From NCBI RefSeq assembly GCF_022682495.2, contig NC_071389.1, forward strand, positions 174,716,056 through 174,780,055: a stretch of 64,000 nucleotides of DNA. The letters run 5' to 3'. This document shows, piece by piece, positions 1-64,000 of the stretch. The first letter of the stretch is position 1, and each line of letters opens with the position of its first letter. The notes under the pieces are model-generated. The model was not told where the DNA came from and did not search any database. It saw only the letters and a list, made by a program, of their open reading frames with translations. This DNA is from Desmodus rotundus. Lineage: Eukaryota; Chordata; Mammalia; Chiroptera; Phyllostomidae. Made by a program: the position numbers and the translations under genes.

Positions 1-1559
1 TCTTTCTGATGAGGCCGTATATCTAAAATCATTGGTTTATTTATTTTCCCTCAGAAATGACTTTGTATGAATGGTCTCCCCAATCATAATACTTCCATCG
101 CCTCATTTACTGTCCTGCCTGCAGAGCCCCGGACGTTTTACTTGGAGATGGGAAGGAACATGTATTCAGGGGTCACTATGAGCCAGACAAAGTTTAGTGG
201 CTTTAAACCTTGCGAGTCTCTCCCTCTACCCTCAGCGTCTGTACACATGTGTGCACACGAGCCTGCTCACATTCCCCAGAGGGAAGTATGCCCATAGCCT
301 TTTATCTACTCCTTTCCTTGTATTCCCTCTCCCCTCTGTCAAAACAAAGATTTTACTACTCCTCTACCCTTTACTTTACTCTTAGGTTTTCCTCATAGTC
401 ATCCCTACGTATACACTGGAAGTGCTCATAGGGCTTGGAAGAAAGAAATTACTGTGAGGCTGTCAAGACAGATTTTGTTCTTGAATAAGAGCCTCCCTCC
501 CTCCCTCCCTTATCCTTTGTTTTTTCTTCTGTTTGTTTTTATTCATTCCCTTAGCACTGTGTCTTCTGCAATTCAAAGTCAGATAGGCCTTGGTCCAAGT
601 CCTCAAGGGAGGAGAAGCTGAAAACTTAGCCATGAATTACAATGCAATTTGTTACTAATGTGTGTAAATGATTTTGGGGACCCTGAGGTGCATCAGAGTT
701 ATACCTACTCAGGAACCACCTCTTCTGGGAAGCTGGGAAGCAGCGTGAACAAATACACAGAGGTATCCAACAGCGTAGCAGGCTCAGAACACCTGGATGT
801 CTGGAGAGAAATTGACTCTTGGTCTGGCACCATTCACAAAAAAAATTCCATTTTTCTCGTGCCATATTTTTGGGAAGGTGAGGTTTTTATAAAAGCGGTC
901 TGGTTTCCGCTCTCAGAGAAATCTGCCATTCTTTAGCCAGGAAATGGCCCCTGAGAAGTAAATTTGAAGCAGTTTTTGGAGATCCACTTACCACTTTGTT
1001 TATTGGAGAGTTGACAGCTGTTTGTTTCTGCTAGTCATTAAATTATCCATTTCAAATAAAGACAATTTCCTGGAATTAAATTCTGTGAAAAAAATACATT
1101 CTTTCACCTTTCTCTCTGGATCCTCTTATTTTTGTACATCTTTATAGGCACAGCCACAGACTATTAGCCGGAGCGTGTTTTCTCTGTAGTCTTCGTTTCT
1201 AGAACCATATTTTTCAGGTTTGGCCTAATAGATTTGCAGTAGAGATACATTTTTTTAAGTAGAGTTTGTTAAACTATCTGACTTAGAGTTTTCTGCATAG
1301 ACATTAGTATTTTCCAAATAAAGTATTGTCTTAGATTCTACGAAAGCCATTAAATTATTAAGTTTTTGTTTTAGACTATTAGGCAGCAGTGGGCCAGACA
1401 AAATGATTTGGCAAGCTGTTTTTCACTCAGGGTAGTGCATTGCACAGCATCAAAATTTAATTTGAGTACATAAACCAGTGCTTATTTTTCGGCTTGGCTT
1501 TTGAAAATATACAAATAGTTACCATCTTCTTGCTAAAAAATAACTTATTGTCATTTCAG
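1..1559 (+). other. EPS8: EPS8 intron, 3' part
   Basis: The window opens inside an intron. The preceding EPS8 coding exon is outside. The stretch is AT-rich with a short CCCT run near 494-510. I recognise no repeat family or exon in it. It ends in a good acceptor (tcatttcag) just before 1560. Confidence 0.8.
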
Positions 1560-1708
1560 GTGGTGCAGGCAACAGGAGGTCCTGAGCTAGCCAGCTCAGT
1601 GCTCAGCCCCCTGTTGACTAAGGACACAATTGATTTCTTAAATTATACTGTCAATACCGATGAAAGGCAGCTGTGGATTTCATTGGGAGAAACTTGGATG
1701 AAAGCCAG
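1560..1708 (+). CDS. EPS8: EPS8 coding exon, linker after PTB domain
   Basis: The exon begins in phase 0 with [13 protein letters not shown] and ends with WMKA plus the first two bases of an Arg codon (phase 2). The acceptor is tcatttcag and the donor gtaaac. It encodes 49 full residues of the helical linker between the PTB and SH3 domains. Compared with the human protein as I recall it, only a few substitutions are seen (LTKD, NTDE, WISLGET). Confidence 0.96.
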
Positions 1709-4700
1709 GTAAACATAGATGAGTTTAGTATTTAATACCTATCATACTTATTGTTCTCTGTTTAATACATGATCTAACAACACATTTATTAACCATCTAT
1801 GTATGAAGGACTAGGTGTTATAGATGGAAAAACCTAAACTCATAAAAGGCTAAATGTCTAGTGGAAAAGATAGTAGCGTATGGAACATAATCCATGATCA
1901 ATGCCAAGGTGACTCATAAACAAACTGCTGTTGGTTGGCAAGGTGAGGCAGTCAGGAAGAGGATTTAGAGGGGAGGGTAGTTAGCTTTCCGATAAGAACC
2001 AGCATTTAAGCAGAAATTCAGGAGACTGTGGGTGACTGTGGAGAACGGGGAGGAGGAAGGGTGTTCATGAGGCAGCAGGAACGAGCGGGGCTGGGTTACG
2101 GAGGCTCTCATTGCCCCGCTGTGCAGTTGGAGCAAGGCTCTGTAGGCTGAGGATGACCGATGACCTTGTGGAGCAGAGTGTGACATAAACACACGTGTTT
2201 TAGAAAGGCCACTCTGTTAGTCAAGTCTAGTAAGGACAAGGACAGAAGTAACTAGTGGCAAAAGAGGCCCCTTGGGATGATAATGCTATAGCACAGGTTA
2301 ATTATTTTTAAAAAAATTTTATTAAGTTTTTGGGGTGATATTAATTAATAAAACTATATAGGTTTCAAACATACATTTCTGTAATACATCATCTGTATAT
2401 TGTATTGTGTGTTCACACCCAAGTCAGATCTAGAACTAGAATTGTAGTAGGAATGGAAAGGAGGAAGGAGGAGGGGATAATTTTAAGAATTGTATCATAA
2501 ATAAAGTGATCATGGAGAACAAATCATTAGCAATTGCAGTGTTAATGTTTGCTGAGCAAAGCAAGTTATGAAAGTTTTTTCATTATATGTGAATAAATAA
2601 TTTTTGCTTTCCTCATTTTCCCAAATCCTTTTATTTCTCTCAGTACTTAAAGTGAATCATTCACTGTGGTCACTTAGTAGCTTGGCTTCCTGATGCTTTT
2701 GTCTTCCTGAAAGTAAAGTCCTAGTTCACATTTTCTTCTCATTCTTTTCTTCTGTTGAAACATAAACCATTCCCACTTACATTTTAGACTTTGGCAACTG
2801 CTTTTGTTAGAATATGGTTTACACATTGAATAGTTTACCAAGCAGAATACTCTTTAAAAGCACTGCAGTTACTGTTTTTATATTGAGAATATCAAATTTA
2901 CTTATATTAATTATATATTAATATAACATACTATATCATAATATTTATATATCATACCATGTAAAAACTGATTAAATAGATTTCTTAAATCTATTAGATT
3001 CATGTAGATTGTGATGTTATGATAAGCCTAGGTAAGATATTTTAATTTTTATGAATATTAGGAAATGAATACACTGACTTAAGAACTCCTAAAGATAAAA
3101 ATAGTCATAAAGGTACATAATAATCTGAATACAATGGCTTATTTCTTCATAGTAAAAGTATAATCTGAAGAGTTAAATCACGTGTGAAAGATAAAACAAC
3201 ATTTTAGCAGAAATGAAACTATAATTTCTGTCCTACTTATGTTTATGGTTCATAAGTATTAGGAGCCTTATAGAAATAAGTGTCACTCAGAGTCATTAAA
3301 TACCAATTGGATATGATGATGATTACAGATTAGTCCTAACTTGATTTTACTGATTAAAATGTAGCTAATACATTTAACTTATGAAATCAGTAATGTTTTA
3401 TTTTAGGGAATTTCATAAATTACAAAAACCATAAACCTTAAGAACATTTTCTGCTGTTCCTCTTTTGAAAACTATCTAATATCGGGAGATTTCATAATGA
3501 TGGGGAGGGAATGAAGGGAAAGATGATAATTTGAAATTACTTAAGATGCTAGAGAAATTTATTTTCTAAATACATAGTACATTTCTAGTTACACATTTCC
3601 GTCCCAAATTTTTGAAAGCCTATATCCATGTTTAAAAGTTGAATTAATGCGGAATTGAGACATTGTGGTGAAAACAGGTAACGAAGCAGAACTCAGTCTT
3701 CCTTTCATTTTATACGTATTACGTGTGAGTGTGAACGTGTTTACCAGATTCCCTTTTCTGGTGGAAGGAGAGCCGGTTAGGTATGCCTCGTTTCTGTTGT
3801 TTTATGGCCAGCCTTACTAAAGATAATCTCGCATGAATGCATTTCTTAATTTTATTTTTTGTGTGTCTTAATGTCCTTCAACAGAGCAGAGTGGCCAAAA
3901 GAACAGTTTATTCCACCATACGTCCCACGGTTCCGCAACGGTTGGGAGCCCCCAATGCTGAACTTCATGGGAGCTCCAGTGGAACAAAACCTTTATCAGT
4001 TGGCTGGGACTGTGGCCAATGTAGCAGAACATCAACACAGACATGATACAAAAAGATATTCCACAGAGGTGACATGGTTTTTACGTATCTTTTGCAGAAA
4101 ATGTAATAATCTGTGCATTTTCTTGTAATTCTGATTGTGAATTCCTTTCTCATCCGAAGGTTGTTCTAGAATCAATGGTTGAATGTTCTGCTGCCCTTCG
4201 TTACCTCTCTTTCTCTCACCTCTTTGTCATGGTTGTGACAGTTGCTATTTCCTTGGGAAGCCCAGACATGAGCCCATATTCCTTCCAGGAGCCAGCCCCC
4301 GCCACCCCCCCATCCTGCTGTGCTGCTGAGCCCCAGTGATCCTGTCTTCTTGAAGTGTACACTTTCTCTCCTTGTCAGGGAACTGCCCTACTGCCACTTG
4401 GCTTATTCTTTCCGTTTCCCTCTCCCATCATCAGAGCCTCCAGACATTGCTCAGAACCCAGGTTCTTTAAGCCTGTCCCAAGCAGCTCTTTCCTGAATGG
4501 CCCTTTCCCCTCGCCCTCCCTTCTTCCTCCCCAACCCCCCCTAGTTTTAACCTCTGGAGTCCTATCTGCCTGGCTAGAAGGAAGTCCCAGCTTCAAATGA
4601 TCATTTATGACACTATTATGCCTTGATGAAATGATAAAATTTATTGTATCTTTTATATATTTAGTATGCTTGATAGTAAACCTATTTGGGGAGCAAATTA

Positions 4701-7700
4701 AGAGATTCCTTAAAAATGATTTTTCTATAACTCTTTTTTAAAAGATGTTATTTATTTATTTTTATAGAGAGGGGAAGGAAGAGAAACATTAATGTGTGGT
4801 TGCCTCTTGTGCACCCTCTCCTGGGGATCTGGCCCACAGCCCAGGCATGTGCCCTGACTGGGAATGGAACCTTTGACCCTTTGCTTCGCAGGCCAGTGCT
4901 CAATCCACTGAGCCACACCAGCCAGGGCTTTCTATAACTTTTCTTGGTCTATCAGAAAAGAATATTAAACATTGGTTAATGCTGAACTAAACTGAATAGG
5001 ATGATCAGAATTTGGGAAGTAAATGAATGAGATCTAGTTTGAAGAAGAAACAGTAATTGATGACTAACTACATCCTCCTTGAAATTCTGTTCATTTCATT
5101 TAATCTCTTAGGTTAATTTTCTTGGATTACTATGGGTATTTATAATGTAGTGAATGTGATATCAATGAATGAATTAACAAACCAGAGTAAATCTTTACTT
5201 TTAAAGAGAAAATATATATATATAAATTAAGTTTCTTAAAATTGTTCCCTTGGACAATAACCATAATATTATAGAAAGTTGGTTAAATTCTGAAACTTTA
5301 AAAATAAAGCGAACATATTGCTTTAAACAATTTTTTTCTAATGTAACTCTTTTCCCCCCCTCTGATTGCATATAAGAGTATAGGTGGATTCCTTAACCGT
5401 CCTTCCCTCCAATGGAGTAATTAAGAAGATGACCTCATAGCTCTGGCAGTTGGTTTGCAGGCGTATGTCCCTACTTGTAATTTCACAGTTCAGACCCCAT
5501 CAGTATGAATTTATTTTTCCTCATAAAGGGCAATGTTTTTAGAGGAAAGTTGTAATCAAACATGAAATTATGATACACTTGCTGTTGCTATAGTTACGGC
5601 TGACTATTTTCAAATTATAGAAATTTCCAGCTAACAATCTTCATATCTTAAATAAGAAAATGTATCTACTTTATAATTAAGCCTCAGAAATTCACATTTG
5701 TGAGTTCTCTTTCAATTTGTATATTTAAAGAGAGACAAATATATTTGGGGCTTCCAGTGTAAAAGTTTGTCTGTTCTCACTGAACAAGTAATTTTAAAAG
5801 AAGAATTATTGAGAATCCTCTCTTACAGTGAATTAGCATTTTCCTGTTGCAAATTGTTTTCCATTTTATGGCTTAAGTACTTATTCAGAGGTTTAAAAAA
5901 ATAAAATTAAATGTGCCTGCTAGAAGTTCTAGGGAATTTTATACCATACGATTTTGTTGGAAAAGTAATGGTGATTTAAAATACATAAAAAATGCAATCA
6001 TCCCCAGAAGAGCGATTTTATTGTACTTTATTGCTACTATTATGCATACACTCTGGACAAGACTTGGATGATTCAGGCTTTGTTTAGCATCAGAAGGCAG
6101 AGGTGCAGCGAAGTGGCAGATAGGGTGGCAGTACCCAGCTTCCGCACTTCCTCTGCACCAGCAGCAGTTCTGACCAAGGTTGTGCAGTCATCACACTTAG
6201 TCATTCGGCCTCATTTCTCTCCTCCCTTCTAATACGCCCAGTCACTCTCAGGACCAGTGATTTCATCCTGGCTGACCTCACACTGTTATGTTCTGAGCTG
6301 GGCAAAAGGTGTGGGTGATTCTAACAGTTTCCTGAGCTCCTCCCTTTATAACAGCCTTTAATAAAAAATTTTCTGGCCATCTGATTTCTCTACCCTCCCT
6401 AGGAAAATGATAAACTGACTTAATTAACGCATTTACTTTTATTTTAGTTTTCAGCTTTATTGAGGTATAATTGACAAAAAAATCTTAAAGTATCTTTACA
6501 TGAAGTACCACTACAGTGTATTAGAGTGATTTGATGTATAGTGAAAGGCGTCCCTAATCTGGTTGATTAACACCTTAACACATCCGCCACCTCACATAAT
6601 TTGTCTTTGTTGTTGTTGAGAACATTTAAAGTGTACTCTTTTAGCAAGTTTTAATTATACATTACAGCGTTATAAATTATAGTCACCATGTTTTACACTA
6701 GATCCTCAGACCTGTACACAAACCTCTCCCTATTTTCCCCAGACCCAGGCAACCACTTTTCTACTTTTTCTATGACTTTGACTCTTTTTTTTTTTAAAGA
6801 TTCCACATGTAAGTGATACCATGCAATATTTATCTTTTTCTTTCTGGCTTATTTCACGTAACATAATGTCCTTAAGGTCCGTCTATCCATATTGTCGCAA
6901 ATGGTAGGATTTCCTTATTTCTCTCGTGGCTGAGTAATATTTCCATTGTGGTATATACAGGATGGGGCAAAAGTAGGTTTACAGTTGTTTGTATGGAAAG
7001 TAATCCAGTAATTAATAATAATACAAGGATAAACTTCATGTTTCATGTACTCCAATTGGAAACCTACTTTTGCCCCACGCTGCATACACAGTACACCACG
7101 TCTTGTCTCCTCATCTGTTGATGGACACCTACGTTGTTTCCGTATCTTAGCCATTATGGGTAATGCTGAAATGAACATTGGGGTGCACATCTCTCCAAGA
7201 TTCTAATTTTATTTTCCTCAGTGACATCTGCAGTAGTAGGACTGCTGAATCGTATAGTAGTTTTATTTTTAATTTTTTTGTTTTTCTTTTTGAATAAATC
7301 TTTATTGTATTTTTCCTTACTGTTTATCTCCCTTAGACCCTCTTTCACCTCCACCCGTCTCACACCCATTGCAGTACCCACACTGTTGTCTGCGTTGATG
7401 AGTCCTTTTTCTTTTTTGAATCCCCCCGTATTTCGTTTTATGTAAGGTAAAAATACCAAATCTTTAGATGAATTTTTTTTGTTTCTTTGTTTTCCTCCCA
7501 TAGCTTTAAAACCACGCTGCTCAGTGAGATCCGTAGACCTCAGTTCTCCTCGTGGTTAGCCCGGTGAGCTCAGGTCTGAGCTGTGTTAACTGCAGGAGGA
7601 AGTGACTCCAGCATTGTCTTCTGGCTTATTGACTGTTAAATTCAGTGTGTTTCTATACCTTTTTGTGTTTTCCTTAACAGTAAATCTGATAATAGTGCTG

Positions 7701-10700
7701 CCATTAAAACAAAACAAAACAAAACAGTGTCTGTACAAATTTTTAAAAATGAGAAAAAATGAGAGGGTGGTGTAATTTTAATGCACTGAGTTCAGATGAT
7801 CTCCATGTGACGATATTTACTTTGCTGGAGTGGTAAAGGACTGTTTCTTCCACATAGAAAGCAAGGGTTAAGGGTTTCATTGTTGTTTTTAGACTAATTT
7901 TATTTTATACAAGCTGTGAAAGTCTGCCTAATTCTAAAATCAACTCTTACTGAAATTCCCGAGGAAAGAATTTATAGGCACACCTCATTGTATCGGGCCT
8001 CACTTTATTGCTCTTCACAGATGTTGCGTTTTTACAAATTGAAGGCCAGACCCTTCACCAGCAGAAGTAGTCCTGCTTTATTTTGTTGTGATACTGGCTT
8101 CATTGTGGCGGTCTGTCGCCAAACCTGCAATATCTCCAAGTGATGCCTGTGTTGTTTTTATACCTGGATATTTCCAGAACTAAAATGTAGCCTTTGTTCT
8201 GATTAATTTTCTTATTATAAGTAGGTCTTGGACAAAATATATCCACTTCATTTCATAATTTATTAAGTTAATGATCAAATACTTGAACATGAAACTGTGT
8301 AGTTGATCACACAGCATAGTTGAGTGTTCTTATTGTTTGACATCAATGTTCATTCAATTGATTAATGTTGGTGATTCTTTAATCTCTTCTCTGTCTTTCA
8401 GCAATCCAGTGTATCAGAGTATCTTCCACCTCCCCCCGAGGGGTATGCATTCAATAGCATTTACACAAGAGGACCCCATCAGGACCAAGGGGAAGCTGCT
8501 GTTCCTTTTAAGCCAACTCCTAATCGCCATGCGGATAGGTAATATTTCATGGGCATCATTTGGAGAGTTGGGGCTGACTGTCTGATTTAGTGCAAATAGA
8601 GGTGCCTGCATTGTGCCTGCATTAGTGCCTGCATTGCACACTACTACTTCAAACTTCCCGTGTGTCAGTCGTTTGATGAAGTTTCCGTTGTTGCTTTGTG
8701 GAACTGGCACTGATGCACAGGGCCTCCACTCTGTAACTCTGACTGGAGGACCTCCAGGCTCTAGTTCTGATAAGTGCAACCGCCTTTGGATGACTTTCCC
8801 TTTTTAAAAGGATGCTTCTGACAAAATCTGTGAATAAAGAAGAAAGAATTGTTTTGAAATTCTCAACTAGTTTGTTCCAGATGGTCTCTAAGGATTTTTC
8901 CAGCTCTGTAACTCTTAAAGGAAATAATTCCCATCTTTCTTCTCTCTCAACAAAAACAAACAAACCTTCCTTTAGATAAGAAATATTCAAACTAAAGATA
9001 AACTAAATATTTAAATGGAATCGATGCCTTATTTACCATTTTTGTCATTTCATCTTACTATATTTTATTCTCAGTTTCCAGTTTTACATTTTATTAATTT
9101 TCCCAAATTTTCTCTCTTAAATTTAATATAGGCAGAGATGGGAAATTGAGCTGAGGAAAAAATAAAGGAATTGGAATAGGTTCACTTTTTCAGTCATGTT
9201 TTCCAGTCACTACCAGTGAGGTTGACCGAGAGGCCAACCGTATACACAAAGCGAAGACAAGAATGTTGGGAACCAGGGTGTGGGAGAGTGACCATTCAGA
9301 TGAAGCGCGGTAGACAAGGTCGTGTTCTGATACTTTCCTGCCTCGAGGCCTCTCTCACCACGACTGTTGCATGCCCTTTATTATTTTTTTCAGTATGTTT
9401 TTTCTTAATAAAACCTAAAGAAGGTGGGATTTTAAATCTTTGTTTTCTGTTGGGAATGATGATTAGAATCAATACTTAACTAAAATAGTGTAGAAATTAT
9501 GCAGATATTACTAACGTGTAAAATTGAGTACAAAGAAAAGTCATCGATGAATAATACGTTTTGAAGATGCCAACACATGAAACACCTTTTAATTATAGAT
9601 TCAGTTTTTAGTAGGTATAGGTGAAAATCAATTTTGAAGTTTAAAAATTATTTCATTGAAATTCTTCTTGACTATTCATTACTCATCATAATGTTTTCTT
9701 TTCTTCTATCTTAGTTGTTAATAATCAAGAAGTTATTTGAGATTAGTGATTCTTTTTTTGTTTCATAACTCCAGTAAATTGGGATGGTTTAAGTAATCAG
9801 AAAAGCTAAGTAATCAGAAAATAACTTCAGTACATTTCTCATGTGTGTTCAGTTGTAATACCTGTTGATACTAAAAAGCTTCTATCATGTTCCATTTTTA
9901 AGACCACATCTTGCACACTGTGGCCACTCAGTAAAGGTTTGTAGATTTACTTGATTGTTTTATTAAATAGCTGAGTGAGTATCTGCCATTTCAGAGTCAT
10001 TACCACTTTGTCCTTAAGCTGCAAATCTATAAGGTCTGCAGCATCACTGGTGGCAAAACCTGTGCCATTTGTTTGGGATCACTTACCACAAAGTCTTTTA
10101 AGTATTTACCTTGATCTTTATAGAATATCGTGGGAGTTTACCTTTGACTTAACGACTTATTTATATCTCTGTACCCTATCCACTTCCAAACTAGATTCAG
10201 GCAGCTCTCTTAAATTCTATGCACTTAAAGTAATATTAATATTAAAATTAAATAATAAAATAAAATAATTAAGAATTCAAGAGACAGGATGAGAATTAAA
10301 ATTTTGGAAGTATAGGTTGACACTGTGATTGAATTTCTAATTCGTCTTTGAGGATCCTGGCTGTTCTTCAAAAATATTTATCTCGTAGAACTTTATATAG
10401 GAGATGCCAGATAATATAAGGGGCATTATTTTTAAAGATATTATATATTTTTACCTCATCCAGAGAATTCTGTGGTGAACTTCATAAGATTTATTTTAGT
10501 AACTTTTGATGAATAAAAAATTTAAATGGAACTTAGTGCTGGAAATTCCATGAGAAGATATTCAAGTGTGTAGATCTGAGAGCTACCAAAATTTAACCAG
10601 AGAAAGAATTTTAAACAAATACATTGAGTGGTGGGTACATTGTATAACTCAGCTGTCTCTATGGGTCCCACCTCAGCTGTGCTGTTGTAATAGGAGCTGG

Positions 10701-13700
10701 GTAGTTATCAGACACGTGCATCAGTGGTTGTCTGTGCTGCTAAGAAAATTTGTCATCAGTATTGCAAAAACTGAAAGTTCTCATCTGATATGAAACACAC
10801 AGAAGCTTGGAATTTGTTTTTATAATAATTATTATCAACCTTAAACTCTGTTATATGCCAGGAATACAAGTAAATACCATCAAAGTATACTCACTCTTCA
10901 GTGAAATTACTCTGTCTCTAGAGAAATCCCCTGTTGAATTTAGAGCCCTCACCTCTGAGGGATTATCCTTTACTGCCATTCAAAAGTAATTAGTGTTTTA
11001 GAGAAGTCTCAGGTCATTGCTCTCTCCATGTCTACTCTATATCGAGTATACGAAGTCTGTCTGGGAAAAGGCCAGCCATCATTAATATAACAAGAACAGT
11101 TTGCACAACATCCATAGCAGCCAAGGAGAGTGGACTGGAATGCACATGCGTGAACATTGAGGACTTCACTGTACTAGTCAGTGGGGTTGGTAGATGCTGT
11201 TGAGTGAACATGTGTACTTTGTGGCCATCACATTCAAAATGACTAAGCAATGAATCTGCAACAAATTTTATCTTAAGCTTGAACATTCCTTTGTGGAAAC
11301 TGTTTGGATGACTCAGAAGGCCATAGCTATGGGCAGCTGGTGACTGGCAGCTTCATCACAACACACCTGATCATGCATCACATCTCGTGCAGGGTTTTTT
11401 GGTGAAACATCAAATCACCCAGATGACTCAGCCCCTTTACAGCCCAGATTTGGTGCCCTGTGACTTCTGGCTGTTCCCAAAACTAAAATCACCTTTAAAA
11501 GGGAAGAGATTTCAAACCATTGATTCAGGAAAATATAATAGGGCAGCTGATGGCAATTGGAAGAACTGTGTCCCAAGGTGCCTACTTTGAAGGAGACTAA
11601 GATGTCATTGTCCTGTGTACAGTGTTTCTTGTATCTTCTTCAATAAATGTTTCTATTTTTCATAGCACATGGCTGGATACCTTCTGGGTAGACCTTGTAT
11701 ATCTACTAATGAGAGAGAGAGAGACTACATCATTTTTATACATTCCAGGTCTTTTAAAAAACTTTGATATGTCTGAGAAATTACAAGGTGTGATTTTTCA
11801 GATTGATAGCTATGTTAGTGTGATATGTATGTTTAATCTAGAGAAAGCGAGAAACTAACGATTTGTAAATTCAAAAGTACTTTGTAAGTGCATGCTGGGC
11901 AATCATTTCTGAGACACACAAGATAACAAAGACTTCAAAGAGAAATGCAGCCCAGTTTTGTTTTGTTTTTTAACCCACTGATTCAGATACACAGTGGCAG
12001 TGAGTTATTCTACCCTTTGTTACACTATCAACTCTCCGTTATCAGTAGTGCTTATTTTCCAGATAATAGGAGAAAACATGAGGAAGGAAAGATGGAAACT
12101 GAAATTACTATTTTTGTAAGTTTTGGTGTGATTGAATCTCTTTTATCTCTGTCCCCCAAGGAAATCTTAGAATGTGATCTCATATACACTACAGATAGGG
12201 TGGAAAATCCATGGAACATGGTTTAAAATTTTTATTATTAATAACATGTAATAACTGGCAAAACTTTCACTTTTTCCACTTTTTCTCATTTTTTAAATGT
12301 ATCAAGAATAGCCAACAGGTAGGATATCTTACGGTTCATCTTTTGTCTTGGTCCCTGACCCTCTGGTTCTGGAGTTACAGTCTAAGAAGTAGCCATGTGC
12401 TTGTGACAGGGTACATTGTGTCCACAACTGTCCTGCAGGCCCTGCTGTGACTCATTATCCCAGAAGACCTTGGTGGGCAGCGAAAAGAACGGCCACTTTC
12501 ATAGGAGAAGGATGACCAAACATCTTCAGTCCCTTTTGCTTTTTATCTTACAGAGATATGTGGGACTGTAAATGGAAGAGAATATTAGGGGGTAAAATTA
12601 ATAAAAAACAGTTAAATTTATTTATATATATATATTTTAAAGGATTTTATTTACTTTTTTTTGTTAGAGAGAGGTGAAGGAAGGGAGAAAGAGAGGTAGA
12701 GAAACATCCATGTGTAAGAGATACATTGATTGGTTGCTTCTTGCACACCCCCAACTGGGGACCTGGCCTGCAACCCAGGCATGTGCCCTGACTGGGAATT
12801 GAACTGGGAAACTTTTGGTTCACAGGCCCACACTCAATCCACTGAGCCACACCAGCCAGGGCTAAATTAATTTTGTTAAAATGAAAAAATATTAGTTCAT
12901 TGTTGATATATCTCAGATTTTATTGTATTATATATAAAAGTATTTTAATTATGTGAAATATGTTCATGGTAATTTAATGATTAAAAGAAGTATTTGGTTT
13001 TTTAAGAAAGTTTTTATTTTTGAAATATAGAACTCTTAGACATGTTCTTCCTATTAAAATAAGTTTATAGTGAATTAGTTAATTAATTAGGATGTATTAT
13101 TGGTTTGAAATTAATCCATACCTTCCTTTGCAGTTTAAGCTTTCCTAAAAATTAACAGTCACAATTTTTAAATATATATTTGGTTAATAAGCTGAACATA
13201 TTGCTTCAATTAGTGAAATCAACTTATAATTTAAATTACCACTATGGAAACTATCTTCAGTCTCCTTTACTTTTACACAAAATGCACACATTGATCTTTA
13301 TCCTAATTCTTTCATGGTGGAGAAGCTAATTAACACAGCGATAGCTAGAATGTATGTTCAGCGGTGAAAAAATTCATAGACTTGCGTTCTAGATTTGGCT
13401 TAGTTCCAACTAGCCTTGTGATTTTGCATTATTTATTTTTGCCCTAGACATAGTTTGTTCATTTTACTAGTAAGAGCTCCAAAGTTTTTTTTAGTTTTTA
13501 TATTCCATAACATACAATAAAACTAAACTACTATCAACATATTTTGTCAGAACGTTTCCTGGTTGGAATTCACTTGCCTTAGTGTTTTACTTCTGTTTTC
13601 AACCTTTAGGAAGAGCTAGCAGAATAATCATGTTTCTTTCTTTTTATAGAAATTATGATCCACTTGTAACACAACCCAAGAAATATGCCAAATCCAAGTA

Positions 13701-16700
13701 TGACTTTGTGGCAAGGAACAACAGTGAGCTCTCAGTTCTGAAGGATGACATTTTAGAGGTAATAGAATTTTACCTTCATGCACTCTTACTAAGGTGGCTT
13801 TATTATATTCCTCTTTTGGTTTATACCTAAATCTTTCTCAAAGAAATGTTGAGATCAAGAAATACTTCTTCAGTATTACTTTATTTTACCAAGGATAGAA
13901 CATGTTATAGATAAATGCATCTGTTTAGGAGGGGAAGCTGCTTTATCCATTTGTTTTTGGTCAGTCGTTTCCTGGGTGGGGGGTGGGAGTGGAGAGAGGC
14001 GGGGAGAAGGTGGGTTTGTTGGCTTACTGTGCCCTCTTCCTACTTCCAGGCTTTATTCAATTTGGAATTAAGATTATTTATCAATTCAGATGTAGACGTA
14101 CCATAATATTTTTTTACATACATACATTTTATTTTTTATCCTTTATTGTTGTTCAGTTACAGTTCTCCCCATTTTCCCCCCATTACTCTCCCCTGCCCTA
14201 CCTACCCCCCACCTCCCACGTTCAGTCCTCTCCCCTGTTGTCTTTGTCCATGAGTGCTTTATTCATGTTCCTTGACTTGACCCTTCCCCTTCCGTCCCCC
14301 GTTATCCCCCTCACCCCCCCGCTCTGGCCACTGTCAGTTTTTACCATAATATTTTAGTAAGAGAAAACATTGCCCTTCTTTCTGTCCTAGTACCTTGGCA
14401 CAAATATACCCAGCACTGAATGAACTCATGGTTGTGGGAACAGTCCACATGACACCTGAGTATCTTTCCTTAGTTTATAACGGAATGTTCATCTTTTTAA
14501 ATTATAATGTGGGATAATCACAGCAGGTTTTGTTAAAGAAACAAAAGGACGTTTTTATACTTTTCCTTCCTTTTCCAAGGGTGGAGTCAACATGTAGACA
14601 TTTCCAAGTGAGCCATCTTAGTTATCCATGAATACTTCAGATATATTGCAAATACACGTCTGTGTTAGGTAGCATACGTCTGGGATGGGTTCATGATAGT
14701 GGTCCCATACCTGTGCTATACTAATAATTGTAACTCCTAGTGTAGTTCCTGGGAGTCATCCATCCCTCAACCTGTTTATGCTAAGTCAACTTAATAGAAG
14801 TTAAAGTTTTTTGGTCTAGGAATAAAAATTGAACTTCCTTTATGGACTGGTGTTGGTTCAGAAATGACATCTTTATTTTCTTGCCTAATGACAGATCCTT
14901 GACGATAGGAAGCAGTGGTGGAAAGTTCGAAATGCAAGTGGAGACTCTGGATTTGTGCCAAATAACATTTTGGACATTGTGAGACCTACAGAATCCGGAT
15001 TAGGGCGCACTGACCCACCGTACACACATACGATACAGGTGATTATTTTTGAGCAAAAATTAACTTTTAACAAATTTTAAAATTCATCACTCAACTAGGA
15101 TTTAAATACATTTTGTGTGTTAATCATTTTGAGAGTTAATCGGTTGTACAATTTATACAATTTTTTCCTAGGATATTTCAGGGGCAAGGTGAGAGACATA
15201 GGGATGAATTATACATATGTTTTATGGTTTAAATCTTTAGGATTTACTCAAGATGTCTGCCAGTAAATGACTGTTTCTGTGAATGCTGCTTTTTTCATTC
15301 TACAATGTTTCTGACATTTGAAGACACAGCATTTCTGCCTCCCCACTCCTCTTACTCATAGCCTTCCTGTTCATTGGCTGCTTCTTGTTAGAGGCGGCGG
15401 CGCTGAGACAGGGGCTGGAGGATCCAGCAGTTCACCTGCACCAGCCTTTGCCCTTATTCTCTTGAATGTTCTGCCCCTGGCCAACCTTGAACTTGCACTT
15501 ATCTCACCTTACAACTGAGTATTTATTTATTTTCCCCCTCTTGATTTTAATATTAAAAATGTACTTATGATATAGGTTGCATGGATCAGGTTTTCTCTTC
15601 TCGATCATCGAAAAGTTCTTGAGTCAGATTTCCAGAATTTAAGTGATTCTGGTTCTCTCATTCACCCTAACATCTGAACTCACTTGCTGTTGAAGTATGC
15701 GGATTTTTGCTCTGACAGGATCTCTGTAGAGTCTGATAGGCCAACAGAGACAGAATGGATGCACTGTCCCATGTGCAGCCTCTGCACCTGTGGTGGCTTC
15801 TTTCTCATGTCCCAGGAAGAATTCTTTTAATTTTCAGAATCTAGAGCAAAAGATTACATCTGACCACATAAATTTGAGTAGAACCTACATAGTATGTGCC
15901 GTGAAATAGTTTATTTTCACGCCGAGGCTTAGTGAAATGCAGAAAGTGCGAACCTGGGGTTGTGGTCATGCGCTGCCATGACCATTCATTTAGGTACTTC
16001 CGGCTCCTCGTGACATCCATGCCGGGTAAGGTTCTGCTCTTACCCACACCAACTTTGGCCTTGTAGCATCCAAGAATCAAACACATGTTTAAAGGGAAAA
16101 AATAGTGTACAATTTGTATGTCTTTATAACTTAAAGGGATGGCTATGGGAATTCAGTTTGCTGTGCTCATGTTTTGACTGGCCTGATGTGCATCTATATT
16201 ATGTACTTATTTCATGTTCATTGTTTGTCATTAGCTGTTGATGCCAAAGAAGGAGTTTGAGTTATTCAAGGTATGGTCTACTCCATTTGCCGTGGATTTT
16301 TGAAGTGAATTTTCTAACCTGGTTTTAATACCTTTCTCTTTCTTAAGTTCTTACTTTTCTGAGTTTGAGATGTGGTTACCTGACATAATAGAGGCTTCTG
16401 TTTGGTTTATAAATGCTAACTCTTCATGTTCTTTCCTATAGAGGTTTTGACTGAATTCCTTAAACAGTGTTAAAGGGTGTATGCTTGAAATGTGTGCCAA
16501 AAACAGTAACAGAGTATATCCCCGCTGAGCCCTGTGGACTGTTCTTAATGCTTAACTCATGGTGGGCTCTAAAAGACACTATTCACAAGTGATGTCACAG
16601 TTGCTGTATGTGAGCAGAAGCCAACAGTTTATATTTTAGGTGTTAAAAACAATTATCCCAAGTTTATTTCTAGTTGTGTGCATAGTTGCTAGAAATGGCC

Positions 16701-19700
16701 AAACTTTGATAAAATGTCTAAAATTTGCAAATAATGCAAATTGTAAGTATTCTCCCTCACCCCAAGATTTCCTGAGGAGTGTAACCTCTCTTTTCATGTT
16801 TACTGTTAGGCGTGTCTTTTTCTTCAATTTTGATTCCTGCTTTGAGCCATAGTGGTGGACTTTTCTGCTGAAAGATTGCTTCTGTTTAAAATTGAACCGT
16901 AACTATAAATACATATCACAGGTAGAGTGCGTACTTTTTGAGAACATGAAATGTTCTCCTTTTTTGAACAGAGCCTCATCTTATATTTTTGTCAGTTTTG
17001 GCATGACCAAGAAAAGTGCTCACAAGTTTCAGGAGTTTGTTTTGCTACTTTATGGTAAAATAAAAACTGTGGGGCTTGCCTGTTTGGCTTTCTCCCTTTT
17101 AAACTTTTCAACACTGCCTGACTGTCTTCTGAAAATTTCTGGATGTAACTCTGAAGATGCTGATGTATGTGGAGCTGTGTACAGAAGCTCGAGGGGTGTG
17201 TCTGTGTATGTCATTTGAGGGCCCGGGTCTTAAAAACGATCTACTTTTTTAATCACCTCCTGAAAATTTTGGGACTAAGCCCAACAAAACCACCAGATTC
17301 TTGTAAAATTTTAATAAGCAAGTTTGACCATCTGCTCTCTGCTACCCGGCATAAATATGACTGTAAAGGGATTTCTGTTCTGAAAGCCAGCACAACACGC
17401 ATGCATGCCCACACACAAAATGATTAGGTAGACTAAGATGGGAAAGAAAAAAGTCCTTGGACTTACACGTCAGTTATCCCATATCTCTACCAGTGTTGCC
17501 AGATCCCTTTATCTATAGCATCTTAACAAAAAGTCCTGCAGCTGTCTTCAGGTTGACAATAAAGCTTTGTGTGGATTCATTCCAGTGATCCAAACACCGT
17601 CACCTTACAGAACTCCACTGGATTACAAACGTGTCAAAGGCGGTTCTGTGTCATATTCATGTTCTCGTTCATTCGCACCGCAGGTATTTACGGAATGCCG
17701 GCACCTTACACGTGGTAAAAGGGAGACAGACAGCCTGGCCCTGAGCCTTCCTTCCCTGAAAGCCTGCTGTCCTTTCTGTGCTTGTGCATCAGGAACAGTG
17801 ACCCTCGCTCCCCTCAGAAACGGCCGACACACTTTTTCCCCATCTCTTCCCTCCAGTGATACCAAACTTTAGAAGAAATTTAAAGAAACTTCTTCCCAAA
17901 ACAGTTTTCGTCCCTGTGCTGCACTGCACAGTGATCCCTTATGATTCATTGCCTAAGCTTCCTTCACGCTCACAGCGAGCAGTGACACTGTACCCCGAGG
18001 TAGACGGTGCCAGTGGCCGGTGCTCATGCTGGGTGCCTGGCATGGAGTCGGCACCCCACAGATGCTGTTCATTTAATGCCCACCACCGCCTTAAGGAGGA
18101 GCACATTTAATATCCGAGGAAACGAAGGCACAGGGAAGTCACTCGCCCACAGTTGTGTGCAGCCAGGACCGGGACCCAGGCCTGCAGAATGCTCCGACAG
18201 CCCAGGCTCTGAGGGACTCAGCTAGTATGGGAGCAGTTCTTGGAAAAGACTGCCCTCTCATTTTGTATACACATGTGGTTTTTCGCTGTGTGAATGCTTA
18301 AAGGGATACTTTCTTAGAATAGCTTTACCATGCATTGTACCGTGATAAAGGTCGATCTGATTAATCACCATCCTTGGAATTGGATTTTTTTGCCTTGTGC
18401 ATCTGTTTTTTGGATTTTGGTTATTTAATTTTTCATAATTTAGGGAAATAATCCCAATCATGTAATTCACTTAAGGTATAGACATTTTGTGAATGGTGGG
18501 AATAAGGGAATTAGGTGTAAACTATTATCCTGGGGCACCTATGTCACCCAGTGACTCTTATCTTCTTACCCTGTGTCGCCTTCCTGTAAAGAAGCAGCGT
18601 ATACAAACGGTGGCAGCTCCCGCAGAAGGAGCAGCCCCTGCCTGTTGTTCACACTCTTCCATTAGAGATTGTCTCTTGATGGCAGGGATGCTAGTGCCTG
18701 GACCAGTGGTGAAGAGGTGTTGAATTGCCACCTGATGTCCCTGAGAATCAGCCTATTTAATATCCTCACCTTTGGAGTGATTTTTAACAGCTTGGTAAAG
18801 ACAGCCATTCCCACCTAATGTGTTTCCCCTGCGGCTTTGCCAAAGTTATAAAAATAAAAGGGAGGGAGCGAAAAAAGAATTTATGAAAGATACGGAACAT
18901 AAAAAATACTGACTGAAACCACAGGGAAAGGAAATAAATGCGTATGAGAGATTATGGAGAAATGAAGGTGAATGGCGTATCTTCTGATAAAAATATTGTT
19001 GTAGAACACAGCAGGGCTTCGTAGTATTTTAGCTGTGACGGATGGATGTCCAGGGTGCTTTGTCCCCACCTGAAATCTACGTGCTATGTCCAATTTCCCA
19101 TATTTCTTTGGACTCGATTCCCAGATTTCTGGCTCTGTGACTGCTCATCTGCTAGAGTTCCCCTCGTGCCCATAGAGATTCCCATGCTGCATGTTTGCCA
19201 AGAGCAGAAACCAGTCCCTCATTATTTCAGATACACTCAAAGGTTTCATTAAAGAAGTCTTACATTCACTATTAATAAGTAAGTATGTGCTTATTATTAT
19301 TATAGGTATTCTGCCTTTATCAAGATACAGATCATTATGAGTGGATGTTATGGTCCTGTGAATGCAATAGAAATTCTCTTGTCTTCTCTATTTCTTAGCA
19401 CTAAGATGTTATGATACTGTGGGAAAAGCCCCAGTGTAGGTATTGGTAGACCCGGATTCTAGTCCTGGTTCTGCCAGAACTAGCTGTGTGACCTTTAAGA
19501 AAGCGTTTTATTTTTCTGTGCTCCAGTGTGCACCGCTCTGAAATGGAAGGGGTCAGTTGATCTCTACAATTCACTCTAGATATGAGACGATGTTATTTTC
19601 TATATAATGTGTAAATAGTCCTAAATTAAAAGTGGAACGATTTTCCACAGGTAACTACTAAACCACCAGCTCTACTAATTTCATGCTATGAATGTTCTGA

Positions 19701-21870
19701 ATGCTCTTTTTCAAGCTCAATCCAGACATTCAGGTACTGCTGGGCAGAGAGTGACCACTTCAGTGAAATGCCTTCAGGTTCATTCCAGCAGATCAACTGC
19801 TAATCTTCAGTTATTTAAGAACATTTTAAAATAAGCTCAGAGCACTCTGCTCATCTGTTAATTAGAGGTGTGGTTTTCAGACAAGGATCGTTACTTTTAT
19901 GTTGCCTCACATGGTGACAAAGAAATTCTATTTATCTGGATGGCGGTGGGCGAAAGAAAGTTTGCAGTTGTGAGTACACAAAACAGAGTTTATTCTTGTA
20001 TTGTCTGTCACTTATTGTATTATTTATTTGTGTTACAACTATAAACCTACCTTCGCCCACCCCTGTATATAAACATGTATACAAATCGCTGCCCAATGTG
20101 AACATGTACAGAATTACAAAGTTTCCTGTTTAGACGGCTTGCAAATTCAAAACTAAAGCTCACTGAAACATAGATGTGTATTTCCTTTTGTGAAGTCAAC
20201 TTTATAGAAAGTTTAATGTACTCTGTGTATTTCCTTTATCACCTGAAAGAATAGGGTGAACCTGTACTTAATATTTTAAAAACACAGTATTCTAATACAC
20301 AAATAGTTACGGAAATACTCTATACTGTTAACACTGTCCTGTGAGTCTATATAATTAGTTTTCCATGGCTAGATAAGAGTGATGGAAATTAATTATATAT
20401 TTACAAGCTTCCTCACTGGTTGATTTGTGGGCATGTAATTTTACTGTCAAAAGCTAATTTGCTAACATTTTCTGATATTTGATGTGAATTATGATTGATA
20501 TTATTTTAGTTCCATCTTCTGTGTTAATTTTTTCATTTGATGTGATTTGCTCCATTTTCCTAATAGCAATTACTTGGTGAGCTGTCAGAGGTAACCCACA
20601 TTTCTTCCCTTGTGGCACTTCTTTTTAATATAATTTTTTGTATTCAATCTCTGGACTTAACACCCTCCAAATGTCCCAACTGTGCCTATTTTTCACTGCA
20701 GAGTCCCAAAGAGACCAAATTTAGACGAAAAATGTGTAAGTTAAGTTTTTAAGAACAGTTCAGTTTTAATGGTTTCGTTGGGCTTGCTTGCATAATTTCC
20801 CCATGAAGCAGTGTCTTGCATGAATCAGGAGCTTATCTCTAAATGACTGTCTTTAATCCTAGAGAATTTTTACCAAGCTTTAGCGGCTGAAGAAAAGTGA
20901 CTCATTCAGACTTAATTATCAATAGGAATGTAAATTTTCCTTGGATGTTAGTAATTCTGACTTATTATAGAGAAAAAGATTTTGTCTTAAACAGAGTTTT
21001 ATAATATATTTGTGGGAGACGAAAGGCAAAGTCGGGAAGTGACAGTTGTGGTGTAAAAATAGGTCACATCCAGCTGACCAGTCATCACAGTTTGCTCTTA
21101 ACTGAAGGCTTTGTAGGGACAGGGCCTTTGGTGCTAATAATGAGCCATTCCTGGGCGTACTGGGGAGAGTTAAGATTTCTTTTTTGGCTTTGACATTTCA
21201 GGGCCCTGGGTGCAGGAGAAGAAAGTACAAGGTCCAGTTCTGCTTCTCAGAACTTCCCGTACATTGAGGGGACATTGGAGTCACCGGTTCTCTACTTCCA
21301 ACCAAAAGTAGCAGCGAGACAGAAATACTGAATGGAAGGGCAGTGTGCTGGGTGACAGGGAAGGGGCAGGGGAGAAGACAGGGAGGGGCACCGAAATGTG
21401 GATTCAAGGGTCAAAGTGATTCTGTTTCCTCCACACTGAGAATGACAAGTCAGTTTCTAAAGGGAAGCTGACTTGGTTGTCATTTCAGAAGAGGGAGTAA
21501 TGATTTGAGGAAGGCATTTTCCCCCCTTTGTACTTCAGGGGTTGGAAGCTTGAGGCAGGAACAGAGGATCAAAAAAAGGGGAAAATATGCAAGTAAATAA
21601 AATTTATGGTGTAATTTATGAAACAATTTTCATATGATTTCTCTGTACCTTAATCAAAGATGCAGATAGATAGGTAGATAGATGATAGATAGATAGATAG
21701 ATAGATGGATAGATGGATGGATGGATGGATGGATGGATGGATGGATGGATGGATAGATGGATGGATGGATGGATGGATGGATAGATAGAAAAATAGATAG
21801 ATAGATAGATAGGTAGATAGATAGATAGATGATGGATGGATGGATGGATGGATGGATAGATGGATGGATG

Positions 21871-21901
<31 letters not shown>

Positions 21902-24900
21902 GATGGATGGATGGATGGATGGATGGATGGATGGATAGATGGATGGATGGATAGATAGATAGATAGATAGATAGATACAGGGAGAAATACTTAAGCCTAG
22001 GGTTCTGTTAGGTTACGCTGAGAAAGTTGCAGTACCCAGCAAGGACAGGAGAACAAAAGGAGGCCCCAAGGATCTGGGGGGCCTGTCTGTGACAGTAAGA
22101 CACGGTGTGTTCAGTTTTTCACAGTATTATTTGATGGACAGCAACACACTGATTGCTCTTGTTTTCATGAAAACAGGAAATATGAATCATATCATGCAGT
22201 GCTGAGCTGATAGCATTTTTTTGTTAGTTTAAGCTTTAAAAACAGCAATTTAAACTCTGACATTTTTGAAATCCTATTGTGAGAATTCACTAACCCTTCA
22301 TGTAATTATGTGCAAAAGACATTCCTGTCAAGGAACATTGCATATATTTTAATCAGATGACTTTGGTGTGTGCTAAGTATTACGTTTTGGTGATGTTTGC
22401 TGTATTTTGATTGCTTTAAATATGTTATTGGCCCAAATATAGGAACATTGTTTGGTGGGGAGTAATCATAGTAATAAAATAAACTTTTATTTAATATATT
22501 AGAAGTCTTTCTAGGCCTTGAATGGTGAGGGGTCAGCAAGTTCTGCTTCTCTCCCATCCAGCTCCATTGCTTGCTCCATGAATCCCAGCCCCCTGTTCCT
22601 TCCCTTCCCTCCTGCCTCTCCTTCCTCTCCTTCCTCCTTCCAATACTTAGCAACATTATAAACACTTCTCTGGTTCTGCTTTCATCCTTGCTTTAGACTC
22701 TTCCCACCTCCTCCACCCATTGGCTGCTGAGTGGTAACTTTTAAAGAGACAGCAGAAAAGAACCCGGATCCTGCGCACCTGGTTTCCACAGGTGTTACTC
22801 AGTTGCTGTGAAGGCGACTATGATGATGGTTGCTGTGTTGTTTTTGAGCAATGATTTAATTAAACCTGGTATTTGTGTGTGGTGTTTATGTTTTTGATCT
22901 CTGTGGAAATTGGGGAGGCCTCGTTTAAACTCACCATTATCTTATATTTGGGCCAATTTAGAAATTAAAGATAAATAGTACTATTCTAACCAAAGGACCA
23001 GATTAACAAAAGGCCTGCTTTTTGCATTTTATCTGCTAATTATGGACTTAGAATAACTAAAATTGTGCGAGTGCAGTATCTAAACTTTACTCAAATTGTA
23101 AGTCCATTGCTCTGAATCTATGACTCTTCCAAAAAAAAGTGCCTTTTGAGAATTTGGAACTTGTTATAAGTGCAGTTTTCTATTAGTTAAAATTACTGTG
23201 TTTAAAGTTTTAACTTTTGTGTGTAGTTTAAGAGGGAATATACATAAATACTATTTTATAATGTCCTGTAATGATTTAATTAAATAATTGAAAGTTATTG
23301 TGTATTCTGTCATATCCACCTTTTTAAATACAAATCCCCACACAAACTTTTTTCTAATATATGTTTTTGAGTTTTAATCGCCATTGTTTACTTAGACCAT
23401 ACCATTACCCTCGCCACTATCCATCCGCAGCACCCCCACTTTAACAAGGGAATATCTGATGTTAATAAATTAGCATTAGGATGATGGCACAAAGGATTAT
23501 GACTTGAATAAATTACCATTTTAAAATTACTTGTTTACTATCAAGCAAAGTCTTTTTATCAACTGAAATATTGCTTGTCTTCTTAACAAATTACTTAGAA
23601 ACAATATTAAACATTTTTCAATATATCATACATTTAAAGTAAGGAATAAGTAATGCTTAATGATATTAGTATTTAGGTTTTCAGTGCAATTAGAAGTTTT
23701 TATTCATGGAAATTATAAAATAATCAGAAATCTTTTGACCTACCTTGGTTGTGTGTGATTCCAAGTTCAAATTTAGTTTTCTTGACATTTGCTACTGTTA
23801 TTAACACTACTATTTGCTATTGGTATATCCTTTTTACTCCTTAATTTACATTTTGATTTTGAACAAATGCATAGAATATTTAAAACTCGATTTCTAATGA
23901 TTGTTATACCATATAGGATTGGAGATGTACATGTATGTATGTGTACACATACATACATAAATTTGCTATGGATTGCAAGTAAGGTTACGGATAGCTAAAA
24001 ATGTACTGTCAAAGTATAATTTCTTTTTCCTAGGCTAGTTTATATTTTTACAATTTTAAATTAATTGTTTATCTTTTTATAGAAACAAAGGATGGAGTAT
24101 GGTCCAAGACCAACTGACCCTCCCTCTGCTCCATCTCCTCCTCCAACACCGATTCCTGTTCCTGTCCCCCTCCCGCCAACTACGCCAGCACCTGTTCCTG
24201 TGTCCAAGGTCCCAGCGAACGTGACCCGTCAGAACAGCAGCTCCAGTGACAGCGGTGGCAGTATTGTGCGAGATAGCCAGAGACACAAACAACTTCCTGT
24301 GGACCGTAAGTTTTCGGGGGTGGCAAAGACCAGCACCCACCTTCAAAAAAAGAAAAAAAAAACAAATCACAGTTTGTTCTTCAAATTAAAAGCGCTACTA
24401 AGTAAAATATTGTTTATTATCAGCCTTGCTGTTACTAAATATTATTAATATGAATAATAGTCCTTTATACTTGCATGATACTTGACCGAGTGCAAAGACC
24501 ACCTAGTTTCTATCCTCCAAGTAACTCTGAGAAGCAGGAAGTTTCCTCTGTTCTCCAGTGTGTGCATTTCTACACATACCCCAGCATATCGTGGTGGCTG
24601 CATGAAGACTCTGGCGCTGCACACAGCTGAGTGTGCATAGTGACATATGCTTACTGGCTGTGGGACCTTTAACAATTTAATAAGCCTCTACACTTCAGTG
24701 TCAGAAAGGTTGGGGGGATAATGGTTTCTGTGTCACAGGATGATTATGAAGATTCGAAGGTAATGCACACACAGCATTTAGATCCGTTGTTTCCGGTCAG
24801 GGTGCTCTTCTCCCTCTTCCCCCAGGGACATTTGGTATTGTCTGGAGACATACTTTGATCACAGCCAGGTAGATGCTAATGACATCTAATGCAGTCAGTA

Positions 24901-27900
24901 GAATTCAGGGAGGTTTAGCCATGTCTTACCATGGACAGGACACTCCCCATCCCCCAACAGGGTTATCCGACCCAAAATGTCAGTGGTGCTGAGGTTGAAA
25001 AGCACCGACTGATTTTGACCAATATGACACATTAAAAGCAGTCAGTAAATAGTTGCTGATATCTCGTCGTAGTTTTACTGATCCTCTTCCTCACATTTGC
25101 TGTTCGCACACGTGTACACGCGCAAGGGCGCTAACTTAATATGATCACGCTGCCAATAGGAGTTTCAGATTTGCTCTCCAGATTCAGATGTTATGTATTG
25201 GCTTGGCCAAAAAGTCCGTTTAGTGTTTTGTTTTGTTTTTTTGTAAAATAAAAGATAGGTATTTTATTTTCACCAATAACTTTATTAATTTGGATATTTT
25301 GACGTGGTAGAACATTGTTCTCAGTGAATACCTCAGTTTGATCGCTATCAACTTCAATTGGTCTACCCGACCATGGAGCATTGTCCAGCGAGAAATCTTC
25401 AGCACGAAACTTCACAGACCACTTTTGACACATTTGGTCGGTCCTAGCACCTTCTCCGTACACTGCACGCATCTTTTTTTGTGTTTCAGTTGCATTTTTA
25501 TCTTTCTTGAAATGATGAAGCATAATATGCCGAAGATGTTGCTTATTTTCTTCCATTGTCAATATTAAAATGGCTCCACAAAAATTCACCAATTTTGATG
25601 TTTTTTTTTTTAATGCAGGCTGATATGACATCTATCACAATACATTCTAACAGAACTGTTTTGAGTGAAGTTAAAGACAACTAAGTGCTACTAGAGTCAT
25701 CGTTCGGAAAGAAACCAGAGGAACTTTTTGGGCAACCCAATAATTTAGATTTCAGCTTTATTCTTTTATAAATTTAAACTGGATTTTTATATGAATGGTG
25801 TCTATGAAAATCAGATTTAAATAAACAAAAAGAAAAGACACTATGGCCAACTTTGGATTATCCTTTTTAGTACTGGGAACAGCAGGGGAGATAATTCGAC
25901 AACTGAGGATAATTCTAGGATAATTTTTATTTTTCTACCTGACTGTGTATAGCTGGTCTGGTTGATTTTTCAGTCACAGCACCACTGCTGAGCTGTCGAT
26001 GGCCTGGCCTTGTGTCAGAGGCCTGTGCGTGTTGTGTCAGTGGGTTCGAGACGTGCAACATTAAAACAAGCCTCGTGTGTGAAAGGCACACTGAGTTACA
26101 ACAGAGTGACACAATTTCTAAAAAGTCTAAATTATTTTTTAAAATATTATAAAATTACCTTGTTTTACCTATACTTAATATATAAAAATTCTTGAAAACT
26201 AGAGCCAAGAAGGTATTTCCTCACTTTTATATGATAAAAGGATATAAAGTGTGTGCGTGCGCGTGTGTGATTGTGTGTGTGAAGGATGTCGCTCACTCAA
26301 TATGGCCTCTCCTAGCGCTCAGTTCTGGGTTCTTTTCTCCATAAACGCACTTTCGCTGTAGATCTATTTCCCTTGTTTCCATACCATCTGTGCCAATGGA
26401 AAAGGAATGACTCCCAAATTTGTCTTCATGTCAAATCTCATCTGACATCTGGATACGCATATTGAACTAACAACTTCATAGGTGAGATTTAATGCTTAAG
26501 ATTCAAGCTGAAGACCAAATGATTGAATCTTTCACTGTCATTTTATCCTACGGTTTTTCGCACCTCAGTAAACCCTAGCCACATCTATTCAGTTGTGGTC
26601 ATTTTAAATGAATTAAACTAGAACTAAAGAGAACACTGAAACCGCCACTATTTCATTACCCTAGAAATCCTGGTTAGTGCGCCAGGCATAAGCCTGCTCT
26701 GCACTCTCCCCTGAGGGGCAGCCGATTTAAAAGCACTTTCTTATCTGTGCCTTCACCTCCTCAAAAACAAGAACTAATGGAAAAATGAAGTTTTGGAAAA
26801 ACAATGAACCCTGTGCAGCAAAAACTACTGTGTATGTGTCTCTGTGTGTGTGAGAATGTGTGTGTGTGTAAGTATATGCTACTAAATTTAAAACATATAA
26901 TGTATATATTTAAAAGATGTTTATATTTTTTCAGACACTAAAGACATACTTTTGTGATGAGAAAGTTCTGTAAATGTTTTCATTGATTTCCCCACGGAAA
27001 AAAAGTTTCCTGTTAGAAATTGCTGTTCTTTCTTCATTCTTACCACAAGTTTATAACATCTCCCTCTTTTGAGACGTCAGCACAGTAATCTTTGACACTG
27101 GCCCTCTTTCCAGGCGAGGGATCAGAGTTCAGCGGCGTCCAGCCCCCACTTGGACAGTCTGCGGATGGGGACAGTTTGTTCTTTGTTCTCGTCTCAGGAA
27201 CTGAGAATAACCTAATGGGAAGGAGGCATAGTCAGAATACTTTAAAGATAGAGAACTCTCCTGATAATTGTGACTCATGATCTTCAAGTCTGTTTTTCAT
27301 AAGTAAAAGAGGGACATTGGCATATAAAATACAGTATCTCTCCCCAGATTAACAAAATGGACTTGTTTCCTAAAAATAATAAAATTTTGCATTTACTGAT
27401 ATGAAGTTTCTTTTAAAGATACCTCAGAAGTATAGTTTGACACTAAATAAATATATTTTTTATAAAACAAGTATTTTTGATAGCTTTTTCTTGAGCACTT
27501 TTGGAGAACATTTTATTTTCTGAGGGAGTGCTGGCACTTCTCAGCAGGCTTCAGAACCAGATATACATGTTATTGATAGCCAGATTTCTCTCAGAATTTG
27601 CCTGTTTATCTAGATTTTCTGCTTACTGCGTAAACTTGTGATAAAAAAAAATGGAAAGAACTGTACAGTGAATACTCACTCATAAAAATGTTACTAAATA
27701 GCCATGAATGAGGGAAAAAGTCAACATAGCTGTCTCTTAAATGTAACAAGCAGAAAGAACCAGACCCCTTTTGCTGAAGTGTCACTGTGGTTGCCTATTC
27801 AAACTATCTGCTTGGAGCTGAGTCATACAAGCTTTTCAAATTGATTTATTGCAGGATTCAAAAAGGTTTCCCTCTCATCACTTTGGAAGAATATCAGTGC

Positions 27901-30900
27901 TTTAGTTGTTTTGTATTTCTTCCATTTCCTTTGAAATGTTAGACCTTATTATTTGAGTTTAATCTTTTGTAATCAGAAGTGTCATTTTAGAAAGAGGTGT
28001 AGAGTTAGTCTGGTTTGTTGTTGTGTATTGGAACATTGCGGATGGAAACCAAGAGCCAGGAGCACATTGCAAGAGGTTTTTGTACTCCCTGGAAGGCGAT
28101 CATGCTGTGACGGCAGAGGACCGTGCAGGGGCTGTGTCAGTTGATAAGAAAACAAATCTTTCAGTGAAGTGATAATTTTTCTCTTGTTCTTTTCAGATGT
28201 ACTCATACGCTGTATGGCAGTGTGATGTAGTGATTTAAAAGAGTTAACAAATGAAATGCATGCAATGTGTTACTTAGCTGTGGCAATCAATAATAGCTCC
28301 TCTCCCTCTCTCTAGCCTCCTCATTCTCCCTCCTCCCTCTCTCCCTCCCTCCATTCCTTTCTCCTATTTTCTTTTGGTGACTTGTTCAAAAAGGTTCCTA
28401 AGTACTTGAAGCATTAAAAAAAAATTAACACTGCATGTGTTTTTCCACACTTTTGCTTATTTCCCAGGGACACCAAACTTTCTAAAACACTCTCCCCGAT
28501 GGGGGTGGGAGTGGGGGAGAACACCGTACAGTTGTCACAAAAAGGCTCCCTTAGTGACCAGCGACCTGGTCATTGTCAAATGCCAAGTTAATTAGTTAAG
28601 TGGATTACCATATCAGGTCTTTGTGTAGTCCTTGAAGGTGATTCACAAATAATGTATTTCTGTGTGTGTATGGGTGTATTTTTTAAATACACAAACATAT
28701 TAGTCCCCTTCGCATACTTCCATTTCCTCCCCATTTTTCTTATAAAGATATGTTCATATAAATGTCTTTCTCTTAAGCATAAAATAAGTAGGGGAGAGGT
28801 ATGGCTGGTAAGTCAAACAAAGGTAGTTTCGATGACTTTGGCCATAAAATGAGTGAATCAAAATCAGAAAAACCAGTTCTAGTATATTCTGCTAATAATT
28901 AACCACGATGTTTTGACACATCACTTCTCCTCTTTTGGCCGTTTTCTTATCTAGTTATTTTAGGGCGTGGTTACTAATGCATTTTAATATGCCTCATACA
29001 TTCATTCATTTATTCATGGGTTATTTATTGAATCCCTACACTGTTTCAGATAAAGCAAACGAAACTGGCAAAACTTTCTTTTCACCCCAGATGTACATTG
29101 TAATGAAAGGAGATAGGTAAGTTGGTAGTGACATTTACAAGGCACTACGTGGTCTGGAGAATAGGAGAGCCTGTGGATAGGGAGTGCTACTGGGGAGAAG
29201 CCTGCAATTTTAAAAAGGGGAAACCTAAAGGGGGCTGAGGCATGAACCATGTGGCTGTGTGGGGGAAAGCATTGCAGGCAAAGGCTCTTAAGTGTGAAGC
29301 GCACCAAAGAAGCCATTGTGAGCGAGGACAGAGGGCCTTAGGGGAGAGTAGAGGAGTTGGAAGTCATCGAGGGCCTTTTCTGGGGAGTAATTTGGATCTG
29401 CTGGGAAGGTTTGGAGAAGGGTTGCAATAGCTGACTTACTTTTAAAAGGATCGTTTCAACTGTTGTGTTGAGAGAGGAATGAAGAAAAAGGAGTGAAGAG
29501 CATAGCTTTGTGGTATTTTGCCACGGAAACTGGAAAAATAAAATTATCCTTAGCGAAGTTGGGAAGTCTAGCATCAAAGCCAGCTTCAGGAAGAAGAGGA
29601 GCAGCGCAGGTGTGGACATGTTGTATCCGAGCTCTCTGGTAGACACCTAACTGAATGCATGCACCAAGCAGCCGGTCCGTGTATGTGGACCTGCAGTTCT
29701 AAGGAACAGCGGGCTGGACAAATAATGGTGGTAGTCATTAGCTTTTAAATGGCTGTTACAGCTACGAGGCTAGTCACAGTGGCCATTGGTGGAGTGACTG
29801 CAGGCAGAGAAGAGGGCCCAGGGTTGTGCCCTGAAGCACTTGAACCTTGCGGTTAGGGAGATGAGAATATTAAGAAAAGGATACTGAGAAGGAGAGAACA
29901 GGGAGATGGGGAAAATCGGGACAGAGTGTGGTGTATTGAAGGCCCAAGAAGTGTTTTTTTGGGGGGGTGGGGTAGGCAGGGGGATCACCTTCTTCAAATG
30001 TTGCTCATAGGTTAAATGAGACACGGACTGGGAATTGACCATTGGAGTTTAGCGAAGTGTAGTGGAGGGAGGGGCCAAAAGCCTAATTACAACAAATTAT
30101 AGAAAATTGGGGAACGGCAGTTGGAGTCAGCTTGTATAGACTGCTTTTCACAGAGTTTTGCTAAAAGGGGAGCAGAGAAATGGACAGTAGGTGGGAGGGG
30201 GCATGTCGTCAAGAAAGGGCTTATTTAAAGGTGAGAGAAATAGTAACAAAATAGTAGCATGTTTATAGGCTGATGAAATGATGCGGTGAAAGGAAAATTG
30301 ATAAAAGGATAAGTAGGGGAGACATCACTGTCAAAGTATTAAATAAGAGGACATGGGGGACACGTATTAAATAGAGGACAACAGAGGACACGAGCACAAC
30401 AGTGCTCGTGCAGAGCGTGGCCGAGGAGCGTGGCGACAGTACTGGGAAGGAAGGGAGGAGCGTGTGTGGGTGAAGTGCTGGGGCCTGAGGACAGCGGCCA
30501 CCGGCACTTACGGAGATTCTCTTCTAACTTTATTTTTTTCAGAAATTAGGAAAGTGAGATCATCACCTTAGGGTAAGGATTAGGGAATAGGTCTTGGAGG
30601 TCTGCAGAGAAAGAAGATATTAAATACCCGTGTAACGGTGGGCAATGATATGGCCTAGGACAGGATTTTTCAACCGGAGCCCGAATTGGCATTTTGGGGC
30701 CGGGTGGTTCTGTTGCAGGAGACTGACCTGGGCATTGCAGAGTGTTCTGTGCACCCAGGCCTCTAACCACTCCATAATGGTGGTATCCTTCCCCCTCCTG
30801 CCCCAGTTGTGATGTCCAAAAGTGTCCCCAGCCGCTGCCAGATGTCCCCTGGGGTCAAAATTTACCCAGTGGAGACCACTGGCCTAAGAAAATGTAGTGT

Positions 30901-33900
30901 GATGAGCAGAGAGCATCAACAACCCGGTCGGGCTTTATATCCATGAATTTAACATGAGATCAGTCAGCAGTGTCGTGTTATACTCAGTGTGCAGGTACAG
31001 CCCAGAGTAAGCAGAAAGGTACATTGAACAAGGGCTGGGGTTTTGCCAAATGAGTACAATGAAGAGAGAAGACAAGGTAGGGAGTGGTTTTAATAATTGA
31101 TCATGGAATTTATACTGAGTGGGGATGAAAGTGAGGGAAGATGGTTGGAACACTAGTTCCAGTAACCCTTCCACCCCATAGAAGTCCTATGGGTTATTGG
31201 CACTGGGGTTCTGGAGGGAGAGCCCCATCTGGGGTTAGGAGTTCTCAGAAGTAACCTACTCCGTGTCGGTATGCAGGAAGGAAATCCCAGATGGAGGAGG
31301 TGCAGGATGAGCTCATCCACAGACTGACCATTGGCCGGAGCGCCGCCCAGAAGAAGTTCCACGTGCCACGGCAGAACGTGCCAGTTGTCAACATCACTTA
31401 CGAGTCCACGCCAGAGGACGTGAAGACGTGGCTACAGTCGAAGGGGTTCAACCCTGTGTGAGTCTCTCTGGGAGTACTTCACAGTGTTGTGTGCAAACAC
31501 GCATCGTTTGCAGTTGGGCCACTGCGATGTCACGAATGACTCTTTAGAAACGTGAGAGCCCACACTGCCTGGTTCATGCTCAGGAAATGAGTGTAGCTAT
31601 AAACAAGAGTTGGAAGAAGCAGAAGTTCTTTCCTGGCACTTCGTTCTCTAAATGGTGGTGCCTGTTCGTCATCAGTCCCCTCAGTGAACTGTCAGCAGCT
31701 TTGAGACTGGTAGCTTTCTGTCTCCCTCCTCAGGTCCCACAGCACAGGGCGGGTCTCAGCGAGACTCCCCAAACCACGCAGGACATGTAGCAGACCCCCT
31801 CCTTCTGCTGAAGGATAGAGATTCCAGGCACATAAAGAATAGATAATACCTACCATAGGACATAGTCTGATAGGGCTTTTCCTTTGGTAAGCCCATTGTG
31901 AAGTTTCTGGTTTACCTGTAGTTTTGTTACTAGCTTATGTTTTTTTAAAAGCCTCTCTCCACTTGGTTTTAGTTGAGTCTTTATACACCCTCATTTTTAA
32001 ATTTCTTTTATTATTTATGTATTTATTTCATCTTCACCCAAGCACATTTTTTTCATTGCTTTTAGAGAGAGAGAAAGAGGGGAAGAAAGAGGAGAGAAAC
32101 ATTGATGAGAAACATTGATGTGAGAGAGAAACATCAGTCAGTTGCCTCTTGTACTCCCCGCCCCTGAACCGGGTACTCAACCCACAACCCGGGCTTGTGC
32201 CCTGACTGGGAATCAAACCTGAGACCTTTTGGTTCATGGGACAGTGCCCAACCAACTGAGCCACACTGGCTAGGGCCATTGTTAAATTTTTTTTCAATTA
32301 CAGTTGATACTCAATACTGTTTTGATTAGTTTCGGGTATATAGCACAGTGATTGGACAATCATGTACTTTATGAAGTGACCCCCCAATATTCCCAGTCCC
32401 CCATGGGCACCATACATGGTGATCACGGTATTATTGACTGTGCTCCCTACGCTGTACTTCACATCCCTGTGACTGTTTTGTAACTGCCAGTCTGTACGTT
32501 TCAATCTCGTCACCCTTTCACCCAGCCCCCCAACCAACCATCAGTCTGATCTCTGTGTCTATGAGTCTGTCTTTTATTCGTTTGTTCGTTTATATTGTTC
32601 TTTAGGTTCTACATATAAGTGAATTCATTTGTCTTCCCCTGACTGACTTATTTCACTGAGCGTAATGCCCTCTAGGTGCCCCCATGCTGTAGCAAATGAT
32701 AAGATTTCATTCTTTTTTATGGCCACTTACTATTCATATTTTTGGTATTTTTTCTTCTTAAAGAAGACCCTTACTTAACCTTTGCTGTAATACTGGTTTG
32801 GCGATGGTGACGATGGATCCTTTCAGCTTCTGTGTTTTGACCCTATGAACTGTTTGACCGCTACGTATTCAAGAGAACTTGAATATCATAAACTCACTTG
32901 CCCAGCGTGACTGAAAAGCGATCCCCACTGGGGAGTCAATTACCTGGTTACTAGAAAGTTCTCTCTTCTTCTTTTGAAACACCAAGTTCCAAGGAAATGG
33001 TCCTAAACAGTAATGACACTACACTCCGTTGGCCCCTTTCTGAAGCCTCATAATCATCTTAGCTGGCCTCAGGGTCATCACATGAGCGTCCCTGGTCATT
33101 GCCCTGGCCGAGCGCTGTAGCACTGTTTTATGAGTTCCAGGGTACGGAACACTTAGAAAAGACGTTAGAGCAGAACCAGAAATTTGTTTTTGTAGACAGT
33201 ATTTCTAATGCTTTCTTTCTTTTCTCTTCCTTTTGTTTTTTCAGGACTGTCAATAGTCTTGGAGTATTAAATGGTGCACAACTTTTCTCTCTCAATAAAG
33301 ATGAACTGAAGACAGTCTGCCCTGAGGGGGCCAGAGTCTTTAACCAAATCACCGTGCAGAAAGCTGCATTAGAGGTACGACTTGCCAAGCGAAGGTGGTG
33401 CTCCGTATTTGTCCAGAGCACGGCCTGCTCACCGAAAGCTCCAGTCACCTGTTTATGTCCATACTGGTCAGCTTCCCCTTCCTGCGGAGCTGAACGAATT
33501 TGATTCAGCTTTCGTAGTCACTGGAGACCGTTAGTGACCACTTGGAGGGAGATTAATTTCTTATAAATGCTCAGGCATGAAGCTTGGACATATACTTTGG
33601 ACATTTAATGAAAACCTAATGTTCCCATTTCATATGCATTAGCTATTTCCATAGGAATTTTCATTCTGACATAGTAAAGGACATTCACCTCTGTGAGTAA
33701 ATGCCTTAAGAGGTCGGAACTCTTGCCTGTTCTTAATATTTAGTTTGGAGATTCTAGTAGGTTAGAGGTTATAAGGTCTTAAAACCCTAGTGGTATGTCT
33801 TAGGCCTGGTTATACATATAAATACAAGGGGGGACCATAAAAACCCAGAATTCGTTTATAAAAAGTTGTGTATTTATTCTTCATGTTTAGACTTCAGTCA

Positions 33901-35802
33901 CCTACCAAGTACTTTCCATTTGATGTAATACACCTATCAAGACTTTTTTTTTACACTGCTCAAAAACAGTTTTTGAACTCGTGGATTTTGAAGCCTTTTA
34001 GTGCTGCTTTTTTTTTTTGGTGGTGGTTTCACCTCTTCCACATTGGCAAAATATTTCCCTTTGAGGACTTTTTTCATCCAGTGAAACAAACAAAAGTTGC
34101 TTGGGGAAATTTCAGGTGAATAGGGAGGGTGGGGCACAGGGGTCATGCTGTTTTTGGTCAAAAACTGATGAACACTCAGCGCAGTGTGGGCAGGTGTGCT
34201 CATAAATCACCCATCATGAACACTCAGCGTGGTGTGGGCTAACACATTGAAAAAGTCTTCAAAAAAAATCACTGAGGCCAAATGCAGCCTCTCACAACAA
34301 CGCCAGCTGGTACACTGATACAGATGGTTTCCTGGAACACTCACCTAGTGGAAAAAGCCTGTACAAGAGGGCTTACCCTCCAGAAGATATTTTAATTTTT
34401 TTTTAGGGAGCCCCACCTCATAGTCAGAGAGAAAATATTACATAGGGATCACTGATATAGGGAACCCTAAAGAGTAATTCTTTAGTCATAGCTGTATGTA
34501 GGGAAGCAGGAGAGTAAATATTTTCTAGATTGGACATAAGCTTCCAATATCCTGCTCTACTTAAAATGGGCTTTGTAGAGGTAATAGTTTCCAACTGTTA
34601 TGTCTCACAGCTATTAATAGCTTTCCTGAACATTATACCTGGACTCAACTGAAGGATATAGGCTCTGGGGTGAAACTGATACATAATTACCTCTAGCATG
34701 TATATTATATAAACTCATAGTCAACTCAGAGTAAAATAGCTTCATGCATACAACCCTATCACTATTCTCTGTCAGGAGAAATTCTATTTCCCTTGGAAAT
34801 TTTCCCTTTGGCTTTCTGCATTGAATATGAATAGGGAATTATATCTTTTCTGAGGCAGTTTTGCTACCATGATAATACATTCTAATTTTATTAAGTGTAT
34901 ATAAATTACTTCCTAAGGGTATGATGAGAAGTTCCGTATCCTTCACGTTGCTGGACCCCTTTAGTCCAGACCCCCTATGATTGTCATTTGCCTCACTGCC
35001 CACGCTTCTGGTCTCTCGCTCCTGTTCCTCTGGCTGTGAATTGAGGCAGAGACTGAGTTCCTGAGGTTCTTCATCTTCCTCAGACACCTTCCACCACACC
35101 CTTCTCTTGCATCTAGTTCACTTTTTTAGGTTACTGAGCCTTGTTTCCAGATACCTGCATTGATAAGAGCAGGATGGGGAGGGTGCACAGGGGGTGTAGG
35201 ACGGCTTGGAAAGGAGGAAAGCTGACACGATGTCGGTGGGTCATCAGGTGTGGAGGGAGACCTGGTGTATTCGGAGCCCAGTCTTCAGGCCTGATTTGGA
35301 ATCCCCCTAAAGGGCGATGAGTGTCTTCTTGAGCTCATGAGGGTTCTTTGGTAATTTTCCATCTTCTTATGTTATTGTGCACATATATCCTTTTTCTCCC
35401 AGGGAATCTAGAGCTGCACATATATTATTGATTTATCTTTATCATGTCCAAATGAAAGGCATAGTGAATGAGTGCCTTAAGGTGCTATATAAATGAAAAG
35501 ACATATTAACATGATATGTTAAATGATGTCCAGAAGCATCACTTATATGAAGGGCAGCCTTGTGCCCCGCCCCCCAAGAGAAATTAGAAGAAAAGCACAA
35601 AGGACTTGTACCCTGAGCTTGTCTGAGCGTGTGCCCTGCAGGCCGCCCAGCCCGGTAACCGTCTCGTCCGATCGTGTTTGTGTTTCAGGACATCAGCGGC
35701 AGCTCTGAACTGCAAGAAATCATGCGAAGACGACAGGAGAAAATCAGCGCCGCTGCCAGTGATTCGGGAGTGGAGTCTTTTGATGAGGGAAGCAGTCACT
35801 GA
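1560..35802 (+). CDS. EPS8: EPS8, 3' half of the gene (nine constitutive coding exons)
   Basis: Epidermal growth factor receptor pathway substrate 8 is a cytoplasmic adaptor and actin regulator. With ABI1 and SOS1 it promotes Rac activation, and its C-terminal region caps and bundles actin filaments in microvilli and stereocilia. Exons 1560-1708, 3885-4068, 8402-8538, 13650-13758, 14895-15038, 24083-24305, 31277-31457, 33245-33374 and 35689-35802 join in one frame (1,371 nt, 456 residues plus stop). Every junction is GT/AG. The translation matches the known vertebrate protein as I remember it, from the linker after the PTB domain through the SH3 domain, proline-rich linker and C-terminal effector region. 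The full protein is about 822 residues, so the PTB half lies left of the window. No frameshift or internal stop was seen. Two or three short candidate cassette exons are listed separately. Confidence 0.97.
1709..3884 (+). other. EPS8: EPS8 intron
   Basis: This 2.2-kb intron is strongly AT-rich. It carries an antisense LINE-1 3'-end fragment near 2299-2440. The rest, including the very AT-rich 2880-3200 stretch, holds nothing I can name. Confidence 0.85.
2299..2440 (-). repeat. LINE-1 3'-end fragment
   Basis: A T-rich start (ttttattaagtttttggggt) is followed by the tract around 'aatacatcatctgtatattg'. This is the reverse complement of a LINE-1 3' UTR type common in bats and carnivores. The fragment is truncated. 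The family was assigned from memory. Confidence 0.6.
3885..4068 (+). CDS. EPS8: EPS8 coding exon, linker before SH3
   Basis: The exon enters in phase 2, completing the Arg codon split from the previous exon. It reads [20 protein letters not shown] and continues to KRYSTE, ending in phase 0 at a gtgaca donor. The first half is essentially identical to the vertebrate protein. The last 15 residues (around [14 protein letters not shown]) look more diverged than the human counterpart I recall. Confidence 0.96.
4733..4928 (-). mobile_element. Ves-type bat SINE with target duplication
   Basis: Read on the - strand it starts gccctggctggtgtggctca and keeps the tRNA-like box B segment (ggttccattcccagtcag). 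It ends in an A-rich tail. An 11-bp direct repeat, tttctataact, flanks it at 4722-4732 and 4929-4939. The intact duplication shows a discrete retrotransposition into the EPS8 intron. This SINE family is the main evidence that the DNA is from a bat. Confidence 0.92.
6425..7270 (-). repeat. Old LINE-1 3' end, split by a MITE
   Basis: The sequence from ttttcagctttattgaggta through the tract ending near 'gctgaatcgtatagtag' is the reverse complement of an ancient mammalian LINE-1 3' region. It is interrupted at 6958-7082 by a mariner-type short element. Family assignment is by memory. Confidence 0.75.
6958..7082. mobile_element. Short mariner-type MITE, copy 1
   Basis: This 125-bp element has long inverted ends: caggatggggcaaaagtagg on the left, and gtggggcaaaagtaggttt as the reverse complement of the right. 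The left flank is TA, as in Tc1/mariner insertions, and the right flank has changed to CA. Similar elements lie at 19936-20065 and 58788-58922. It has no coding capacity. Confidence 0.85.
7262..7445 (-). repeat. LINE-1-like 3'-end fragment
   Basis: A T-rich start followed by a pyrimidine-rich tract with many CCC and CTC runs resembles the clearer antisense bat LINE-1 3' end at 14119-14341. It directly abuts the older LINE-1 relic. The match is weaker than at the other sites. Confidence 0.5.
7708..7729. repeat. Short (AAAAC)n microsatellite
   Basis: Four tandem aaaac units, possibly the tail of an unrecognised retroposon. Confidence 0.7.
7975..8151. mobile_element. DNA transposon relic, family uncertain
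   Basis: The left end aggcacacctcattgtat and the right end, reverse-complemented as acaggcatcacttggagata, form imperfect inverted termini. The inner text (cagatgttgcgtttttacaa) resembles an ancient non-autonomous mammalian DNA transposon. I cannot name the subfamily reliably. Confidence 0.6.
8402..8538 (+). CDS. EPS8: EPS8 coding exon, proline-containing linker before SH3
   Basis: The exon starts in phase 0 after ctgtctttcag and reads [20 protein letters not shown]. It continues to [10 protein letters not shown] plus two bases of Arg (phase 2) before a gtaata donor. The frame holds no long open reading frame beyond the exon. The run of four prolines appears longer than the human YPPADGYAF segment I recall. 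This is a disordered linker where change is tolerated. Confidence 0.94.
11051..11697 (+). mobile_element. Decayed mariner transposon with C-terminal transposase remnant
   Basis: TA dinucleotides flank a 647-bp element. Its ends are inverted repeats: cgaagtctgtctgggaaaag on the left, and caaggtctacccagaaggta as the reverse complement of the right. Around 11400-11530 the + strand encodes [20 protein letters not shown], then [10 protein letters not shown]. This matches the C-terminal part of a mariner DD34D transposase (the [16 protein letters not shown] motif with the last catalytic Asp). The N-terminal half is missing or scrambled and the frame is broken, so the element is inactive. Confidence 0.88.
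12624..12862 (-). mobile_element. Ves-type bat SINE
   Basis: On the - strand it begins agccctggctggtgtggctc, keeps the tRNA-related box B segment, and ends in an A-rich tail. An imperfect target duplication (taaatttattt at 12613-12623, taaattaattt at 12863-12873) flanks it. It is slightly longer than the copy at 4733 because of an expanded GA-rich tract. Confidence 0.92.
13650..13758 (+). CDS. EPS8: EPS8 coding exon, first half of SH3 domain
   Basis: The exon completes the split Arg codon, then reads [20 protein letters not shown] and continues to [11 protein letters not shown], ending in phase 0 at gtaata. KYDFVA is the ALYDY-equivalent motif that opens the SH3 fold. [11 protein letters not shown] covers the RT loop and diverging turn. 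The EPS8 SH3 domain is known to prefer PxxDY ligands such as ABI1, and it can form strand-swapped dimers. Confidence 0.97.
13759..14894 (+). other. EPS8: EPS8 intron inside the SH3 domain
   Basis: This 1.1-kb intron carries a LINE-1 3'-end fragment at 14119-14341 and otherwise nothing recognisable. Confidence 0.85.
14119..14341 (-). repeat. Bat LINE-1 3'-end fragment
   Basis: A T-rich start (ttattttttatcctttattg) is followed by the cytosine-rich tract and the 'tgtctttgtccatgagtgct' segment. This is the antisense of a chiropteran LINE-1 3' UTR. It is 5'-truncated. Confidence 0.75.
14895..15038 (+). CDS. EPS8: EPS8 coding exon, second half of SH3 domain
   Basis: This exon of 48 codons is phase 0 at both ends. 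It reads [20 protein letters not shown], then VPNNILDIV, completing the SH3 fold: the WW of strand b, the G-D-S-G-F turn, and the conserved Pro of the 3-10 helix. It continues to [14 protein letters not shown]. The phase-0 donor (gtgatt) makes the next intron a permissive site for in-frame cassette exons. Confidence 0.97.
16235..16270 (+). CDS. EPS8: Candidate EPS8 microexon 1 (36 nt, cassette)
   Basis: Thirty-six bases between an acceptor (tgtttgtcattag) and a donor (gtatgg) encode [12 protein letters not shown] with no stop. The exon is phase 0 on both sides, matching the flanking EPS8 exons. Inclusion would therefore insert 12 residues after YTHTIQ without changing the frame. The text is protein-like and amphipathic, with alternating Leu/Phe and charged residues, unlike random AT-rich intron. 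Whether it is annotated in other mammals I cannot confirm here. The alternative is a chance open stretch, which I judge less likely given the paired exon at 20567. Confidence 0.68.
18055..18195 (-). repeat. MIR SINE fragment
   Basis: The text around 'aggaaacgaaggcacaggga' and 'gtcactcgcccacagttgtg' is the reverse complement of the MIR core. It is strongly diverged. Confidence 0.65.
19425..19545 (+). repeat. MIR SINE fragment
   Basis: The run from 'acccggattctagtcctggt' through 'agctgtgtgacctttaagaa' follows the MIR consensus in forward orientation (box B, then the conserved core). Confidence 0.8.
19936..20065. mobile_element. Short mariner-type MITE, copy 2
   Basis: The right end, reverse-complemented, reads caggggtgggcgaaggtagg. 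The left end ctggatggcggtgggcgaaa is its decayed partner. It is about 130 bp, with a TA on the right flank. It belongs to the same family as 6958-7082 and 58788-58922. Confidence 0.75.
20567..20590 (+). CDS. EPS8: Candidate EPS8 microexon 2 (24 nt, cassette)
   Basis: Twenty-four bases between a strong acceptor (tgctccattttcctaatag) and a donor (gtaacc) encode QLLGELSE in phase 0. With microexon 1 the joined text is [20 protein letters not shown], followed by KQRMEY of the next constitutive exon. That is a continuous amphipathic, helix-like run. A TGC element just upstream of the polypyrimidine tract is the kind of site used by the neural/hair-cell splicing factor SRRM4, which is suggestive only. 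The coding sense depends on splicing evidence I cannot obtain here. Confidence 0.62.
20702..20735 (+). other. EPS8: Possible third cassette exon (34 nt, would end the frame)
   Basis: A good acceptor (tttttcactgcag) and a consensus donor (gtaagt) bracket 34 nt that begin [11 protein letters not shown] in phase 0. The length is not a multiple of three. Joining its last T to the AA opening the exon at 24083 makes a TAA stop. If used, it would give a short EPS8 ending after the SH3 domain, or trigger decay. It lies only 111 nt after microexon 2. The site strengths are real; use is inferred. Confidence 0.3.
21661..21977. repeat. Compound (GATA)n/(GATG)n microsatellite with higher-order repeat
   Basis: About 317 bp are built of GATA and GATG tetramers (with one aaaa interruption near 21790). 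Blocks of one tetramer alternate with blocks of the other. A unit of about 71 bp starting at gatgatgg (21828) is repeated from 21899 with one extra GATG tetramer. The array is likely highly polymorphic. Confidence 0.97.
24083..24305 (+). CDS. EPS8: EPS8 coding exon, proline-rich linker
   Basis: The exon begins in phase 0 with [20 protein letters not shown]. It runs through a Pro/Val repeat ([21 protein letters not shown]) and the serine-rich [18 protein letters not shown], ending QLPVD plus one base (phase 1) at gtaagt. It links the SH3 domain to the C-terminal effector region. The proline-rich part is a likely SH3/WW or profilin-type docking region. The actin-capping segment begins shortly downstream. 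Confidence 0.96.
24640..24770 (+). repeat. MIR SINE fragment
   Basis: The segment 'ggctgtgggacctttaacaa' and the following 'aataagcctctacacttcag' follow the MIR core in forward orientation. Confidence 0.65.
24785..25011 (+). mobile_element. MER20 (hAT-Charlie MITE)
   Basis: The order 'cccagggacatttggtattg', 'tctggagacat', then 'cccaaaatgtcagtggtgct' and 'gaggttgaaaagcaccgact' is the MER20 consensus in forward orientation. It is an old, pan-eutherian element. Confidence 0.85.
25198..25740 (-). mobile_element. Internally deleted mariner with N-terminal transposase fragment
   Basis: TA duplications (25196-25197, 25741-25742) flank a 543-bp element. Its inverted ends are ttggcttggccaaaaagtcc and, as reverse complement of the right end, ttgggttgcccaaaaagttc. 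The - strand carries an open frame (25191-25631) that includes [20 protein letters not shown], then [20 protein letters not shown] and [11 protein letters not shown]. This is the N-terminal helix-turn-helix DNA-binding part of a mariner transposase. The catalytic DD34D domain is absent, so it is a non-autonomous deletion derivative. The surviving open frame suggests a fairly recent origin. Confidence 0.9.
26249..26285. repeat. (TG)n/(CG) simple repeat
   Basis: Alternating gtgtgtgcgtgcgcgtgtgt with interruptions; potential Z-DNA-forming tract inside the EPS8 intron. Confidence 0.85.
26828..26866. repeat. Interrupted (GT)n simple repeat
   Basis: An interrupted GT run ending in gtgtgtgtgtaagtatat; short, without other structure. 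Confidence 0.8.
29015..30400 (+). repeat. Ancient dispersed mammalian repeat, family unresolved
   Basis: The stretch follows a well-known order of old-repeat phrases: a start like 'ttattgaatccctacactgt', then 'ctgaggcatgaaccatgtgg', 'gggggaaagcattgcaggca' and 'ttaaaaggatcgtttcaact'. It is heavily diverged and broken into pieces. I recognise the repeat but cannot give a safe name (LINE-2-like). Confidence 0.55.
30661..30881 (-). mobile_element. MER20 (hAT-Charlie MITE)
   Basis: The half 'caaccggagcccgaattggc' and the end 'gatgtcccctggggtcaaaa' are the reverse complement of MER20, near full length (about 220 bp). Confidence 0.88.
31277..31457 (+). CDS. EPS8: EPS8 coding exon, start of C-terminal actin-binding/effector region
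   Basis: The exon completes the Arg codon and reads [20 protein letters not shown], then [20 protein letters not shown]. It ends GFNP plus two bases of Val (phase 2) at gtgagt. [15 protein letters not shown] is the amphipathic helix that caps actin barbed ends. [14 protein letters not shown] opens the SAM-like helical bundle that binds filament sides. The sequence is nearly invariant compared with human EPS8 as I recall it, in contrast to the linker exons. Confidence 0.97.
32005..32276 (-). mobile_element. Ves-type bat SINE
   Basis: On the - strand it starts gccctagccagtgtggctca, keeps the tRNA-like part and a GA-rich tail. A 13-bp duplication with one mismatch (catttttaaattt at 31992-32004, cattgttaaattt at 32277-32289) flanks it. 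It sits at the edge of a LINE-1 relic. Confidence 0.9.
32281..32735 (-). repeat. LINE-1 3'-end fragment
   Basis: The text from 'ttttcaattacagttgatac' through 'acttatttcactgagcgtaa' is the antisense of a LINE-1 3' UTR common in laurasiatherian genomes. It is 5'-truncated. Confidence 0.8.
33245..33374 (+). CDS. EPS8: EPS8 coding exon, SAM-like helical bundle
   Basis: The exon completes the Val codon and reads [20 protein letters not shown], then [20 protein letters not shown], ending AALE in phase 0 at gtacga. The [17 protein letters not shown] core is the hallmark of the EPS8-family C-terminal bundle, involved in F-actin side binding and SOS1 association. Confidence 0.97.
33375..35688 (+). 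other. EPS8: EPS8 last intron
   Basis: This 2.3-kb intron contains a decayed mariner (33825-34420). Nothing else recognisable was found, including in the open - strand frame at 34839-35099. Confidence 0.85.
33825..34420 (-). mobile_element. Decayed mariner with C-terminal transposase remnant
   Basis: The element is flanked by TA on both sides (33823-33824, 34421-34422), with poorly kept inverted ends (caaggggggaccataaaaac and tgaggtggggctccctaaaa). On the - strand, near 34000-34200, it encodes [20 protein letters not shown] followed by [17 protein letters not shown]. This is the C-terminal catalytic segment of a mariner transposase. A block around 'gaacactcagcg' occurs twice, about 50 bp apart (34170, 34219), a local duplication. 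It is inactive. Confidence 0.85.
35689..35802 (+). CDS. EPS8: EPS8 terminal coding exon
   Basis: The exon begins in phase 0 after tgtttcag and reads [20 protein letters not shown], then [14 protein letters not shown] and TGA at 35800-35802. The [13 protein letters not shown] helix closes the bundle. The acidic serine-rich tail is conserved and contains likely phosphorylation sites. Confidence 0.97.
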   Translation, partial: DISGSSELQEIMRRRQEKISAAASDSGVESFDEGSSH

Positions 35803-36671
35803 TTTCTTTCTTTCTTTGTTTTTAAACTCCATTTAAATTTCCGGCATTATTCCAACGTGCTTTGTTTTAAGAAGCCATGAAGGGAATGTCAGGTTTTTTA
35901 TCTCTTGGTATACTCCATTTATCGCCATAAAATGACAGTGCAACCATAAGTAAGTAGAGGACGTGCTTCTGGGCCCGTTATTATGTTCATTAAAACGGAA
36001 ACACTTTGAATAGAATTTTTGACCTTGGGAAACACTTTGTTTACCAAAGGTGAGGGTTTCTTTATCGGATTAAGTATTTCATCCTCGTCTCGGCGTGGAA
36101 GCAGGCATTTGTCACAGTGGTGACTGGACTGCCGCAGGACAAAGGTACTGCCCGTGATTCAAACGCTTCCCAATTCCAGCTCTGCCTGTGACTGTGGCGT
36201 CTGCCGTTCTGGGCGTGGGACGTCAGGCTAGCCTCTGCTTACTTGGGTCTCTTGTTTGACATAATCAGTGATTGAATATTTCAACTTATTTAAAGTTCTT
36301 AATGCCAACACTTTCTAAAAAATTAAAACATTTAATGAAGTGTAAAAGACAGCAAGGCCTTGGACACACGAAGACCAACCTATGGAGCATCCCAAGGCCC
36401 TTTCTCATGGCTCTGTTGAGGACGGTTCCATGTGTAGCTTGTGTTTTGATTTAGCTTCTATTCTGCTTATCATCTGCTCTGTGTTCCTATCTACGAGAAA
36501 GCACAAGTGGAAAAGAGGTCATATATATTCAAAATATGTCACAGGGAGTAGCCTGCAGCAGTGTGAGTTACAGTATTTTGCTCAATGAAGGTCTTAGTTC
36601 TGAATATTGATATTAGTAGTTAAAAGGAGATTGGGGCCATTTTATGTGTATCTGTGTCAAGTTTTTCTGGT

Positions 36672-36677
36672 AATAAA
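36672..36677 (+). terminator. EPS8: Upstream poly(A) signal of EPS8
   Basis: AATAAA about 870 nt after the stop. It may give a shorter 3' UTR. The downstream GT-rich element is less clear than at 36920. Confidence 0.5.
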
Positions 36678-36919
36678 CGATTTCCACATATGTTAATCCT
36701 GTGAAAAATTCTAGATATAGAAAAGAAAGATACTTAACCTTCAACAAATGTTATTTTTGAAAACACGATTTTTGTCATTAAATGTTATATTATTTCACAT
36801 ATATAAAACAGATGTTATGTAAGAATGTTGTATATTTTAACATAAACCCATTTAGAGAGATTATCTAGATTCATTAATTTTCATAGTGCCTTTTCACATG
36901 AGTCAGCTGGAAAGTCTGC

Positions 36920-36925
36920 AATAAA
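36920..36925 (+). terminator. EPS8: Main poly(A) signal of EPS8
   Basis: AATAAA about 1.1 kb after the stop, followed within 30 nt by a TG-rich downstream element. It is the best candidate for the gene's 3' end. Confidence 0.75.
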
Positions 36926-38239
36926 CAGTGTTTGCTCTGTGTTAACAAATGGCTTCTGCATCACTGGCGGGGGTTCTTCGGCGTGTGGCCTGGGGTCAAG
37001 CTGAGTGGAATGGGGAAAACAGAGGCTTACTCTTTTATTTTTTTAAAACTGATGTTCAGTGTATTTTTGAGTGGGTAGAATCCCCTCTAGAATACCTTCC
37101 TCAGTTGTTTCTCTTTTTTTTACCTGTATTATCTCATCATTTCTTCCTTCTGTCTCGGCGTAGTTGGCCACGGTAGTGAAAACAAATTCACACAGCGCTT
37201 AGTATTACCAAGGCCTTCACCACAGAAATGCTTTATTCGGTATCTCCAGTAACTCCGGGAGTTATGTTTTATAGACAAGAAATTCTCCCCAAATCACGAG
37301 GGATGTGGCAGCCTCCCATTTTCCATTTCTCAATCTCTCCATGACACCCTCAGATAAAGTGAAACAAACATGAGAATGATGACAAATATTCGTAGCGCCT
37401 TCCCATTCATAAGCACTGGTACACATTTATCACTTAGCCCTCACTGAAACTATCTGAAGACGTAACGATAACACAAAAGAAAGGAAGACAGAAAAATTAA
37501 AATGGGGTGCTTGGCAGTGTGAATTTTCCCTTGTTGCTGCCAGATACTTTTGTATTCCCATAAATACAGTATTCTTTGGGGTTTTTTTTTAGAATACCGC
37601 TAAGTTACTTGGAACGGGTTTGATTCTTTCTGACCCTGCCTTTACACTGTGTTAGGTGGCACCAGAGCAGCATTTACATTAGAGCTGATTGTCTCTGACT
37701 CTCAAGGCAAAGCTCTTCTGGATACTCCATCTATTGCCCCATGGATTGGGAATGTTGTCCACCCTTGCAGGTGGTGACAGGAACTATTCTTGGTCCTGTG
37801 TGAGCTCTGAGAATTATTCCTCTAATCCTCCCTGGTGGTTCTTTCCTCAGTCATGAGCAGTTTGCTCATGCATAAGCTCTGATCCGTACTCAGCGTGCGA
37901 CTCTGTGGGACCCTGTGTGCATCTCAGACGCTCTCTTCACGCAGCGCCCTCCTCTCCCCTACTCTGTGCTGTGATCTTTCGCTCCCTTCCGGTTGCCACG
38001 CTCCAAGCTTTGGCTCCTCACCTCAGGAGTCTGCTAATTCCACGTGAGCTCTCCCTGCCTGCGCTGCAGCTTGGAAACCGTCTCTAGGCCAACGGCTGCA
38101 GTGGTGATCACTGTCATTTATTGCCCAGTGTCTGCTCTCCTGAAAACTGTTCTCTCATATATGTCGTGTGTTTTATCATTGTTTCGGGCTAAGGGTTAAG
38201 TCTAGTTCCCTCTGACTTCATCTGAGCCCAAACTTGAAG

Positions 38240-39460
38240 TCACCTTCCTTTTTAATGTATATTTTTCACCGAATATAGAAATCTAGGTTGTCCCTTTTTA
38301 TTCTAGAACTTCACAAGTGTCATTCCATTGATTTATTTTTTTAGCTTCTGTTTTGTGTTTGATGATAAATTAGTCATTCGTGTTTTTTCCTCTGGCTACT
38401 TTCAAGACTCTTTTCAATAGCTTTTATTTTCAGCAGCTTGTTTATATATATGATAGATGTATTTTCTTGGTATTTATTCTCTGTGGGATTCAGTGGATTT
38501 CTGGATTTGTAAGTCAGTGTTTTGCCATTATTGGAAGATGTATTCCTTCCAGCATTCTTCTCTGCTCCTTTCTCTTTTCCTCTCCTCAGCCTCCTGTTAC
38601 ATGTATGTTAGGCCACTTGATACCATTTTAAAGATCCTTGAATATCTGGGGTTTTTTTCAGTCTTTTCCCCCCAGTCTTCAGATTAGAAAATTTGGGTAA
38701 TATGTATTCAGATTCACCAGCTCTTTTTTCCCTCCCCTGCGATCTGTGTTCCAATATGCCGTTGGTTCGACTTTCATTGCAGTTGCCGTAGTTTACCAGC
38801 TCTACAGTTCACGTTCTTTTATTTAGTTTCCATTTCTCCGCTGAGACTTTCTGTCCGTCCACTCATTAAAATAATATTTCTCTTTAATTCTTTGAACAAC
38901 TTTTAACAATTTCTATAACACATAAAAGCTACTGTATAATCTTTCCCTGCTAATAAATCCGGCATTTGGGCTACCTCAGGTTCATTTTTTATTGACCGAT
39001 TTCTTCTCTCCCTCGCTATGGGCCCTAGATTTCTCTTCCTTTGCATGTGTGATAATTCGTATTACATATTTGATATCGTGTGTATGTTTTAGATACTCTA
39101 GAACATGTTACCTTCCTTTGGAAAATATTCTTGTTCTAGCAAGCAGTTCTATTCCAGTTGATCACTTTGAACTTGGATGCCTTCGGTTTTATGCTTCGTT
39201 AGGGTGGCTCGTGGTAAGCTCAGTGTGTTTTGAGAGGTCTTACCATCTTGATGGGACTCTCTCTACAAACTCTCCTGCCTACCTCGTCAGGGTTGACTTT
39301 AGGTTTTGTCTATACGTGTCAAAAATAGTCTATACTGCGGAGTTTTTACTTATAAGAAATGCCTTTTTTTTTGGATGAATTCCCAGAATACTTTGTATCT
39401 CTGCTGGATGCCTAAGGTATTTAAAAGTGTAAACCAGGTCTCTTCACTTTTGCTGGGCTG
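38240..39460 (-). repeat. Ancient LINE-1 (L1M-type) fragment
   Basis: The phrases 'tctggctactttcaagactc', 'tctgtgggattcagtggatt' and 'ttacatgtatgttaggccac' occur in the order of an old antisense LINE-1 3' region. The right border is vague. Confidence 0.65.
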
Positions 39461-41329
39461 GGTCTCTGATGTCCCCAGCACAGCCGCCTTGGTAGCTCTC
39501 GTCCACTCTCAGCCTTGGAGCAGCCACTCCCTGGTGAGCATTGCTCTGTGTGCGCACTGGGTGCATTCACTTACAGGTTTCGCAGCCACTCCTTGCACAA
39601 CTGCCTCCACTCTGGTGCCCTTCTCTGGAAATTCCAGCCACTTCCAGTGCCCTGAACTCTGATCTTCCCCTGCTCCGTTCAGCAGGACTAACTTGCTGTG
39701 CTTGGATCCATTTGCCGCACTGCAGTTGGGAAACTGTCCCCAAGCAAAGAGCTGTTGAGTTTCCTTATCCTGAGGATTGTAGTCTTGCGTTGTTTATAAA
39801 AGGTGAGCAGTGAATTTTATATATCCCTCCCCTATACCTAAAGAAGCACTGGGTCATGGGAAGCTGACGTAAGAGACACTCTAATCACTTTAAACTTTTC
39901 CTTTTGTGCTTTTCTCTAGGAAAATTTGAGACTCACTTGTTTTCTAAAATTTGCAGAGGCTGCATTGGGGGTTGGGCGGAGATCTCATCAGGTTGGGTCT
40001 GCTCGTGTCTCTCACTGTGCTTGCGTCAGGAGGCTTCCTGGGGAATATTACCAGAAAGTTGTACAGACTCAACAAAGGGGTTCACGTAAAGACTGGTGGT
40101 TTCTAAGTAGGAGAAGACAACTTTCATTCAATAAACATTTAGTAAGTGTCTACTTTAAGAACCGGATATTAAGGAGAATTCTAGATATATCCTCCTCTTT
40201 CCTCAGAGAACATACAATTGAAAGACCTGTGCAGCTTGCCTTATTTTTCCCTAGAGCTAGTCTTATTGATCTCCTAAGGCAAAATTCCAACCCGAAACTA
40301 GCACGGCTGATTTCTCGGAGGCTGTGATGTTATCCTCGTGATGTTTAGTTTTCCCAAAGGACAGGTCCAGAACAGGAATTTCCATCTGTTCTCACATTCT
40401 TTTTTCCCACCCATTATCCTCCCAGTCATCTTGGTGGTTTCTTAATCCCCTGTTCCCGCAGGCCTCTCCAACACCTACTCCCTCACACATCACCTCACAG
40501 CCTCCTTCCTGGGCTCTGCTCCTTTGCACTTTCAAAGCTGGGCACAAGAAAAGCTGAAGCGGCCAGTTGCCTTGAGCTCAGTCTCATGGGAAGTGCTCAC
40601 TCATTTTGGTGGAGCGGGTCACAGTTATCAGTCTCCTAATACCCAAATGCTCAGGTTTGTCTCATCACATTTGTGAAAGAAAGGTTATAAAATGAAAAGC
40701 TAATGACATTCTGACAGGATAAAAGGAATTACTGAGAACTACACTATTAGACTCTAAACCCACTTGGGGTACGCTATGGCTAGGAGGTGCTCTGAGGGGA
40801 CTGAGGAACCTACTGAATCTGAATTTCTGTATCAGTTGGGATATTTTAATAGCTGAGAAGCTGCCTGAAGAGCCTTAGGCACATCACCTTTATTTGGTGC
40901 TGGGATGAGGTGGGCAATGAACCAGGGCTCCTGCCAGGCCCAGATGGTCCTGGTCCAGGCCAGTCCCAGGGCTCTTTCCTTCCTGACTGTGGTCCCAGGC
41001 ACTTGGCCCGATTTCTGCTTCTTCTCAGGGCTGCCCCAGGTAGCCCTCGGGCAGGCGGTCTCGTGCCTCAAACCTGGCTGTGGAGTGGGACATAATTTCT
41101 CCAGCTTCAGTCATTCCTATGCCTACAAATGAACACAGTCTCAGATAATGGAAAAATGAGGAATCACACATACACTCACACACACATGTAGTGAGAAATT
41201 AATATCTATAGGTCTTTCATAGCTTATCCTATTTTAACATTTCTTACTCTTAGCTGGTTATATACACCAAGGAGTTTTGCCCTTCCATCTATTCTTAAGG
41301 AAAGGGAAGCAAGGACTGAACTCATATGT

Positions 41330-41465
41330 GCTGAGACGTTTCACAGGTATCCCCACTTCTACAGACAAAGAAATTGAAACCCAGACACAAGTCAAGTCGC
41401 TTACACAAAGGCACAGAGTAAGTGGAGCAACTAAAGTTAGACTCTCTCTTGACCTTCTATGGAGT
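41330..41465 (-). repeat. MIR SINE fragment
   Basis: The text 'acagacaaagaaattgaaac' followed by 'gcttacacaaaggcacagag' is the reverse complement of the MIR core. Confidence 0.75.
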
Positions 41466-41691
41466 CTACAAATCTTCTTCTCTCTCAGCTGCCATAGGTC
41501 AGTGTATTCAAAAAGTTTAAGCAAAAAGTGTTTTTTAAACATGAAATTTTATATAGTGCCCCACCCTATAAATTAGGTAAAATGAGAGTTTGTCTTGTGA
41601 AGCTGCGGAGACGAGGCGTGGAGCCTCATTTGAAATCACTGGCCTGGGTCCCACAGACTGCCTCCTCCAAGGAGACCCTTACAGGTGAACG

Positions 41692-41891
41692 TGAACGTGA
41701 AGCCGGATTGGGAGCTGATCACACCGGGGCAACAAGTAGACCGGGAAGTAGAGTTCTTGGCCTCAACGGTCATCCACATCTCGGGGGAACTTCATCAGGT
41801 GGCTGACCACGTCTTCAAAGCACCATTTGTCTCGATAGGCACATTACCCCTGCACATCATCTCAGAGTTCCACATCGATGCTTTGGAGTAA
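41692..41891 (+). other. Unidentified open stretch after a splice-acceptor-like site
   Basis: After 'cagactgcctcctccaagga' and an acceptor-like cttacag (ending 41685), the + strand stays open for 68 codons. It contains VKPDWELITPGQQVDREVEF, then STVIHISGELHQVADHVFKA, ending SEFHIDALE and a stop. The composition is protein-like, but I recognise no family. The opposite strand between about 41900 and 42110 also contains a protein-like run. A decayed retrocopy of an unknown gene or a lone exon is possible; chance is not excluded. Confidence 0.25.
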
Positions 41892-42959
41892 AAATTATAC
41901 AAAACACCAATAAATCAGGGCAAAAACGAGCTGCTCTGGGTCCCAATCTTGCATGGGATAGGCCAGAACCAGGAAGGAATATGCCTTTGCTGTGAGTTAA
42001 CCCGTGATATGGCTTACTCGGTCCACATAGAATGGCAGGGTCTTCAGCTCCAAGAACTCATGTGGCAAAAGGATCAGTTTGACTTGTGCTAGTGAAAGTG
42101 AAGTGGCAGATTTATTGGACCACAGGCTCAGACAATGGCCATGCTCTGTCATCCAGCTTACAAAGCACAGCCCTTTGCAAGGGGAGAAGTTCTAGAGTAT
42201 TAACTTGTGGCAACCCACTATCCTGCAGCCAGTAAGTGAAAACACATTTCATGGTAGGAAAACGGCACAGGGAAGTTTATTGCCTCTTCTCTACAACCAA
42301 TCTTGAAGAACTTAGACATTTGGATAATTCATTTCATTTGTCTTGCAGCAATAGAAAAAAAAAATGAGGAAATGACTATTCTTATTTCATGCCTTGGCGA
42401 CAGCACCGTGGATTTACAAAATGAAAGTTAAAATAGTGATCTGAGATTACTTGGACGCTCCCCAGTTCTTTGAGCATTTTCCAGACTCACTTTCCCAAAC
42501 CCCCATCAGACGTGTGTGCAGAAGAGGCCCCGTGACCGAGTTGCTGACTCCAAGTTTGGCTGCACTTGGCATGGAATGTTGCTGCCCCTGTTCTGGGGAG
42601 CAGGCCTCGGTACGGCGTCCGCTCATAGGGGACCCTGGATCAGGTGGTGGGCGCGCTCACCCCAGAGATGTCTTGCCACTGCAGTGAGTGAGAGGGCTGG
42701 GTAGTCTACCCACGCTGAGAGGCAGGGAATCGTGCGTCATCTCTCTCGCGCTGACTCTGCCTGACCTGCTGGTGCTTTGCACACCCAGTTCTGCGTTTTA
42801 CTGCAACTCTACAAGGTAGATACTCCTTTCTTTATTCTTCTGTGGGAAGACTTTGGCTAAAAGATAGTAGGTGACTTCTCTAGGGACCACTGCTACCAAG
42901 AGTCAGAGCACAGCGGCTGCGATTCAAAAGTCCGTACTCTGCAGGGGTATCACCTACAT

Positions 42960-43135
42960 CCCCAAACCACCAGGCACCATGCCAGGGGCTTTACATGTCA
43001 TCCCTAGTGCACCCCCGCGGAGGAAGCGCTGCTTATTCCCACTTGCGAACAAGGAAACTGGCTCAGAGAGGGATTACATGGTGTTCACAAGTGGTGCCTG
43101 CTCACGCCAGGCCTCTATTCTTAACCCTACGCAGG
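42960..43135 (-). repeat. MIR SINE fragment
   Basis: 'ggggctttacatgtcatccc' and 'aaggaaactggctcagagag' match the reverse complement of MIR from its 3' part to its core. Confidence 0.75.
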
Positions 43136-43714
43136 CAGACTGACGCGTTACCATTTGTGCAGATTAGCTCTTTGTCTGAGAACCAGTAGCCCGCCTGTCA
43201 GACGGTTTCAGTGCAGCGAATTTGCACGGACTGCCTGCCCAATTGCAGGTATTCTCACTGAATGGGAAACAGGCCCTGGCATAGCTTGCCTGGGAAGCCC
43301 TGTAGCCTGGGTTATGTATAAGGGACTCAAAACACACACATCGCTGGTGCACTCGATGACAGAGAGTCAAAGCAGAACACCAGGCCCAGGCAGCCCAGGA
43401 CTCTGATTTACAGGGTCGGCTCCTGCTTTGGCACCTCTTGCCCGAGACACCAGAGTCTGCACCGGCTCACAGACCGCACCTCCTTTCTATTTCAAGTTCT
43501 GAGATTGTATGAGGGGACAGCGTTTCAGGTGTCACCCTGGGGAAACTGAGTCGGTCCAGCTCAGGGACCAGCTTCAGGTGCTCTTATGAAAGTTCTTTAA
43601 GAATTCCAAGATGGCCCTTGGAGACTGTGGGAGGTTTTCTTGTGCGGGGGAGCCGTACAACATAATATGCGAGGTTACTCCATGTATCGTTTTTAGTCCC
43701 TGACATGTTCCCTC

Positions 43715-43800
43715 TTTCATCTTCCTGAAGCCCTATGAGGAAGCTACCATCACTGAGTCCATTTCACAGATGAGGTGACTGAGTCACAGTCAGGTGCAGT
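43715..43800 (-). repeat. MIR SINE fragment
   Basis: 'ccatttcacagatgaggtga' followed by 'ctgagtcacag' is the reverse complement of the MIR core; short. Confidence 0.65.
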
Positions 43801-45169
43801 CTCAGCTCAAATCTTTCTCCACCCAGCCCCTCATCCTAAGCTGCCCTGCGCGGCTCCACCACTGGGCCCTGTGTGGTACCGCTGCCCGAGTTCCCTGGTT
43901 AGGGGAGGGTGGGATCTGGTTTGGTTTTGAAAATAAAGGAACCGTTCCAAGACCGGTCTCTTTGGTATTTGTAGAGGCAGTAATGGTTGCAGTTGACTCT
44001 TCCTAGGGGAAACAGCCCTTGGGACTTCGTGGTGTTCTTAAACCTGCACAAAACCATTTTGTGTCAGCTGGCTTTGAACTCCCGTCCCTGCCCTGGAACT
44101 CACCGTGACACAGAAGCCAAAGGCCTGGCTTGCTCAGCGTGGTCCACATGCCGGGCCTCTCGGCCTCCTGTACGTTCGGGCTCTTACTGATGTGAAACCA
44201 CTGTGGGGCCTGTTGTCCACAGGACTCCAGGACTCCGACCCAGAGCCAAGAACCTTGCACAAGGCTAAACATTTCTAGCAAGTTGCTTAGTAATGGTCTT
44301 GTTATGGGGTTTGGAAGGGGACAAGAAAAAAAGAACTGTGACTTGGAGGAAATCCACTTCTGGGGAAGAATGCATATATTTTAATAGGAAAGTTTATTTA
44401 TTAAAAGAACCACCCTTGTTCTGTGGCCTTTTCTTAAGTCCTTGTTTGCACTGTGGGTTAACCTTGCTCTGGTCTGTTTCACCTTTAACCTGTTGTCTGG
44501 GAATTTTGTTAGTCAACTTCCATTGTAACTGAGGCCAAACATAGTTGTAAAGGTGTCCTTTTGCCGCCATATGAGTTAAGGGAAGTTGACTGCCATGGCC
44601 GACAATACCAGAATCTGCGAGTCAACACGATAGACATTTGTCACTTGATTGCATCAGGGGCCTGTGAAGGCAGGGGTTCCTCCCCCTGGTGGTGATTCAG
44701 GGACCTGTCTTTTCGGTACCACGGTCTCTGCTGGGGGTACTGGGGGAAGGCGCTGCTGAGCAGGGGCCAGGGCGTGGCATCACTGCTGCCTATCCTGCTT
44801 TAACCAGAAGTGGCTGCAAGGAGCTGGGAAGTGTAGCCCCGATGTGCACCGTGACTTTGCAGTGACAATAAATCCAGCGGCTTCTGCTGAGTGACACGTG
44901 ACTGTCTATGGGGCCTGGAAAGAAGTTTTCACTTTGGAGTCGGCAGGAGAAAGAGCATCAGAGGGCAGGTGGACAGTGTGGCCGTGCACCTGGGCCCGGG
45001 ACTGCGGCAGCGGGTGTTGGGTGGCTATTTGCTGAAGGCAGGAATGAGCACTCATCATCAGTATTACCTCATGTGGCTCCATAGTCTCCGATACTTTAAT
45101 GTGGCACAATAGTCTTGCTGGAAAAATTCCCCTGTGCTTCTCTTGGGACTGCACTGGGTGATTTCTGTG

Positions 45170-45305
45170 TCTCTCTCACAGCACCTGTGACACTTTGTTG
45201 CCCTTGGTTTCACTTCCTGTGTCCCCACCAGAATGTTACCCCTGGAAGCAGGACCTGTGTCATCCATCCTCACTCCCCGGCCTCCTACAGTCCCTGACAT
45301 GCGGT
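45170..45305 (+). repeat. LINE-2 fragment
   Basis: 'ccaccagaatgttacccctg', 'gaagcaggacctgtgtcatc' and 'tacagtccctgacatg' resemble the LINE-2 3' region in forward orientation. It is diverged. Confidence 0.5.
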
Positions 45306-48300
45306 GTTAAGTAAAATTATCTTCTTAGAGGGTTAGAAATGTAGTATTTCCCACATTGAAAAGTTACCCTCTACATTAAACTTGTTACCTAAAATGAAGC
45401 TATTAATTCTACTATATTTTAGTTTATCAATGATAAATATGAATGAGAAGCAGCATGAAGCGGTGGGAAGAAGGGTTGTTTGGGGGCAGGGTGGGGCTGG
45501 ACAGAGCTGCGTTAGACTCCCCAGCGGTGGTTGTAATTTACTTAACCCGACTGCCTCTCCACTTGTTCACCTGTTGTGTGGGCGTTCTTAAGAAATTAAG
45601 CAAATAGGCATATAAAGAGCTTATCACATTAGAAAATAAATAAATAAAATACTATTACTCCCCTGGGAGTCACATGTAACAGTTAAAAGAAGGGCCAGGC
45701 TCTGGTTAAAGCTCTGGGCAGCTTTCATTTAATGATTGAGTTTCATGTCCTGGGTGGTGGCGGGCTCAGAGCAGCCGCCCTTTCACCCAAATGGGGAAGT
45801 GGATGTGGGCTTCAAGCCGTACCCACGAGAAACACAACGTGTGCATCCTTGATGGTAGTAAGGTCCTTAGCTGGGCAAACAGAAGGAAATGCACGCTGAC
45901 CGATGAAGGGCTGGGCTGCCTTGTGAGGTGGCAATGCCACGTACTGGAACTGCTCAGGAGAAAAGAATTAGCTGTCAGCCGGGCGTGTGTTTGAGGACGG
46001 CCCTGTTTTGAGCAGGAGGCCAGGCTAACTTGGAATATCTCATCTAGAAAGAGGTACCAGGTCTTGGAAAAGACTTAAGATTTTTTTTTTTGTCCCTTCA
46101 AAACCAGCAATGCAACTCTGATTCCGTAACATATTTTTAAAAGTCAGCACAGAGCAGCTTGTGTGTGTTTGCATCGTGCCTACTGTCCTGCATGTACTGA
46201 GGAATTCTTTCCTTGACTGCTGGGTGGATGGGTGGACAGATTCAGCATGGTCAGTAAATACTTGTACAGTAAGTGACCGACTGAATGAATGAATTCCTTC
46301 ACTCCAGGCTTGCCACCCCCACTTCTCCCAGGTGCTGGCACTATGAGCCCTTGTTTTCCACATCCCTGGTGGTTCTAGTGACCCCGTCCCAGACTACCTT
46401 CCGTTTGTTAATGTCCCGCTTACAATACGACTCCCAGAGCCAAACACTGTACCCCATCTGTAATCGAGTGACTCAGCAGGACCAGGCCCTCTGATGAGCA
46501 TCAGTTAAAATTGATTCTGGAAGGCCAGGCATCAGAGATGTCCTGGCGTAAGTTTCCTTCGAGGGCATCCAAATGGGACGGCTAAGAAACGTTTGCAGCT
46601 TTCGCGCGTGTTGCACTTTTGTTGCTTTGTGACCCCTTTGGCCCACGTAGGTGTTGTGCTCAGTCCCGGGTGTGGCCTCCGGACCCTGAGCCTGTGCCAG
46701 GTGCCAGACTAGTGATCTGCGAGCCAGGAACCGAGCCAGCTAATTTGAAGCACATTACATCAGACACTTCCCGAGGTGGAGAGGAAGGCCTCCTTGCTAG
46801 AAAGCAGGGAGGATTTTGGCTCTTAGAGACGGGATTCAGTAACTTTAACTCCTTGGCTAAGGTCCAGTCCTCTCGCAAGCGGCTATCATATGGTCTGCAA
46901 AAACTTCAGAGCCAAAGCCTCCAGCCCCCACCCCACACACGGACACCACGGCCTGCCTGGGGAGAGGCACAACTTGTGAGGGGCAGGGACAGCTTTTACA
47001 AAGAGGGGCACTATAAACTCTGATTTAACATCTTATAAAAGATTAAATAGGTTTGATAAGAGATTTTAAAAATCTTACTGTTTTAATTTTAAATTTAGGA
47101 GAGTTGAGGCAATGCTGACTTTGTAGTGGCAAACTGTAAACCCTGACTTAGAGAACGTTATCCAAAGAAAAAAAAGCTGTCCTCTATCACTTTTTCCTTT
47201 TTCAAGTGAAATAAAGTTATATAACCCGTGGCGATGGATTATTGGTGTTAACTATTAAATTTATAAGTCAGACCCTGGTGGCAGTCTTTCAGTTAACTTC
47301 AGGAATTGGCTTTGCGCCATGTAGACTATTATGAAGTGCACGTCCTGATGCCTTTGCAACAGTGAAACACGCTCCTGAGATGATGTTAAAAACTAATGAT
47401 GACAGAGGCCCTGGCAGCCTCCCCTCTGACGGTTCAAAACTAAGTCCTGAGGAGGAAATCAAGCTGGTAAGAGTGGCCTTAGGGTCCACGAGAGAACAAG
47501 CTACAAAGCACCTTTGGGGTAATTATCACGGCTGATAATCCTTACACCCTCAAAATACGGAGCTATTACTAGGTTCTTCAAAAGTTTATTGACCGAGACT
47601 CGGGACAGATGAATTTCCAAAGTCATCTGTCAAGATTAAAACCCAAGTCTTCTGACAGGTTGCTGATGCTTTTCCCACCAGTAGGCTCACAAACCGAGGG
47701 GCACCTTGTCCCAGTGCAGGAACAGTGACCCAGGCCGAGGGATGAGGCCCCGAGGGGTGGCCTGGGAAAGTGCCTCAGTGTGACCTTCCTGTAGCCTAAG
47801 CTCGGAGTCCTCGGTCTGAAGTCTGGATGCTTCGTCTTCTCTTTTGGGAAAATCGATCTGGTACTATTCGATCCCTACCGTGAAGGGGCGCTCAAGACAA
47901 ACGTGAAATATTTATGAAGTGCTTTAAGTTTCAGGGGAAGTAACGTTCCCATCTACGGAAATTGGAAATGTATTCCAGCACAGCCATGCATCTAGTCAGC
48001 TCGCCCAGGGCGGCAAGCTTCCCTTCCGACCCGTCCCCGTGTGAAAATCTAAGAACATCACACGTACATTTGCCACCTTTCTTGAGCGGTGTGTGTACCC
48101 GAGAATGGAGTGATACATTAATAACATGTTCAAGAAGGGCAGCAAAGGGCGGGAGTGGGAAGAGGAGGTGGCAGCAGTGAGGCAAGGAGGGGAGGAAGGG
48201 AGGCGAGTGGAACTGACAAGCCCCAGGAGCCCAGGCTGTTCACTGGCAGGCTGTGGACCCCTGCCCTCCCCCTGCAAGGTGATCCTCCGCCTCGCTGGCC

Positions 48301-49475
48301 AGCACTTGCGGAGAACTGTGCCAGGGCCTGCTGTGGCCAGGTCTTCTCAGTGACAAGAGACAGTGGGGTGCAGAGCTGTTCACTTGGCACCCCTCACCAT
48401 TACTAAGGTCACTGATAAAATATTAATCTGATCCTACGTACGTGGCTTCGTGAAGATGACCGGGGATGGAGGGAAGACAGGGTGAGGGCGACGGTCTGAA
48501 ACGCAGAGAGGAGCAAGGCCTCCTGAAGCCCATGCGGGAAGGCTCACGACAGCCACGCCGCCACGGCGAGGCAGCCAGCTTGTGTTTACTCTCCACTCAA
48601 AATGTTTGCCTTTGTAGATGCATACTGTCACCTCTTACTTCTCAGGAAGGGACACAAAGTAACAGGCTGCAGCATGCCATCAATGTCAGTTGTGACAGCA
48701 TTCGTGTCCAACACACAATCATGTACTGTAATTATACAAAACCTAAAGAATGGGATAAAGTGTTACCAGTTACAGTGGTTAAAATAAAACTGACAACCAA
48801 GAAAGGAAAAAACCCAAGAAACAAAAAGATATCGCTGTCAAAATTCATCATGACACTTGACAATATACCAAAAAAAAAAAGTAGCCAAGTAATTGTCCTA
48901 GCATGCTGCAGTTCATTGCCATAAATTCATAAATTCCCAGCTGTTTGGGGGAAAGAAAGTGCGTTTGCACATCCTGTATAGTTCTCACAGAAACAGCTTT
49001 CCGTGTATGCAGGTCAGCAGAGAGAGGGACGCCACGTCCAGGCACCGGACAGCAACAGAGGCGGAAGAGTGGGACTTCCGACTCTTCGAGTCAGACCTGG
49101 TTTGTTGAGAAGGAACCTGGACTGTGACATTAGTCTAAAAGGGCCAAGGAAGAAACACTTAACTGTTAATGTGGAAGAAAACCTCAGGAACAAGAACAAT
49201 TAAGACTTAAATCATTTTTTCTACTCTACTTTGAAGCTGAATTACAGCTTTTCATATTTGGGAAAGAAAGGTGGCTGATCACTGCGTAGAACTGCTCTCT
49301 CTTCCCCCTTTCACCCTCCCCACTCCTGACCCGGTAGCTTAATGTCGGGGTGCAGGTATCGCTGGTTCAATTTTCGTGAAGCCGAATTACCATTTCTCTC
49401 TATGTGGCCATGCCTCTCGTTAACAATGAGGTATAATTTTAGACTAACAATGCCTATTCCTTCCTGGACTGTGGG

Positions 49476-50873
49476 TTTAATCAGTCGTGTGGGCAGGAAA
49501 CAATTCCACTTCCTGATAAAATCACACAATACAAAAATTATTGCACTTAAAAACAACAACAACAAAAAACAGCCCAACGAGCAAAGGGCCAATGAAACTC
49601 TTCAGAAGAGGCCGCGCTCCCCACCCTTTGCAGAGTGTCTGGACCTGTCGGTGTTCAGTTGAATTTGGTCCATTATTAAATGTCCAGACGTGACAGAGTC
49701 CAAAAGACACTGTAGGTCTCTTTAAGGCTGTTTTCCCGGTGCTTCTACGAGATAAATTATCTCCTTGGCTACATATTACAAAGCAGGGGCTCCTTTTAGT
49801 GAAATGGCTAGCAGGCCCCCTCCCAAACTCTGGAAGCAAGGGAGGACGGCTGCACACCGTGTCCTGTCCTGTGAACGAGAGAGAGAAACGTAAGCAGCCT
49901 GGGAGGGCAAAGGCGCACATCGGCAGCCCTGTACTGGAAGCACAGCAACTAACTCGGGCTCCACCACTAGTTCTCATTACATGCACCCCCGGCCCAGGTG
50001 GACGTAGTTATCTGTGCATCTGCCTGTGCATAATTCCCACTTTCTGTGGGTCTGAATGTCTTTACCCGGAAACTTGTCTCTCCTTACTCTTTAGCCTTCC
50101 TGCCTCTTTGTGCTCCCTGCCTCACTTTCTTGATGGATGTAAAGCCATGATGCTAGTCCTGTCCTGCCACCCAGTGGTCCATATGCCGCTGCTTCCATAT
50201 TTCCCCCACAGTGCACTCCTGTCTTCTCCCCACCCTGTCAATGGTCCTGCCCCATCAGTACATTCAGACACACTCCACACTCCGCTTCCTGAGTTGAAAA
50301 GGTGGATTACTTGTTACTTCAGCCAAGATTACCTGCACCTCTAAAATCTCATCTCCTGGTCAAAATGTGAGCACCCGACATTGAATATGGCACTAATGCA
50401 TTCACGAAGTTCTCAAGGAAGTGCTTATAGTGGATACAATCACAGCATTTCTGGACTCTGCCATCCTGAACTACTGTCAATATTTTCTCCTTTGGGGTGT
50501 TTACTCCAGCTCATGTCTTCTTTGTAGTCCCTTCTGAACCTTCATAATCAATAAAATTGTGCACAAAATGTCCAGATAAACAGGGTGGGTGATAATATCC
50601 TGATGTTCCAGGCACAGAGCCAAAATGAGAATAACTTAAGGTTCATGGTGGAAGGAGGGAGGTCAAATCCTCATGAGGGGCAGAAGCCTCTTCACGTAGT
50701 GCCCGCCAACCAAAGCGCACCAAAGCTGTGAGATCCGCTGCGGCCTTTGTCTCAACCTGTGCCCACCGCCCCGTGACCACCTCTGTGGGCCCAAGGCAGC
50801 ACAGGCAGCAGCGGCTGCCCTCACGCCCTCTCCCATGATGGGCTCTTCCCTACTTACTGCTCGGGACTCTGAG
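49476..50873 (-). other. PTPRO: PTPRO 3' UTR, extent uncertain
   Basis: The stop codon is at 50876-50874. Reading left, no AATAAA on the - strand was found for about 3 kb. An ATTAAA variant (plus-strand tttaat, 49476-49481) is the nearest candidate and would give a 1.4-kb UTR. The next canonical signal is at 47586-47591. The end is therefore a guess. Confidence 0.3.
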
Positions 50874-63528
<12,655 letters not shown>

Positions 63529-64000
63529 CTATGAAGAATAAGAAGAAAAGAAATATTAAAAATCACAGTGGAAGGAAGAATTGTTTAGATCAGGGGTTCC
63601 CAACCTCCAGGCCACAGACCAGTACCGATCAGGCCTGTTAGGAGCGGCACGGCAGGAGGTGAGCTTGAATGTAATGCGCTCGAATCATCCCGAAACCATC
63701 CACCCATCTTTGGAAAAATCGTCTTCTGTGAAACCAGTCCCTGGTGCTAAAAAGGTTGGGAACCGCTGGTCTAGATCCTCTCTTCCCAATATCAAGTCAA
63801 AATAGTGATAGAATAAACTTTATCTTAGCCCGATATTTTAGCCATATCTCAATCTTAGTTTCTTGTTGAAACAAATACATAAATACCTCTCAATCATTAT
63901 TTTCTCCCACCAGCTCTCCTGTCCTTGGAAGAATTAGGTCCATGTTTTTGGAGAGACTGTGCAGAATAGTTAGAGAAACTGAAATTGTGGTAGATTGTAT
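63529..64000 (-). other. PTPRO: PTPRO intron, 3' part
   Basis: Intron upstream of the last listed exon; contains a hAT-type MITE at 63591-63768. The acceptor is ttattcttcatag. The next exon upstream is beyond the window. Confidence 0.85.
63591..63768. mobile_element. hAT-type MITE with 8-bp target duplication
   Basis: The 178-bp element has inverted ends: caggggttcccaacctcc, and cagcggttcccaacctttt as reverse complement of the right end. It is flanked by an 8-bp target duplication with one mismatch (gtttagat 63583-63590, gtctagat 63769-63776), as expected for hAT transposition. The inner text 'taggagcggcacggcaggag' matches a known non-autonomous mammalian hAT family whose name I cannot give safely. 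It sits 62 bp from the PTPRO exon border. Confidence 0.9.

Follow-up and report, generated by a model that had tools for sequence, protein, structure and literature searches.

Two candidate alternative cassette microexons between the SH3 domain and the proline-rich linker of EPS8, encoding peptides conserved among jawed vertebrates

Does the intron that follows the SH3 domain of EPS8 contain additional coding sequence, and what might such sequence contribute to the protein? The question is raised by a 64,000-nucleotide stretch of the Desmodus rotundus genome (contig NC_071389.1; hereafter the window), in which a first-pass annotation had proposed that two very short segments of a single EPS8 intron are exons. 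Our best overall explanation, which we consider probable, is that the segments at 16235-16270 (M1) and 20567-20590 (M2) are two alternative EPS8 cassette microexons, present since at least the ancestor of the jawed vertebrates, and that they most likely act as a docking switch at the hinge that joins the SH3 domain to the proline-rich linker. Jawed vertebrates are more than 400 million years old.

Comparison by tblastn with the human EPS8 protein places EPS8 exons from 1560 to 35802 on the + strand of the window, and further upstream exons lie in the 20 kb preceding it. M1 and M2 occupy an intron of 9,044 bases (15039-24082) between the exon that ends the SH3 domain and the exon that encodes the proline-rich linker (Table 1). 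M1 is preceded by ...CATTAG and followed by GTATGG, M2 is preceded by ...CTAATAG and followed by GTAACC, and both are in phase 0 between ...THTIQ at the exon end (15038) and KQRMEY at the next exon start (24083). The coordinates, borders, phase and translations of the two stop-free AG/GT segments given in the first-pass annotation (36 and 24 nt) were all reproduced, and its placement of the insert between the SH3 domain and the proline-rich linker agrees both with the phase-0 fit and with the position of the insert in the annotated proteins of other vertebrates. The peptides KKEFE, FELFK and QLLGEL have no second occurrence in the six frames of the window. An AGAT-type tetranucleotide array of 314 bases (21664-21977; 79.2 copies, 91% matches) lies between M2 and the proline-rich exon.

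Table 1. Features of the EPS8 locus discussed in the text, in positions of the window.
Feature	Position	Strand	Basis
EPS8 exon with second half of SH3 domain and tail ...PPYTHTIQ, phase-0 end	14895..15038	+	tblastn with human EPS8; SH3 by Pfam on orthologue P0001
Candidate microexon M1, 36 nt, phase 0, 12 residues	16235..16270	+	Borders, frame, splice score, orthologue conservation
UGC at -19 from the M2 acceptor, possible SRRM3/4-type element	20548..20550	+	Motif scan; not specific, as a UGC also precedes the constitutive SH3 exon, at -13
Candidate microexon M2, 24 nt, phase 0, QLLGELSE	20567..20590	+	Borders, frame, splice score, orthologue conservation
EPS8 exon KQRMEY... with proline-rich linker, phase-0 start, phase-1 end	24083..24305	+	tblastn with human EPS8
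EPS8 exon, start of actin-binding C-terminal region (helix H1)	31277..31457	+	tblastn; region and H1 from passages of PMC2879411

The relationship of the insert to other EPS8 proteins was examined with the joined bat protein as query, scored from the end of the SH3 domain through the insert into the beginning of the linker, which matched 241 proteins, 120 of them listed. A query with the catshark protein gave 63 proteins and added more sharks and a chimaera, and a search for short fragments that carry the insert contributed one fish protein from two candidates. In all, 144 EPS8 proteins were compared; the database is clustered at 90% identity, such that the counts are of representatives, and some species are present with several isoforms. 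Species names are those given by the search, and clades were assigned by us from the names. Both pieces are present in 98 proteins, M1 only in 10, M2 only in two and neither in 34, a split that does not represent the frequency of inclusion, since the queries contained the insert and insert-bearing proteins are over-represented. P0144 begins inside M1 and was counted as having both pieces, and P0018 ends just after M1 and was counted as M1 only. In the 34 proteins with neither piece the residues that flank the insert are joined directly.

The same peptides recur, in frame and at the corresponding position, in isoform X4 of Phyllostomus discolor, in an owl (Athene), in frogs (Lithobates, Hyperolius and Gastrophryne), in gar, reedfish, sturgeon, zebrafish and further fishes, and among cartilaginous fishes in catshark and skate. 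The expectation that frame and encoded sequence would be conserved in other vertebrates was thus borne out in annotated coding sequence, the comparison being one of proteins and not of splice sites. Entries with M1 only include Rhinolophus, marmoset, gundi, dugong, a desman, great white shark, Callorhinchus and the hedgehog P0018, and those with M2 only are giant panda and horse. Because M1-only and M2-only proteins both exist, each piece can be spliced in or out separately, and the first-pass proposal of a joint 20-residue insert stands only in part: 20 residues are possible, but the pieces are separable (10 and two of the 144 have M1 only and M2 only, respectively), to give 8, 12 or 20 residues. 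No lamprey or invertebrate EPS8 with the insert was present among the 63 matches to the catshark query, all of which have jawed-vertebrate names; this search, which depended on five-residue words in common and had a length limit, is not evidence of absence.

By lineage, both pieces are present in 86 of 87 ray-finned fish rows, the remaining row having M1, whereas 21 of the 31 mammal-named rows among the matches listed (120 of 241) have neither. The only mammalian cluster representative with both pieces is P0001 from Phyllostomus discolor, although clustering at 90% identity hides members. This distribution, together with the weak acceptor of M1, would be expected if these were ancient exons that are used routinely in fish but only rarely in mammals, where they are now dying and are kept by drift. 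Skipping is not confined to mammals, however, and the 34 proteins without either piece comprise 21 with mammalian names, nine designated 'lgn', three sharks (P0123, Heptranchias; P0124, Mustelus; P0125, Pristiophorus) and a newt (P0143, Lissotriton). The presence of skipping in sharks and a newt argues that it is old and no mammalian novelty. Moreover, the bat retains the frame, the two splice sites of each segment and the full 20 residues, which are identical to those of catshark P0049. We therefore regard decay in mammals as unlikely. All nine 'lgn' rows lack the insert; they derive from contigs of 1.2-4.2 kb and are probably transcripts, and like the 21 mammal-named rows they weigh against the cassette interpretation.

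Cartilaginous fishes and mammals alike have annotated forms with inserted residues and annotated forms that skip them, and the two exons behave as separate cassettes. Annotated isoforms may rest partly on models, and the evidence is at the protein level. A model artefact does not explain the near-identity of shark and bat, found in the bat in DNA whose splice-site pairs score highest in the intron. Two of the annotated isoforms are from bats and match M1 and M2 in frame and place: P0001 (Phyllostomus discolor X4) carries M1 and M2 and matches the 75-residue query region at 97% identity, and P0002 (Rhinolophus sinicus X2) has M1. Insert-bearing isoforms are thus already in public protein databases.

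What the insert might do is suggested by its position. If one or both microexons are included, the stretch that joins the SH3 domain to the proline-rich linker would gain 12, 8 or 20 residues, and the two together would encode a short amphipathic helix with a core of about 17 residues, probably disordered alone and folding upon docking, whether to a partner or to EPS8 itself. Such a helix could act as a splice-controlled docking switch, altering the engagement of the SH3 domain (with ABI1) and of the proline-rich stretch (with IRSp53), and in this way could change actin capping and bundling output in a restricted set of cells. We infer the helix, its docking, its effect on partners and the cell type; a docking helix at the hinge is favoured because the segment adjoins a domain that binds partners, because the inhibition of capping is lifted by ABI1 and because IRSp53 binds the proline-rich region. 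Passages of PMC2879411 describe capping by full-length Eps8 as inhibited, with the inhibition relieved by ABI1 binding, and passages of PMC3140970 identify the Eps8 proline-rich region as the minimal region that binds the IRSp53 SH3 domain.

The predicted helix is of low confidence. AlphaFold models a helix at 613-630 when the bat protein is first and at 613-625 when the catshark protein is first, with pLDDT of about 45-53, and neither model has confident packing (pTM 0.33 and 0.32). The helical hydrophobic moment of the 17-residue core is 0.47, compared with a shuffle mean of 0.22 (p = 0.027), and the moments of the whole 20-mer (p = 0.080) and of the core with KQRMEY (p = 0.14) are not significant. 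The amphipathic character of the insert is only moderate: the earlier suggestion of an amphipathic helix is favoured by the modelled helix and by the core, and is weakened by the low pLDDT and by the values for the longer segments. A helix modelled with low confidence fits a segment that folds on binding better than one that forms a stable domain. No solved chain with sequence similarity to the hinge plus insert (60 residues) was found at E values up to 10.

Like the helix proposed for the insert, the EPS8 capping helix H1, assigned to exon 31277-31457, is a short amphipathic helix of the same protein; it has no significant sequence similarity to the insert, the score of 15 being attained by 0.67 of shuffles. 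Nor does the insert match any other part of EPS8 significantly.

A different helical role would be to tie EPS8 to a focal-adhesion partner, such as the C-terminal targeting domain of FAK, through a motif resembling the LD motifs. Paxillin-type LD motifs have the consensus L/V-D/E-x-L/M-L/M-x-x-L. The FKQLLGEL sequence has the spacing phi-x-x-L-L-x-x-L of these motifs, but begins with F and K where the consensus has L/V and D/E, and so departs from the motif. Eps8 does bind the focal-adhesion-targeting region of FAK, according to passages of PMC4265741, although these speak of 97 and 68 kDa forms of Eps8 and make no mention of an insert. We consider this alternative quite improbable.

The strength of constraint bears on whether the encoded sequence matters at all. 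In an alignment of 43 EPS8 proteins chosen by hand from 143, with identity counted over ungapped rows, M1 and M2 have mean column identities of 0.93 and 0.95, compared with 0.65 for the SH3 tail that precedes them and 0.67 for the stretch that follows; the M1 value is slightly lowered by partial misalignment of the two M2-only rows. The SH3 domain and the N-terminal PTB stretch in the same alignment have values of 0.82 and 0.86, and the insert ranks 9th among 824 twenty-residue windows. Just three versions of M1 are seen in 107 matched rows (L/M at position 2 and L/I at position 10), and M2 varies by S/N in 100 matched rows, with one entry that has a terminal Q. The exact 20 residues of the bat are present in 10 of the 144 proteins, including catshark (P0049), skate, bamboo shark, owl, reedfish and sturgeon. 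If the insert were a pure spacer that lengthens the hinge irrespective of its sequence, as its location in a linker and its low-confidence structure prediction might suggest, it would be expected to drift; it is instead conserved to a much greater degree than the flanking linker, and a simple spacer role is very unlikely.

The first-pass annotation had considered a chance match improbable from frame and AG/GT borders, an argument in need of correction: 315 segments within 15039-24082 (9-51 nt, a multiple of three, stop-free and bounded by AG..GT) pass the same filter, and frame and borders are therefore weak evidence by themselves. Ranked by summed splice-site score, M2 is first and M1 second of the 315, and no third segment among these equals the pair in both respects, taking as thresholds the lower of their two acceptor scores and the lower of their two donor scores. 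Relative to nine constitutive EPS8 exons scored, both M2 splice sites are within range; the M1 acceptor (1.6) is below the weakest (2.3), whereas its donor (4.6) is the strongest. That M1 and M2 are decoy AG..GT stretches of an AT-rich intron, of which those 315 segments offer a ready supply, is almost certainly wrong, and is rejected because annotated EPS8 proteins throughout the jawed vertebrates carry these peptides at the corresponding place.

The two candidate cassette microexons can be compared with the neural microexons of the SRRM3/4 programme. As in that programme, M1 and M2 are very short, have lengths that are multiples of three, are alternative and conserved in vertebrates, and lie beside an interaction domain without breaking it. 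They differ in that M1, at 36 nt, exceeds definitions of 3-27 or 30 nt, and in that only M2 has a UGC within 20 nt of its acceptor. With respect to a general description of cassette microexons, both have canonical AG/GT borders and in-frame lengths; M2 (24 nt) is within the limits of 27-30 nt and of 51 nt, and M1 is only within that of 51 nt. All four combinations of inclusion and skipping are seen at the level of annotated proteins (98, 10, 2 and 34 of 144), and conservation among vertebrates is at the protein level and extends across the jawed vertebrates.

We scanned for RBFOX, PTB and UGC motifs around M1 and M2. The UGC nearest to the M1 acceptor is at -46, and a UGC is also found near the constitutive SH3 exon, at -13, such that the scan does not discriminate between optional and constitutive exons. 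A UGC near the acceptor marks Srrm4-regulated exons (passages of PMC3464207), and M2 could be one of these; Eps8 is not named in the main text of that paper. Photoreceptors and hair cells have Srrm3/4 programmes, according to a review of sensory neurons (passages of PMC10987577) in which eps8 does not occur.

Among the matches listed in a search of the open literature, with subscription journals and supplementary tables outside its scope, we found no paper on an EPS8 microexon; papers that contained both search words were judged on the title and the start of the abstract. Splicing databases or supplementary lists may already contain these events. A bolder and more tentative proposal, which we regard as possible but would not favour, is that the two pieces form an independently spliced helical switch of jawed-vertebrate age at the SH3/proline-rich hinge that sets the capping, bundling or inactive state of EPS8 in particular sensory or neural cells, and of which no description was found among those literature matches.

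Deeply conserved microexons can remain outside the working model of a well-studied protein. The 822-residue human form of EPS8 presumably lacks the insert, and a near-invariant optional segment beside the SH3 domain is therefore probably absent from assays that use the 821/822-residue form. EPS8 controls actin capping and bundling (passages of PMC2879411 and PMC3140970), and the assay constructs are numbered on the 821-residue mouse protein (passages of PMC2879411). Human EPS8 is given as 822 residues in passages of PMC4022326, which also report EPS8 as a causal gene for recessive deafness. If the insert alters binding or autoinhibition, cell-type-specific behaviour of EPS8 would be directly testable, and variants in the intron that contains M1 and M2 would be worth a look in deafness families.

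Among the small differences between entries, we note, in P0141 (Anableps) and P0136 (Sphaeramia), one extra Q between M1 and M2 and one K missing after M2; from the protein sequences, these one-codon changes look like acceptor shifts of the NAGNAG type at the microexon borders in fishes. The EPS8 model of Erinaceus europaeus (P0018) ends with FKV straight after M1, which may reflect a gene-model artefact or a transcript that ends in the intron following M1. In the bat, reading through past M1 yields 10 residues and then a stop.
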